Shown here: positions 1 to 46,003 of the stretch, in pieces
Layout of the letters: each line of letters starts with the position of its first letter
How positions within the stretch are numbered: the first letter of the stretch is position 1
DNA from: Deltaproteobacteria bacterium
GTDB taxonomy: Bacteria > Myxococcota > Myxococcia > SLRQ01
Length of the DNA: 46,003 nucleotides
Direction: 5' to 3'
Assembly (NCBI GenBank): GCA_029210625.1
Contig: JARGFU010000032.1
Coordinates: 1 to 46,003 of the forward strand
The notes under the pieces: generated by a model
Told to the model about the DNA's origin: nothing
What the model saw: the letters and a program-made list of their open reading frames with translations, nothing else
The model's database searches: none
Program-made: the position numbers and the translations under genes

Positions 1-17
1 CGAAGGTCGCCGCCTGA

Positions 18-416
18 TCAAACTTTTTGATCCACGACATTTGACAATATCTCGTCGCCGATGGACTCTTTGCAGAGTCCACCGCCGTGGATCTGGTGGA
101 AGAAATGCAATAGGACCCGTGCCGATCCAACCTCGTTCCGGTCGTAGTTGTCGATGAGCACCGGCAGTACGATCCTGTCGAACAGAGGGTGCCGAATCGG
201 AAACGACTGTGCGGGTGGCTCCAAAACGGCCTCTGTGAGCGTCTCCGCGAATGAGCTACGCACTTCTGGTGGGTAGGACTCCAGCCGGGACACGAGCCGG
301 GCGAGCACCGGCATTGCTTCGCGGCGGATACCGTCGCGCTCAAGCTGGACGTATTCGTCCCAGATGGCCCGATCGACATCCCGAAGAACGTTTCCGGCGC
401 GATCCAGCGAGGTCAC
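18..416 (-). CDS. Hypothetical protein, 132 aa, second gene of an overlapping pair
   Basis: I do not recognise this protein. It is soluble and apparently mostly helical, with no signal peptide, membrane segment or obvious catalytic motif. Its central part is rich in charged and aromatic residues (LFDRIVLPVLIDNYDRNE) and it ends LSNVVDQKV. The start is a GTG at 416 that overlaps the stop of the preceding minus-strand gene as GTGA. A GGAG lies about eight bases upstream, and no ATG is available near the N terminus. The overlap implies translational coupling with the 140-residue-class partner upstream. Base composition is visibly less GC-rich than the rest of the window, which suggests acquired DNA. 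A toxin-immunity or similar small accessory module is possible, but nothing in the sequence proves it. Confidence 0.7.
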   Translation of the reverse strand: MTSLDRAGNVLRDVDRAIWDEYVQLERDGIRREAMPVLARLVSRLESYPPEVRSSFAETLTEAVLEPPAQSFPIRHPLFDRIVLPVLIDNYDRNEVGSARVLLHFFHQIHGGGLCKESIGDEILSNVVDQKV

Positions 417-829
417 GGGGACGGCTCCGAACTTGGGCGACCTTGCACGTACACGTATCCGCGGTCAGCCGGTGGGCATTGGTCATTCCAACCGAATGCC
501 GCGAGCGTCGCTCGAGCGAGGTCCCGAATCCGCTCCCACACGGGACTGGCGTGCAGCGCATCTTCGGTCCAGTTCTCTGCATTGGCTCCACCGCCGCTCA
601 CCGACTCCAAGTACCGATCCAAGGCGACTAGCGTCGCGGCCTGCTCCGTCGAAAGGTCCTGATATTCACCGTCAAGGATCGGGCGAGCGTGTTCGTCGAA
701 CTCCAGAGCGAGTTCGTCTGCCTTGCACACGAAATCGGGGAACAGTGTCAACTGGTCCTTCGCGGGGCGCGCGAGGGCCTGGACGGCCCACTGCAGTCGC
801 GTCATGCGAGCATCAGCCGGGCCGGTCAT
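413..829 (-). CDS. Hypothetical protein, 138 aa, first intact gene of the pair
   Basis: Unrecognised soluble protein with no signal peptide or membrane helix. It begins MTGPADARMTRLQWAVQALA and is rich in acidic and aromatic residues. The chosen ATG at 829 overlaps the stop of a truncated upstream reading frame as ATGA, and a GGAG sits about ten bases ahead of it. A longer reading would need a TTG at 835. Its stop overlaps the GTG of the next gene (413-416), so the two are almost certainly co-translated. Like its partner, it has lower GC than the neighbouring core genes. The remnant just upstream ends in the same coupled manner, so this was probably at least a three-gene operon that lost most of its first gene. 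Confidence 0.7.
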   Translation of the reverse strand: MTGPADARMTRLQWAVQALARPAKDQLTLFPDFVCKADELALEFDEHARPILDGEYQDLSTEQAATLVALDRYLESVSGGGANAENWTEDALHASPVWERIRDLARATLAAFGWNDQCPPADRGYVYVQGRPSSEPSP

Positions 830-915
830 GCCCAAGGTTCTCCAGACGATTCCACTGCGTTCTCGAGGAAGGCGATCAACAGGGCGGCAATGTCGTCAGG
901 GTAGTCGTCAGGCTC
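826..915 (-). pseudogene. C-terminal remnant of a lost upstream gene
   Basis: On the minus strand the frame 915 to 826 reads 29 codons and a stop. It starts EPDDYPDDIAALLIAFLENA and ends SSGEPWA. The stop codon overlaps the ATG of the next gene as ATGA, which is how real operon genes meet. Upstream, the frame is closed by a stop at 916-918, inside the start of repeat copy A. I infer that the 5' part of this gene was replaced when the repeat-bearing segment was inserted or recombined. The family is unknown. Confidence 0.4.
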
Positions 916-1038
916 TCAGCGAAGCCCCGAGGCCCCATTCTACGTTAGACTGGAGCCTCGAACGACCCGACCGCAGGGTCTGATAACTCAGCTTACGTCC
1001 ACTCCGCCTCGCCAAAAGGGCGGCTATTCTTCCTACCC
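911..1038. repeat. Dispersed repeat, copy A
   Basis: This copy opens with GGCTCTCAG and continues through a block shared with copy B (1221-1358): TACGTTAGACTGGAGCCTCG followed by AACGACCCG, and later GTCCACTCCGCC and AAAAGGG. GTTAGAC (944-950) can pair with GTCTGATAAC (978-987) if GAT is bulged. In copy B both arms change together, to GTTGGAC and GTCCGATGAC. CGAGGC/GCCTCG arms form another short hairpin around 928-960. The copy lies between two gene remnants. Confidence 0.6.
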
Positions 1039-1045
1039 CTAAGGG

Positions 1046-1200
1046 CTGTCTGACCATCTGGCTCAAGCTCGACCCCGACCAGGTCGAACTGCGCGAGGGC
1101 TTCACCCGGGACGTGCGAGACGTCGGCCACTACGGCACCGGCGACCTTGAGGTGACCATCTCTTCCCGCGAGAGGTGTAGGAAGCATCACCGCTACTTTC
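1046..1200 (+). pseudogene. Fragment resembling the DUF5655 (COG3586) C-terminal domain
   Basis: The frame from 1047 reads CLTIWLKLDPDQVELREGFT, then RDVRDVGHYGTGDLEVTISS, before losing resemblance to the family. The pattern 'L.L.(P)..VEL.EGF.RDV...GH.GTGDLEV.I.S' matches, from memory, the DUF5655 domain at the C terminus of COG3586 'predicted transport' proteins. No start codon or N-terminal part exists: the frame runs back into repeat copy A. Downstream, the expected final helix is replaced by unrelated sequence leading into copy B. It is therefore a broken leftover, not a working gene. Confidence 0.45.
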
Positions 1201-1220
1201 GCGAAGAGCTCTTGACGGAA

Positions 1221-1358
1221 GGCTCTCGGACCCAGAGCGGGGACCCGGAGGCCTCACTCTACGTTGGACTGGAGCCTCGAACGACCCGCCGAGAGCGTCC
1301 GATGACGTGCCCTCCGTCCACTCCGCCCCACGAAAAGGGAGGTTGTCCTTCCTGTCCC
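1221..1358. repeat. Dispersed repeat, copy B
   Basis: Imperfect direct copy of 911-1038, about 310 bases downstream. It has the same GGCTCTC(A/G)G opening, then an extra stretch of roughly ten bases. The block TACGTTGGACTGGAGCCTCG and later GTCCACTCCGCC plus AAAAGGG follow. The hairpin arms GTTGGAC (1263-1269) and GTCCGATGAC (1297-1306) carry a compensating A-to-G and T-to-C change relative to copy A. This copy lies just upstream of the small gene at 1421. Confidence 0.6.
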
Positions 1359-1420
1359 TCCAGCCCGGCCCCTCCCGACCGCGCCGGGGTCGCCGGCGGT
1401 TGCGGTATCCTACCGGCCTC

Positions 1421-1729
1421 ATGGCAGAACCGCGTGACGAGAAGCCCATCAAGCTCCTGCGCAAGAAGCTCGACGACGCGGGCGTGGACGCGCACTTCGC
1501 GGAGCTGGCGGAGCACGCGCAGGCCGTGAGCGTGCGCATCAAGGACACGAGGACGAGCCTCTCCGACGCCAGCAGCGATCAGCTGCGCGAGGTGGCCGAG
1601 CGCCTGCGAGCGGGAACGATCGAGGCCGTGCAGGTGCAGTTCTTCGCCGACGATGCGTGGTGGTGCGACACGGTGATGCGCGTCCGAGACAGCTACCGCC
1701 TGGTGCGCATGCGCCAGGAGCCGGACTGA
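1421..1729 (+). CDS. Hypothetical protein, 102 aa, flanked by repeat copies
   Basis: Small soluble protein of unknown function, starting MAEPRDEKPIKLLRKKLDD. It is highly charged and predicted helical, with an aromatic cluster near the C terminus (FFADDAWWCDTVMRVRDSYR). It has no signal peptide or membrane segment. The ATG at 1421 was chosen because the longer reading frame from 1307 runs through repeat copy B. No strong ribosome-binding site is visible. Repeat copy B lies just upstream and the start of another copy (C) lies 22 bases after the stop, so the gene sits in a repeat-gene-repeat arrangement. Codon use is GC-rich like the core genes, which favours a real gene. Confidence 0.65.
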   Translation: MAEPRDEKPIKLLRKKLDDAGVDAHFAELAEHAQAVSVRIKDTRTSLSDASSDQLREVAERLRAGTIEAVQVQFFADDAWWCDTVMRVRDSYRLVRMRQEPD

Positions 1730-1751
1730 TCCCGTCACAGCTCGAAGCCCA

Positions 1752-1784
1752 CAGGCTCTCGGCGAAGCCCCGAAGGCCCCATTC
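1752..1784. repeat. Dispersed repeat, partial copy C
   Basis: A stretch of about 33 bases matches the opening of copy A (909-940) with two differences: CAGGCTCTCGGCGAAGCCCC, then a one-base-longer GAAGGCCCCATTC. Resemblance stops there, at the 3' end of the minus-strand lipoprotein gene. The copy marks the right-hand edge of the accessory islet. Confidence 0.55.
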
Positions 1785-1787
1785 GAC

Positions 1788-2189
1788 TCAGGGTACCTGC
1801 ACCAGCTCCAGCGCGAGGAAGGTGCCCTCGGGCTCGGGCTCCAGCGACCACCAGAAGGCGCCCCCGGAGCGCAGCGCCTCGAGGTTCGCCTTGCCCTCGA
1901 TCTTCAGCTCGCGCTGCCGGCCGCTCAAGCTACCCGAGCTGCTGGTCGAGACCACCGAGAAGACCAGGCGGCCCTCGAGCACCTTGTAGCTGGGCTGGAA
2001 GTAGAAGGGGTGCCGGCCCTGGGTCCAGGCCAGGTAGTAGCCGTCGACCCGGTGCTCCACGACCGGCGGCGCCTCGAAGAGCTGGCCCCCCGTGCAGGGG
2101 AAGCCCGGCCCGAACTTCCAGCCGAGCGCGACGCAGCCTCCCAGGGAGAGGAGGAGCGCGAGGGTGAGGGAAAGGGCTGTCTTCTGCAT
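1788..2189 (-). CDS. Small lipoprotein, 133 aa
   Basis: The protein begins MQKTALSLTLALLLSLGGCV: a basic N terminus, a hydrophobic core and the lipobox LGGC with the lipidated cysteine at residue 19. It should be exported and anchored to a membrane by acylation. The mature part is beta-rich, with several aromatic residues (DGYYLAWTQGRHPFYFQPSY), and I recognise no domain. The ATG at 2189 was preferred over an upstream start because it begins the signal peptide exactly and has GGAGG about eight bases upstream. The gene is divergent from the methyltransferase at 2248 across 58 bases. It ends against repeat copy C. Confidence 0.8.
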   Translation of the reverse strand: MQKTALSLTLALLLSLGGCVALGWKFGPGFPCTGGQLFEAPPVVEHRVDGYYLAWTQGRHPFYFQPSYKVLEGRLVFSVVSTSSSGSLSGRQRELKIEGKANLEALRSGGAFWWSLEPEPEGTFLALELVQVP

Positions 2190-2247
2190 CGCCTCTGCCT
2201 CCGGGGCCATTCGACGGGCGCGGGTGCCGGGCACTATACACTCTGCC

Positions 2248-2853
2248 ATGAGCCGCCATGTGCAGAAGGTCGGAGCGCTCTTCGACGAGTGGGCCCGCGA
2301 GGGCCGCGCCGAGGGGATGGAGCGCACCCACGCCCGGGCGGCGCGCCCGGCCTTCGAGCGCCTCGGCGTGGGGGCGGGCCACCGCTACCTCGACGTGGGC
2401 TGCGGCAACGGCTACTCGGTGCGCTGGGCCGTGGAGGCCGGCGCCGCCTCGGCGCTCGGCGTCGACCTCTCGGAGGAGATGATCGCGCGGGCGCGCGAAC
2501 AGTCCCGGGGGCACGCCGCGGCGAGCTTCCTCCAGGCGGCCTTCCCCGGCGGCGGGCTCCCGGCCGGCGGCTTCGACCGCATCTTCTCGATGGAGGCCTA
2601 CTACTACCTGGCCGATCTCGACGCCGCGCTGGAGGCGACCCGGGCGCTGCTCGCGCCCGGCGGCCGCTTCGCCTGCACCATCGACCACTACCTCGAGAAC
2701 GAGGAGAGCCACGGCTGGAGCGAGGAGCTCGGGCTCTCGCTGCACCTGCTCGGCGCCGCCGAGTGGAGCGAGCGCTTCTCCCGCGCCGGCTTCGAGGAGA
2801 TCGAGCAGGAGGCGATCGCCGGGAGCCTGCTCACCCTCGGCCGCCGCCCCTGA
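2248..2853 (+). CDS. Class I SAM-dependent methyltransferase
   Basis: A 201-residue cytosolic protein with a Rossmann-type methyltransferase fold. Motif I is YLDVGCGNGYSVRWA at about residues 48-62 and binds S-adenosylmethionine. An acidic residue after strand 2 (LGVDLSEEM) should contact the ribose. Motif IV is FDRIFSMEAYYYL, and the LLAPGGRF post-motif follows. This layout is that of ubiquinone/menaquinone-type or generic small-molecule methyltransferases, but the substrate cannot be told. The start at 2248 avoids a 52-codon extension over the divergent promoter region. A TATACA 13 bases before the ATG could be a -10 element. The gene stands alone, 69 bases before mscS. Confidence 0.85.
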   Translation: MSRHVQKVGALFDEWAREGRAEGMERTHARAARPAFERLGVGAGHRYLDVGCGNGYSVRWAVEAGAASALGVDLSEEMIARAREQSRGHAAASFLQAAFPGGGLPAGGFDRIFSMEAYYYLADLDAALEATRALLAPGGRFACTIDHYLENEESHGWSEELGLSLHLLGAAEWSERFSRAGFEEIEQEAIAGSLLTLGRRP

Positions 2854-2922
2854 TGCCGCTGCCCGGCGAAGCGGAATAGACTGCCCGCCTCGCGGCCCTC
2901 GCCGCACCGACCCGGAGGTCCG

Positions 2923-3813
2923 ATGTTCCAGTCCACGATACAATGGCTCTCGGTCAACTCGGCCCTGCCGCTCTTCTCCTTCGGCGGCACCCAGGTCACC
3001 GCCCGCTCCCTGGGCTGGCTGATCATCGCCATCGTCGTCTCGTGGTTGATCTCGAAGCTCGTCCAGCGGGCGATGGGGCGCGCCTTCCGCCGGCAGGGCG
3101 TCATCGGCGAGGGCTCGATGGCCGCGGCGGCGCGCCTCGTCCACTACACCGTGATGGTGGTCGGCACGAGCATCGGCCTGGAGTGGATCGGCGTGGATCT
3201 CGCGGCCCTCTTCGCCGCCGGCGCCGTCTTCGCGGTGGCCATCGGCTTCGCGATGCAGAACCTCGTCCAGAACTTCGTCTCGGGGATCATCCTGCTGGCC
3301 GAGCGGGTCATCAAGCCGGGCGACGCCCTCGAGCTCGAGGGGAAGCTGGTGAGGGTCGTCGAGCCCGGGATCCGCTCGACCATCGTCCGCAGCGCCGACG
3401 ACGAGGAGATCATCGTCCCCAACGGCAACCTGGTGCAGGGGACCGTGGTGAACCTGACCATGCGGGACTCCCGCCTCCGGGTGCGAGGGGCGGTGGGCGT
3501 GGCCTACGCCTCCGACCTCGACCAGGTGCGGGCGGCCCTCGACCGGGCGGCGCGGACGATCGAGGGGAGGGTGAAGGAGCTCGAGCCGGTGGTCTTCCTC
3601 ACCGGCTTCGGCAGCTCCTCGGTGGACTTCGAGGTCTCGATCTGGATCGACGATCCCTGGTTCCGCCAGGCCTTCCGCTCCCAGCTGCTCTTCGCCATCT
3701 GGAACGCCCTGAAGGAGGACGGGATCGTCATCGCCTTCCCGCAGGTGGACGTGCACCTCGACCCTCCCGTGGCGGAGGGGCTGGCCGCCGGGGCGCTGCG
3801 CCCGGCGTCCTGA
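2923..3813 (+). CDS. mscS: Small-conductance mechanosensitive channel, MscS family
   Basis: A 296-residue inner-membrane channel, about the length of E. coli MscS (286). Membrane segments lie near residues 25-45, 70-88 and 91-125. The third is the pore helix, with the alternating Ala/Gly packing seen in the family (AAGAVFAVAIGFAMQNLV), and is followed by the cytoplasmic beta domain (PGDALELEG... IIVPNGNLVQGTVVN) and an alpha/beta C-terminal cage. The protein opens under membrane tension to release solutes on hypo-osmotic shock. GGAGG lies seven bases before the ATG. Its stop codon abuts, without a gap, the stop of the convergent flavoprotein gene, and both fall in TGATCA. Confidence 0.93.
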   Translation: MFQSTIQWLSVNSALPLFSFGGTQVTARSLGWLIIAIVVSWLISKLVQRAMGRAFRRQGVIGEGSMAAAARLVHYTVMVVGTSIGLEWIGVDLAALFAAGAVFAVAIGFAMQNLVQNFVSGIILLAERVIKPGDALELEGKLVRVVEPGIRSTIVRSADDEEIIVPNGNLVQGTVVNLTMRDSRLRVRGAVGVAYASDLDQVRAALDRAARTIEGRVKELEPVVFLTGFGSSSVDFEVSIWIDDPWFRQAFRSQLLFAIWNALKEDGIVIAFPQVDVHLDPPVAEGLAAGALRPAS

Positions 3814-5418
3814 TCAGAGCGGCTCGCCCGCGAGCCTCGAGACGATGCTCCGGGCGACCCGCAGCCCGTCGATGGCCGCCGAGACGATGCCGCCGGCGTG
3901 GCCGCAGCCCTCGCCGCAGGGGTGGAGGCCGGGCAGGGCGGTCGAGACCGTGTCCGCTCCCCGGGGGAGGCTGATCGGGGCGCTGGTCCGCGCCTCGACG
4001 CCGATGAGGCGGGCCTCGGCGGCGTCGAAGTCCTTCATCTTGCGGGCGAAGGCGCCGACCGCCGTCCGCAGGTCCGCCCCGAGCGCGGCCGGGAAGAGGG
4101 CGGCCAGGTCCGCCGGCACGAGACCCCGGGGGTAGGAGCTGCGGCCGGGGGCCAGGGCGTCCCGGCCCCGGAGGAAGGCGCGCACCGAGGAGGAGGGGGC
4201 GGCGTAGTCCTCGCCGCCGGCCTTGAAGGCGGCCTGCTCCAGCACGCGCTGGAAGCGCAGGCCGGCGAGCGCGTCCTCGCCGTGGCCCCAGGCGGCGAGG
4301 TCCGCCCGGGAGACCTCGGCGACCAGGGCGCTGTTCGCCCAGCGGCTGGAGCGGCGCGAGGCGGACATGCCGTTCACGCAGAGGGCACCGGGCTCGGTCG
4401 GGGTCGGGACGACCACGCCCCCCGGGCACATGCAGAAGGCGTAGGCCCCACGGTCTCCGCCGACGCGGGTGACCAGCTTGTAGTCGGCCGGGGGGAGGGC
4501 AGGGTGGCCCGCCCAGCGCCCGTACTGGCCGGCGTCGATCAGCTCCTGCGGGTGCTCGACCCGGAGCCCCACGGCGAAGGCCTTCGGCTCCACCACGCCG
4601 GGCAGGGCGCCGAGGTGCTCGAAGAGCTCCCGCGCCGAGCCGCCCGCCGCGAGGATCACGTGCGGGCCGCGCAGCTCCTCTCCCCCCGCGAGGCCCACGC
4701 CGGCCGCCGCGCCGTCCTCGATCAGGAGGCGCTCCACCCGCGCCCCGAAGCGCAGCTCGCACCCTTGCGCCTCCAGGTGCTCGCGGATCGCCTTCACGAT
4801 GGCGGGCAGCCGCTCCGAGCCGAGGTGCGGCTTGTTGGTCACCAGGATCTCGGGATCCGCCCCGTGCTCGACGAGGGCCTCGAGGACCTCGCGCACCGCC
4901 GGATCCCGCACCCGGGTGGAGAGCTTGCCGTCGGTGAAGGTGCCGGCGCCCCCCTCGCCGAAGCAGACGTTGCTCTCGGGGTCGAGCTCCCCTCGCCGGT
5001 AGAGGGCGGCCACCTCGTGCTTGCGCCGCTCCACGGGATGGCCGCGCTCGAGGACGATGCTCGCGACGCCGTGGCGGGCGAGCTCGAGGGCGCAGAAGAG
5101 GCCCGCCGGACCCGAGCCCACGATCAGCGGCGGCCGGGGCGGCGGCGTGACCCTCCGGGCCGGGGGGCGATCACCGGCCGGCAGCAGGCGGGCCCCGTCC
5201 GGGAGGGCCTCGCCCTCGGGGAGCTCGAGCTCGACCGTCACCCAGAAGCGGGGCGCGCCCCGCCCGCGGGCGTCGAGGGAGCGGCGGCTGATCCGCAGCG
5301 ACGCGAGCGCCTCGGCCGAGAGGCCGTGGGCGGCGGCGAGGCGGCGCCGGAGGGCCTCCGGGGCCTCGAGGGCCTCGTCGAGCTCGAGGCGCAGCTGGGG
5401 GATGGAGATACGGGGCAT
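3814..5418 (-). CDS. FAD-dependent dehydrogenase, COG2509 family
   Basis: A 534-residue flavoprotein. An N-terminal region of about 95 residues precedes the dinucleotide-binding motif IVGSGPAGLFCALELARHG near residue 100. Next come VCFGEGGAGTFTDGKL and a substrate or redox region, and the C terminus carries a second FAD contact (LPGLHPCGEGCGHAGGIVSA). This arrangement is that of the widespread COG2509 'uncharacterised FAD-dependent dehydrogenases'; its physiological substrate is not established. No signal peptide is present, so it is cytosolic. It is transcribed divergently from gap over a 115-base spacer and runs tail to tail into mscS. Confidence 0.88.
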   Translation of the reverse strand: MPRISIPQLRLELDEALEAPEALRRRLAAAHGLSAEALASLRISRRSLDARGRGAPRFWVTVELELPEGEALPDGARLLPAGDRPPARRVTPPPRPPLIVGSGPAGLFCALELARHGVASIVLERGHPVERRKHEVAALYRRGELDPESNVCFGEGGAGTFTDGKLSTRVRDPAVREVLEALVEHGADPEILVTNKPHLGSERLPAIVKAIREHLEAQGCELRFGARVERLLIEDGAAAGVGLAGGEELRGPHVILAAGGSARELFEHLGALPGVVEPKAFAVGLRVEHPQELIDAGQYGRWAGHPALPPADYKLVTRVGGDRGAYAFCMCPGGVVVPTPTEPGALCVNGMSASRRSSRWANSALVAEVSRADLAAWGHGEDALAGLRFQRVLEQAAFKAGGEDYAAPSSSVRAFLRGRDALAPGRSSYPRGLVPADLAALFPAALGADLRTAVGAFARKMKDFDAAEARLIGVEARTSAPISLPRGADTVSTALPGLHPCGEGCGHAGGIVSAAIDGLRVARSIVSRLAGEPL

Positions 5419-5424
5419 GGGTTC

Positions 5425-5453
5425 GCTTGACCCTAGCAGGGCATGGGTATAGC
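5425..5453 (+). promoter_or_regulatory. Candidate sigma-70 promoter for gap-pgk-tpiA
   Basis: A good -10 hexamer TATAGC at 5448-5453 sits 17 bases after GCTTGA (5425-5430). The predicted transcript would start near 5460, about 74 bases before the gap start codon. The -35 is weak, so confidence is moderate. Confidence 0.4.
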
Positions 5454-5533
5454 AGGTGCCCTCTCGGAGCGGCCCCTTTCCTCTCGGTGCCCTCCGCCTA
5501 CCCCAGGGAAACCCGTAAAGAAGGAGTCATCCC

Positions 5534-6532
5534 ATGGCCCGGATCGCCATCAATGGTTTCGGCCGGATCGGCCGCTGCGTCTTCCGCGAGCTTCACAAGG
5601 ACCCGGAGATCGAGGTCGTGCAGATCAACGATCTGACCGACGCCTCGATGCTGGCCCACCTGCTCAAGTACGACTCGGTCCACGGCCGCTACTCCGAGGA
5701 GGTCACCTCCGAGGAGGGCGCGATCATCGTCGGCGGCAAGCGCTACGAGGTCAGCGCCGAGCGCGACCCCACCAAGCTGCCCTGGGGTGAGAAGGAGGTC
5801 GATCTCGTCCTCGAGTGCACCGGCATCTTCCGCAGCCGCCAGAAGGCCGGCTTCCACCTCGAGGCCGGCGCGAAGCGGGTCCTGATCTCGGCCCCGGCCG
5901 ACGATCCGGACGCGACCTTCGTCTACGGCATCAACCACGAGAGCTTCGACCCGGAGAAGCACAAGCTCATCTCCAACGCCTCGTGCACGACGAACTGCCT
6001 CTCGCCGGTGGCCAAGGTGCTCCACGAGAAGTTCGGGATCGTCGACGCGATGATGACGACCATCCACAGCTACACCAACGACCAGTCCCTCCTCGACCTG
6101 CCGCACAAGGACAAGCGGCGGGCCCGGGCGGCGGCGGTCTCGATGGTGCCCACCAGCACCGGCGCGGCCCGGGCCGTCGCCCTCGTGCTGCCGGAGCTCA
6201 AGGGCAAGATCAACGGCATGGCCGTGCGCGTCCCGACCCCCAACGTCTCGGTCGTCGACCTGGTCGCCCGGGTCGAGCGCGTGCCGGAGAGCCCCGAGGT
6301 CGTCAACGCCGCGCTGCGCGAGGCGGCCGCCGGCCCCCTGAAGGGCGTGCTGGACGTCTGCGACGAGCTCGCCGTCTCCATCGACTTCAACGGCAACCCG
6401 CACTCCTCGATCGTCGACGCCGACAGCACCTCGATCACCGGCGGCCTGGTGAAGGTGCTCGCCTGGTACGACAACGAGTGGGGCTTCTCGATGCGGATGA
6501 TCGACATGACCAAGTGGCTGACCCGCGGGTAG
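5534..6532 (+). CDS. gap: Glyceraldehyde-3-phosphate dehydrogenase, type I
   Basis: A 332-residue glycolytic enzyme that oxidises glyceraldehyde 3-phosphate to 1,3-bisphosphoglycerate with NAD and phosphate. The N-terminal NAD-binding fold opens with INGFGRIGR. Asp33, in the IND motif after strand 2, indicates NAD rather than NADP preference. The catalytic cysteine is Cys151 in SNASCTTNCLSP, and the C-terminal WYDNEWGFS is the expected signature. AAGGAG lies nine bases upstream of the ATG. pgk follows after only seven bases, and the block gap-pgk-tpiA-secG reads as one operon. Confidence 0.98.
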   Translation: MARIAINGFGRIGRCVFRELHKDPEIEVVQINDLTDASMLAHLLKYDSVHGRYSEEVTSEEGAIIVGGKRYEVSAERDPTKLPWGEKEVDLVLECTGIFRSRQKAGFHLEAGAKRVLISAPADDPDATFVYGINHESFDPEKHKLISNASCTTNCLSPVAKVLHEKFGIVDAMMTTIHSYTNDQSLLDLPHKDKRRARAAAVSMVPTSTGAARAVALVLPELKGKINGMAVRVPTPNVSVVDLVARVERVPESPEVVNAALREAAAGPLKGVLDVCDELAVSIDFNGNPHSSIVDADSTSITGGLVKVLAWYDNEWGFSMRMIDMTKWLTRG

Positions 6533-6539
6533 TCACACC

Positions 6540-7730
6540 ATGAAGATCCCCATCCTGGACGAGCTGGAGCTCGAGGGCCGGACCGTCTTCATCCGGGTGG
6601 ACTTCAACGTCCCCCTGGATGAGGAGGGCAAGATCACCGACGACCGCCGCATCCGGGAGGCGCTGCCGACCATCCGCCACGCCATCGATCGTGGCGGCCG
6701 GGTCGTGCTCGCCTCTCACCTGGGGCGGCCGAAGGGGAAGCCGAACCCGGCCTTCTCCCTCCTGCCGGTGGGCGAGCGGCTCTCCGAGCTCCTCGAGCTC
6801 GACGTCGTCTTCGGAGACGACTGCGTGGGCGACGCCGTCCGGCGCATGACCTCCGAGCTGGCCGTGGGGGGCGTCATCCTCCTCGAGAACCTTCGCTTCC
6901 ACGGCGGCGAGGAGAAGAACGACCGCGGCTTCGCCCGGCAGCTCGCCGCCGGGGTCGACGTCTGGGTGATGGACGCCTTCGGCACCGCCCACCGCGCCCA
7001 CGCCTCCACCGCCGGCATGGCGGAGTTCGTCGAGGCGCGGGCCGCGGGCTTCCTGGTGAAGAAGGAGCTCGAGTACCTGGGCCGGGCGCTCCAGGATCCG
7101 AAGCGGCCCTTCATGGCCGTCCTGGGCGGCGCGAAGGTGACCGACAAGATCCGGGTCATCGACTCGCTCATCACCCGCTGCGACGCCCTGCTCATCGGCG
7201 GCGCCATGGCCTACACCTTCCTGAAGGCCGACGGCCAGAGCATCGGCGAGAGCCGGGTGGAGGACGAGGAGGGGCTCGAGGCCGCCGCCCGGATCCTCGA
7301 CCGGGCCCGCGAGCGGAAGGTCGAGCTGCGCCTCCCCATCGATCACCTGGTGGTCGAGAGCCTCGAGGACGAGAAGGGGCAGGTCACCGAGGGGGCGTCG
7401 ATCCCCACCGGGAAGATGGGGGTGGACATCGGTCCGCGGACCCTCGCGCAGTACCGGGAGCGGCTGGCCGAGGCCGGCACCGTCTTCTGGAACGGGCCGA
7501 TGGGCATCTTCGAGCGAGAGGCCTTCGCCCGCGGCACCCTCGGGGTGGCCGAGGCCCTGGCCGCCTCCGGGGCCATCTCGGTGGTCGGCGGCGGCGACTC
7601 GGCCTCGGCGGTCGAGGTGGCCGGCGTGGCCGACCGCATCACCCACGTCTCCACCGGTGGTGGAGCGTCCCTGAAGTTCCTCGAGGGCAAGCCCCTGCCG
7701 GCCCTGCAGGCCCTGGCCGGGGAGTCCTGA
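6540..7730 (+). CDS. pgk: Phosphoglycerate kinase
   Basis: A 396-residue cytosolic kinase that transfers phosphate from 1,3-bisphosphoglycerate to ADP. The sequence carries the N-terminal substrate signature (VFIRVDFNVPLDE), the HLGRPKG loop, the hinge and nucleotide region (LGGAKVTDKI), WNGPMGIFE and the C-terminal GGGDSASAV and STGGGASLKFLEG motifs. All are at the expected positions for a full-length enzyme. It starts seven bases after gap and ends 21 bases before tpiA, consistent with a single transcript. Confidence 0.98.
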   Translation: MKIPILDELELEGRTVFIRVDFNVPLDEEGKITDDRRIREALPTIRHAIDRGGRVVLASHLGRPKGKPNPAFSLLPVGERLSELLELDVVFGDDCVGDAVRRMTSELAVGGVILLENLRFHGGEEKNDRGFARQLAAGVDVWVMDAFGTAHRAHASTAGMAEFVEARAAGFLVKKELEYLGRALQDPKRPFMAVLGGAKVTDKIRVIDSLITRCDALLIGGAMAYTFLKADGQSIGESRVEDEEGLEAAARILDRARERKVELRLPIDHLVVESLEDEKGQVTEGASIPTGKMGVDIGPRTLAQYRERLAEAGTVFWNGPMGIFEREAFARGTLGVAEALAASGAISVVGGGDSASAVEVAGVADRITHVSTGGGASLKFLEGKPLPALQALAGES

Positions 7731-7751
7731 ACCCAAGCAGCGGAGGGCGCC

Positions 7752-8522
7752 ATGGCGCGCAAGCCTTTCATCTGTGGCAACTGGAAGATGAACACCACCG
7801 TCCGGGAGGGCGCGACCCTCGCCGTGGACGTGGCGCGCCTCTGCGCCCGCCACCGCTCGGTGGAGGTGGCCGCCGCGCCGCCCTTCACCCACCTCGAGGC
7901 CGTCGGCAAGCGGCTGGAGGACGGGCCGGTGCAGCTCGCCGCCCAGAACGTGCACTTCGAGGCCAAGGGGGCCTTCACCGGTGAGGTCTCGGCGCCGATG
8001 CTGAAGTCCCTCGGCGTGAAGCACGTGATCGTGGGCCACTCCGAGCGGCGCCAGTTCTTCGGGGAGACCGACGAGACCGTGAACCGGCGGGTGCAGGCCA
8101 TCCTCGGCGAGGGGCTCTCGGCCATCGCCTGCGTCGGGGAGACCCTCGACGAGCGCGAGGCCGGCACCACCCTCGAGGTGGTCGAGCGGCAGGTCCGGGG
8201 CGCGCTGGCCGGGGTCGGCACGGATCAGGCCGGCGCGATCACCATCGCCTACGAGCCGGTCTGGGCCATCGGCACCGGCCGGACGGCCACCCCCGAGCAG
8301 GCCCAGGACGTCCACGCGGCCATCCGCGGCCTCCTCGCCGAGATCTGGGACCGCCCGACCGCCGAGGACTGCCGGATCCAGTACGGCGGCTCGATGAAGC
8401 CGGAGAATGCCGCCGAGCTGCTGTCGAAGCCCGACGTCGACGGTGGCCTCATCGGCGGGGCGGCCCTCGACGCCGAGTCCTTCGCGGCCATCGTGGCCGC
8501 GGCGGCCGAGAGCGTGGCCTAG
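7752..8522 (+). CDS. tpiA: Triosephosphate isomerase
   Basis: A 256-residue TIM-barrel enzyme interconverting dihydroxyacetone phosphate and glyceraldehyde 3-phosphate. The catalytic lysine is in GNWKMN near residue 12, the histidine in IVGHSERRQFFGE and the glutamate in AYEPVWAIGTGRTAT, where the mobile loop 6 follows. The phosphate-binding IQYGGSMKPENA and GGLIGGAALD close the barrel. GGAGG precedes the ATG. It is the third gene of the gap-pgk-tpiA block and is followed at a distance of 150 bases by secG. Confidence 0.98.
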   Translation: MARKPFICGNWKMNTTVREGATLAVDVARLCARHRSVEVAAAPPFTHLEAVGKRLEDGPVQLAAQNVHFEAKGAFTGEVSAPMLKSLGVKHVIVGHSERRQFFGETDETVNRRVQAILGEGLSAIACVGETLDEREAGTTLEVVERQVRGALAGVGTDQAGAITIAYEPVWAIGTGRTATPEQAQDVHAAIRGLLAEIWDRPTAEDCRIQYGGSMKPENAAELLSKPDVDGGLIGGAALDAESFAAIVAAAAESVA

Positions 8523-8561
8523 GGAGAGCGCGCGCCGGAGGCCCCGGCCGGGCCGCGACCT

Positions 8562-8591
8562 TTGACGGATCGGGCCCTGCCGTGGCATACA
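8562..8591 (+). promoter_or_regulatory. Possible internal promoter before secG
   Basis: TTGACG at 8562-8567 is followed after 18 bases by CATACA (8586-8591). The 150-base gap between tpiA and secG leaves room for a separate promoter, but the -10 matches only half of the consensus. Confidence 0.3.
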
Positions 8592-8672
8592 GCGCGGCTC
8601 ATCGTTTCATCGACCGTCGGACGACCCGGCGGGCCGGCCCCACTCGAGGGCGGGCACAAGAGGATCGCAGGT

Positions 8673-9140
8673 ATGGAAACCTTCTTCACAGTGCTGCACG
8701 TCTTCGTCTGCGTCATCATGATCCTGATCATCCTTCTCCAGCCGGGGAAGGAGGGCATGGGCTCCATCGGTGGCGGCTACGGCGGCGGCGCCTTCGGACC
8801 CAAGGCCCCGACCACGATCCTGACCAAGCTCACCGCCGGCGCGGCCATCGTCTTCATGGGCACCTCCATGACCCTGGCCTGGCTCTCCACCCGGGATCAC
8901 TCGATCATCCCCGAGACCGTGGAGGAGGAGACCGTGGACGAGGGCGCCGCGGCGGCGCCGGCCGAGGAGGCCGCTGCGCCCGCCGAGGAGGCCGCTGCGC
9001 CCGCCGAGGAGGCTGCTGCGCCCGCCGAGGAGGCCGCCGCTCCCGCCGAGGAGGCCGCCGCTCCCGCCGAGGAGGCCGCTGCTCCCGCCGAGGAGGCCGC
9101 TGCTCCCGCCGAGGGCGAGGGCGAGGAAAAGACCGAGTAG
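8673..9140 (+). CDS. secG: Preprotein translocase subunit SecG with a repetitive acidic tail
   Basis: The first 77 residues are a normal SecG: a membrane helix (FFTVLHVFVCVIMILIILLQ), the conserved QPGKEGMGS loop with a glycine-rich stretch, and a second helix (AAIVFMGTSMTLAWL). SecG assists the SecYE channel in moving proteins across the inner membrane. The protein then extends to 155 residues with eight near-identical heptads of type AAAPAEE, encoded by 21-base tandem repeats. The tail should be disordered and face the cytoplasm or periplasm depending on topology. The ATG at 8673 directly precedes the first helix; the upstream in-frame extension has no SecG similarity. tRNA-Leu follows 68 bases later. 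Confidence 0.93.
   Translation: METFFTVLHVFVCVIMILIILLQPGKEGMGSIGGGYGGGAFGPKAPTTILTKLTAGAAIVFMGTSMTLAWLSTRDHSIIPETVEEETVDEGAAAAPAEEAAAPAEEAAAPAEEAAAPAEEAAAPAEEAAAPAEEAAAPAEEAAAPAEGEGEEKTE
8950..9120 (+). repeat. 21-base tandem repeats inside secG
   Basis: Eight adjacent copies of a 21-base unit, such as GCCGCTGCGCCCGCCGAGGA plus G, code for the heptad AAAPAEE. Copies differ mainly at third codon positions, with blocks of identical variants, which suggests growth by slippage or unequal exchange. Copy number could vary between strains. Confidence 0.85.
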
Positions 9141-9208
9141 ACGAAAGTCGCTGGACGCGAGCGGCGAGGTTGGTTAAAAAGCCCGCCTCGCAGTCGCGAA
9201 TCGAATAG

Positions 9209-9295
9209 GCCGCGGTGGTGGAATTGGTAGACACACCATCTTGAGGGGGTGGCGCTCGTAAGAGTGTGTGAGTTCGAATCTCACCCGCGGCACCA
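9209..9295 (+). tRNA. leuU: tRNA-Leu(GAG)
   Basis: An 87-base class II tRNA. The acceptor arms GCCGCGG (9209-9215) and CCGCGGC (9285-9291) pair fully, the discriminator is A, and CCA is encoded (9293-9295). The anticodon stem CCATC/GGTGG closes the loop TTGAGGG, giving anticodon GAG (9243-9245) for CUC and CUU leucine codons. A long variable arm and the T loop TTCGAATC are present. It follows secG, as leuU does in E. coli. Confidence 0.97.
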
Positions 9296-9300
9296 CGGGA

Positions 9301-9328
9301 CCCGGGGGGAGCAACAGCTCCCCCCGGG
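9301..9328 (+). terminator. Hairpin terminator after tRNA-Leu
   Basis: A perfect 12-base-pair stem (CCCGGGGGGAGC / GCTCCCCCCGGG) with loop AACA begins six bases after the tRNA. No T tract follows. Its symmetry and position between the tRNA and the convergent lepB gene suggest bidirectional termination. It resembles the hairpin at 19624. Confidence 0.6.
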
Positions 9329-9439
9329 AACCCTCCACCTCGTGACTCTGGCCGATCGCTCCGCTGGCCTGCGCCGGCTGGGCGCCGCCTCCGGCCGCTC
9401 CGGATCCGGGTCGCGAGGAGAGCTTCCTCCGGGCGAGCC

Positions 9440-10168
9440 CTAGAGCGGCAGCCAGTGGAAGCCGCTGCGCCAGTAGATGGCGAGCCCCTGGCCCAGGATG
9501 GCCTCCCGGCGCACCCAGCCGAAGGCGCGGCCGTCACGGCTCTGGCCGCGGTTGTCGCCCATCACCAGGTAGGTGCCCTCGGGCACCACCGCCTCGCCGT
9601 TGGCGTCCGCGCCGTGGGTCAGGCGAGAGAGGCCCTCGCCGCCGTCGGGGACCAGACGGATCTGGTGGCGGACCCCGTCGAGATCCTCGAGGAGGGTGTC
9701 GCCGTCGGCCTCCACCGGCATCTCGCGGCCGTCGATGAAGAGGTGGCCGCCCTGCACCCGGACTCGATCGCCGGGCAGCGCCACCACGCGCTTGAGGAGG
9801 ATGATCCCGTCCGAGGGTGACTCGAGCACGACGACGTCCCCCCGCCGCGGCCCCTCGAAGCGCCAGAGGTAGAGCTCGGTGAAGGGGACCCGCACGCCGT
9901 AGGCGAGCTTGTTGACCACGAGGTGGTCGCCCTCCTCGACGGTGGGCAGCATCGAGCCCGTCGGGACGTAGTAGTGGTCGGCCAGCGAGGAGCGGGCCGA
10001 GAGGACGGAGAGGACCAGCAGTCCCAGGAAGACGACCTCCCGGAGGTAGCCCCTCCAGCGCTCGGCGCGGGTCGGCGCCACGCCCTCGCCCTCACCCTCA
10101 CCGGAGTCGCGCTTCTTGCCCTTGCTCGTCGAGTTCTGTCGAGACATCCTGCGCGATCTAAACCACAT
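9440..10168 (-). CDS. lepB: Signal peptidase I
   Basis: A 242-residue inner-membrane serine protease that removes signal peptides from exported preproteins. A charged cytosolic N terminus (about 40 residues, with Gly/Glu repeats) precedes a membrane helix at residues 43-63. The catalytic serine is Ser72 in VPTGSMLPT and the general base is Lys126 in GIILLKRVVALPGD. The conserved box E follows in LVMGDNRGQSRDGRAFGWV. The two start codons, at 10168 and at 10147 (MSRQNSTSK), differ only in the cytosolic tail; neither has a clear ribosome-binding site. It is divergent from the hydrolase gene over only about 41-62 bases and convergent with secG/tRNA-Leu. Confidence 0.95.
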   Translation of the reverse strand: MWFRSRRMSRQNSTSKGKKRDSGEGEGEGVAPTRAERWRGYLREVVFLGLLVLSVLSARSSLADHYYVPTGSMLPTVEEGDHLVVNKLAYGVRVPFTELYLWRFEGPRRGDVVVLESPSDGIILLKRVVALPGDRVRVQGGHLFIDGREMPVEADGDTLLEDLDGVRHQIRLVPDGGEGLSRLTHGADANGEAVVPEGTYLVMGDNRGQSRDGRAFGWVRREAILGQGLAIYWRSGFHWLPL

Positions 10169-10209
10169 TTCCCCGCAAGGCCACGAGTCGTCTTCTCTGG
10201 AGGCCGCCC

Positions 10210-11424
10210 ATGCACCGCCACCCCTGGAATCCGCTGCCCGCGATCGCGCTCTCGCTCCTGCTGGCGACCGCCTGCGGGGAGAGCCTGCCCTTCGAGCCGG
10301 CGGGACCCGAGGCGGCCCCGGATCCGGGCGTCACCGGCCCCTACGCGGTGGGGGTGCGCACGGTCTGGCTCGAGGATCCGACCCGGGAAGATCCCTATGG
10401 TGAGGCCGCCGGCCGGCGCTTCAAGGTGGAGGTCTGGTACCCCGCGGTGGAGGAGGCGCGCGACGCCGCCCGCGACCTCCTCGATCTCCACGCCGAGGCG
10501 CCCCCCTCGGTGGTCGCCGCGCTGGAGGGGGTGAGCATCCCCCGGGTCGAGCAGCCGGCGGTGCGGGACGCCGCCCTCCACGAGAAGGACGCGCCCTATC
10601 CGGTGATCGTCTTCTCCCACGGCAACGGCGGCATCCGGGCCCAGTCGTTCAGCTACACGGCGCATCTCGCCAGCCACGGCTACCTCGTCGTCTCGGCCGA
10701 CCACGTGGGCAACACCCTCTTCGACTTCCTCGATGTCACCGACGTGACGGGCAACACCCTGAACTCCATCTTCGACCGGCCCGAGGACCTGCGCCTGATG
10801 CTGGACGCGCTGGAGGACGGCAGCTTCGATCCCGGCGGTGAGCTCGCCGCCGCCGCCGACCTCGAGCGGGTGGGGGTGACCGGCCACAGCCTGGGGGGGC
10901 TGACCTCCCTCTACGTGAGCCAGCCCGACCAGAGCGCCTTCGACGCGCGCTACGACGCGGCCGTCCCGGTCACGCCGGCCACCGAGGTCCTGGCGCTGCT
11001 GGCGGCGCCGGTCGAGGGGGTCGAGCTCCCGCTCCTCTACGTGGGGGCGACCGCCGACCAGACCCTCGACTACCAGGTCGAGACGGTGGCGGCCTACGAG
11101 AAGCACACCGGCCACCGGGCGATGGCCGGGGTGGTCGACGCCGGCCACTTCTCCTTCAGCGAGATCTGCGAGCTCGAGCTGGGAGAGGCGGCGCTGGCCC
11201 TCGGGATGAGCGAGGACATCGCCGGGCTGCTCGAGGACGGCTGCGGTCCCCAGAACATCCCCGTCTCGCGGGCCCACACGCTGAACAACTTCTACGGGAC
11301 TGCCTGGTTCAACATCTACCTGCGGGGCAGCGAGCTCACCGCCAGCGAGTGGCTGGATCCCGCCGCCGCCCCCGCCGACGTCGAGTACCGGATCGATCGG
11401 CCGGGGCTCTCCTCCGAGCGATGA
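10210..11424 (+). CDS. Lipoprotein alpha/beta hydrolase, PAF-acetylhydrolase-like
   Basis: A 404-residue lipoprotein with a signal peptide ending LLATAC, so Cys22 should carry the lipid. The mature protein is an alpha/beta hydrolase. It has the oxyanion-side segment PVIVFSHGNGG, the nucleophile elbow GHSLGG with Ser227, a likely acid in TADQTLD (Asp283) and the histidine in AGHFSF (His313). The order and the wording 'VWYP' near residue 76 recall platelet-activating-factor acetylhydrolase and dienelactone hydrolase relatives, which cleave short or oxidised ester chains. The substrate is not known. GGAGG precedes the ATG. Its stop overlaps the plsC-type start (ATGA), so a phospholipid or acyl-ester role in concert with that enzyme is a fair inference. 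Confidence 0.85.
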   Translation: MHRHPWNPLPAIALSLLLATACGESLPFEPAGPEAAPDPGVTGPYAVGVRTVWLEDPTREDPYGEAAGRRFKVEVWYPAVEEARDAARDLLDLHAEAPPSVVAALEGVSIPRVEQPAVRDAALHEKDAPYPVIVFSHGNGGIRAQSFSYTAHLASHGYLVVSADHVGNTLFDFLDVTDVTGNTLNSIFDRPEDLRLMLDALEDGSFDPGGELAAAADLERVGVTGHSLGGLTSLYVSQPDQSAFDARYDAAVPVTPATEVLALLAAPVEGVELPLLYVGATADQTLDYQVETVAAYEKHTGHRAMAGVVDAGHFSFSEICELELGEAALALGMSEDIAGLLEDGCGPQNIPVSRAHTLNNFYGTAWFNIYLRGSELTASEWLDPAAAPADVEYRIDRPGLSSER

Positions 11425-12158
11425 AGAAACAACGACGGATCTCTGCACTGCATACGGCTGCCACCTGGGCCGGGCTGCCGCTGATCACCGGCACCTTCGG
11501 CTCCATCGCGATGGTCACCGCCCTGATGGGCAACCGGGAGATCCCCGAGTGGGCCTCCCGCACCTGGGCGCGCTGGCTGCTGGCCCTCGCGGGGGTGACG
11601 CTGGAGATCAGCTTCGATGCCGACGCCGCCACCGACGGGCACTACGTGCTGGTCTCGAACCACACCAGCCACCTCGACGTCCCCTGCATCATCCTCGCCT
11701 GGCCGGGGCCGGTGCGCTTCGTGACCAAGCGCTCGCTCTTCGCGATCCCCGTCTTCGGGCAGGCCCTCGCGGCGGTCGGGCACATCCCGGTGGTGCGGGG
11801 GAACTCCGATCAGGCCAAGGCGGCGCTGCAGAAGGCGATCGGACCGCTCAAGGAGTGGGTGAGCGTGCTCTTCTTCGCCGAGGGGACCCGCTCCCGGGAC
11901 GGCGAGCTGCAGCGCTTCAAGAAGGGCTGCCTCGCCCTGGCGGAGGAGGCCGGCGTGCCCCTCTCCCCGGTGGCGGTGGTCGGGACCCACGAGGTCCTGC
12001 CCCGGGGCAGCGGCCTGATCGCTCCCGGCCTCGTGCGGGTCCACTTCGGGGCGGCCCTCGAGGGCCTCGAGTCCGCCGAGCGGCCGCGGGGGGAGCGGAT
12101 CCAGGAGCTGCGCGACGCCGTGGTGCGCGCCATGGAGACCACCCGGCCGTCTTTGTGA
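11421..12158 (+). CDS. plsC: 1-acyl-sn-glycerol-3-phosphate acyltransferase, PlsC family
   Basis: A 245-residue acyltransferase that should esterify the sn-2 position of a lysophospholipid, typically turning lysophosphatidate into phosphatidate. Motif I is NHTSHLD (His81, Asp86, the catalytic HX4D). Motif II lies near RFVTKRSLF, motif III is FFAEGTRSRDG (154-162) and a proline-containing motif IV is SPVAVVGT. A hydrophobic N-terminal region (residues 15-35) may dip into the membrane. The ATG overlaps the stop of the hydrolase by four bases, so the two are translationally coupled. It may be a second PlsC specialised for lipid repair rather than bulk synthesis; nothing here decides that. Confidence 0.9.
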   Translation: MKKQRRISALHTAATWAGLPLITGTFGSIAMVTALMGNREIPEWASRTWARWLLALAGVTLEISFDADAATDGHYVLVSNHTSHLDVPCIILAWPGPVRFVTKRSLFAIPVFGQALAAVGHIPVVRGNSDQAKAALQKAIGPLKEWVSVLFFAEGTRSRDGELQRFKKGCLALAEEAGVPLSPVAVVGTHEVLPRGSGLIAPGLVRVHFGAALEGLESAERPRGERIQELRDAVVRAMETTRPSL

Positions 12159-12181
12159 CGTGACCTCGCGCCTGGTCTACC
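12153..12181 (+). promoter_or_regulatory. Possible promoter overlapping the plsC stop codon
   Basis: TTGTGA at 12153-12158 contains the plsC stop TGA and is followed, 17 bases on, by TCTACC. It would give a very short leader for the gene starting at 12190. Confidence 0.3.
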
Positions 12182-12189
12182 ATCGGAGC

Positions 12190-13779
12190 ATGTCCGAGAC
12201 CGTGCAGGGTAGGGGGGAAGGCGCCGCCACCTCGAGGGTGGCGCTGCGTCTGCCGTGGCTGGGCCTCCTGGGGCTCCTCTTCCTGCTGCCGCCCTCCCTG
12301 GCCGAGGCCGGGCGGGTGGCCGTCCTCGACTTCGGGGGTGGTGCCGCCGGCCGCCGCGCCCGGGCCGGGCTGGTCCGCGACCTGGTCGGCCGGGAGGGGC
12401 TCGAGCTGGTCTCGTCCTCGACCTTCGCCGACGCAGCGGCCCAGGCGGGCGTCGCGCCCTCCGAGCTGACCACGGGCTCCGGCATCCGCCGCGCCGCCGC
12501 GGTCGCGATGGTGGACGTGGTGGTCTCGGGCAAGGTGAGCGGGAAGGGCGCCAGGAGCCGGATCTGGATCGAGGTCTGGGACGCCGACGGCCAGCAGCGC
12601 CTGAACAAGGCCTACCGGCCCTCGGGCGGCGCGCTCGAGCTCGACGACCTCGAGCGGATCGCGGCCTTCCTCCTGACCCTGGCGCCGCCGAGCGCGCCGG
12701 TGGACCCGCCGCCTCCCCTGGACCCTCCCGAGGATCCCTACCGTCCGGATCCCGAGCCTCGCCGCGATCCGCCCCCCGATCCCTACGATCGGCCCGACCC
12801 GGAGCCTCGCCGCGATCCGCCCCCCGATCCCTACGATCGGCCCGACCCGGAGCCTCGCCGCGATCCGCCCCCCGATCCCTACGGCCGCCCGGACCCCCGC
12901 GATCGCGACTCGGGCGTCGGCGCCCGGATCGACGATCCGGGCCGGGGCGCCGATCGCGGGCGCCGCCCGGAGGGCGACGACTGGGCCCGGGACGACGACC
13001 GGCGAGGGCAGGGTGGCACCTACGACCCCCTGCACGAGCTCGACGACGACCGGCCCCCCTTCGTGGTCTTCCACCTCCTCGGCCAGGCGGCCACCCGCGA
13101 CTACCTGCTGCAGGGCTCCTTCACCACGGTCGAGTACCACACCCAGGGCGTCTTCCCCGAGGTGGGGGGCGCCCTCGAGCTGGCCCCCGGCGCGGGCGCC
13201 GGCCCCTGGCTGGAGGACCTCGCCCTCGAGGCCCGCGGCTCCTACGGCTTCCTGGCCAGCCAGTTCGAGGACACCACCGGCACGCTCCAGCGCCGGGGGA
13301 CGCCGGTGATCCGCTTCGCCGGAGATCTGCACTACCGCGTGCCCCTGGCCCCCTCCAGCGGCTACTCCCCCCGGCTGGGGGTGCGCGGCGGCTGGTACCT
13401 CAGCCGCTTCCAGGTCGCCCTGGGCAACCCCCTCTTCCGGACCGTGACCCACAGCGGGCTGCGGCTGGGCGTCGACGTGAAGCAGCCCCTGCTGCCGCCC
13501 TTCCTGGCGCTGCGGGTCTGGGCGACGCTCCTGCCCTTCTCCTCGCCGGGCGCCGCCGAGGCCGAGGCCTACGGCCCCCAGGCCACCTCCCGGGGCTACT
13601 GGGCCTCGATGGGCTTCGTCGGCAGCACCGAGGCGCAGGGGAGGGGGCTCACCTGGATGGTCGCGCTGGAGCTCATCTCCCACCGGGATCGCTTCGCCGG
13701 CACCGGCACCGAGGACGCCAACGCCTCGGCGAGCGAGGAGCAGCTGGTCGTCAGCGGCGGCCTCGGCTTCGCGTTCTAG
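12190..13779 (+). CDS. Exported envelope protein with CsgG/LpoB-like N domain, PDR repeat and barrel-like C terminus
   Basis: A 529-residue exported protein of unknown function. A signal peptide covers residues 1-38 (LLGLLFLLPPSLAEA). The first mature domain, to about residue 165, starts RVAVLDFGGG and has the alternating layout of FlgO/CsgG/LpoB-type domains (VAVLDF... VVVSGKV). A low-complexity linker follows, with three 16-residue units of type RPDPEPRRDPPPDPYD. The last 240 residues consist of alternating hydrophobic strands and end in phenylalanine (GGLGFAF), as outer-membrane barrels often do. The ATG at 12190 directly precedes the signal peptide and has GGAG close by. It could tether a periplasmic complex to the outer membrane; that is inference. 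Confidence 0.75.
   Translation: MSETVQGRGEGAATSRVALRLPWLGLLGLLFLLPPSLAEAGRVAVLDFGGGAAGRRARAGLVRDLVGREGLELVSSSTFADAAAQAGVAPSELTTGSGIRRAAAVAMVDVVVSGKVSGKGARSRIWIEVWDADGQQRLNKAYRPSGGALELDDLERIAAFLLTLAPPSAPVDPPPPLDPPEDPYRPDPEPRRDPPPDPYDRPDPEPRRDPPPDPYDRPDPEPRRDPPPDPYGRPDPRDRDSGVGARIDDPGRGADRGRRPEGDDWARDDDRRGQGGTYDPLHELDDDRPPFVVFHLLGQAATRDYLLQGSFTTVEYHTQGVFPEVGGALELAPGAGAGPWLEDLALEARGSYGFLASQFEDTTGTLQRRGTPVIRFAGDLHYRVPLAPSSGYSPRLGVRGGWYLSRFQVALGNPLFRTVTHSGLRLGVDVKQPLLPPFLALRVWATLLPFSSPGAAEAEAYGPQATSRGYWASMGFVGSTEAQGRGLTWMVALELISHRDRFAGTGTEDANASASEEQLVVSGGLGFAF
12741..12888 (+). repeat. 48-base tandem repeats inside the envelope gene
   Basis: Three almost identical 48-base units (marked by GAGCCTCGCCGCGATCCGCC starting at 12754, 12802 and 12850) encode RPDPEPRRDPPPDPYD. 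Near identity at silent positions points to recent duplication. Confidence 0.85.
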
Positions 13780-13799
13780 GAGCGCTGGGGGGGCTTACA

Positions 13800-13816
13800 A
13801 GGCCCTTTCGGGGCCT
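13800..13816 (+). terminator. Short hairpin after the envelope gene
   Basis: AGGCCC (13800-13805) and GGGCCT (13811-13816) pair around TTTCG, 21 bases after the stop codon. There is no T run, so it is a weak or Rho-assisted terminator at best. Confidence 0.3.
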
Positions 13817-13824
13817 CTGGAGCG

Positions 13825-13854
13825 TTGACAGCCACGGGGCGGTCCCCGTAGTTT
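13825..13854 (+). promoter_or_regulatory. Sigma-70 promoter for the first cysteine-rich lipoprotein
   Basis: A perfect TTGACA (13825-13830) is followed after 18 bases by TAGTTT (13849-13854). The form TTGACA-N17/18-TAG recurs at 16418 and 23593, suggesting the local housekeeping consensus. It lies about 72 bases before the ATG at 13927. Confidence 0.55.
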
Positions 13855-13926
13855 GCGCCCTTCCCAATTGCTGGTGCCCTTGGGTGGAGGGGGCCTGGCG
13901 TCACCCCAAGCAGGAGAGAAGTAACG

Positions 13927-15171
13927 ATGCGTCGTATCAACACCCTTATCGGGCTCACTCTGGGCTGTTTCCTCGCGCTCGGCGCCCTGGGCTGCTTCGG
14001 CGGCGGCGACGGCGGCGGCGGCGGCGACACCGACTGCACCGTCGATGCCGACTGCAACGACAACACCCAGCGCTGCACCACGGCGGGCGCCTGCGTCTCG
14101 AAGTGCGAGGGCGTGATCTGCAACACCGGACAGACCTGCGAGGCGACGACCGGCAACTGCACCGGCGGCAGCGGTGGCTGCACCGTGGACGCTGACTGCA
14201 ACAACGCCACGCAGCGCTGCGACTCCACGTCCAGCACCTGCGTCTCCAAGTGCCAGGGCGTGGTCTGCGGCACCGGCGAGACCTGCGAGCCCACCACCGG
14301 CACCTGCGGCGGCGGCAGCACCACCTGCGCCACCGACACCGACTGCGACCCGAACGGTGACCTCGGCCACGTCTGCGACGGCGGCACCTGCGCGGCGGAC
14401 GTCTTCGGCGACTGCGCCACCGTCTCCTGCCTCACCGGCCTCGACTGCCTGAGCATCCCGACCCAGTCCGGCACCTCTCAGGTGTGCTATGAGCCCTGCG
14501 CCGACTCCAGCGCCTGCGGCCTCGGCTGGTGGTGCGACGCCGCCGCCGGCAGCCCGACCCAGGGCCACTGCGACCAGAACCTCTGCGGCCCCCAGCTGGC
14601 CCAGTACGGCTACCAGGGCACCCCGATGATGGGCACCTGCGATGCCACCGCCACCGGCGCCGGCGACGGCGTCTGCATGGGGCCCCTGGTCGACTTCGGC
14701 TCCGCCGGCTCTCCCCTCGAGGTGGGCCTCTGCATGGCCACCGGCTCCATCGCCGCGGGTAACAGCTGCCCCGCCGATGCCACCAACGGCGCCACCGCCG
14801 ACCTCTGCGTCTCCGGCCTCTGCCTGATCGAGACCGAGGGTGCCGCGACCGGCCTCTGCCGCTCCTTCTGCACCCTGCTCGACGGCAACGACTGCGTCGC
14901 CGACGTCACCGGCCCGACCTCCTGCACGCCCTTCGGCGGCCTGGCCGGCGTCTGCGTCCCGCAGTCCGCCACCCCGGCGGCCGCGGGCGCGAGCTGCACC
15001 GCCTCCAACGCCGAGTCGACCTGCGTCGAGGACAGCATCTGCATCGACCCGGCCGGCGGCACCGCCACCGTCTGCTCGAGCTTCTGCGACACCCGCGTGG
15101 GCACTTGCCCCTCGGGTACCTGCCAGCCGACCTCGAGCAACTCGAGCGACATGCTCGGCATCTGCATCTAG
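13927..15171 (+). CDS. Cysteine-rich lipoprotein, 414 aa
   Basis: An exported lipoprotein whose signal peptide ends LGALGC (Cys23), followed by a glycine-rich spacer. The mature chain contains 50 cysteines in 414 residues and should be held together by disulfides formed outside the cytoplasm. Residues 37-79 and 85-127 are a tandem duplication of one module (CTVDADCN..TQRC...CVSKC.GV.C). The rest has further spaced cysteine pairs and a shared domain also found in the next gene. No catalytic motif is seen; a surface or adhesive role is inference. AGGAG precedes the ATG. A strong intrinsic terminator follows at 15197. Confidence 0.85.
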   Translation: MRRINTLIGLTLGCFLALGALGCFGGGDGGGGGDTDCTVDADCNDNTQRCTTAGACVSKCEGVICNTGQTCEATTGNCTGGSGGCTVDADCNNATQRCDSTSSTCVSKCQGVVCGTGETCEPTTGTCGGGSTTCATDTDCDPNGDLGHVCDGGTCAADVFGDCATVSCLTGLDCLSIPTQSGTSQVCYEPCADSSACGLGWWCDAAAGSPTQGHCDQNLCGPQLAQYGYQGTPMMGTCDATATGAGDGVCMGPLVDFGSAGSPLEVGLCMATGSIAAGNSCPADATNGATADLCVSGLCLIETEGAATGLCRSFCTLLDGNDCVADVTGPTSCTPFGGLAGVCVPQSATPAAAGASCTASNAESTCVEDSICIDPAGGTATVCSSFCDTRVGTCPSGTCQPTSSNSSDMLGICI

Positions 15172-15196
15172 CAGCCAGCCAGCAGCCAAGTGGAAG

Positions 15197-15236
15197 ACAG
15201 CCTCTCGGCCCTCGGGCCGGGGGGCTGTTTTCTTTC
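15197..15236 (+). terminator. Rho-independent terminator
   Basis: A 14-base-pair stem (two or three G-T pairs) with loop CTCG spans 15197-15228 and is followed by TTTTCTTT. It starts 25 bases after the first cysteine-rich gene and should end its transcript. Confidence 0.9.
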
Positions 15237-15296
15237 CGTCGCGATTCTCGGGCCTGGAATTGGCGGATCGGGGTCCCGATGTGGTCGAATCGAGGG

Positions 15297-16385
15297 ATGC
15301 CGACCCGGCGGACGTACAGGAGGCTCGGACCTCTGCTAGGCCTGATCCTCGTGACGGGGCTCCCCGGCTGCACCCTGCTCACCCCGAGCAACGCCGAAGG
15401 GGGGAGCACCACCTGCCGGGACGACCTGGACTGCCCGGCCAGCACGCCCCTCTGCCGCCAGTACGAGTGCGTCTCGCGCTGCTCGGGGGTCGTCTGCTCC
15501 GGGGACGGCAGCGAGCGCTGCGACCTCGGCACCGGCCAGTGTGTGCCCTACCTCGGTGAGCCCTGCGCCCTCGACGCCCAGTGCCCCGCCGGCCGCCCCC
15601 GCTGCGTGGCCGGGAACTGCCGGGGCGACCGCCTGGACGAGTGCGGGGCGGCGCCCTGCGTGCCCGGCCTCTCCTGCGTGCCCGTGCGGGGCGTGGAGCG
15701 CTGCCTCCAGCCCTGCGGCGACGCGCCCTGCCAGGTGGGGGAGCGCTGCCTGGACGCCTCCTTCGGCGCGCTGGCGGCCTACTGCGCGCCCAACCTCTGC
15801 CGCCCGGGGGGCGGCCCCGAGGACACCCTGATCCGCGCCGCGGCCTACGGCGAGGGCTGCCCCACCGACGGCCACCTCGAGGGCATCTGCCTCGGGCCCC
15901 TCCCGGACGCCACCCTCGGGGACGTGGGCCTCTGCCTGGCCCCCGGCCTCGCCCCGGCGGGCCAGAGCTGTGATCCCGCCGCCGTCGCCGGCAGCGCCCA
16001 GGCCTGCTTCGGGGGAATCTGCTCGAGGGTGGAGGGGGAGCCGGCCGGCACCTGCTTCCAGCTCTGCTCGGTCTGGGAGAGCGGAAGCTGTCCCGCCGGG
16101 CAGGCCTGCCACCCCCAGTGGGGCTCCCTCGGGGTCTGCTTCGATCTGCAGCCCGACGCCGCACCGGCGGGGTCCGCCTGCCAGCGCCCGCTCGACGGCC
16201 TCGAGCTCGCCTGCGAGCAGGGGTCCATCTGTCTGCCAGAGGATCTCGGGGGGGGCGCCACCCGCTGCCTCCCGGTCTGTGATCCCGACGCGGCCAAGGC
16301 CGAGACCGAGGCTTGCGCCGAGGGGCGCTGCGAGCGATGGGATCCCACGGGGAACCCCTTCCTCGGGGTCTGCGCCGCGCTCTGA
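15297..16385 (+). CDS. Cysteine-rich lipoprotein, 362 aa, paralogue of the preceding gene
   Basis: The signal peptide ends VTGLPGC, a lipobox. The mature part begins with one cysteine module (CRDDLDCPASTPLC..CVSRCSGVVC) that matches the duplicated module of the gene upstream. The larger C-terminal region also keeps the same order of cysteines and phrases (..C.PNLC..., EG.CLGPL.D, VGLCLA.G..AG.SC). The two are clearly paralogues, with this one carrying one module instead of two. A start at 15279 (MWSNRGMPTRR) has a better spaced GGGG than the ATG at 15297; the difference does not affect the signal peptide. A terminator separates the genes, so it probably has its own promoter. The function is unknown. 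Confidence 0.82.
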   Translation: MPTRRTYRRLGPLLGLILVTGLPGCTLLTPSNAEGGSTTCRDDLDCPASTPLCRQYECVSRCSGVVCSGDGSERCDLGTGQCVPYLGEPCALDAQCPAGRPRCVAGNCRGDRLDECGAAPCVPGLSCVPVRGVERCLQPCGDAPCQVGERCLDASFGALAAYCAPNLCRPGGGPEDTLIRAAAYGEGCPTDGHLEGICLGPLPDATLGDVGLCLAPGLAPAGQSCDPAAVAGSAQACFGGICSRVEGEPAGTCFQLCSVWESGSCPAGQACHPQWGSLGVCFDLQPDAAPAGSACQRPLDGLELACEQGSICLPEDLGGGATRCLPVCDPDAAKAETEACAEGRCERWDPTGNPFLGVCAAL

Positions 16386-16417
16386 GGCCTCGCCGCTCCC
16401 TGAGTCGGGTGGGGCCG

Positions 16418-16447
16418 TTGACACCACTCGTGCGACGCCGCTAGAAC
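16418..16447 (+). promoter_or_regulatory. Sigma-70 promoter of the bactofilin operon
   Basis: TTGACA at 16418-16423, an 18-base spacer and TAGAAC at 16442-16447 form one of the best promoter matches in the window. It lies about 68 bases upstream of the first bactofilin. AAAGGAG serves as the ribosome-binding site at 16497-16503. Confidence 0.65.
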
Positions 16448-16514
16448 GCCGGAGGTTGTTCGTTCTCTCGAGCGGGCATCCTCTCTTCACAATCCGTAAA
16501 GGAGTTCGAAAGAG

Positions 16515-16853
16515 ATGGCGGAGCCGAGCGGAATCATCGGGCAGGGAATCAGCATCCGGGGAAACGTCAGCGGGACCGGTGACCTCGTGGTCGAGGGCAG
16601 GGTCGAGGGTCAGATCACCCTCGCCGACCGCCTCACCGTGGAGGACGCAGGCAGCGTGGTCGCCGACGTCGAGGCCGGAGAGGTCACGGTGAACGGTGAG
16701 ATGAGCGGCAACATCGTCGCCTCCCAGCGCGTCCACATCACTGCCAACGCGAAGGTGCTCTCGGACATCCGGGCCCCGCGGGTCGTCATCGAGGACGGCG
16801 CCCGCTTCAAGGGCAACATCGAGATGGACGTGAAGCTGCCCGACAACATCTGA
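16515..16853 (+). CDS. Bactofilin (first of three, BacN-like position)
   Basis: A 112-residue cytoskeletal protein made almost entirely of the bactofilin domain. It shows the typical right-handed beta-helix pattern of short repeating turns (VVEGRVEGQITLADRLTVED, VTVNGEMSGNIVASQRVHI, PRVVIEDGARFKGNIEM). Bactofilins polymerise without nucleotides into filaments that often lie beneath the membrane. It leads an operon of three bactofilins and a ParB-domain gene, the layout known from the Myxococcus bacN-bacO-bacP-padC locus. Assignment to BacN rests on position only. Spacing to the next gene is 44 bases and includes a small hairpin. Confidence 0.92.
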   Translation: MAEPSGIIGQGISIRGNVSGTGDLVVEGRVEGQITLADRLTVEDAGSVVADVEAGEVTVNGEMSGNIVASQRVHITANAKVLSDIRAPRVVIEDGARFKGNIEMDVKLPDNI

Positions 16854-16862
16854 TTTTTCTGC

Positions 16863-16878
16863 CCCCTCTTCAGAGGGG
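16863..16878 (+). other. Intergenic hairpin between bactofilin genes 1 and 2
   Basis: CCCCTC and GAGGGG pair around TTCA in the 44-base gap. A T run precedes rather than follows it, so it is not a standard terminator for this operon. It could set relative transcript levels by processing. Confidence 0.3.
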
Positions 16879-16897
16879 TGCGAGGCGAGGAGAAACC

Positions 16898-17212
16898 ATG
16901 GCCAACACCATCATCGGAAGCACCATCGTGGTCGATGGCGAGATCACCGGAGACGAGGATCTCATCATCCAGGGCACGGTGAAGGGCCGGATCGCGCTGA
17001 AGGAGAGCCTCATCGTCGAGGCCTCGGGCGTCGTCGAGGCGGACATCGAGACTCAGAACGTCGAGGTCGCGGGTCAGGTGACCGGCAACATCACGGCGAG
17101 CGACAAGGTCGAGCTCAAGAGCGACTGCCGGGTCGTGGGCGATATCAAGTCCCCCCGGATCCTCATCGCCGACGGCGCCGCCTTCAAGGGCAACGTCGAC
17201 ATGGACGTGTAG
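16898..17212 (+). CDS. Bactofilin (second of three, BacO-like position)
   Basis: A 104-residue protein consisting of one bactofilin domain with short ends. Repeating beta-helix turns are visible (IVVDGEITGDEDLIIQGTVK, VEVAGQVTGNITASDKVEL, PRILIADGAAFKGNVDM). The domain closely parallels its two neighbours, so the trio arose by duplication. GAGGAGAAACC precedes the ATG. The third bactofilin begins only four bases after the stop. It should co-assemble with the other two, as shown for BacNOP in Myxococcus xanthus. Confidence 0.92.
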   Translation: MANTIIGSTIVVDGEITGDEDLIIQGTVKGRIALKESLIVEASGVVEADIETQNVEVAGQVTGNITASDKVELKSDCRVVGDIKSPRILIADGAAFKGNVDMDV

Positions 17213-17215
17213 CCC

Positions 17216-17764
17216 ATGGCTACCATCGTAGGAGACAGCAGCCTCATCAAGGGCCACCTCGAGGGAGACGAGGACCTCACGGTCTTCGGCCGGGTGGAGG
17301 GCTCCGTGCGCCTCTCCCGCACCCTGATGGTCGAGCCCTCGGGCATCGTGAAGGCGGAGGTGAGCGTCCGCAACGCCGTGGTCAACGGCGTGGTGGTCGG
17401 CAACATCACCGCCAGCGATGCCATCGAGCTGACCGAGCAGGCGCGGGTCGTGGGTGACCTCACGGCCCCGCGGGTGATCATCGTCGATGGCGCCAGCTTC
17501 CGCGGTCAGGTGGACATGGGCGACCTGGACATCAAGCGTCCGGCGACCAGCCCCCGCCCCGCGAGCGTGCCCCGCCCGGTGAGCCGCCCGATGAGCCGCC
17601 CGGCGCCCGCGCCCGCCCCCGCGGCGAAGCCCGCCCCGGCGGCCGAGCCCGCCCCGAAGGCGGCGGCGCCGGCCCCGGCCGCCAAGAAGGCCCCGGCCGC
17701 GCCCCCGAAGCCCCCCCGCCGGGGCACGGGCAAGCAGGTCAAGGTCAAGAAGAAGCGGCGCTAG
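17216..17764 (+). CDS. Bactofilin with a Pro/Ala-rich basic tail (BacP-like)
   Basis: A 182-residue protein. The bactofilin domain covers about residues 1-105, with the same beta-helix turns as its neighbours (DLTVFGRVEGSVRLSRTLMV, VIIVDGASFRGQVDMG). A long, disordered Pro/Ala tail follows (RPASVPRPVSRP, AAKPAPAAEPAPKAAAP), ending in a strongly basic tip, GKQVKVKKKRR. In Myxococcus xanthus, BacP is the member of the trio with a long C-terminal extension that recruits partners, including PadC. The tail and position here make this the likely equivalent. It ends six bases before the ParB-domain gene, so the scaffold and its adaptor are co-transcribed. Confidence 0.9.
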   Translation: MATIVGDSSLIKGHLEGDEDLTVFGRVEGSVRLSRTLMVEPSGIVKAEVSVRNAVVNGVVVGNITASDAIELTEQARVVGDLTAPRVIIVDGASFRGQVDMGDLDIKRPATSPRPASVPRPVSRPMSRPAPAPAPAAKPAPAAEPAPKAAAPAPAAKKAPAAPPKPPRRGTGKQVKVKKKRR

Positions 17765-17770
17765 TCGTCC

Positions 17771-18472
17771 ATGGCGTCCGAGCCGATCGAGCCCCGGCCG
17801 CTCGGGCCCAGCCTCGAGCGGCGCGCGCCCCTGGCACCGGCCCCGGTCCCCGAGCCGCCGCCGGCCCGCTGGGCCGAGCTGAGCGAGATCGAGGAGCCGG
17901 CGCGCTACCGGCTCCGGGAGCCCCGGGCCATCGCCCCCCTGGCGGAGGCCATCGCCCGCGACGGGCAGCGCGAGCCCCTGATCGTACGCCGGGGGCCCAC
18001 CGGCGCCCTCGAGCTGGTCGCCGGACACCGCCGCCTGGAGGCGCTGCGGATGCTCCACCGGCGCCGCGCCCTGGTGCGGATCCACGATGAGCTCGACGAG
18101 GAGGGCGCCCTCTACCTCGCCCTCTCGGACCTCCTGGATCGTGAGCCCCTCACGCCGGGAGAGCAGGCCCGCCTCGGTGAGCGCCTGGAGGGCGAGCCCT
18201 CCCCCCGGGTGCAGGCGCTCCTCGAGCGCTCCTCGCGGGCCGCCCAGGAGCGCCCCCTCGACGAGGCCGAGGGCCTCCCCGAGGTCGAGGAGATCGAGCT
18301 GGAGGAGCTGGCCGCCCGCGCCCGGGACCAGCTCGCCGACAGCTGCAACGATCTCGCCGCGCTCCACGAGGTCTGGGGAGATCTCGACGAGGGCCGGCGC
18401 GACGATCTGCTGGAGTGTGTGCGCTACCTGGCCGAGATGCTCCCCCTGCTCTCGGACGCCGAGGAGGAGTGA
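17771..18472 (+). CDS. ParB/Srx-domain protein, PadC-like
   Basis: A 233-residue cytosolic protein. After a proline-rich N terminus, residues 35-125 form a ParB N-terminal (ParB/Srx) domain. The nucleotide-binding box is VAGHRRLEALRM, equivalent to GERRxRA of ParB, preceded by REPLIVRRG. The segment LALSDLLDREPLTPGEQARL matches the ParB stretch that follows the domain. The DNA-binding helix-turn-helix of true ParB is missing; the C terminus is acidic and helical instead. In Myxococcus, PadC has such a CTP-binding domain, sits beside bacP and links ParA to bactofilin filaments. Synteny makes this role likely here. Its stop overlaps the pyrE start by one base. Confidence 0.8.
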   Translation: MASEPIEPRPLGPSLERRAPLAPAPVPEPPPARWAELSEIEEPARYRLREPRAIAPLAEAIARDGQREPLIVRRGPTGALELVAGHRRLEALRMLHRRRALVRIHDELDEEGALYLALSDLLDREPLTPGEQARLGERLEGEPSPRVQALLERSSRAAQERPLDEAEGLPEVEEIELEELAARARDQLADSCNDLAALHEVWGDLDEGRRDDLLECVRYLAEMLPLLSDAEEE

Positions 18473-19047
18473 TGAGCGAGCCCTGGAAGACGACCCTGGA
18501 GGAGGACCGGGCCGCGCTCGGAGCCCTCCTGCGCGAGCGCTCCGTACGCTTCGGCAAGTTCACGCTCGCCTCGGGCAAGGAGAGCGACTTCTACGTCGAC
18601 TGCAAGCAGACGATGCTCACCGCCGAGGGGCACCGCCTCATCGGGCGGCTGATGCTCGCGCGGGTGCCCGAGTCGATCCGGGCGGTCGGGGGGCTCACCC
18701 TCGGCGCCGATCCCCTGGCGTCGGCGGTCAGCTGCATCTCCGCCCTCGCCGGGCGGCCGGTGGACGCCCTCATCGTGCGCAAGGAGCCCAAGGGCCACGG
18801 CACCGGGCAGTGGGTCGAGCACCCCGGCCTGCCCGAGGGCACCGAGGTGGTCGTGGTCGAGGACGTGATCACGACCGGCGGCTCGAGCCTCAAGGCCATC
18901 GAGCGGCTGCGCGCCTCGGGCTTCGTTCCGCGCAAGGTCCTGGCGCTGGTGGACCGGCAGGAGGGCGGCCGCGAGGCCCTCGAGGCCGAGGGCGTCGAGG
19001 TCGAGGCCCTCTTCTGCCGCAGCGATCTCGAGGAGCCAAGCTCATGA
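18472..19047 (+). CDS. pyrE: Orotate phosphoribosyltransferase
   Basis: A 191-residue enzyme of pyrimidine synthesis that joins orotate to PRPP to form orotidine 5'-monophosphate. The N-terminal FGKFTLASGKESDFYVDCK is the family signature for orotate contacts, and the PRPP-binding motif is VVVVEDVITTGGSS near residues 124-137. The flexible loop with KEPKGHGT, a catalytic lysine region, is present. The ATG at 18472 overlaps the last base of the ParB-domain stop (TGATG). A lipoprotein gene overlaps its end as ATGA. Thus a metabolic gene is embedded in the bactofilin operon. Confidence 0.96.
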   Translation: MSEPWKTTLEEDRAALGALLRERSVRFGKFTLASGKESDFYVDCKQTMLTAEGHRLIGRLMLARVPESIRAVGGLTLGADPLASAVSCISALAGRPVDALIVRKEPKGHGTGQWVEHPGLPEGTEVVVVEDVITTGGSSLKAIERLRASGFVPRKVLALVDRQEGGREALEAEGVEVEALFCRSDLEEPSS

Positions 19048-19619
19048 CGCATCGAAGACTCCTGGCCGCCCTCTCCCTCCTCCTGCTGACCGCCTGCTCG
19101 ACGGTGCAGGGCGCCTCGGTGCTCTCGCGCTCCCGCGGCAAGGTGCAGCCCTACGACGGAGAGCTCGAGGCGGCGAGCCGCTCGGCGATGCTCTACTCGG
19201 GCTTCGACCGGGTGATGACCGTCTCGATCACCCTGATGACGCCCGCCTACCAGGGGGCCCTCGACGCCGAGCTCGAGCGGCTGGCCCGCGCCGAGGTCCG
19301 CGAGAGCCTCGGGCTCGAGGCGCCGCCGGCCGAGGGGCTGGATCTCGTCCTCTTCCTCGACGGCCGGGATCCGGCCTGGGAGGACCTCGAAGATCGCAGC
19401 TCGACCTTCCGGGTGGAGCTGCTCGAGGGCGAGCGCGCCACCCCGGCCACCCTGGTGCGCCGCCTGGACGAGGAGGATCCGACCCTGCGGCACCTCTTCC
19501 CCCAGGTGGGTGACTTCGGCCGGCTCTACCGGCTCCGCGCCGCCGGCGTCTCCTCCAGCGCCGGGGAGCTCAGCGTCCGCATCGCCGGCGCCCCCGGCGA
19601 CCTCGTCGTCGGCTTCTGA
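19044..19619 (+). CDS. Lipoprotein of unknown function, 191 aa
   Basis: The signal peptide MTHRRLLAALSLLLLTACST has the lipobox LTAC with the lipidated cysteine at residue 18. The mature protein is mixed alpha/beta: a helical acidic stretch (residues 65-95) is followed by strands with charged turns. I see no known domain. It shares a coupled start with pyrE (ATGA) and is the last gene before the hairpin at 19624. Its position at the end of the bactofilin operon hints at envelope work, but nothing firmer can be said. Confidence 0.8.
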   Translation: MTHRRLLAALSLLLLTACSTVQGASVLSRSRGKVQPYDGELEAASRSAMLYSGFDRVMTVSITLMTPAYQGALDAELERLARAEVRESLGLEAPPAEGLDLVLFLDGRDPAWEDLEDRSSTFRVELLEGERATPATLVRRLDEEDPTLRHLFPQVGDFGRLYRLRAAGVSSSAGELSVRIAGAPGDLVVGF

Positions 19620-19623
19620 CTAT

Positions 19624-19648
19624 CCGGGGGGAGAGGAGCTCCCCCCGG
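19624..19648. terminator. Hairpin terminator between convergent genes
   Basis: CCGGGGGGAG and CTCCCCCCGG pair perfectly over ten bases around AGGAG. It fills the 32-base gap between the lipoprotein gene (+) and nadB (-), so it can serve both. It lacks a T run and is nearly the same stem as at 9301. Confidence 0.65.
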
Positions 19649-19651
19649 GTA

Positions 19652-21286
19652 CTACAGCCCCAGGCGCCAGGCCTCGAGCATGTCCTCGCGCGAGAGGATG
19701 GTGTCGGTGGCGGTGGCGTCGTCCCCGCGCTCGGGGTGGTCGAGGGTGTAGTGCAGGCCGCGGCTCTCCTTGCGGCGGCAGGCGCACTCGACGATGAGCA
19801 TGGCGACGGTGTCGATGTTGCGCAGCTCGATGACGTCGGCGGTGACCCGGTAGGCCCAGTAGTAGGCCTTGATCTCCTCCTGGAGGAGGTGGAGCCGGCG
19901 GCGGGCGCGGGAGAGGCGCTTCGAGCTGCGCTCGATCCCGACGTAGTTCCACATCAGGCGGCGGATCTCGTCCCAGTTGTGGCTCACCACGACCTGCTCG
20001 TCGGGGGCGCCGGCCTCGCCGGGGTTCCAGGAGGGGACGCGGCCCTCCTCGGGCGGCCCGAGGTTCTCGAGGAGCTCGGGGACGATGCGGCCGGCCTCGT
20101 GGCCGAAGACCAGCCCCTCGAGGAGGGAGTTGGAGGCCAGGCGGTTGGCGCCGTGGAGGCCGGTGCAGGAGGTCTCACCCAGGGCGATCAGCCCGCGGAT
20201 GTCGGTGCGGCCGGAGAGGTCGGTGATCACCCCACCGCAGAGGTAGTGGGCGGCGGGCACCACCGGGATGGGGCGCTCGCACATGTCGATGCCCAGCTCG
20301 AGGCAGCGCCCGTGGATCCCGGGGAAGCGCTCCTCGATGAACTTGCGGGAGAGGTGGCGCATGTCCAGCCCCACGTGGGCGGCGCCGGTGCGCTTGAGCT
20401 CGGAGTCGATCGCCCGGGCCACGATGTCGCGGGGCGCCAGGCTCTTCATGGGGTGGTAGGCCTCCATGAAGGGCTCGCCGCTCGGCAGCACCAGCTCTCC
20501 GCCCTCGCCCCGGAGCGCCTCGGAGATGAGGAAGGACTTGTCGTCGGGGTGGAAGAGGCAGGTGGGGTGGAACTGGAAGAACTCGAGGTTCGCCACCCGG
20601 CAGCCGGCCCGGAAGGCCATGGCCACGCCGTCTCCGGTCGAGACGTCGGGGTTCGAGGTGTAGCGGTAGACCTTCCCGGCGCCGCCGGTGGCGAGCACGA
20701 CCACCGGGGCGAGGAAGGTGCTGACGCGGCCGGTCTTGCGGTCGAGGGCGTAGGCGCCGAGCACCCGGTTCTCGCCGGGCAGGCCGAGGTGCCCCGAGGT
20801 GATCAGGTCGATGGCGGGGTGCTCCTCGATGAGCTCGATCCCCTCGTGGGCCCGGGCGGCGGCGCCGAGCACCCGCTGGACCTCCTGCCCCGTCATGTCC
20901 GCGGAGCGGACGACCCTACGGGCGTGGTGGCCGCCCTCGCGGCAGAGGTCGTAGGGGCTCTCCGGATCGTTGGCGTCCACCCGGTTGAAGCGGGCGCCGA
21001 GAGCCTCGAGGGCCTCGATCCGGGCCGGGCCCCGCTCGACCGTGAACTCGACGACGTCGCGGTGACAGAGGCCCGCGCCGGCCACCAGCGTGTCCTCGAT
21101 GTGGGCCTCGAAGTCGTCGTCGCTGGCGAGCACCGCCGCGATGCCTCCCTGCGCGCGCGAGGTGGCCGTGTCGTCGAGCTTGCGCTTGGTCAGGAGGGTG
21201 ACCCGGCCGTGCTTGGCGGCCTCGAGGGCGAAGGTGAGCCCGGCGACGCCGCCGCCGATGACCAGGATGTCCGTGCTGTGCCGCAT
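19652..21286 (-). CDS. nadB: L-aspartate oxidase
   Basis: A 544-residue FAD enzyme that oxidises L-aspartate to iminoaspartate, the first step of de novo NAD synthesis. The FAD-binding motif is VIGGGVAGLTFALEA near residue 10. The flavin loop SRAQGGIAAVL, the substrate-contact region FQFHPTCLF and the C-terminal GETSCTGLHGANRLASNSLLEG are all characteristic and separate it from succinate dehydrogenase. Length matches the family (about 540). NadA and NadC are not in the window. It is divergent from the TPR-AIM24 gene across 151 bases. Confidence 0.96.
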   Translation of the reverse strand: MRHSTDILVIGGGVAGLTFALEAAKHGRVTLLTKRKLDDTATSRAQGGIAAVLASDDDFEAHIEDTLVAGAGLCHRDVVEFTVERGPARIEALEALGARFNRVDANDPESPYDLCREGGHHARRVVRSADMTGQEVQRVLGAAARAHEGIELIEEHPAIDLITSGHLGLPGENRVLGAYALDRKTGRVSTFLAPVVVLATGGAGKVYRYTSNPDVSTGDGVAMAFRAGCRVANLEFFQFHPTCLFHPDDKSFLISEALRGEGGELVLPSGEPFMEAYHPMKSLAPRDIVARAIDSELKRTGAAHVGLDMRHLSRKFIEERFPGIHGRCLELGIDMCERPIPVVPAAHYLCGGVITDLSGRTDIRGLIALGETSCTGLHGANRLASNSLLEGLVFGHEAGRIVPELLENLGPPEEGRVPSWNPGEAGAPDEQVVVSHNWDEIRRLMWNYVGIERSSKRLSRARRRLHLLQEEIKAYYWAYRVTADVIELRNIDTVAMLIVECACRRKESRGLHYTLDHPERGDDATATDTILSREDMLEAWRLGL

Positions 21287-21337
21287 GAGTGCCCCGGAAG
21301 ATAGCAGAAGCTGCCGGGAGAATGGACTCGGTCCGGC

Positions 21338-21367
21338 TTGCGAGCGCCCCTGGGCCGCCGTTAGGAT
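21338..21367 (+). promoter_or_regulatory. Candidate promoter for the TPR-AIM24 gene
   Basis: TTGCGA (21338-21343), an 18-base spacer and TAGGAT (21362-21367) lie about 70 bases before the ATG at 21438. GAGAGGCG near 21424 may serve for ribosome binding. Confidence 0.45.
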
Positions 21368-21437
21368 GCGCTACCGATGACCGGTCTGCCGGGGGGTTCG
21401 TTCCGGCGCTCATCACCCGAAGAGAGGCGCTTCCGAC

Positions 21438-22985
21438 ATGGCGCAGAACGACACCCAGAGCTCCGATCAGGAACGGTTCCTGTCCGCGGTCTACCTGGGC
21501 TCCGATCTCCTGGGGAAGGGTGACCTCGAGGGGGCCAAGGCGGCCCTCCAGGAGGCCCTCGCGGTCAGGCCGGACGACGCGAAGGCCCGCAACCTGCTGG
21601 GCCTGGCCTGCTTCAAGCTGGGGGACTTCGAGCAGGCCGAGAGCCTCTACGCTCGCCTGGTCCACGAGAACCCCACCGACGCGACCCTCCGGGTGAACCT
21701 GGGGCTGGTCCACCTCAAGAGCGGCCGCTTCGAGGACGCCATCCGCGAGCTCTCGACCGCCGCCGACCTCGAGCCCGGCCACAAGCGGGCCCAGAACTAC
21801 CTCGGCCTCGCGCACGCCCGCGTGGGCGACTACGCCCAGGCGCGTGAGTGCTTCGCCCTGGCGGGCTCCGCCGCGATGGTGGAGCAGATGGACGACGCCC
21901 TGGCCGGGATCGCGCCGGCCACCGCCCCCCTCGCCGAGGCTCCGGCCGAGGAGTCCCACGTCTTCGACGCCGAGGTCGACGTCGATGGCGACGAGGACGA
22001 GGGCGAGGAGGTGGTCGCCGAGATCGACGTCGCCGCGCCCGCCGAGGAGCCCGCCGCCGCCGCGGCGCCGGCCCCCGCGCCGGAGCCCGCACCCGCGCCG
22101 GAGCCCGCGCCGGAGCCCGAGCCGGAGCCCGAGCCGGAGCCCGAGCCGGAGCCGGAGCCCGAGCCGGAGCCGGAGCCCGAGCCCGAGCCGGACACCGAGC
22201 TGATCGCGGAGGAGGAGCCTCCCGCCGAGGCGGCGGCCCCGGCCGCCGCGCCCCGCTCCTCGGCCCGGGCCATCTTCGGGCTCGACGCCCCGGCCCCCGC
22301 CCCCTCCCTCCCCACCGGCGCCGCCGGGATCTCCGCGCCGTCCCCCAGGCTTCGCCTGGGGCGGGACGAGCCCCGCCTGCCCGGCGCGGCCTCTCGCGAC
22401 TTCCAGGTCGGCGAGGGCGTGCTCATCGTGCCGGTCCACGGCGAGGCCCTCTCGCGCTGCGCCGGCCTCCTCACCACCTCCGGCAACCTCGAGTTCGAGG
22501 CCGAGGTGAAGCGCTTCCGCGGCCGCGCCACGGAGAAGCCCTTCGGCGAGGGCGCCGACCGCTTCTTCCGGGTCAAGGGTGAGGGCCAGCTGATCATCGG
22601 CCTGGGCGACACCGTGGCCACCTGCTTCACCATCGACGACATCGACGGCTACTTCGAGGAGTCGAAGGTGCTCGCCTTCGAGGAGTCGGTCGCCTACGAG
22701 AACGGCCGGGTGCCCAGCTCCGTCTCCGCCGACCTCAACCTGGTCCACCTCCGGGGCCGGGGGCAGGTCGCCGTCCGCACCGAGGGTCCCATCCGGGGCA
22801 TCGACGTCACGGCCGGCGCCCCCCTGCGGGTGCCCCTGGAGCACCTGGTGGGCTGGCACGGCGGGTTGACCCCCCGGATCGCGGTGCTGGCCGAGGAGGG
22901 CGGCCCCGGCGGCGAGCCCCTGGTGGGCATCGAGCTGGTCGGGGATGGAGTCGCGCTCCTCTCCCTGCCCGGTCACGGGCGCTGA
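21438..22985 (+). CDS. TPR protein with EP-repeat linker and AIM24 domain
   Basis: A 515-residue cytosolic protein in three parts. Residues about 12-150 hold TPR helices (SDLLGKGDLEGAKAALQEAL, NLLGLACFKLGDFEQAESLY, NLGLVHLKSGRFEDAIREL), which bind other proteins. Residues 150-260 are low-complexity, acidic and Pro/Ala-rich, with a run of Glu-Pro dipeptides. The C-terminal 220 residues look like an AIM24 (DUF124) domain, a beta-rich fold (LIIGLGDTVATCFTIDD, VRTEGPIRGIDVTAGAPLRV) related to mitochondrial Aim24. The combination is recalled from myxobacterial proteomes, without known function. GAGAGGCG precedes the ATG. pgsA follows 14 bases later and is likely co-transcribed. Confidence 0.82.
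   Translation: MAQNDTQSSDQERFLSAVYLGSDLLGKGDLEGAKAALQEALAVRPDDAKARNLLGLACFKLGDFEQAESLYARLVHENPTDATLRVNLGLVHLKSGRFEDAIRELSTAADLEPGHKRAQNYLGLAHARVGDYAQARECFALAGSAAMVEQMDDALAGIAPATAPLAEAPAEESHVFDAEVDVDGDEDEGEEVVAEIDVAAPAEEPAAAAAPAPAPEPAPAPEPAPEPEPEPEPEPEPEPEPEPEPEPEPEPDTELIAEEEPPAEAAAPAAAPRSSARAIFGLDAPAPAPSLPTGAAGISAPSPRLRLGRDEPRLPGAASRDFQVGEGVLIVPVHGEALSRCAGLLTTSGNLEFEAEVKRFRGRATEKPFGEGADRFFRVKGEGQLIIGLGDTVATCFTIDDIDGYFEESKVLAFEESVAYENGRVPSSVSADLNLVHLRGRGQVAVRTEGPIRGIDVTAGAPLRVPLEHLVGWHGGLTPRIAVLAEEGGPGGEPLVGIELVGDGVALLSLPGHGR
22077..22194 (+). repeat. Glu-Pro dipeptide repeat region
   Basis: Imperfect six-base repeats (GAGCCG/GAGCCC) encode a run of alternating Glu and Pro in the linker of the TPR-AIM24 protein. 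EP runs form stiff extended spacers. Length is probably polymorphic. Confidence 0.8.
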
Positions 22986-22999
22986 AGAGAGCCGCAGCG

Positions 23000-23596
23000 A
23001 TGACGATGCGCCGGGGTCCCCTCGCCGAGCTGGGCAACCTGCCCAACCTGCTCACCCTGGGGCGGGTCCTGCTGATCCCCATCTTCCTGGTCTTCCTCTT
23101 CTACGGCTCCCGCTTCAGCTCGGCGGTGGCGGCCTTCCTCTTCATCGGCGCCAGCCTCACCGACGTGGTGGACGGCTTCCTCGCCCGCCGGATGAACCTC
23201 ATCACCACCATGGGGAAGTTCCTCGACCCCATCGCCGACAAGCTCCTGGTGATGAGCGCCCTGGTGATGCTCCTCTCCCTCGGGCGGGTGCCGGCCTGGG
23301 TGGTGATCCTCATCCTGGCCCGCGAGTTCATCATCTCCGCCCTGCGCACCCTGGCCATGAGCGAGGGGGTGGTCATCGCGGCGGGGCAGGGCGGCAAGTG
23401 GAAGACCAGCCTCCAGATGGTCGGCCTGATCGGCCTGATCCTCCACTACCCCTACCGGATCGACTTCCTCTTCTTCGAGGCCGACCTCGACCTCCACCGG
23501 ATGGGCCTGTGGCTGGTCTACATCTCCCTGGTTCCCGCGATCCTGTCCGGCGTGGCCTATTTCCAGGGCTTCTGGGAGGCCGTCGAAGATGCTTGA
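23000..23596 (+). CDS. pgsA: CDP-diacylglycerol--glycerol-3-phosphate 3-phosphatidyltransferase
   Basis: A 198-residue inner-membrane enzyme that makes phosphatidylglycerophosphate from CDP-diacylglycerol and glycerol 3-phosphate, the committed step to phosphatidylglycerol and cardiolipin. The CDP-alcohol phosphotransferase motif DGx2ARx8Gx3Dx3D is complete (VDGFLARRMN...GKFLDPIADK). NLPNLLTLGRVLLIPIF is the usual opening, and membrane segments lie near residues 15-35, 40-55, 85-105, 130-150 and 165-185. The start follows the TPR-AIM24 stop by 14 bases. The TGA stop lies inside the -35 of the tRNA-Gly promoter. Confidence 0.95.
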   Translation: MTMRRGPLAELGNLPNLLTLGRVLLIPIFLVFLFYGSRFSSAVAAFLFIGASLTDVVDGFLARRMNLITTMGKFLDPIADKLLVMSALVMLLSLGRVPAWVVILILAREFIISALRTLAMSEGVVIAAGQGGKWKTSLQMVGLIGLILHYPYRIDFLFFEADLDLHRMGLWLVYISLVPAILSGVAYFQGFWEAVEDA

Positions 23597-23621
23597 CAGA
23601 TCCCTCCGGCCCGCCTAGAAA
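23593..23621 (+). promoter_or_regulatory. Promoter of tRNA-Gly
   Basis: TTGACA (23593-23598), a 17-base spacer and TAGAAA (23616-23621). The -35 contains the pgsA stop codon. Predicted start is near 23628, about 12 bases before the mature tRNA. Confidence 0.7.
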
Positions 23622-23639
23622 ACCTGTCCTTCGGAATAT

Positions 23640-23714
<75 letters not shown>

Positions 23715-23715
23715 A

Positions 23716-23755
23716 AGCGCCTCCCCGGGCTTCCCGGTGGAGGCGCTACCTTTTT
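23716..23755 (+). terminator. Rho-independent terminator after tRNA-Gly
   Basis: AGCGCCTCC (23716-23724) and GGAGGCGCT (23739-23747) pair perfectly. The loop contains a further CCGGG/CCCGG pairing. TTTTT follows at 23751-23755. Confidence 0.9.
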
Positions 23756-23775
23756 GAGCGGCCGGAGGCGTCTCC

Positions 23776-24138
23776 TCAGCCGTTGCAGATCTCGTCGCAG
23801 GGGTCGGGCGTGCTGTTGTCGTCGCAGGCCTGGGCCCCCGTCTGGCGCACGCAGGCGCCGGCGTTCCAGGCGTTGTAGCTCTCGGGACTGCCGGGGCAGA
23901 AGGTGCCCTCGTCCACCGCGTCACAGCTGAGGCCGATGATCCGGAGGGCGTCCCCGGTCTCCTCGACGCAGTCGGCGATGCTGTCGAAGAAGCGGTCGAA
24001 GCTCTCGCCGTCGCAGCGCTTCTGGTGCTGGCAGCCCTCGACGAGGGTGCGCTCGCAGGCGCGCTCGGGGGACATGGGGCAGGCGGTGAGGCCGGCCAGG
24101 AGCACCCCGGCCAGCAGCAGTCTCGGCAGATGTCGCAT
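23776..24138 (-). CDS. Small cysteine-containing lipoprotein, 120 aa
   Basis: The signal peptide MRHLPRLLLAGVLLAGLTAC has a lipobox (LTAC) with the acceptor cysteine at residue 20. The mature part of about 100 residues contains nine or so further cysteines, spaced as in small disulfide-rich secreted domains (CERTLVEGCQHQKRCD, CVEETG, CDAVDEGTFC). No known family was recognised. The ATG at 24138 begins the signal peptide; longer forms extend into the divergent promoter region. It is divergent from the metallophosphoesterase gene at 24219, with about 80 bases between. Confidence 0.8.
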   Translation of the reverse strand: MRHLPRLLLAGVLLAGLTACPMSPERACERTLVEGCQHQKRCDGESFDRFFDSIADCVEETGDALRIIGLSCDAVDEGTFCPGSPESYNAWNAGACVRQTGAQACDDNSTPDPCDEICNG

Positions 24139-24218
24139 CGCTTCGGCTTCCCTTTCGGAACGGCCCCCTCTCTCGAAGGCCCTTGTCTCGAATTCAGGCC
24201 CTGTCACAATGGCACAGG

Positions 24219-25319
24219 ATGAGGGCTTCGAAGAAGGCAGGCTGGGGCGCAGGGGGGCTGCTGGGGGCCCTCGTGCTTTCACTCCCACTCGTGGCGGGCG
24301 CCGACGTGGCTCCGCTCCCACCCCCGGAGCCGGCGCCGCCGCCGGCGCCGAGCGCGACGGAGGCGGGGGTGAAGGGCTGGCAGGACTTCCAGCTGGAGCA
24401 GGCCACCACCTGCGTGGGCGCGGCGGACGAGGTTATGGCCGCGCCCGCCGAGTGGACCCACGAGGGCTTCCGCTACCGGATCGAGGGCGGGCGGGCCGGC
24501 CTCTCCCGGGTCGACGCGTCGCCGCACCCCGGCGTGATCAAGCTGGGCGTGGTCTCGGGCATCAAGGAGCCGGACCCGGCCACCCTGAAGGTCCTCGAGG
24601 GCTTCCTCGCCACCTTCGCCGAGGCGAAGGTCGACGCCGTGCTGGTCGGGGGCGACTCGGGCTTCTCCGGGATGGAGCTGGAGAAGGTCTTCCGCGCCCT
24701 GGGCCAGAGCGGCCTGCCCATCCTGGCCATCGCCGGGAACAACGAGTCGCGCAGCAAGTACAACCGGGCCCTGCGCGCGGTCAGCGCCGACCACCCCAAC
24801 GTGCTGAACCAGGACATCGTCCGGGTGGTGCAGGGGCAGGGCTTCGGCGTGGTCAGCCTCCCGGGCTACCACCTGAAGGCCTTCGCCTCGACCAGCGCCT
24901 CCTGCGTCCACGACGACGACGACATCAAGGCCCTCGAGGCGCTCCTCGCCTCGGTGGAGGGGGAGCGGGTGCTGCTCTCCCACGGCCCGCCGAAGCAGCA
25001 GGGCAAGGCCGGCACCGACTGGGTCGATCAGGCGACCGGGAACGTGGGCAACGAGCTGCTCACCCGGGTGCTGCAGAAGAGCAAGCCCCGCCTGACCGTG
25101 ACCGGGCACATCCTCGAGTCGGGGCTGCGGGCCACCGACGCGAAGGGCAAGCCGGCGGCGCCGGGCAAGCCCCAGGGGGCGCTCGTCCTGAACCCCGGGC
25201 AGGTCAGCGCCTTGCCCTACCAGCTCTCCTCCGGGCAGGTCATCCACGGCACGGGGGCGCTGGTGACGGTGCAGGGCGGCAAGATCCACTGGAAGATCCT
25301 CGAGGGGCCGAAGCCCTAG
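24219..25319 (+). CDS. Exported metallophosphoesterase-like protein with degenerate metal site
   Basis: A 366-residue protein with a signal peptide (residues 1-28), a proline-rich spacer and a calcineurin-like phosphoesterase fold from about residue 105. The order of motifs is recognisable: LGVVSGIK (110-116), LVGGDSGF (143-149), IAGNNES (171-177), LLSHGPP (252-258) and VTGHILE (294-300). Several metal ligands of the family are changed. The DxH of motif 1 reads GIK, GNH(D/E) reads GNNE, and GHxH ends in GHIL. It may bind one metal, act on an unusual substrate or be a non-enzymatic relative. The ATG was preferred to a TTG at 24183 because it opens the signal peptide. A PHP-domain lipoprotein gene follows 31 bases later. 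Confidence 0.72.
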   Translation: MRASKKAGWGAGGLLGALVLSLPLVAGADVAPLPPPEPAPPPAPSATEAGVKGWQDFQLEQATTCVGAADEVMAAPAEWTHEGFRYRIEGGRAGLSRVDASPHPGVIKLGVVSGIKEPDPATLKVLEGFLATFAEAKVDAVLVGGDSGFSGMELEKVFRALGQSGLPILAIAGNNESRSKYNRALRAVSADHPNVLNQDIVRVVQGQGFGVVSLPGYHLKAFASTSASCVHDDDDIKALEALLASVEGERVLLSHGPPKQQGKAGTDWVDQATGNVGNELLTRVLQKSKPRLTVTGHILESGLRATDAKGKPAAPGKPQGALVLNPGQVSALPYQLSSGQVIHGTGALVTVQGGKIHWKILEGPKP

Positions 25320-25350
25320 ACCTCGACCGAGGAGAGGGGAGGGGAGCTCG

Positions 25351-28300
25351 ATGGCTCGACCGGAGATCCACCGGCGCCCGGGAGGCGCCACGACCCTGGC
25401 CCTGCTCGGGCTGCTGTTCCTCGGCGGCTGCCGCTCGAAGCTCTGCCTCACCGGGGACCGGGAGTGTGACCTGCCCTCGCCCTGCGCCGGGCTCACCTTC
25501 ACCTGCGACGTGGCCGAGGGCGACGAGCCCTCGGTGAAGGTCTACGAGGCAGGCGACCCGCTGCCGGCCGGCCTCGACACCCTGGTGAGCCCGGGGGACT
25601 TCCTCCTCCAGAACGACCAGGTGGTCGCGGTGATCGAGGCCCTCGATCACGCCCACTACCTGGGGACCAGCGGCGGCAACCTCCTGGACCTGGCCTCGCG
25701 CGGCGGCGCCGACACCCTCAACCACGTGATCCAGGCGATCGGCCTCCTGCCCGAGGACGCCGCGGTCTACACCGACGCCCGGATGATCTCCGGCGAGGGC
25801 CTCGTCGCCCTGCAGGTCACCGGACACCTCGACGGGCACCCCGACCTGCGCATCGCGACCCGCTACGAGCTGCGGGCCTGCGAGCCGGGCCTGCGCATCC
25901 GCACCGAGTTCGCCAACCTCGAGCCCGATCCGAAGATGGTCGCGCTCCTCGACGGCCTCTACTGGAGCGGCCGCGAGAACCTCCCCTTCACCCCGGTGGC
26001 CGGCACGGGCTTCGTCCACCCCTCCTTCGGCCTGACCACCGTGGGCGACGTCTACACCGACGCCCCCTTCCTGGCGGCCACGGCCCACACCGAGGAGGCC
26101 TCGAGCTACGCCGTGTTGGCCTGCGACCAGCCCCACCTCTCGGGCTTCCACTCGGACGTGGTCTCGGCCGTGGGCAAGCGCCCGGTGCTCCTGACGACCC
26201 GCTCGACCGCCTCCCTCGAGCGCTTCTTCGGGGTGGTCCCCGGCCGCTCGGTGGGGCCCGCCGCCGACCTCGCCCTCGAGGTGCGCGAGCAGCTCTTCGA
26301 CGAGCGCTGGGTGCGGATCGACGGGCAGATCGTCACGAGCGGGGGTGGCCCCCTCGGGGACGAGGCCCGGGCCTCGGTGATCCTGGAGGAGGGCAGCCTC
26401 ACTCAGGAGCGCGGCGCCCGGACGCCCTGGACCCAGGTGGCGCCCGACGCCGAGGGCCGCTTCTCGGCGCGGGTGCCCTGGCAGCGCGGTTACGTCCTCA
26501 CCGTCGAGGCCTTCGGCCGGCCGGTGGAGGAGCGGGCCCTGGACGTGGACATCACCAACCTGGACCTGGGCCGGATCGCCATCCCGGGCGACGCCACCCT
26601 CACCCTGCAGGTGCTGCGGGACGGGGTGCCCGGCGAGGGGCTGGTCTTCTTCCACCCGGCGGACGAGGCCACCCGGGAGGCGGTCTCCGGCCGGCTGCAC
26701 GGCGTCTGGTCGACCTGCGCGCCCCTCCTGGGCGCACCCCACGGAGGCTCGCCCGCCTGCAACCGGGTGCTGGTGACCCAGACCACCGCCGTGGCGGTGC
26801 CCGCGGGCAACTACGAGGTCTTCGCCACCGCCGGCCCCTTCCGGCGCCTGGGCCGGGCCTCCCTGAGCGTGGCCGAGGGCGAGGCGCAGAGCCTCTCCTT
26901 CGATCTGGGCGCGCTCCCCCTGAAGCCCACCGGCACCCTCGACGGGGACTTCCACGTGCACGGCGGCGCCTCCTTCGACTCGTCGATCCCCCACCTCGAT
27001 CGCGTGCGGGCCTTCCTCGCGGCGGACCTCGACGTGATCGTGGCGACGGATCACGACGTGGTCCACGACTACGCCGCGGCGCGGGCGACCCTCGACGCGG
27101 ACGCGCGGCTGGCCCTCATCGTGGGCGTGGAGACGACCGGCCACGTCCTCTACGGCCTGGACCCGAACACCTACGTGCCCAAGGTCATCGGGCACTGGAT
27201 CTTCTGGCCCCTGGACCTCGACCCCCTGGCCCCCCGCCGCGGGATGCCCTGGGACGAGGAGGTCGAGCCCGGCGGCCTGATGGAGCGGATGGCCGGGGCC
27301 GGCTGGCCGGACGAGCGCGGCATCGCGCAGCTCAACCACCCCTACGCCGAGGCGGACTTCGGCCGGGACCTCGGCTGGCCGAAGGCGCTGGGCATCGATC
27401 TGGACCTGCCCCTCCCCACCCAGGACGACGGCAGCTCGGCGGCCCTCTACCTGCGCACCCCCGAGGGCGGCCGCTTCGGCAACGGCGACTACCACGCCCA
27501 GGAGGTGATGAACGGCACCGAGAACGGGGACCTCCTGCCCTACCGGGCCTTCTGGTTCTACCTGCTGAACCAGGGGATCCTGCGCGCCGGCACCGCGAAC
27601 AGCGACTCCCACGGCCTGACCGACAACGTCCTGGGCACCCCCCGCAACCTGATCTGGGCCAACACTCCGGTGGTGCCCTTCTCGGAGCCGGTCTTCGACA
27701 CCGCGGTGCGCGAGGGGAGGATGATCGGCACCAACGGGCCCGTCCTCGAGGTCGCGCTCGACCGGGGCAGCGGCGCCCCCCTCGGCCCCTCGATCCTCCC
27801 GGTGCAGCCGACCGCCGGCAGCAGCCTCCGGATCCGGGTGAGCGCCGCTCCCTGGGTGCCGGTGGAGGAGGTCCGGATCATCGTCAACGGGACGGTGGTG
27901 AGGACCTTCGACGGGGCGGAGCTCGTCACCCCCCTGGACCCCTTCGGCGCCAGCGAGCTGCTGCGCCTCGAGCAGAGCCTGCCGCTCTCCGAGCTGCTGC
28001 CCGAGGCGGGCGACGCCTGGATCGTCGTCGAGGCCGGCGCCCCGCTGCCGCAGGCGGGTGACCTCGACTGCGACGGAGTGCCCGACACCACCGACAACGA
28101 CGGAGACGGCGCCATCGACTGGCGGGACGTCGACCGCAACGATGACGGCGTGGTCGACGCGGCCGACCTCGACGTGAACGAGGACGGCAAGCGGGACGCG
28201 AAGGACACCCCGGCGGCCTGCGAGGGAGGGGAGGGGCCGCTCCGGAACCCCGCCCTGCCCGAGGCCAGCGACGCGCCGGCGCGGATCTTCGAGGCGGTGA

Positions 28301-28395
28301 CCCCCGGCGGCTACCCCTTCGCCTTCACCAACCCCTTCGTGATCGACCGCGAGGGCGACGGCTTCGACGCCCCGGGGCTGGAAGGAGGCTCGTGA
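25351..28395 (+). CDS. PHP-domain lipoprotein, CehA/McbA family
   Basis: A 1014-residue lipoprotein with the lipobox LGGC at the end of its signal peptide. Residues 50-350 are beta-rich; residues 350-520 look like carboxypeptidase-regulatory or Ig-like modules. Residues about 525-800 form a PHP metallohydrolase domain with its metal ligands in order: DGDFHVHGG, VIVATDHDVVHDY, VGVETTG, QLNHPY and NSDSHG. The C terminus has Asp-rich calcium-binding repeats (DCDGVPDTTDNDGDGAIDW, DRNDDGVVD). The CehA/McbA group includes carbaryl hydrolase and microcin-processing enzymes, but the substrate here cannot be named. GGGGAG precedes the ATG. Its stop overlaps the next start (TGATG). Confidence 0.82.
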   Translation: MARPEIHRRPGGATTLALLGLLFLGGCRSKLCLTGDRECDLPSPCAGLTFTCDVAEGDEPSVKVYEAGDPLPAGLDTLVSPGDFLLQNDQVVAVIEALDHAHYLGTSGGNLLDLASRGGADTLNHVIQAIGLLPEDAAVYTDARMISGEGLVALQVTGHLDGHPDLRIATRYELRACEPGLRIRTEFANLEPDPKMVALLDGLYWSGRENLPFTPVAGTGFVHPSFGLTTVGDVYTDAPFLAATAHTEEASSYAVLACDQPHLSGFHSDVVSAVGKRPVLLTTRSTASLERFFGVVPGRSVGPAADLALEVREQLFDERWVRIDGQIVTSGGGPLGDEARASVILEEGSLTQERGARTPWTQVAPDAEGRFSARVPWQRGYVLTVEAFGRPVEERALDVDITNLDLGRIAIPGDATLTLQVLRDGVPGEGLVFFHPADEATREAVSGRLHGVWSTCAPLLGAPHGGSPACNRVLVTQTTAVAVPAGNYEVFATAGPFRRLGRASLSVAEGEAQSLSFDLGALPLKPTGTLDGDFHVHGGASFDSSIPHLDRVRAFLAADLDVIVATDHDVVHDYAAARATLDADARLALIVGVETTGHVLYGLDPNTYVPKVIGHWIFWPLDLDPLAPRRGMPWDEEVEPGGLMERMAGAGWPDERGIAQLNHPYAEADFGRDLGWPKALGIDLDLPLPTQDDGSSAALYLRTPEGGRFGNGDYHAQEVMNGTENGDLLPYRAFWFYLLNQGILRAGTANSDSHGLTDNVLGTPRNLIWANTPVVPFSEPVFDTAVREGRMIGTNGPVLEVALDRGSGAPLGPSILPVQPTAGSSLRIRVSAAPWVPVEEVRIIVNGTVVRTFDGAELVTPLDPFGASELLRLEQSLPLSELLPEAGDAWIVVEAGAPLPQAGDLDCDGVPDTTDNDGDGAIDWRDVDRNDDGVVDAADLDVNEDGKRDAKDTPAACEGGEGPLRNPALPEASDAPARIFEAVTPGGYPFAFTNPFVIDREGDGFDAPGLEGGS

Positions 28396-29222
28396 TGCGC
28401 GCGCTCCTGCCGCTCCTCCTCGCCCTCGGGCTGGCGCTGCCCGCCGCCGCCGACCCCTGCCAGCGCTCGGCCACCGTGGCCCTCGGCCCGCTCCAGGCCG
28501 GCCCGGCGACCGGCGCCCTGGGCACCCCCCGCCGCGCCTGCGCCCGCACCGAGCTTCGCCTGGGCCTCGACGCCGGGGCGATCATCGCCACCTCCGAGTT
28601 CTACGGCTACCTCCACGGCGGCCTGGTCCTGGAGGGGAGCTGGGCGCTGCGCCCCGAGACCGAGCTCTTCGCCCGCATGGAGCTGGTCCGCTACGACAGC
28701 GTCATCAGCTCCCTCTCCGCCTCGGCCCTCGGGCCCGGCTACCTCTCGGGCGGCGCCAGCCACCGGCTCCTGGCCCTCGCGATCGGCGGCCAGCCCCTCC
28801 TCCTGAACGCCTACGGCCGCGTCCTGCTGCCGACGGCGGTGCTCCTCGATCGGGGCAGCTGGCCCCTGGGCCTGGAGGCCGGCGCCACCGGGGCCTGGGA
28901 GCTGCACCCGAAGCTCGATCTCCACGCGGGCCTCGCCCTCTTCGGGGACGGCGCCTTCGGCAGCGGCCCGGCGCGGCCCCGGGTGGGACTCCGCCTGGTG
29001 CCGGGCGTGAGCTACTGGGCCCTCTCCTGGCTCGCGGTGGTCGGCGAGGTGGACCTGGGGATGGGCCACGCCGCCGCCCTCGACACCCTGGGCCTGGGCC
29101 TCGGCCTGCGGGTCGGCGGCGAGCGCCTGGGCGCCGCCCTGGAGCTGCGCGCCCCCCTCGCCGGGCGCGAGCGCCACGACGCGGCGCTCCTCCTCACCGC
29201 CACCTGGCGGCCGGCGGGCTGA
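28395..29222 (+). CDS. Predicted outer-membrane or periplasmic beta-rich protein, 275 aa
   Basis: The signal peptide MRALLPLLLALGLALPAAAD is typical of Sec export. The mature chain alternates polar and hydrophobic residues in strand-length blocks (FYGYLHGGLVLEGSWALRP, LGLGLGLRVGGERLGAALEL) and ends near TWRPAG. This looks like a small barrel, but no family is recognised. The ATG at 28395 shares one base with the stop of the PHP lipoprotein gene, and GAAGGAGG lies just upstream, so the pair is co-translated. A partnership between the metallohydrolase and a membrane barrel is plausible. An alternative GTG at 28392 adds one residue. Confidence 0.75.
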   Translation: MRALLPLLLALGLALPAAADPCQRSATVALGPLQAGPATGALGTPRRACARTELRLGLDAGAIIATSEFYGYLHGGLVLEGSWALRPETELFARMELVRYDSVISSLSASALGPGYLSGGASHRLLALAIGGQPLLLNAYGRVLLPTAVLLDRGSWPLGLEAGATGAWELHPKLDLHAGLALFGDGAFGSGPARPRVGLRLVPGVSYWALSWLAVVGEVDLGMGHAAALDTLGLGLGLRVGGERLGAALELRAPLAGRERHDAALLLTATWRPAG

Positions 29223-29245
29223 AGACGGTACGAGGCGCCCCGGTG

Positions 29246-29251
29246 TGTAAT
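29246..29251 (+). promoter_or_regulatory. Candidate -10 element before the sigma-fusion gene
   Basis: TGTAAT matches five of six -10 consensus bases and lies 32 bases before the ATG at 29283. No good -35 is seen at 16-18 bases upstream, and no GGAAC-type ECF -35 is visible. Recognition by an alternative sigma factor is possible. Confidence 0.35.
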
Positions 29252-29282
29252 CCTTCCCGGTCTCGGTCGTCATGGTGGGTGA

Positions 29283-30332
29283 ATGGCCATGACCGCTGAC
29301 AGAGTCCACGACCCCACGGGGGGGGTCGGGGTCCTGCCCCTGGACCCCGATGCCCGGGATCGGGCAATCGTGAGGCGCATCCTCGCCGGTGAGCGCGAGG
29401 CCTTCGAGGAGCTCGTCACCCGCCACGGCCCCGGCCTGCGCCGGACCATCGAGCGCATGCTCGGGCGGCCCGACGTGGCGGACGAGGCGGTGCAGGAGGT
29501 CTTCCTGCGGGCCTGGAATGCCCTGGGGAGCTACCGGGGGGACGCCACGGTGCGCGGCTGGCTCTACCGGATCGCCACCAACCACTGCCGGGACCTGCGC
29601 AAGCGCCCGGGCTGGAAGGAGCGGACCGCCTCGGACCCGGCGGAGGTGATCTCCGGGCAGGCGACGCCGGAGGACCGCAGCCCGGAGCAGCGCGCCGCTC
29701 ACCGGCGGGCACTCGGCGCGGTCCAGGCGGCGCTCACCGCGCGCCTGCGCCAGGACCCCGCCCTCCGGAAGCGCCTCGCCCGGCTGGAGCAGGTGGACGA
29801 GCTGGTCCGTGGTCTGGGCGAGCCTCCCGCCGACCCGGATCCCGAGCTCACCCGGCGGGTGATGGAGCGGATCGCGGCGGAGCCGGCGCCCCGGCCGGCC
29901 GCCCAGCTCGACGCGCACCGGCCGCGCCGGACCTTCTCCTGGCCGACCGCCCTCGCGGCCTGCCTCCTCCTCCTGATCGGCTTCCTGGCCGGGCGCTTCG
30001 CGCACCGGCCGGCGCCGAGGGAGGGCCAGGGGAGCGACGCGGCGACGCTCGCCCGTGTCGACGCGCCGGAACCCGGGGGCGTGGTCGTCCACTTCGTCCT
30101 CGAGGCGGGCGAGGCCCGGACCGTCTCGGTGGTGGGCACCTTCAACGGCTGGGCCCCGGAGGCCCACCCCATGCACCGCTCGCAGGGCCGCTGGATCGCC
30201 CGGCTGCGCCTGCCGCCCGGCCGGCACGAGTACCAGTTCCTGATCGATGGCGAGCGGTGGATCGTGGATCCCTCGGCGCCGTCCACGGCCCAGGATGGCT
30301 TCGGGGGCGTGAACGGGGTGCTCGAGATCTGA
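29283..30332 (+). CDS. Fusion: ECF sigma region 2, anti-sigma-like segment, TM helix and CBM48 domain
   Basis: A 349-residue protein with an unusual order of parts. Residues 30-108 are a sigma-70 region 2 of ECF type (FEELVTRHGPGLRRTIERM, DEAVQEVFLRAWNAL, VRGWLYRIATNHCRDLRKR), which binds RNA polymerase and the -10 element. Region 4 should follow after about residue 145, yet is absent. The chain moves instead into TARLRQDPALRKRLARLEQV and PPADPDPELTRRVMERI, typical of the helical part of anti-sigma factors. Residues 221-240 are a membrane helix (PTALAACLLLLIGFLAGRFA). Residues 263-349 are a CBM48/AMPK-type glycan-binding domain (VVGTFNGWAPEAHPM, GRHEYQFLIDGE). It probably arose by deletion fusing a sigma gene to its anti-sigma gene. 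It heads the cluster 30367-32915. Confidence 0.85.
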   Translation: MAMTADRVHDPTGGVGVLPLDPDARDRAIVRRILAGEREAFEELVTRHGPGLRRTIERMLGRPDVADEAVQEVFLRAWNALGSYRGDATVRGWLYRIATNHCRDLRKRPGWKERTASDPAEVISGQATPEDRSPEQRAAHRRALGAVQAALTARLRQDPALRKRLARLEQVDELVRGLGEPPADPDPELTRRVMERIAAEPAPRPAAQLDAHRPRRTFSWPTALAACLLLLIGFLAGRFAHRPAPREGQGSDAATLARVDAPEPGGVVVHFVLEAGEARTVSVVGTFNGWAPEAHPMHRSQGRWIARLRLPPGRHEYQFLIDGERWIVDPSAPSTAQDGFGGVNGVLEI

Positions 30333-30366
30333 CGTCCGGGTCGCACCTCGACTATGGTCGGCCGCG

Positions 30367-31347
30367 ATGCGAGTTCGTGGCTCCCTCCCCGGCGCGGCCC
30401 TGCCGGCCTGGCTCCTCGTGATGGCGCTGACCCTGGCGCCGCGCTCCGCCGGGGCCGAGCTGCGCCTGGAGGGGAGGGCGGAGCTGCAGGGCGGAGGGGC
30501 CACCCGGGCGTACCTCGTCCCCGGCACCGTCGAGCCCGAGGCCGTGGGCCTGCTGCAGCTGGGCCTGGGCCTCAGCCACCATCGGCCCCGGCACTGGATG
30601 CGGGCCGGCTACGACTTCAGCGTGCAGTCCCTCCCCCTCTCGGGCAAGTGGGGCCTCTTCCACCGCGGCCAGCTCGCGGGGCGCCTCGCGCTGCGCCGCA
30701 GCGGGCGCCTGGAGCTCTCCCTGCGCGGTGGCGCCATCGACTTCCTGAGCGAGGGTGCCGTCGCCACCGGGAGCTCTCTCGACGTCGTCGCGACCCGGGC
30801 CCGCTACGCCGGCTTCGCGCTGGGGGGCTCCCTGCGGATCGGCAGGACCCGGCTCGAGAGCCGCCTCGACGCCGAGTACCGGAGCTCCCGGGCGCAGCTC
30901 TCGGGGAGCGGGAACGACACGACCACCGACCCGCTCGACGAGGTGCTGATCGAGGGCCGGATCGGGGTCGACCACGATACCGGCCACCGGACCCGGCTGA
31001 GCCTGGCGCTGGTGGGCAGCGGCCGGGCCTCGGACTCGGACTACCTCAGCTACGGGGGCGGCGGGCTCGAGCTCGGCGTCGCGGTCGTGCCTCGCCGCGG
31101 GACGTCGATCCAGGCCCTCGTTCGCAGTCAGCTCAACGCCTACCCGGCGGGGGGTGATCCGGCCTTCCAGCGCCAGGACCTCTTCGCCCGGGTCTGGCTG
31201 CTCTTGCGCCAGCGGCTCGCCGAGGGGGTCTGGCTCGGGGCCGTCTGGTCCTACAGCGCGAACGGCTCGGTGGAGGCCGCCTACGACGCGGATCGACACC
31301 TGGCGCTCCTGACCCTGCAGCTGGAGGGAGCGCTCCTGCGATGGTGA
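30367..31347 (+). CDS. Predicted outer-membrane beta-barrel protein, 326 aa
   Basis: The signal peptide ends MALTLAPRSAGA. The mature part consists of many amphipathic strands with turns (LQLGLGLSHHRPRHWMRAGY, GRLALRRSGRLELSLRGG, RTRLSLALVGSGRASDSDYL), as in outer-membrane barrels. It ends in an aromatic residue, ALLRW, the typical sorting signal. About twelve or more strands are likely. No family was recognised. It begins 34 bases after the sigma-fusion gene and overlaps the next gene by seven bases (ATGGTGA), so it belongs to the same operon. Confidence 0.78.
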   Translation: MRVRGSLPGAALPAWLLVMALTLAPRSAGAELRLEGRAELQGGGATRAYLVPGTVEPEAVGLLQLGLGLSHHRPRHWMRAGYDFSVQSLPLSGKWGLFHRGQLAGRLALRRSGRLELSLRGGAIDFLSEGAVATGSSLDVVATRARYAGFALGGSLRIGRTRLESRLDAEYRSSRAQLSGSGNDTTTDPLDEVLIEGRIGVDHDTGHRTRLSLALVGSGRASDSDYLSYGGGGLELGVAVVPRRGTSIQALVRSQLNAYPAGGDPAFQRQDLFARVWLLLRQRLAEGVWLGAVWSYSANGSVEAAYDADRHLALLTLQLEGALLRW

Positions 31348-32036
31348 GGACACGTGGCACGCGCCAGGGGGGCTGGCTCATCGCCAGCGTCGGCCTGCTG
31401 GGGATCATGGGCCTCCCCGCCCCGGTCCTGAGCGAGGCGCCACCCGGGCCGCCCGCGGTCGAGGAGGTCGAGGGCGCGCCGGAGGGCGAGCCTGCCGACG
31501 CCCGTACGCGCGGGAGGATCGCCCTGCGAGGGCTGCGGCCCGGGGACCGGGTGGAGGTGGATGGCGCCCCGCTCCCCGAGGGAACGTCGGAGCTGGAGGT
31601 CGAGCCCGGGCTGCACCTGGTCACGGTCTTCCCTGTGGCCGAGCCCCCCCTCGAGCTCTTCGTAGAGATCGAGGGCGGCGGCCACCTCGAGCTGCCGCGG
31701 GCGCCGCCGCCGCCGCTACCCCGGGCGTGGGCCACCGGCTCGCCGGCGTCCTTCGGCGCCGCCGGCGCCGCGCTCTTCGCCGCGGGCACCTGGGCGGTCC
31801 TGGCCCGGCGGACGGACCGGGCCATCGAGGGTCTGTCCACCCGGACCGATCTCGATCCCGCGGTCCAGGCGCTGGTGATCGCCGAGGCCGAGGGCCGGGC
31901 CACCCGGCGCCGCCGCGCCCTGATCGGGATGGTCGGCGTGGGGGCCCTGCTGGCGGCCACGGGGACGACCCTCCTCCTCTTGCCCACCGCCGGGGAGAGC
32001 GCCGCCCCGGGGCTGACCGTGGTGGGCGTGTGGTAA
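31341..32036 (+). CDS. PEGA-like membrane protein, 231 aa
   Basis: An N-terminal hydrophobic segment (GGWLIASVGLLGIMGLPAPV) serves as a signal or anchor. Residues 55-105 resemble a PEGA domain, a small beta fold with the pattern GRIALRGLRPGDRVEVDGAP followed by LEVEPGLHLVTVF. A proline run and two more hydrophobic helices follow (SFGAAGAALFAAGTWAVLA, RALIGMVGVGALLAATGTTL). PEGA domains are frequent in envelope proteins of myxobacteria; their ligand is not settled. Start and stop of the previous gene overlap by seven bases. The next gene begins 21 bases after this one. Confidence 0.72.
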   Translation: MVRTRGTRQGGWLIASVGLLGIMGLPAPVLSEAPPGPPAVEEVEGAPEGEPADARTRGRIALRGLRPGDRVEVDGAPLPEGTSELEVEPGLHLVTVFPVAEPPLELFVEIEGGGHLELPRAPPPPLPRAWATGSPASFGAAGAALFAAGTWAVLARRTDRAIEGLSTRTDLDPAVQALVIAEAEGRATRRRRALIGMVGVGALLAATGTTLLLLPTAGESAAPGLTVVGVW

Positions 32037-32057
32037 CCTTCGAGCCGAACGGACGTC

Positions 32058-32915
32058 ATGAAGAGCGTGACTCACCTGCCCGATAGCCTGAACCGAGCGC
32101 TGGGGGCGCTCCTCCTGGTGGTGGTCGGCCTCCTGCCGGCGGCCGCCGCCCGGGCGAGCGACGACCTCATGGCCGGGCTGCGCGAGCGCTCGGAGGCGGC
32201 GGGCGTGCCGCCCACGATCCTGGCCGGAGTGGAGCGGGAGCTGATCCAGGCGCAGGAGGCGGGCGTCAGCGCGGAGGCCCTCCGGAACAAGTACCTGGAG
32301 GGTCTGGCGAAGGGCGTTCCACCGGCGAAGATCCTGGTGGTCGTCCGGACCCTCCGGGTGCGGATCGAGCGGGCGGCCCGGCTCCTCGCACCCCTGGCGT
32401 CCGCGGACGCCTCGCGGGCCTCGGTCCGCGTGGCCGACGCCCTGGGCCGGGGTGTGTCGCCCGAGGACGTCGGGCTGCTGGTGAACCGAGCTCGCGAGCG
32501 TCTGGCCCGGGCCGAGGTGGTGGCCGAGGGGACCCAGACCCTCGCGCGCCTGCGAGAGGCCGGCCTCTACGATCCCGCCCTCTGCGAGGCGGTCGGGAGG
32601 GCGGTCGCCGCCGGGTACACCGAGCAGGATCTCGACCGCCTGGGAGACGATCTGCGGCGCTTCGCCGCGAACGGCGGTGACCTCGCCGACTTCTCCATCG
32701 GCGGCGACGCACGAGGAGAGGGGCGGGAGGGTCACCTCCTGGACGAGAGCGCGGGCAGCGCGGCCAGCGAGGTCCCCGGCACCGAGGAGCTGGGGGGAGG
32801 CTCGGGAGGAGAGGGCGGCGAGGATCCGCTCGCCGGGGATCGCCCCGGCACCGACGAGGTCTTCCGCGCGGGGCGCGATCAGGATCCGAACAACCCGGAT
32901 CCGCCCAGGCCCTGA
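32058..32915 (+). CDS. Exported helical protein with disordered acidic tail, 285 aa
   Basis: A signal peptide (LGALLLVVVGLLPAAAARAS) precedes about 190 residues predicted to be helical, with repeated turns (EAGVSAEALRNKYLEGLAKG, GRGVSPEDVGLLVNRARERL). The last 70 residues are low-complexity, rich in Gly, Asp and Glu, and end NPDPPRP. I recognise no family. It should be periplasmic and may act as a spacer or binding subunit in the CBM48/barrel/PEGA cluster, of which it is the last tightly packed gene. A 160-base gap with a hairpin at 32947 follows. Confidence 0.75.
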   Translation: MKSVTHLPDSLNRALGALLLVVVGLLPAAAARASDDLMAGLRERSEAAGVPPTILAGVERELIQAQEAGVSAEALRNKYLEGLAKGVPPAKILVVVRTLRVRIERAARLLAPLASADASRASVRVADALGRGVSPEDVGLLVNRARERLARAEVVAEGTQTLARLREAGLYDPALCEAVGRAVAAGYTEQDLDRLGDDLRRFAANGGDLADFSIGGDARGEGREGHLLDESAGSAASEVPGTEELGGGSGGEGGEDPLAGDRPGTDEVFRAGRDQDPNNPDPPRP

Positions 32916-32946
32916 TCGCCCGGCGCGCTGCGCCCCGGTCGCTGTA

Positions 32947-32964
32947 ACCGAGCTCGCGCTCGGT
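32947..32964 (+). terminator. Hairpin after the sigma-fusion cluster
   Basis: ACCGAGC and GCTCGGT form a perfect seven-base-pair stem around TCGC, 32 bases after the stop of the helical protein gene. No T run follows, so termination is possible but unproven. Confidence 0.35.
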
Positions 32965-33075
32965 CGTCACAAGCGGGAGAGGGCCGAGACGGACTCGGCC
33001 CCCGGCTTCCAGTTTCGGTTCCGGCGACGGGGGTCGCCGAGTGAGGGACCGGACTCGATCGAAGAAGGGATACCC

Positions 33076-33777
33076 ATGTCTCGCTCCTGGAGAACGCTCA
33101 CCCTCGCTCTCTTCCTTCTCGGCTGGGCCCTGGCTGCTCCCGCGGAGGAGCCGGCGGTCACCGGCGCTCCCGCCACCTCCGGCGACGAGGCACCGGGCGC
33201 CGGCCTCTTCGGCGCCGGCGTGGTCCTCGGGTTCAAGGCAGGAGGCGGCTTGGGGCAGCTGACCAGCCCCCTGGGCGCGTCGCTGGTGGCGGAGCTCGAG
33301 CTCGGCTACACCCTGCCGCTCCCCGAGCCCGTCGGCCGCGATCTGCAGCTCTTCCTCGCGGGTCAGTACATCGGCCCCTCGGTCAGCGAGACCGTCTCGG
33401 AGCCGGATCCCCGTCTCCCGGGCGACGGCACCTGGAGCTACTCCGTGACGCTCCAGCAGGCGATCCTCGCGCTCGGCGTGCTCTACCGGCTCCCCCTCGG
33501 TCCGGAGTGGCTCCGGCCCTACCTCTCCGCCGGCGCGCGCCTCACCCTGAGCCGGGCCGTGGTCAGCGGCGACGCGGAGGGGGAGCCCTTCGGGGAGAAC
33601 GAGGAGACCGCCACCGACCTCGGCGGCCAGGGCGCCCTCGGCGCCGAGCTGGCCCTCGGCCCGGGCGCGCTCCTCCTCGAGCTGCAGTTCGGCTACGCGC
33701 CGCTCGACGGGAAGGTGTTCCAGAACACCAACTCGGGCGCGCTCGCGTTCGCCCTCGGCTACCGCCTCTTCTTCTAG
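33076..33777 (+). CDS. Predicted outer-membrane beta-barrel protein, 233 aa
   Basis: The signal peptide reads MSRSWRTLTLALFLLGWALA, and cleavage is likely near APAEE. The mature chain is built of alternating strands (AELELGYTLPLPEP, LQQAILALGVLYRLPLGPEW, ALLLELQFGYAPLDGK) and ends in GYRLFF, a standard outer-membrane barrel C terminus. It resembles small OmpA-type or 'outer membrane beta-barrel' proteins, with some eight strands. GAAGGG precedes the ATG at 33076. The upstream in-frame extension runs through the intergenic hairpin and was rejected. The long IPT/Kelch lipoprotein gene starts 44 bases later, so the two may be co-transcribed. Confidence 0.8.
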   Translation: MSRSWRTLTLALFLLGWALAAPAEEPAVTGAPATSGDEAPGAGLFGAGVVLGFKAGGGLGQLTSPLGASLVAELELGYTLPLPEPVGRDLQLFLAGQYIGPSVSETVSEPDPRLPGDGTWSYSVTLQQAILALGVLYRLPLGPEWLRPYLSAGARLTLSRAVVSGDAEGEPFGENEETATDLGGQGALGAELALGPGALLLELQFGYAPLDGKVFQNTNSGALAFALGYRLFF

Positions 33778-33821
33778 CTCCAGGCCTCTCGCGCCTTTTT
33801 GTCTCCAAGGAGATCTCATCC

Positions 33822-36800
33822 ATGCGCTCGCTCCCCAACTTCCTGGACCTCGCCCCTTCGCCCCGGGTCCTCCTCGCGGCCCTGCTCCTCGCCCTGGCCC
33901 TGCCGGGCTGCCGCGCCGAGCTCGACGGCCCGACCGTCGTCGTCGCCGACCCCGCCCCCGACGCCGAGCTGCCCGTCTCGCCCGGCATCCTCTGCCGGAT
34001 GCAGCACCCCGAGGCAGGCACCCCGGTGATCGTGAGCGGGGAGGGGCTCTCGCCGCTGCCCTTCGACATCCCCGACGATCCCACCCTCGCCTTGCCCTCC
34101 CTCTCTCTCCTGCTCCACAGCGACCTGGCCGGCGCGGCGATCGACCCGAGCGAGATCGTCTACGGGGGCGAGCCGGGCGAGCCCAACGCTGAGCTCCTCA
34201 GCTGGCAGACCCAGAGCCAGCTCACCTTCCTCGTCCGGGACGAGCTCCTCCTGGCGGAGGGGGCGTCCGGCATGCTGCCCGTCGGCATCTACGATCTTCG
34301 GGTCGACAACCCGAACGGCGCGCAAGCCACCACGGCCAGCTCCCTCGCCGTGACCGACCGTCCCCGGGTCTCGTCCGTCACGCCCGGGATCACCTGCCTC
34401 GACGAGGGGCCTCGCACCCTCACCCTCGACGGCGAGACCGTGCTCCGGATCGAGGGGGAGGACGCCTTCGTCCGCGTCGGGGGCGACGACTTCGCCGTCA
34501 GCGGCTTCGAGCGCTGCACGCCGATCGCCCACGGCGCCGTCTCCGCGCAGAGCTGCGAGCAGGTCACCCTGGAGCTCGACCAGGGCGCGGTCGCGGTGGG
34601 CTACCCCGAGCTCACCTTCCAGAACCCCGAGACCGCGGCGTGCAGCTCGGTCCACGACGAGGACCAGATCAACCTGCGGGTGGTGCCGGCGCCGACCCTC
34701 GAGGCGGCGATCCCCTCCCTGATCTGCTCGGCCGAGGGCACCCGGGAGGTGGTCCTGCAGGGCACCGGGCTGCTGGCCATCGACGGCGAGCTCCCCTCGG
34801 TGACCCTCCTCGACGAGAGCGGCACCGTCCGGACCCTGACGGTCACCCTGCCGGCGTCCACCCTCGCCGGCGAACCCAACTGCAGTCCCCTGACGACCCT
34901 GGGACACACCGTGGAGCTCTGCAGCGAGGCGTCGATCGTGGTGCCGGTCGAGAACCCGAGCGCGCCCTACAAGCCGACCCTCACCCTCACCAACCCCGCG
35001 CCGGCCGGCTGCGCGGGGAGCACGGATCTCGAGCTCATGCTGGTGCCCGAACCGACCCTCGACGCGATGGTCGCGCCGCTCTCCTGCATCGCGCAGGGCG
35101 ATCGCGGCTTCACCCTCCAGGGCACCGGCTTCCTCGGGGTGGACCACGGAAGCGGTGAGGTGCTGCCGTCGATCTTCGTGGACGGCGTCGAGCTTCACCC
35201 GAGCGACCTCGGGCAGTGCGAGAGCCTGGACGTGGTGGGGCTCACCGTCCGCCGCTGCCAGGAGGCCTACCTGTTGGTTCCCGAGGGCCTGATGACCGTC
35301 GCCGACGGAACCTGGGCGCAGCCCGAGCTCCGCCTGACCAACCCCGCGCCGGCGGGCTGCAGCGGGGAGCACACCACGGCCCTCACCCTGGTGCCGCCGC
35401 CGACCCTCGCTAGCGCCGAACCCTCCCTCGTCTGCACCGAGCAGGGGACCACCGAGGTGGTGGTCACCGGAACCGGCTTCCTCTCCGTGGGTGAGGGCGC
35501 CGGAGCGCAGCTGCCCGCGGTCACGGTGGGTGGTGATCTCGTGACCGTCAGCGCCCTGGCCGGCTGCGCCAGCGTGCCGGCGGAGGGGCTCACCGTGGAG
35601 CAGTGCGATCAGATGACCCTCACCCTGCCCGTGGGCGCCGGGGATCCCACGAACTCCGAGATCGTGGTGACGAACCCGAGCCCCGCCGGCTGCGGCGCGA
35701 GCGACGCGGACGCGCTGGTGATCGCGCCGCCCCCGCGGATCGACTCCCTCGCGCCTCCCGTCCTCTGCGACGTCGGTGGACCGGCCCTCGTCACCTTGAG
35801 CGGCGAGCACTTCCTCACCGTGGACGGCGTCGTCCCGGAGGTGACCCTCGCGGGGACCGCCCTGCCGCCGGGCAGTGTCACGGCCCTGGGCTGCAGCCCC
35901 CTCACGGTGCCGCGGCTCGGCGTCGAGACCTGCACGACCCTCGAGGTCACGGTCTCACCCGGCAGCTTCGCCGACTCCTCGGTGGAGGTGGGCGTGATCA
36001 ATCCGGCCCCTGCCGGCTGCTCGGCCACGGCCGTCGAGCTGCTCTCCTCGGTCACGCCGCCCGTGATCACCACCGCCCAGCCCGCGCTGGTCTGCACGGA
36101 CGAGGGTGCCCGGACGATCGTCCTCCAGGGCACCGGCTTCTTCGACGTCGGTGGGGTGCTGCCTTCGGTCACCCTCGGCGGAAGCCCGGTCCAGAGCCAG
36201 TCCATCACCGGCTGCACGCCCGTCACCCTCGGCTCCACCACCGCCGAGCGCTGCACCGAGCTGACCGTCGTCGCCCCACAGTCGAGCCTGTCGTCGGGCG
36301 ATGTCGAGGTGAGCCTCGTCAACCCGGCGCCCATCGGCTGCAGCGTCGCCACCGCGACGGTGCTGGACGCTCCTCCCGCGATCGCCATCCACTCGGTCGC
36401 GCCCTCCGCGGTCTGCGCCGCCCTGGCGGCGCCGCTGACCGTCACCGTCGCGGGGGAGGGCTTCCTGGACGTGGACGGTGCGCTGCCCACCCTCACGGTC
36501 GCCGGAGCGACCCTGGCGGTGGACGGTCTCGCGACCTGCTCCTCCCTGAGCGTGGCCGGGATGAGCGTGGCGAGCTGCAACGAGCTCACCTTCACCGTCG
36601 ATCCCTCCACCCTGAGCGGCACGGACATCCCCATCGCCATCACCAACGCCGCGCCCTCGAGCTGCGGCGCGAGCGCCACCGGGGTCTTCTTCCTGACCCC
36701 GCCGCCCACGCTCACCGGCGTGACCACGCCCAACTTCTGTGCCAGCGACGGGGGCACCATCGGCCTCGTCGGCACGAACTTCACCGCCGGCACCCAGGTC

Positions 36801-39395
36801 ACCCTCGAGAGCGGCACCACCGTCCACGTGGGGACCGTCACCTACAACGACCCCACCTCGCTGGAGGTCACCTTCCCGCCCGGGCTCGACGCGGGGACCT
36901 ACGACCTGCGGGTGAGCGCCACCGGCTGCGACGACGTCCTGGTCGGGGCCGTGTCCGTCGACCCGGCGCCCCTGGTCTTCTTCATCGATCCTCCCACCGT
37001 CTACAACGGGGTGATCACCGAGGTGACCCTCTTCACCACCGGCCTCTCCGACACCTACGGGGCCTCCACCGTCGAGCTGCTCTATCCCGACGGCGCGACG
37101 ACGACCTCGCTGCCCTTCACCGAGGGCAGCCGGGCCAACCGGCTGCTCACGCCCATCCCGGCCGACGATCCCGAGAACCCGGGCTCGCCGCTGCCCCCCG
37201 GCGCCTTCGAGCTGCAGGTGACCAACGCCCTCGGCTGCACCAGCGCCCTCAACGGGAGCCTTACGGTCACCGACACCCTCACCCTGGAACTCGAGGGCAT
37301 CGATCCGGCCTACGTCTCGCCCACCCGGGAGACGGCGGTGAGCATCACCGCGCAGGACACCTCGGCGGTGGTCTTCGAGTCCACCCCGCGGGTCTACCTC
37401 AACCCGAACCCCCCCGGTGCGGGCTCGCCCGTGGGCCTGACCGCGGTGCTCTTCGAGAGCGACCGCCTCCTGACGGCCGTGGTGCCCGCGGGGATGACCC
37501 CGGGCGACTACGATCTGATCGTGGTCAACCCCTCCGGGTCGGTGGGGCTCCTCCCGCTGGCCCTGACGGTCACGCCCAGTGAGCCGCCGCTGGTCGAGGT
37601 GGTCGTGCCGGCCGCGGTGGACGCCATCGCCGACTCTCCGGCTCAGATCCGGGGCTCGGGCTTCGCCACCGACGCTGGCGGGGTGGGGGTCGACCTCGAC
37701 TGCCGCGACACCGTCGGCGCGACCTACACCTTCTCGGCGACCAACGTCACCGTGGTCGACGCAGGCACCATCGACGTGACCCTGCCGGTGGACTCCGCCG
37801 GGGTCCCCATCGGCAGCGTCTGCCTGCTCACCGTCACCAACCTCACCGAGGGCTCCTCCTTCACCTACTCCGCGGTGTCGGTGAAGAACGCCTCCCAGAA
37901 CCTCAACGCCTGGTCTCAGCTGACGCCGATGAACGAGGGCCGCCGGGCGCTCGCCCTAATCGCCGGCCGGCCCACCAACACCAGCCGCTTCCTCTACGCC
38001 ATCGGTGGCGACGGGGGAGACTTCTCCACGGCCAAGACCTCGGTGGAGGCCGTCGGCGTGGACGTCTTCGGTGGCTTCACCGCCGCGGGCTGGCAGGATC
38101 AGCGCAACGCCCTCCCGGCGCCCCGCTCGAACGCTGGCTTCGCCCGGATCGGCCGCTTCCTCTACCTGACCGGAGGCCACCGGGGTCCGGACGGCGGGGG
38201 CAGCCTGACCGATGGCGAGACCAACACCTCCCTCCGGGCTGAGATCCTCGATCCCCGGACGACCCCGGAGCTCGTCGATCTCGACGCCGACCTGCTGGAG
38301 ACCGGCGGGCTCAGCGCGGGGCTCTACTTCTACGAGGTCTCCGCGACCTTCCCGAGCAACGATCCGAGCAACCCCTCCGGGGAGTCCCTCCCCGGTGAGG
38401 TCCTCACCGTCCAGCTGCCGGCGATCTCCGTGGGGGGTATCGAGCTCACCCTGAAGTGGGACGACCTGCGACGAGAGGACGGCACGCTGGTGGGCGCGAA
38501 CGGCTACCGGGTCTACCGGGCCCTGCCCGTGGCCGGCGGTGGGGCAGGGGACTTCGAGCTCCTCCACTCGGTCACCTGCGGGGCGGACACCACCTGCCTC
38601 TGTGGCATCGACTTCGACTGCGAGGTGGTGGACGTGGGGCAGCCCACCGACCCGGCCTCCCTGCCGCTCATGCGCGGCGCCCTCGGCGTCTGGCACGACA
38701 CCACGGACTTCCTCACTCCACGGGAGGGGCACGCCACCGTCGCCCTCAGGCATCCGGATCCCCTGAAGGCCGACACCTGGTACCTCTACGTCTTCGGCGG
38801 CCGGAACGACACCAGCGGGGCCCTGGACACCTACGAGTGGGCCACGGTCACCGTGGCGGCTGACGGCAGCCAGACCGTCTCGGCCTGGACCACCGGCAGC
38901 AAGGCCATCGGTGGGGCCAAGTCGAACCTCGCGGCCTGGGTGCTCGACGCCGACGAGACAGCCCACGTGGGGGGTGACGAGGTCTACGTCTTCCTCGGCA
39001 CCGGCCTGAACGACGCCGGCAATCCGGTGAACGGCCTGGCCTCCGGTTGGCTGGACACGACCAGCACCGACGGTGACCTCTTCAGCGCCGGCGCGACGGC
39101 GCTGGACCCCGAGGACGGCCCGGCGTCGGCCCGGGGTGCGGCCTGCTTCGGGGACGCCAACGGCTTCATCTTCACCTTCGGCGGCTTCGTCTCCGGGGGG
39201 CTCGCCAACGACCGCTCGGCGGAGGTGGTCGCTGGTCCGGACCTGGCCAACGTCTGGCAGGCCCCCGGTGGAGGCGATCTGAACCTGCGGCGCTCCTACT
39301 GCGCCTCGGCCCAGGAGAGCGCCTTCTTCTTCACTGCGGGGGGAACGACAGCGACCGAGACCGCGACGACCTCCGTCGAGACGACTGTCCAATAG
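33822..39395 (+). CDS. Giant IPT/TIG-like and Kelch-like lipoprotein, 1857 aa
   Basis: The largest gene of the window. The signal peptide ends LLALALPGCRAEL, a lipobox. From about residue 185 to 965 there are seven repeats of 107-123 residues, each with IPT/TIG-like wording (GTGFL...LP.VTVGG) and four conserved cysteines, closing NPAPAGC or a variant. Plainer IPT-like domains follow to about residue 1350. A Kelch-like propeller then begins (RFLYAIGGDGG, RFLYLTGGHRG), interrupted by a fibronectin-like insert with YEVSATFPSN and GYRVYRAL, and resumes (WYLYVFGGRNDT, GFIFTFGG). Such architecture suits a surface adhesin or binding protein; the ligand is unknown. AAGGAG sits 11 bases before the ATG. 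Confidence 0.88.
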   Translation: MRSLPNFLDLAPSPRVLLAALLLALALPGCRAELDGPTVVVADPAPDAELPVSPGILCRMQHPEAGTPVIVSGEGLSPLPFDIPDDPTLALPSLSLLLHSDLAGAAIDPSEIVYGGEPGEPNAELLSWQTQSQLTFLVRDELLLAEGASGMLPVGIYDLRVDNPNGAQATTASSLAVTDRPRVSSVTPGITCLDEGPRTLTLDGETVLRIEGEDAFVRVGGDDFAVSGFERCTPIAHGAVSAQSCEQVTLELDQGAVAVGYPELTFQNPETAACSSVHDEDQINLRVVPAPTLEAAIPSLICSAEGTREVVLQGTGLLAIDGELPSVTLLDESGTVRTLTVTLPASTLAGEPNCSPLTTLGHTVELCSEASIVVPVENPSAPYKPTLTLTNPAPAGCAGSTDLELMLVPEPTLDAMVAPLSCIAQGDRGFTLQGTGFLGVDHGSGEVLPSIFVDGVELHPSDLGQCESLDVVGLTVRRCQEAYLLVPEGLMTVADGTWAQPELRLTNPAPAGCSGEHTTALTLVPPPTLASAEPSLVCTEQGTTEVVVTGTGFLSVGEGAGAQLPAVTVGGDLVTVSALAGCASVPAEGLTVEQCDQMTLTLPVGAGDPTNSEIVVTNPSPAGCGASDADALVIAPPPRIDSLAPPVLCDVGGPALVTLSGEHFLTVDGVVPEVTLAGTALPPGSVTALGCSPLTVPRLGVETCTTLEVTVSPGSFADSSVEVGVINPAPAGCSATAVELLSSVTPPVITTAQPALVCTDEGARTIVLQGTGFFDVGGVLPSVTLGGSPVQSQSITGCTPVTLGSTTAERCTELTVVAPQSSLSSGDVEVSLVNPAPIGCSVATATVLDAPPAIAIHSVAPSAVCAALAAPLTVTVAGEGFLDVDGALPTLTVAGATLAVDGLATCSSLSVAGMSVASCNELTFTVDPSTLSGTDIPIAITNAAPSSCGASATGVFFLTPPPTLTGVTTPNFCASDGGTIGLVGTNFTAGTQVTLESGTTVHVGTVTYNDPTSLEVTFPPGLDAGTYDLRVSATGCDDVLVGAVSVDPAPLVFFIDPPTVYNGVITEVTLFTTGLSDTYGASTVELLYPDGATTTSLPFTEGSRANRLLTPIPADDPENPGSPLPPGAFELQVTNALGCTSALNGSLTVTDTLTLELEGIDPAYVSPTRETAVSITAQDTSAVVFESTPRVYLNPNPPGAGSPVGLTAVLFESDRLLTAVVPAGMTPGDYDLIVVNPSGSVGLLPLALTVTPSEPPLVEVVVPAAVDAIADSPAQIRGSGFATDAGGVGVDLDCRDTVGATYTFSATNVTVVDAGTIDVTLPVDSAGVPIGSVCLLTVTNLTEGSSFTYSAVSVKNASQNLNAWSQLTPMNEGRRALALIAGRPTNTSRFLYAIGGDGGDFSTAKTSVEAVGVDVFGGFTAAGWQDQRNALPAPRSNAGFARIGRFLYLTGGHRGPDGGGSLTDGETNTSLRAEILDPRTTPELVDLDADLLETGGLSAGLYFYEVSATFPSNDPSNPSGESLPGEVLTVQLPAISVGGIELTLKWDDLRREDGTLVGANGYRVYRALPVAGGGAGDFELLHSVTCGADTTCLCGIDFDCEVVDVGQPTDPASLPLMRGALGVWHDTTDFLTPREGHATVALRHPDPLKADTWYLYVFGGRNDTSGALDTYEWATVTVAADGSQTVSAWTTGSKAIGGAKSNLAAWVLDADETAHVGGDEVYVFLGTGLNDAGNPVNGLASGWLDTTSTDGDLFSAGATALDPEDGPASARGAACFGDANGFIFTFGGFVSGGLANDRSAEVVAGPDLANVWQAPGGGDLNLRRSYCASAQESAFFFTAGGTTATETATTSVETTVQ
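34360..36700 (+). repeat. Seven four-cysteine IPT-like protein repeats
   Basis: Units of about 321-370 bases, marked at their ends by codons for NPETAAC, NPAPAGC (three exact copies), NPSPAGC, NPAPIGC and NAAPSSC. Each unit has cysteines near the start (LxC), mid-unit (GC or NC, then ExC-type) and at the end. They are diverged in DNA, so the duplication is old. Confidence 0.75.
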
Positions 39396-39432
39396 TCACG
39401 GGAGTCACCGGGGCCCTCCGGGTCCCGGTGAT

Positions 39433-39481
39433 GGGCCGCAGCTCTGCCAACCCTCCCCTGGCTGGAGCTGCGGCCCCTTTT
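39433..39481 (+). terminator. Rho-independent terminator after the giant lipoprotein gene
   Basis: GGGCCGCAGCTC (39433-39444) pairs with GAGCTGCGGCCC (39465-39476), then CTTTT follows. A further hairpin, TCACCGGG/CCCGGTGA (39405-39431), lies just before it. Confidence 0.85.
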
Positions 39482-39500
39482 CTTCGCCTCCCCCGCCACC

Positions 39501-39529
39501 TTGACCCGGGGACCTGCCTGGCGTCGAAT
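39501..39529 (+). promoter_or_regulatory. Promoter of the phosphofructokinase gene
   Basis: TTGACC (39501-39506), a 17-base spacer and TCGAAT (39524-39529). Predicted start near 39536 would leave only nine bases before an ATG at 39545, but 33 before the GTG at 39569, which has a GAGGTG ribosome-binding site. Confidence 0.55.
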
Positions 39530-39568
39530 GCGCGCCCCTCTCCCATGAACGATCCCCGAGGTGACGAC

Positions 39569-40885
39569 GTGAGCCAGGCGAAGAAGATGGCGGTTCTCGT
39601 GGGCGGCGGTCCCGCTCCCGGTATCAACAGCGTGATCGGCGCGGCGACCATCCGGGCCCTCCTCGAGGGCACCGAGGTCGTGGGCGTGAAGGACGGCTTC
39701 CAGTGGCTGATGCAGGGCAACGTCGACCACGTGGAGAACCTCACCATGGATCAGGTGAGCCGGATCCACTTCCGGGGCGGCTCGCACCTGGGCATCTCCC
39801 GGGCGAACCCGACCACCGATCCGGCGCTGCTGGAGCAGACCGTGATCTCGCTCCTGCGCCTGAACGTCGATCGCCTGGTCACCATCGGCGGTGACGACAC
39901 GGCCTTCACCGCGATGAAGCTGGAGCAGAAGGCCGAGGGCCGGATCCGGGTGGTGCACGTCCCGAAGACCATCGACAACGACCTCGATCTGCCGGGCCAC
40001 GTGGACACCTTCGGCTACCAGACGGCCCGGCACCACGGCTGCGAGATCGTGAAGAACCTGATGGTCGACGCGCGCACGACCTCGCGCTGGTACTTCGTCA
40101 TCTCGATGGGGCGGAAGGCGGGCCACCTGGCGCTGGGCATCGGCAAGGCCGCCGGCGCGACCCTCTCGCTGATCCCCGAGGAGTTCGACGAGCGCCCGAT
40201 CCGCCTGAAGACCCTGGTCGACACCCTGGTGGGCGCGATCATCAAGCGGCGGGCCTACGGGCGCACCGACGGCGTCGCCGTCATCGCCGAGGGCGTGGTG
40301 CTGGAGATCGACAAGGACGACATGGCCGACGCCGCCGACGTCGAGCACGACGACCACGGCAACCTGCGCATCGCCGAGGTGAACATCGGCGAGATCCTGA
40401 AGATCGCGGTGCAGAAGCGCCTGGCCGAGTTCAACCTCAAGGCCACGATCGTCGAGAAGAACATCGGCTACGAGCTGCGCTGCGCCGACCCGGTCCCGAT
40501 GGACATGGAGTACACCCGGGACCTGGGCTACTGCGCCGCGAAGTACCTCCTCGCGGGCGGGAACGCCTGCATGGTCTCGATGCAGGGGGGCAACTTCGTG
40601 CCGATCCCCTTCGAGGAGCTCCTCGACCCCGAGACCGGGAAGGCCCGGATCCGGATGGTGGACATCCACTCCACCCGCTACGCCATCGCCCGGCGCTACA
40701 TGATCCGGATCCGCCGGGACGACTTCGAGGATCCCCACGAGCTGGCCCGCTTCGCCGCCACCGCCGGGATGACCCTCGAGGCCTTCAAGGCGACCTTCAA
40801 GGACCTGATCCGCCACGAGCCGCCGCCGCTCTCCTTCCCGGTGCCCGGGAAGACGCCGCCCGCGGCGCCGCCCTCGGGCGATTGA
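39569..40885 (+). CDS. pfp: 6-phosphofructokinase, diphosphate-dependent type predicted
   Basis: A 438-residue enzyme that phosphorylates fructose 6-phosphate. The fold is that of PFK family A: VGGGPAPGINSVIGA at the start, IGGDDTAFTA, VPKTIDNDLDLPG, and MGRKAGHLALGIG for the substrate. The second Asp in GGDDT and the Lys in PKTIDND replace the glycines of ATP-type enzymes (GGDGS, PGTIDND). This is the established mark of pyrophosphate use, which would make the step reversible. The chosen GTG has GAGGTG six bases upstream; an ATG at 39545 adds eight residues. A strong terminator precedes it, so it is an independent unit, perhaps with the PilZ gene behind it. Confidence 0.88.
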   Translation: MSQAKKMAVLVGGGPAPGINSVIGAATIRALLEGTEVVGVKDGFQWLMQGNVDHVENLTMDQVSRIHFRGGSHLGISRANPTTDPALLEQTVISLLRLNVDRLVTIGGDDTAFTAMKLEQKAEGRIRVVHVPKTIDNDLDLPGHVDTFGYQTARHHGCEIVKNLMVDARTTSRWYFVISMGRKAGHLALGIGKAAGATLSLIPEEFDERPIRLKTLVDTLVGAIIKRRAYGRTDGVAVIAEGVVLEIDKDDMADAADVEHDDHGNLRIAEVNIGEILKIAVQKRLAEFNLKATIVEKNIGYELRCADPVPMDMEYTRDLGYCAAKYLLAGGNACMVSMQGGNFVPIPFEELLDPETGKARIRMVDIHSTRYAIARRYMIRIRRDDFEDPHELARFAATAGMTLEAFKATFKDLIRHEPPPLSFPVPGKTPPAAPPSGD

Positions 40886-40910
40886 CAGCCCGGGAGCGGC
40901 TTGGTTGAAG
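40882..40910 (+). promoter_or_regulatory. Possible promoter of the PilZ gene
   Basis: A perfect TTGACA (40882-40887) contains the stop codon of the phosphofructokinase gene. TTGAAG follows after 17 bases and is a poor -10, so confidence is limited. Confidence 0.4.
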
Positions 40911-40936
40911 GGGCTCTTCGAATCGAGGGGTGAGCG

Positions 40937-41311
40937 ATGAGCAGTGACGACCGGGGAAAGGATCGCAGGCAGCAGGACGCGGCCGTGGAGGTGGAGCGCC
41001 GTCAGGGCGACCGCCGCCGCTGGAAGCGGATCCCGGTGGAGATCTGGGGTGAGGCCTCCGACGGCGAGGCGACCTACTTCCACCAGGCCGCGGATCTCTC
41101 CGCCGGCGGGGTCTTCTTCACCGGGGCCATCCCCCAGCCGGTGGGGACGGTGGTGAAGATCAAGCTCGAGCTGCCCGGCGTGGAGCCGCTGACCGTCAAC
41201 GGGGTGGTGGTGAACACCGGCGGCGGCGTGGATCTGGGCATGGGCGTGCAGTTCACCGACCTCTCCGACGAGGAGCGGGCCCGCATCGACGCCGTCGTCG
41301 AGTCCGACTAG
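40937..41311 (+). CDS. PilZ-domain protein, 124 aa
   Basis: A small cytosolic protein consisting of a charged N terminus (25 residues) and a PilZ domain. The cyclic-di-GMP-binding residues are present: the RxxxR motif in RRRWKRIPVE and the D/NxSxxG motif in ADLSAGGVFF. The beta-barrel part ends VDLGMGVQFTDLSDEERARI. It probably senses cyclic di-GMP and passes the signal to a partner affecting motility or surface properties. GAGGGGTGAGCG serves as the ribosome-binding region. The stop overlaps, as CTAG, the stop of the convergent lipoprotein gene. Confidence 0.92.
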   Translation: MSSDDRGKDRRQQDAAVEVERRQGDRRRWKRIPVEIWGEASDGEATYFHQAADLSAGGVFFTGAIPQPVGTVVKIKLELPGVEPLTVNGVVVNTGGGVDLGMGVQFTDLSDEERARIDAVVESD

Positions 41312-41814
41312 ATCGCCGGGTTGCAGCCGTCGGCGCTCTCGGTGACCACGATCGGCTCCGCGAGCGCGTCGTTGTCGCCGCGGACGATCTCCGGGAGCTC
41401 GGCGCAGCCGTTTCCGACCCGCTGCTCACCCATGCCGTCGTCCCGGCCCAGCTCGACCGCCAGGAGGTAGCCGCTGCCCGGCGGGATGCCCGGCAGCGTC
41501 AGGCTCTGGCCGCCCACGCCGGTGGCCGCGGCGGTGTCGATCGGGATCCGGTGGGCGCGCACCTCGGCGCCGTCGATCTTCAGCGGCACGACGCGCAGGG
41601 TGGGCTGGTCGGCCACGCAGGTGCGGGCCACCGCGGCGCAGGAGACCGCGTCCCCGCCGGTGTCGGTGCCCTGGAGCACGATGAGCTGGATCACCTCGCC
41701 GCCCTGCAGGTGCTGCAGCTCGACCCCGAAGCCGAGGCCCGGCTCGGCGCCGCAGCCCGGGAGGGCGAGGAGGAGGGGCAGGGTCAGCACCCAGGTGGCG
41801 CGGCGGAGGATCAT
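41308..41814 (-). CDS. Lipoprotein of unknown function, 168 aa
   Basis: The signal peptide is MILRRATWVLTLPLLLALPG with the cysteine next (LPGC). The mature chain is beta-rich with several cysteines (VSCAAVARTC, GNGCAELPEI, ADGCNPAI) and resembles small Ig-like extracellular modules, without a firm family. The ATG at 41814 overlaps the stop of the upstream TPR gene as ATGA, so both are translated together. It runs tail to tail with the PilZ gene; their stop codons share the palindrome CTAG (41308-41311). Confidence 0.8.
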   Translation of the reverse strand: MILRRATWVLTLPLLLALPGCGAEPGLGFGVELQHLQGGEVIQLIVLQGTDTGGDAVSCAAVARTCVADQPTLRVVPLKIDGAEVRAHRIPIDTAAATGVGGQSLTLPGIPPGSGYLLAVELGRDDGMGEQRVGNGCAELPEIVRGDNDALAEPIVVTESADGCNPAI

Positions 41815-42701
41815 TGCACGGTGATCGTGAGGGGGAGGGTGCCGGTCCGGCTGCCCCGGGCCGCGGCGATGCCGCCGGCGGTCGCCCCCACCGCGACGAC
41901 GCCGACCGCCGTCCAGAGCCAGGGGTTCTTGTACCAGCGCGCCGTGCCGCCGCCCGGCACCTCGATGAGGTAGGAGAGGGGCGAGAGCGCGCTCCCCCGG
42001 CCCTGGACCCGGCGGCCCCGGGCGTCCCGCACCTCGAGGTAGTACTCCACCACCAGCTCGGTGGCGCCCTCGGGCAGGTTCAGGGCGGGCAGGGTGGCCG
42101 AGAAGCGGTTGCCGGGCCGCCGGTCGAGGGGCAGCTCGACGAAGGTGTCGTCCCCCAGCTTCCGGTGGAGGAGGAAGGCCTCGAAGCCCTCCTTCAGGTT
42201 CGAGATCGTGGCGGCCATCGTCACCGGGGTCCCCGGGAGGGCCAGCATCGGCGGATCGTGGGCGACCCGGATGGGCTTGAGCAGGCCCTCGTCGTAGGCG
42301 GCCTTCACCCGGTCGTAGAGCTCGCGCAGGGGCCCCGCCGTGGACGCGGGCAGCTCGTAGTGCAGGTCGATGTTCAGCAGGCGGGCGAAGTCCTCGTAGG
42401 CCTCGTCCTGCTTGCCCCCGTAGAAGTGCACCACGGCCAGGTTCCGGTAGATCTCCACCAGGGTGCGGTTGTCGTTGCGGGGCCAGGCCATGGCCTGATC
42501 GAGGGCCTCCTCGGCGGCGTCGATCTTGCCCTGCTCGATCTGCTCGAGGGCCCGCTGCAGGTGCGGATTCCGGGCCTCCGACGCTGCCCCGGCCGGCGCC
42601 GGGAGCCCCGCGGCGGCGGCTCCGAGGGCGAGCAGGGTCAGCCAGAGAGGCCCCCTGGCCCTCCTGACGCTCCCCCTCGCTGCCATGCACCCGATCCGCA
42701 T
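41811..42701 (-). CDS. Exported TPR-containing protein with C-terminal membrane helix, 296 aa
   Basis: An N-terminal signal sequence (GPLWLTLLALGAAAAGLPAP) leads to a TPR-like helical region at about residues 45-150 (ALEQIEQGKIDAAEEALDQA, YRNLAVVHFYGGKQDEAYED). A beta-rich domain follows at 155-245 (TPVTMAATISNLKEGFEAFL, ATELVVEYYLEVRD), and then a helix (PWLWTAVGVVAVGATAGGIA). Its tail ends GTLPLTITVQ. This layout recurs in envelope proteins of myxobacteria, from memory; the role is unknown. The ATG at 42701 has GGGAG seven bases upstream; a GTG at 42704 adds one residue. It is divergent from the yceD operon across 164 bases. Confidence 0.8.
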   Translation of the reverse strand: MRIGCMAARGSVRRARGPLWLTLLALGAAAAGLPAPAGAASEARNPHLQRALEQIEQGKIDAAEEALDQAMAWPRNDNRTLVEIYRNLAVVHFYGGKQDEAYEDFARLLNIDLHYELPASTAGPLRELYDRVKAAYDEGLLKPIRVAHDPPMLALPGTPVTMAATISNLKEGFEAFLLHRKLGDDTFVELPLDRRPGNRFSATLPALNLPEGATELVVEYYLEVRDARGRRVQGRGSALSPLSYLIEVPGGGTARWYKNPWLWTAVGVVAVGATAGGIAAARGSRTGTLPLTITVQ

Positions 42702-42775
42702 CACCTGCTCCCCGCGACCCTACTGCCAGGAGCCCGGGCCTGTCGATGGTCTCCGGGGGCCGGCGCCGAAGGGCC

Positions 42776-42804
42776 TTGTCGCATCCGGTCCCGCCTGCTA
42801 AATG
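42776..42804 (+). promoter_or_regulatory. Candidate promoter of the yceD-rpmF-plsX-fab operon
   Basis: TTGTCG (42776-42781), 17 bases, then TAAATG (42799-42804). It lies about 62 bases before the ATG of yceD, with no better candidate in the 164-base divergent gap. Confidence 0.4.
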
Positions 42805-42865
42805 GCCCGTTTCTTTGACCTTCCCCCCGACCGGAGCCCCCCGTGGCCCCGGTGAGCGAGCAGCC

Positions 42866-43438
42866 ATGCAGGTGCGCATCGACAGCATCGGCCCCCAGGG
42901 CCGCCACCTCGACTCGGTCCTGGACGAGGACAAGGTCGAGCAGGAGCTCGTCGAGGTTGGAGTCGAGTTCCGGCCCCGGGGTGGGGTGCGCGTCTCGGCC
43001 GACCTGTCCAAGAGCGGGAAGACCGTGCGCTTCACCGGCCGGATCGAGGCAATCCTGGAGGGGGACTGCCGCCGCTGCCTGGCGCCGGTGGAGACCCGCC
43101 TCGAGCCCGAGTTCGAGCTCTCCCTGCGGCCGGCGGCCGATGTCCGGGCCCCCGGGAAGCCGGGCAAGGACCGGGAGGAGCTGGGCGAGGGGGAGGCCGA
43201 CGGTAGCTTTCGACTGGACGAGGCGGACGAAGACGTCTATCACGGCGACGAGCTCGACCTCTGGCCCCTGCTGCGCGAGCAGCTGCTGCTCTCCCTGCCC
43301 GACTACCTGGTCTGCGAGGAGGACTGCCGGGGCCTGTGCCAGGTCTGCGGAAAGAACCTGAACGAAGTGGCCTGCGACTGTGACCGGGACGTCCCGGATC
43401 CTCGCCTGGCGGGCCTGAAAGACATCAAGCTGTCCTGA
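42866..43438 (+). CDS. yceD: YceD/DUF177 family protein
   Basis: A 190-residue cytosolic protein of the DUF177 family. The central signature is [20 protein letters not shown], and cysteine pairs near the C terminus ([20 protein letters not shown], then CDC) suggest metal binding. In many bacteria this gene sits directly before rpmF, as here; in plants and bacteria the family has been tied to 23S rRNA or large-subunit maturation. The ATG at 42866 starts the conserved MQVRIDSI segment. rpmF begins 16 bases after the stop, behind AAAGGAG. Confidence 0.9.
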
Positions 43439-43454
43439 CAAAAGGAGTAGAACC

Positions 43455-43634
43455 GTGGCGGTACCCAAGAAAAGAACCTCGAAGCAGAAGAAGCGCCAGC
43501 GCCGGAGCCATGACGCTCTGAAGGCGCCGAACGTCATCAGCTGCCCGAACTGCAACGAGCCGGTGCTTCCTCACCACGTGTGCCCGTCTTGTGGTCAGTA
43601 CAAGGGCCGCGAGGTCCTCGCGAGCGCCGAGTAG
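43455..43634 (+). CDS. rpmF: 50S ribosomal protein L32
   Basis: A 59-residue ribosomal protein, too short and with a GTG start, but unmistakable: it starts (M)[16 protein letters not shown], with basic residues for rRNA contact. It continues into a zinc ribbon with four cysteines ([18 protein letters not shown]), hence the zinc-binding form. AAAGGAG lies eight bases before the GTG at 43455. The reading frame ends at TAG 43632-43634, seven bases before plsX. L32 is part of the large subunit near the peptidyl-transferase region. Confidence 0.96.
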
Positions 43635-43641
43635 TCCCCTC

Positions 43642-44670
43642 ATGAAGGTGGCCGTGGACGCCATGGGGGGCGACCACGCGCCGGAGACCGTGGTCGAGGG
43701 TGCGGTGCTCGCAGCTCGCGCCCACGGCGTTCCGGTCGTTCTGGTCGGGGACGCGCCGAGGCTGGAAGAGTGCCTGGCCGCGCAGAAGACGCGGGGCCTG
43801 TCGCTAGAGGTGCATCATGCGTCCGATGCCATCGCCATGGACGAGCATGGCGCCAAGGCCATCCGCCGCAAGAAGGACTCCTCCCTGCGGGTCTGCTTCG
43901 ACCTCGCCAAGCGGGGGGAGGTCTCCGCGGTGGTCTCGGCGGGGAACTCCGGCGCGGTCATGGCCGGAGCGCTCCTGATCCTCGGCCGCCTCGAGGGGGT
44001 CGATCGGCCGGCCATCGCCAGCGCCATGCCCACCACCGCCGGGGGGAGGGTGCTGCTCCTGGACGCCGGGGCCAACCCCGAGGCCAAGCCCCTGCACCTG
44101 GCGCAGTGGGCGCTCTGCGGCGAGGCCTACGCCCGCCGGATCCTCGGCATCGCTCGTCCGAAGGTGGCGCTCCTCTCGAACGGCGAGGAGGAGAGCAAGG
44201 GCACGACCCTCACCCGCGCCGCCTACGGGCTCCTCGCCCAGAGCGGCGTCGAGTTCGTCGGCTACCTCGAGGGGCGCGACATCTTCGCCGGCCGCTGTGA
44301 CGTGCTGGTCACCGACGGCTTCACCGGGAACGTGGTCCTCAAGACGGTCGAGGGGGCCGCGTCGGGGATGGCGATGATCCTGAAGGAGGAGATCGAGGCG
44401 ACCCGGGCCGCCCGGGTGGGCTACCTCCTCCTCCGTGGCGCCCTCAAGCGCTTCCAGCGGCGCCTCGACTACGCCGAGTACGGGGGGGCGCCCATCCTCG
44501 GAGTGGACGGGACCGCGATCGTGGCCCATGGTGCATCGAACGCGACGGCCATCAAGAACGCCGTCCGGGTCGCCCGGGACCTGGCCCGGGAGGATCTCGG
44601 AGGAGCGTTGAGCGACGCCGCCCGGCGCGCCAGCGAGCTCTCCGGGGCACAAACGAACAACGACGACTGA
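43642..44670 (+). CDS. plsX: Phosphate acyltransferase PlsX
   Basis: A 342-residue enzyme that converts acyl-ACP to acyl-phosphate, the donor for PlsY in phospholipid synthesis. The N terminus MKVAVDAMGGDHAPETVVEG is the family hallmark. Further conserved blocks are VVSAGNSGAVMAG, LLDAGANPEAKP, ALLSNGEEESKG, VLVTDGFTGNVVLKTVEG and the C-terminal YGGAPILGVDGTAIVAHGAS. Length is typical. It lies between rpmF and fabH, as in many proteobacteria, tying membrane lipid synthesis to ribosomal protein expression. Confidence 0.97.
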   Translation: MKVAVDAMGGDHAPETVVEGAVLAARAHGVPVVLVGDAPRLEECLAAQKTRGLSLEVHHASDAIAMDEHGAKAIRRKKDSSLRVCFDLAKRGEVSAVVSAGNSGAVMAGALLILGRLEGVDRPAIASAMPTTAGGRVLLLDAGANPEAKPLHLAQWALCGEAYARRILGIARPKVALLSNGEEESKGTTLTRAAYGLLAQSGVEFVGYLEGRDIFAGRCDVLVTDGFTGNVVLKTVEGAASGMAMILKEEIEATRAARVGYLLLRGALKRFQRRLDYAEYGGAPILGVDGTAIVAHGASNATAIKNAVRVARDLAREDLGGALSDAARRASELSGAQTNNDD

Positions 44671-44688
44671 CGAGAAGGGGCGAGAGTG

Positions 44689-45702
44689 ATGGGGAGTCAC
44701 ACTGCGCCGACGGGCATGGTTCGGATCATCGGGACCGGCTCCTACGTGCCAGAGAAGGTGCTGACCAACGCCGACCTCGAGCGGATGGTCGAGACCAGCG
44801 ACGAGTGGATCTACGAGCGCACGGGCATCCGGGCGCGCCACATCGCCGCCGAGGACGAGACCACCACCGACATGGCGCTGAAGGCCTCCCGGCGGGCCCT
44901 CAAGCGGGCGGGCGTGCGGGCCGAGGACCTCGACCTCATCATCATGGGGACGGTCACCGGCGACGTGAAGATGCCCGCCAGCGCGGCCATCCTCCAGGCC
45001 AAGCTCGGCGCGGGCCGGGCCACGGCCTTCGACGTCTCGGCGGCCTGCGCGGGCTCGATCTACGCCCTCTCCATCGCCGAGATGTTCATCCGCCTGGACA
45101 AGGCGCGGGTGGCGCTGGTCATCGGCGCGGAGCTCCTCTCGCGGATCGTCGACTGGACGGATCGCAACACCTGCGTGCTCTTCGGCGACGCCGCCGGCGC
45201 GATGGTGCTGGCCCGCTCCCCCGGCGCCGAGGAGGAGGGGCGGGGCATCCTCTCCACCCACCTGCACACCGACGGGCAGCAGGCGGAGATCCTCGACATC
45301 CCCGGCGGCGGCGTCGCGCTGCCCTTCTCCGAAGAGGTGATGGCGAAGCGCCAGCACTTCGTGCGGATGAACGGGCGCGAGGTCTTCAAGCACGCCGTCC
45401 GGCACCTGGTGGAGGTCTCGCGGGAGGCCCTGGCGGCGAACGGCCTGCGGCCGGAGCAGATCGATCACGTGGTGGCGCACCAGGCGAACATCCGGATCCT
45501 CGAGGCGGTCCTGAACCGCCTCGGCATCCCGATGGAGAAGGCGATCACCAACATCGAGCGGGTGGGGAACACCTCCTCCGCCTCGCTCCCGATGACCCTG
45601 GACGAGGCGGCCCGCGACGGCCGCCTGCAGCCCGGGCAGCTCCTCCTGATGATGGCCATCGGCGCGGGCCTCTCCTGGGGCGGCGCCGTGGTGCGCTGGT
45701 GA
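44689..45702 (+). CDS. fabH: 3-oxoacyl-ACP synthase III
   Basis: A 337-residue condensing enzyme that starts fatty acid synthesis by joining acetyl-CoA to malonyl-ACP. The catalytic cysteine is in DVSAACAGSIYAL (Cys120 counting from the ATG), the histidine in VVAHQANIRI and the asparagine in GNTSSASLPM, the Cys-His-Asn triad of FabH. ETSDEWIYERTGIRAR and GAGLSWGGAVVRW are further family markers. Possible starts are GTG 44686, ATG 44689 and ATG 44716. AAGGGG upstream favours 44686 or 44689. fabG follows 14 bases after the stop; the usual fabD is not between them. Confidence 0.97.
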   Translation: MGSHTAPTGMVRIIGTGSYVPEKVLTNADLERMVETSDEWIYERTGIRARHIAAEDETTTDMALKASRRALKRAGVRAEDLDLIIMGTVTGDVKMPASAAILQAKLGAGRATAFDVSAACAGSIYALSIAEMFIRLDKARVALVIGAELLSRIVDWTDRNTCVLFGDAAGAMVLARSPGAEEEGRGILSTHLHTDGQQAEILDIPGGGVALPFSEEVMAKRQHFVRMNGREVFKHAVRHLVEVSREALAANGLRPEQIDHVVAHQANIRILEAVLNRLGIPMEKAITNIERVGNTSSASLPMTLDEAARDGRLQPGQLLLMMAIGAGLSWGGAVVRW

Positions 45703-45716
45703 CGAGGGCCGAGACG

Positions 45717-46003
45717 ATGAGCAAGCCGTTCGAGGGGAAGGTCGCCCTGGTCACCGGGGCCTCGCGGGGCATCGGCCGCGCCATCGCGGTGGGGCTGGGC
45801 GCCGGCGGGGCGAAGGTCGTGATCAACTACGCCGGCAACGAGGAGGCGGCGAGGGAGGCGAAGGCCGCGGTCGAGGCCGCGGGCGGGGAGGGCATCCTCT
45901 CGCGCTTCGACGTCGCCGACAGCGCCGCCGTGGACGCCGCGGTCGCCGAGGTGGTGGAGCAGCACGGGGGCCTGCACGTGCTGGTGAACAACGCCGGCAT
46001 CTC
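45717..46003 (+). CDS. fabG: 3-oxoacyl-ACP reductase, partial at window end
   Basis: The first 95 residues of a short-chain dehydrogenase. The cofactor motif TGASRGIGRA lies near residue 14, an Asn-rich stretch (VVINYAGNEEAAREA) follows strand 2 and is typical of NADPH-using FabG, and VNNAGI marks the end of strand 4. The catalytic Ser-Tyr-Lys lies beyond the window. In fatty acid elongation it reduces 3-oxoacyl-ACP. GAGGGCCGAGACG before the ATG supplies ribosome binding. Position right after fabH supports the fabG assignment over other members of this large family. Confidence 0.9.
   Translation, partial: MSKPFEGKVALVTGASRGIGRAIAVGLGAGGAKVVINYAGNEEAAREAKAAVEAAGGEGILSRFDVADSAAVDAAVAEVVEQHGGLHVLVNNAGI

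Follow-up and report, generated by a model that had tools for sequence, protein, structure and literature searches.

Within the window analysed here (the whole stretch of 46,003 nucleotides, from a member of the Myxococcota), one open frame joins a sigma factor segment to anti-sigma helices, a membrane helix and a carbohydrate-binding domain. The features of this gene are as follows:

29283..30332, + strand: fused gene encoding sigma region 2 (sigma2), anti-sigma helices, membrane helix and CBM48 (349 aa, no internal stop)
29412..29612, + strand: Sigma-70 region 2, about residues 44-110 (Pfam PF04542, E 2.4e-15; whole-genome family search)
29724..29738, + strand: probable fusion junction, residues 148-152, where sigma4 (region 4) and anti-sigma helix 1 are missing (two profiles)
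29724..29876, + strand: retained anti-sigma domain, H2/H3 and H4 (alignment to 16 anti-sigma relatives; predicted helices)
29841..29876, + strand: anti-sigma helix H4, about residues 187-198 (predicted helix)
29940..29996, + strand: single membrane helix, residues 220-238 (hydrophobic segment; AlphaFold helix; alignment with the membrane segment of relatives)
30075..30329, + strand: AMPK-type CBM48 domain, residues 265-349 (Pfam, PDB sequence match, Foldseek)

Pfam places Sigma70_r2 at residues 44-109 of the fused protein (E 2.4e-15), AMPK1_CBM (PF16561) at residues 276-349 (E 1.7e-13) and CBM_48 at residues 275-330, adds a sub-threshold RseA_N match over residues 148-214 (E 0.036) and returns no Sigma70_r4 in the protein; among the models listed, matches to the full-length ECF models of NCBIfam end by about residue 163. 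As an ECF sigma factor, the protein has region 2 and lacks region 4. Its residues 148-349 are homologous to anti-sigma factors (147 bits against a profile of 16 ECF-adjacent anti-sigma proteins), and from the class I anti-sigma architecture, an H1-H3 bundle plus H4, it keeps H2/H3 and H4 and lacks H1. The AlphaFold model (mean pLDDT 64, pTM 0.37) contains four helices in sigma2 (22-107), further helices at residues 134-156, 159-178 and 187-198, the membrane helix (220-238) and a confident beta-sandwich (267-348). Joint alignments wrongly placed the anti-sigma helices over sigma2, and the alignment input was therefore limited to rows for sigma2 and for CBM48; H2-H4 were modelled from the single sequence, with low confidence. 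By fold and profile, the C-terminal domain belongs to the CBM48/AMPK glycogen-binding family: Foldseek matches the beta-sandwich to the AMPK beta-1 glycogen-binding domain (1z0m, 4yef), and the PDB sequence match to AMPK beta-1 1z0n has an E value of 6.7e-12. The domain keeps two tryptophans and one asparagine aligned with the AMPK glycan site, which makes it a candidate binder of alpha-glucan; of the five glycan-contact positions in AMPK, three are kept as aligned, and the other two have K to Q and L to F.

An intact frame with an ECF region 2, anti-sigma helices, one membrane helix and CBM48 is what a preliminary description had read from this DNA, and Pfam, the profiles and AlphaFold all bear out that architecture. 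The absence of region 4, also claimed there, holds for the protein (Pfam) and for the contig, on which a whole-genome six-frame Sigma70_r4_2 search (24 matches in the genome) placed none. Because region 4 and H1 are both lacking, we regard the protein, on its sequence, as a remnant left by the fusion of a gene pair of known type rather than as a sigma factor. The open frame alone is weak evidence, because GC-rich DNA also opens a frame of 738 aa on the opposite strand (28311-30527, -), a by-product of the high G+C, and the case for fusion therefore rests on the profile matches and on the relatives. PADLOC gave no match, and scans for sigma-70 promoters and terminators found nothing.

Residues 23-152 align with a profile of related sigma factors as far as its node 137 of 192, which leaves about 55 positions (region 4) missing, and the profile of the 16 anti-sigma relatives covers residues 148-349 from node 22 of 225, about 21 positions (helix 1) being missing. 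The overlap between the end of the first and the start of the second, two independent profiles, defines the junction at residues 148-152 (29724-29738), in agreement with the internal deletion near 29727-29745 by which the preliminary description had proposed that two genes were fused. The size reference is the genome G064, the closest among the matches listed, where the sigma (213 aa) and anti-sigma (195 aa) genes stand 4 nt apart; relative to it, we estimate from the alignments that about 240 nt of DNA are missing. In relatives gathered from class, phylum and GTDB 220 contigs, the two genes are unfused. At least 31 related loci, a count that exceeds the number of independent lineages, many loci being near one another (several in Nitrospira), carry an ECF sigma gene that has both region 2 and region 4 and, after it, a second gene that encodes an anti-sigma segment, a membrane helix and CBM48, so that the relatives with separate genes for which the preliminary description had advised a search do occur, with region 4 intact. 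Their hosts include Myxococcota, Nitrospira, Gemmatimonadota, Chitinispirillaceae and Bipolaricaulota, and the paired genes mostly overlap by, or stand apart by, a few nucleotides. Among the matches listed, a scripted comparison found both domains in one open frame only in the gene of the window, and the fused form is known from one genome only, in a comparison set drawn from outside its genus. No intact second copy of the pair turned up in that genome, where the best other matches are ordinary ECFs (25-35% identity) and a search for a second CBM48 anti-sigma found none. That an ancestral ECF sigma gene and a downstream membrane anti-sigma gene were fused by an internal deletion is well supported by these sequence comparisons.

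One further match, in G072, spanned both halves (C168, two stops), but on inspection it consisted of an ordinary ECF and, downstream in a different frame, a zinc-finger anti-sigma. In one Nitrospira genome (L115 5727-6348), the sigma gene lies in two frames, with region 2 apart from region 4, probably as a result of a frameshift.

Upstream of the fused gene and further along the window lie promoter-like sites of the ECF type and a gene that is probably under their control:

29246..29271, + strand: promoter-like site of ECF type, TGTAAT-N16-CGTC, 37 nt upstream of the ATG of the fused gene (equivalent in G064)
32032..32057, + strand: second promoter-like site GGTAAC-N16-CGTC, before the gene at 32058-32915
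32058..32915, + strand: probable regulon gene for a secreted helical protein of 285 aa with an EGLAKGVP segment (genes of relatives)
32943..32968, + strand: third promoter-like site TGTAAC-N16-CGTC, before the beta-barrel-like gene at about 33072

The intact sigma gene of G064 has GGTAAC-N16-CGTC at -38, with the same spacing as the first window site and in nearly the same place. From these two sites, leaving the second and third aside, we defined the motif KGTAAY-N16-CGTC, which has exactly three matches in the 6.11-Mb genome (29246, 32032 and 32943), all on the + strand and within 3.7 kb; the reversed control pattern has one match in the genome, and dinucleotide shuffles of the window give an expectation of 0.03 matches per window. 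G064 likewise has three motif sites at its own operon, one before the sigma gene, one after the anti-sigma gene and one before the relative of the window's 32058 gene; its site at L044 9699 precedes the gene at 9739 just as the second window site precedes the 32058 gene. The 285-aa protein shares 43% identity over 68 aa with that G064 protein (L044 9739-10617) and 35% over 107 aa with one of G067 (L047 6969-7778), both encoded downstream of the sigma/anti-sigma pair. The pattern suggests a local regulon, predicted from the sites and gene order, that would comprise the fused gene, the 285-aa EGLAKGVP protein and the beta-barrel-like protein.

In ECF promoters, the -35 half is read by region 4. 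Because -35 elements are kept at three places, the loss of region 4 would be recent, or not real, or another sigma factor reads the sites; this last reading is weakened because no such site occurs elsewhere in the genome. On the sequence, region 4 was thus probably lost recently, or its loss is an artefact of assembly or strain. The gene itself bears no marks of decay. Core-binding and -10 segments are conserved in its intact sigma2, which scores 82.8 bits on a profile from which it was left out; most relatives outside the seeds of that profile score 52-99 bits. G+C by codon position (first/second/third) amounts to 0.78/0.54/0.94 for the sigma half and 0.80/0.55/0.96 for the anti-sigma half, and the neighbouring genes are alike. 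Together, the intact -35 elements at three local promoters and the undecayed sigma2 suggest a recent event.

We consider it fairly likely that this is a derived, genome-private fusion produced by one deletion and that the tethered product most likely has no sigma activity. The starting state would have been two genes, one for an ECF sigma factor with sigma2 and sigma4 and one for a single-pass membrane anti-sigma factor with a periplasmic CBM48. One contiguous deletion of about 240 nt would then have removed sigma4, the gene boundary and anti-sigma helix 1, joining the remainder in frame. Anti-sigma factors of class I engage both domains of their sigma factor: helix 4 lies against the face of sigma2 that binds RNA polymerase, and helix 1, together with H3, touches sigma4 (PMC7406223). 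Given the gene order sigma2-sigma4-H1-H2-H3-H4, one deletion takes sigma4 and H1 together and spares sigma2 and H4, so that the lost and the kept contacts pair up, sigma4 with helix 1 and sigma2 with helix 4. The product would be held at the membrane, where helix 4 could cover the RNA-polymerase face of its own sigma2; because sigma4 is absent, it could not read a -35 element and would therefore most likely be inactive as a sigma factor, leaving the local regulon without its activator. A fusion seen in one genome alone speaks for either a recent loss-of-function allele or an artefact. Against this account, an in-frame join with intact domains on either side is also expected of a functional fusion, and the part of the AlphaFold model that bears on the predicted masking of sigma2 in cis, H2-H4, is of low confidence.

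An artefact of assembly or of a minority strain is unlikely, although it deserves to be taken seriously; on this reading, the organism has two normal genes, and the deletion either arose in assembly or is carried by part of the population. The genome is a draft of 64 contigs, the deletion is shared by no related locus among the matches listed, and there is no decay in the -35 elements, in sigma2, in the region of helix 4, in the membrane helix or in CBM48, which fits an artefact. Yet the missing region 4, or a second allele, is on no contig of the draft, the join is clean and in frame, and a short sequence common to both sides of the junction is not something that would usually lead an assembler to leave out about 240 bases.

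The preliminary description had envisaged active roles for the protein, as a dominant competitor, a one-piece regulator or a partner in a split sigma factor, for which we found no support. A functional decoy, whose tethered sigma2 binds core RNA polymerase or keeps it at the membrane under regulation by glycan binding to CBM48, is improbable. The conserved core-binding and -10 segments of sigma2 and the two tryptophans and the asparagine of the CBM48 glycan site agree with such a function, and fused sigma/anti-sigma membrane proteins do work elsewhere (PMC8999054), but this one is seen in a single genome, the same face of sigma2 should be covered by helix 4 in cis, and the -35 elements have not decayed as expected of a locus that had long worked without region 4. 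That the deletion has been fixed and selected, and that the half sigma factor it left tethered to the membrane, with a glycan sensor in the periplasm, serves as a regulated decoy or membrane anchor for RNA polymerase, seems to us quite improbable; to our knowledge, such a class of regulator is undescribed.

It is very improbable that another ECF of this genome now reads the promoters and that the fused gene is a harmless remnant retained for its CBM48 half: the three conserved sites and the genome's other ECF-like sigma factors, of which there are at least 15, would allow it, but the lack of any further exact site means that no other ECF appears to autoregulate through the motif. The chance that the tethered sigma2 has a partner in a distinct region-4 protein, on the model of the split sigma factor SigO-RsoA of Bacillus, is next to negligible even though the -35 elements are conserved while region 4 is absent in cis, since no standalone region 4 that could plausibly serve lies near the locus or is akin to the lost one, none of the inspected matches without a strong region 2 being near the locus, and the closest region 4 to the lost one (47% over 53 aa) being part of a complete ECF; nothing else in the genome resembles it. 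Among the candidates for a standalone region 4, most matches lacking region 2 proved to be LuxR-type response regulators, and one was a sigma-like protein beside a kinase gene.

The favoured reading, a genome-private remnant, can be set against several known systems. With the ECF sigma/CBM48 anti-sigma pair of the relatives, the window gene shares its domains, their order and its operon position, and with G064 also the GTAAC-N16-CGTC promoter; the pair consists of two genes with sigma4 and, in its full-size forms, helix 1, whereas the window has one gene without either. The preliminary description knew of no protein with this order of domains. This needs qualifying: the ECF52 fused sigma factor SCO4117 of Streptomyces combines sigma, anti-sigma, membrane and carbohydrate-binding parts, although such proteins keep sigma4, and SCO4117, ECF48 and ECF53 are described as having a complete sigma, a zinc-finger anti-sigma domain and an expected activation by proteolysis (PMC8999054). 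Like these, the window protein has sigma, anti-sigma and a membrane helix on one polypeptide, and like SCO4117 a carbohydrate-binding domain outside, but it lacks both sigma4 and the zinc finger (zero cysteines in residues 140-200) and does not belong to the ECF48/52/53 type. IutY of Pseudomonas putida, which responds to the siderophore aerobactin and from which proteolysis releases an active sigma (PMC8999054, PMC5411451), is also a sigma, likewise complete, and an anti-sigma fused in one membrane protein, in its case without CBM48. As in the class I domains of RseA, RskA and RsiW, H2/H3 and H4 precede a membrane helix in the window protein, consistent with its weak RseA_N match, but the helix 1 that contacts sigma4 is missing. 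The fold of CBM48 is common to the AMPK beta glycogen-binding domain, but the window domain is expected to be periplasmic, on a membrane protein. The locus illustrates how one small deletion at the boundary of a sigma and an anti-sigma gene can yield a one-piece protein and may be a snapshot of how fused sigma/anti-sigma proteins originate, though here sigma4 was lost.

In our view, the unit formed by the ECF sigma and the CBM48 anti-sigma, with its promoter, is a more durable finding than the fusion. A literature search, which did not reach the main ECF classification, found no paper describing this pair; it is an apparently undescribed, widespread unit with a recognisable promoter, through which a glycan-responsive sigma pathway could be tested in cultured relatives. 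The pair recurs across our loci L094-L145, L044-L050 and L071. The anti-sigma domain is shorter in Gemmatimonadota and in some others, where apparently mainly a segment like helix 4 is left. At four loci (L044 8471-9702, L045 7045-8271, L046 6276-7586 and L047 5573-6892), a beta-barrel-like gene follows the anti-sigma gene, and in relatives this gene carries, or adjoins, a further CBM48 domain; the barrel-like gene of the window at 30367-31347 has no CBM48 and no detectable similarity to its G064 counterpart. Several sigma genes of the relatives are preceded by GTTTAC-N16-CGTC (Nitrospira), and that of G064 by GGTAAC-N16-CGTC. In the Nitrospira loci L095-L104, the GTTTAC-N16-CGTC upstream of sigma is clear in several, often running on as CGTCTAATG, and a second small CBM48 gene comes right after the anti-sigma gene.

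Follow-up and report, generated by a model that had tools for sequence, protein, structure and literature searches.

The gene at positions 33822-39395 of the window (the whole stretch of 46,003 nucleotides that was analysed; every window feature given below is on the forward strand) encodes a 1857-residue lipoprotein that is, with somewhat better than even probability, a Myxococcota receptor or adhesin with a lipid anchor, in which a disulfide-stapled rod carries an outward-facing propeller and an OmpA-type barrel, encoded next to it, assists in its placement. It looks like a surface receptor or adhesin with an exchangeable stalk and a barrel of its own, of a kind not described before. No description of the lipoprotein family was found in the literature searched; MXAN_7222, named as a 'kelch domain protein' in PMC3986340, was not linked to this family.

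Domains of the lipoprotein

The orf begins with a signal peptide and lipobox (residues 1-30, 33822-33911; lipid-bearing Cys30 in the motif LPGC), followed by a putative docking domain, dom1 (residues 44-179, 33951-34358; profile match E 1.4e-37), which carries a single cysteine of the type called C1 below (Cys58) and none of the C4 type. Alignment of the dom1 family against the repeat family by hhalign (probability 97.3, E 2.6e-11) identifies dom1 as a distant relative of the IPT domain. Next come seven IPT-like repeats with four cysteines each (C1 to C4), delimited by cysteine spacing and a repeat profile, the last two also by a structural model: repeat 1 (34359-34688; Cys 192, 232, 245, 274), repeat 2 (34689-35048; Cys 302, 354, 367, 397), repeat 3 (35049-35396; Cys 422, 466, 479, 513), repeat 4 (35397-35729; Cys 538, 582, 595, 624), repeat 5 (35730-36056; Cys 649, 691, 704, 733), repeat 6 (36057-36377; Cys 758, 798, 811, 840) and repeat 7 (36378-36689; Cys 865, 906, 919, 948). 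Between repeats and head, the model delimits a base IPT domain with two cysteines (36690-36962; Cys973 as C1 and Cys1036 as C4), also matched by NCBIfam NF058597, and, together with the alignment, a last cysteine-bearing IPT domain with only a C4-type cysteine, Cys1139 (residues 1048-1160, 36963-37301), and two further beta-sandwich domains (residues 1161-1349, 37302-37868), in which the columns of Cys1294 and Cys1334 are each cysteine in 63 of 65 relatives. The protein ends in a six-bladed Kelch propeller head (residues 1350-1857, 37869-39392), split by a fibronectin-III-like insert (38238-38708).

The original prediction of a 1857-residue lipoprotein with exactly seven four-cysteine repeats is borne out by the lipobox and the seven cysteine quartets, and a profile search with the repeat recovered all seven. 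Its description of the repeat edge NPAPAGC as almost invariant was too strong, because the motif is exact in just three of the seven repeats; the other edges are NPETAAC, NPSPAGC, NPAPIGC and NAAPSSC. It had also overlooked dom1, the two-cysteine and one-cysteine IPT domains that follow the repeats, and the adjoining barrel gene. The spacing C-40-C-13-C-29-C recurs among relatives, with 174 spacing matches in 58 proteins, at least one of which (at the N-terminus of the protein of locus L070) is spurious on reading.

No Pfam family scored above its cut-off in a scan of the lipoprotein. The IPT/TIG family PF01833 is not above cut-off in it and is above in the base domains of relatives (L038, L039, L042, L043); Kelch_1 is above cut-off in two relatives (L039, L043), and the lipoprotein itself has no Kelch match. 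NF058597 (choice-of-anchor Z repeating domain) matches three stretches at 46.1 bits against a cut-off of 30, covering the base and some other IPT domains; its model is without the four-cysteine repeats, the head or the barrel.

An AlphaFold2 (AF2) model of residues 746-1857, built from 65 aligned relatives (mean pLDDT 90.8), has the strand pattern of a row of beta-sandwich domains (pLDDT about 90), as had been anticipated for the repeats. Foldseek matches of the stalk to Ig rods and to plexin A1 IPT3-6 (5l7n, E 9.9e-10) point to the Ig-like E-set fold. The Kelch-like end that had been proposed aligns by VIA-align with the Kelch domain of NS1-BP (Z 33.8, 273 residues, rmsd 2.2 A), and a PDB sequence profile also leads to Kelch proteins, so that model and structure matches agree on a rod-plus-propeller layout. 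For the insert, a fibronectin-like identity is backed by a weak PDB profile match to the Fn3-like 3mpc (E 3.5e-5), and there is no Pfam match in any of eight members. The Ig-rod matches of 36057-39392 also take in a fragment of GhpA, the Aureispira grappling hook protein (9flw, E 1.4e-10), which probably reflects no more than the shared Ig fold.

An enzymatic propeller, or one belonging to a degradative system, is an alternative to a receptor. Three points would suit it: Kelch propellers include some enzymes, carbohydrate-active enzymes commonly have Fn3-like inserts, and the PDB profile matches of the insert include a CBM6 protein (5g56, E 0.0011). However, the best structural matches of the head are the protein-binding Kelch domains of NS1-BP, Keap1, KLHL12 and LZTR1, and profile searches returned no catalytic family match; both results are still compatible with an enzyme, which is nevertheless very improbable.

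Predicted cysteine pairing and exchange of the stalk

The four cysteines of each repeat had been taken to imply either two disulfides or a cross-linked rod. In the model of repeats 6 and 7, C2 and C3 are exact cross-strand hairpin partners (58+61=53+66 and 166+169=161+174 in model numbering); C1 is placed between the first and second long strands, and C4 comes immediately ahead of the last strand. In the Ig fold, the loop between the first two strands and the loop before the last strand sit at opposite ends of the sandwich; contact between C1 and C4 within a repeat is therefore hardly possible, and by the modelled topology C1 of one domain would face C4 of the next across the linker. Pairing of C1 with C4 of the following domain, together with C2-C3 within each repeat, is thus favoured by predicted topology and by natural variants over two disulfides inside each repeat: a cross-linked rod is supported, though in a form that had not been expected, with predicted disulfides between neighbours, and two disulfides inside each repeat are the less likely reading. 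C2-C3 would close the hairpin inside each repeat, and C1 at the far end would staple to C4 at the near end of the next domain, the predicted staples being 58-274, 192-397, 302-513, 422-624, 538-733, 649-840, 758-948, 865-1036 and 973-1139. Because each C1 would be stapled to the domain that follows, the rod would be a continuous chain of inter-domain disulfides. Such conserved disulfides presuppose an oxidising compartment.

With this pairing, none of the nine C1 and nine C4 cysteines of the lipoprotein, from Cys58 to Cys1139, is left over; pairing within repeats leaves over precisely those two. The C4 column of the last IPT domain is cysteine in all 65 aligned relatives, and the lone cysteine of dom1 was found upstream in 36 of 36 readable IPT-stalked proteins, a count that leaves out L047 (where the parse ended early), L023 and L079. 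By a gap-based parse, which misread five DUF4215 proteins as four-cysteine repeats and ended early in others, stapling leaves no array cysteine over in 56 of 57 proteins (the exception, L050, is a contig-edge fragment), and intra-repeat pairing leaves at least one over in all 57. The odd number of stalk cysteines in L042 counts against stapling.

Disulfides inside each repeat (C1-C4 and C2-C3), with Cys58 and Cys1139 free, buried or linking two molecules, were the first idea, which was set aside because topology and natural variants disagree with it. Such pairing is the commonest arrangement of conserved cysteine pairs in repeats, and among the 184 repeat domains long enough to be judged (222 were found by profile) C1 and C4 are concordant in 179 and all four cysteines are present in 175, figures compatible with either pairing. 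It is nonetheless improbable, as it would join residues at opposite ends of a sandwich, leaves two lone cysteines that are conserved in almost all members, and gives no account of three kinds of variant with exchanged stalks. The common head is found on stalks of four-cysteine IPT, DUF4215, PKD or Big_2 domains. In the protein of L064, where Big_2 replaces the repeats, C1 of the base and the last C4 are kept and C4 of the base is lost, as the staple rule predicts; pairing within domains would leave the base C1 without its partner. In 4/4 PKD-stalked proteins, the final PKD domain carries an additional cysteine just before its second strand, which is the place of C1 in IPT, and the regular pair alone is present in 40/41 internal PKD domains; these four heads fall in two places on the head tree. 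In DUF4215 stalks, a lone cysteine precedes the first C1 by 13-14 residues in 7/7 proteins. Intra-repeat pairing assigns no role to either of these additional cysteines. Among 14 relatives without repeats, nine have as array cysteines only that of dom1 and a second one 184-185 residues further on, and the other five have different cysteine patterns.

The four stalk classes require at least six changes on the head tree (57 labelled rows; the tree holds 65 heads, was made by a quick method and has 28 of 62 branches starred), and the number of four-cysteine repeats ranges from 0 to 8 between relatives, one genome being taken per species. In 5/5 loci scanned, the DUF4215-stalked Kelch heads have a tandem gene for a protein that likewise has a DUF4215 stalk and carries a C-type lectin domain (L038:5744-8329, L039:6955-8421, L054:12460-14244, L077:7029-8504 and L078:5469-7709); a tandem orf with DUF4215 is present in L031 as well. 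Two tandem genes scanned beside PKD-stalked heads proved to be PKD-only. Tandem copies of the lipoprotein gene occur within one locus in L060 and in L069, which suggests local duplication. The genome of the window holds a second copy of the lipoprotein (1580 residues) and a third relative (L119:5380-9648, reverse strand) with a TSP3-repeat stalk and a Kelch-type head, apparently with two Fn3-like inserts and three MopE-type metal-binding motifs.

The adjoining barrel gene and the genomic setting

A gene at 33076-33777, whose stop is separated from the start of the lipoprotein gene by 44 bases, encodes a protein of 233 residues with a signal peptide and the C-terminal end GYRLFF, identified by an AF2 model (pLDDT 89, eight strands), Foldseek matches to OmpA (9fzd_A, E 1.4e-7), OmpX, OprF and Ail, and conservation as an OmpA-type eight-stranded outer-membrane beta-barrel. 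The PF13505 family is above cut-off in the barrels of two relatives (L018, L023), below it in L061 and without a match in L030 and L072. In most relatives the barrel gene directly follows the lipoprotein gene.

Neighbourhoods were counted for 59 heads, of which 39 are IPT-stalked with enough flanking sequence, 10 have other stalks and 10 could not be judged. The barrel adjoins 34/39 IPT-stalked heads versus 0/10 of the others (Fisher p 3.7e-7, uncorrected for relatedness); the five without it are L050, L056, L059, L062 and the first of two tandem copies in L069. All 13 further loci (L100-L113, minus L102) have the barrel. Full-length genes divide into 28 with both dom1 and barrel, two with dom1 alone (dom1 is present and the barrel absent in L062, for instance), ten with neither and none with the barrel alone, a tally that leaves eight undecidable at contig ends. 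Large f2 family genomes have a headless form of the lipoprotein, 400 residues long, which consists of dom1 and the last IPT domain without the propeller, and a barrel gene lies alongside in 5/6 such loci (L027, L136, L137, L139 and L141). The idea that the barrel is the partner of the propeller was rejected, as headless forms keep the barrel and heads lacking dom1 are without it. Because the barrel tracks dom1 and is kept in headless forms, it most likely serves the membrane-proximal end of the lipoprotein. The barrel family is not exclusive to neighbours of dom1, since L140, L142 and L143 have barrels with no dom1 neighbour.

The pair of lipoprotein and OmpA-type barrel would also suit a complex in the periplasm: the lipoprotein would face that space as a scaffold attached to the outer membrane's inner leaflet, with the barrel as its membrane anchor. 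This arrangement is unlikely, though less so than pairing within repeats or an enzymatic head: about twelve Ig-like domains and a propeller, if extended, would exceed the width of the periplasm, and the change of stalk to DUF4215 and PKD and the C-type lectin tandem genes look like ligand binding at the surface.

Promoter and terminator scans were uninformative. Elsewhere in the window, a single orf at 29283-30332 encodes sigma-70 region 2 fused with a glycogen-binding C-terminus of CBM48/AMPK type. In G007 and G034 these parts are in separate orfs about 260 bases apart, and sigma region 4 accordingly seems to be missing from the window's orf, which is either a true fusion or the product of an assembly deletion. 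A 1014-residue lipoprotein (25351-28395) has a C-terminal half that by eye resembles a PHP-type metal hydrolase and only a weak CarboxypepD_reg match, and another lipoprotein (13927-15171, 414 residues) is rich in cysteine.

Distribution and proposed function

A scan of 84,980 species genomes found 56 loci, the record titles of which name Myxococcota or 'Deltaproteobacteria' metagenome-assembled genomes, bar a few vague ones. A profile of base plus head matches 125 of 195 genomes of the phylum at E 1e-3, many of them in the IPT part only, and the four-cysteine repeat profile at E 1e-6 matches at least 15 of the 195, with 24 candidates scored per genome. Within that scoring limit, the possibility that the four-cysteine repeat is a general module of many proteins was not borne out: all 19 listed contigs that match its profile also carry the head.

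The barrel is proposed to dock dom1, and would thereby place or keep the lipoprotein at the outer membrane in an outward-facing position; the stapled rod would hold the propeller away from the cell, at a reach set by the number of repeats and the type of stalk, and the propeller may bind a ligand on another cell, a matrix or a surface. By analogy, and given the conserved barrel partner, a role as surface adhesin is plausible. The original prediction had suggested contact with prey or surfaces; nothing pointing to prey contact in particular was found in this analysis. A wider proposal, offered tentatively and at somewhat less than even probability, is that Myxococcota possess a modular surface-display platform, in which dom1 is bound to the barrel and stapled stalks and heads are exchangeable (some forms being headless), dom1 and the barrel are lost jointly in other branches, which have DUF4215 or PKD stalks instead, and the domain before any C4-bearing IPT domain, of whatever fold, supplies the partner cysteine, so that one disulfide chain runs unbroken.

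Several known systems, as described in the available parts of the papers cited, resemble the lipoprotein. The periscope proteins SasG, Rib and Sgo_0707 (PMC8201768) likewise have a rod of tandem folded domains, the variable number of which sets the distance of the head from the cell. Their head is N-terminal, their wall anchor C-terminal and their adjacent repeats highly similar, whereas here a lipid anchor is N-terminal, the head is C-terminal, disulfides apparently link the repeats, and the repeats are divergent, with only 25-47% identity to the first row of their alignment. The extenders of RTX adhesins (PMC7493085) are also rods of Ig-like beta-sandwiches with stiffened linkers and a ligand-binding end that reaches out, but they are stiffened by calcium in the linkers rather than, as apparently here, by a disulfide across each linker, and the secretion and anchoring of RTX adhesins differ from those of the lipoprotein. 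CglB with the Glt barrels and TraA with TraB of Myxococcus (PMC12288465) likewise pair a surface adhesin or recognition protein with an outer-membrane beta-barrel; CglB is a VWA lipoprotein and TraA is anchored by MYXO-CTERM, and neither domain is seen here. The MAT fibres of Bdellovibrio (PMC10769870) present exchanged tips, one of them of C-type lectin fold, on a common fibre, which is a trimeric beta-helix, in contrast to the Ig-like stalks found here, where exchange affects both stalk and head. The lipoprotein system is assigned to none of the periscope, RTX extender, CglB or TraAB systems.

These results point to a two-gene module of lipoprotein and barrel in many Myxococcota genomes, show that a single propeller head is borne by four or more kinds of stalk, and bear on the question of lipoprotein placement at the myxobacterial surface. 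They also supply a testable rule for the possible stiffening of a bacterial Ig-like rod by covalent bonds between domains instead of by calcium, and the headless form of the large f2 genomes may allow tests in laboratory myxobacteria.
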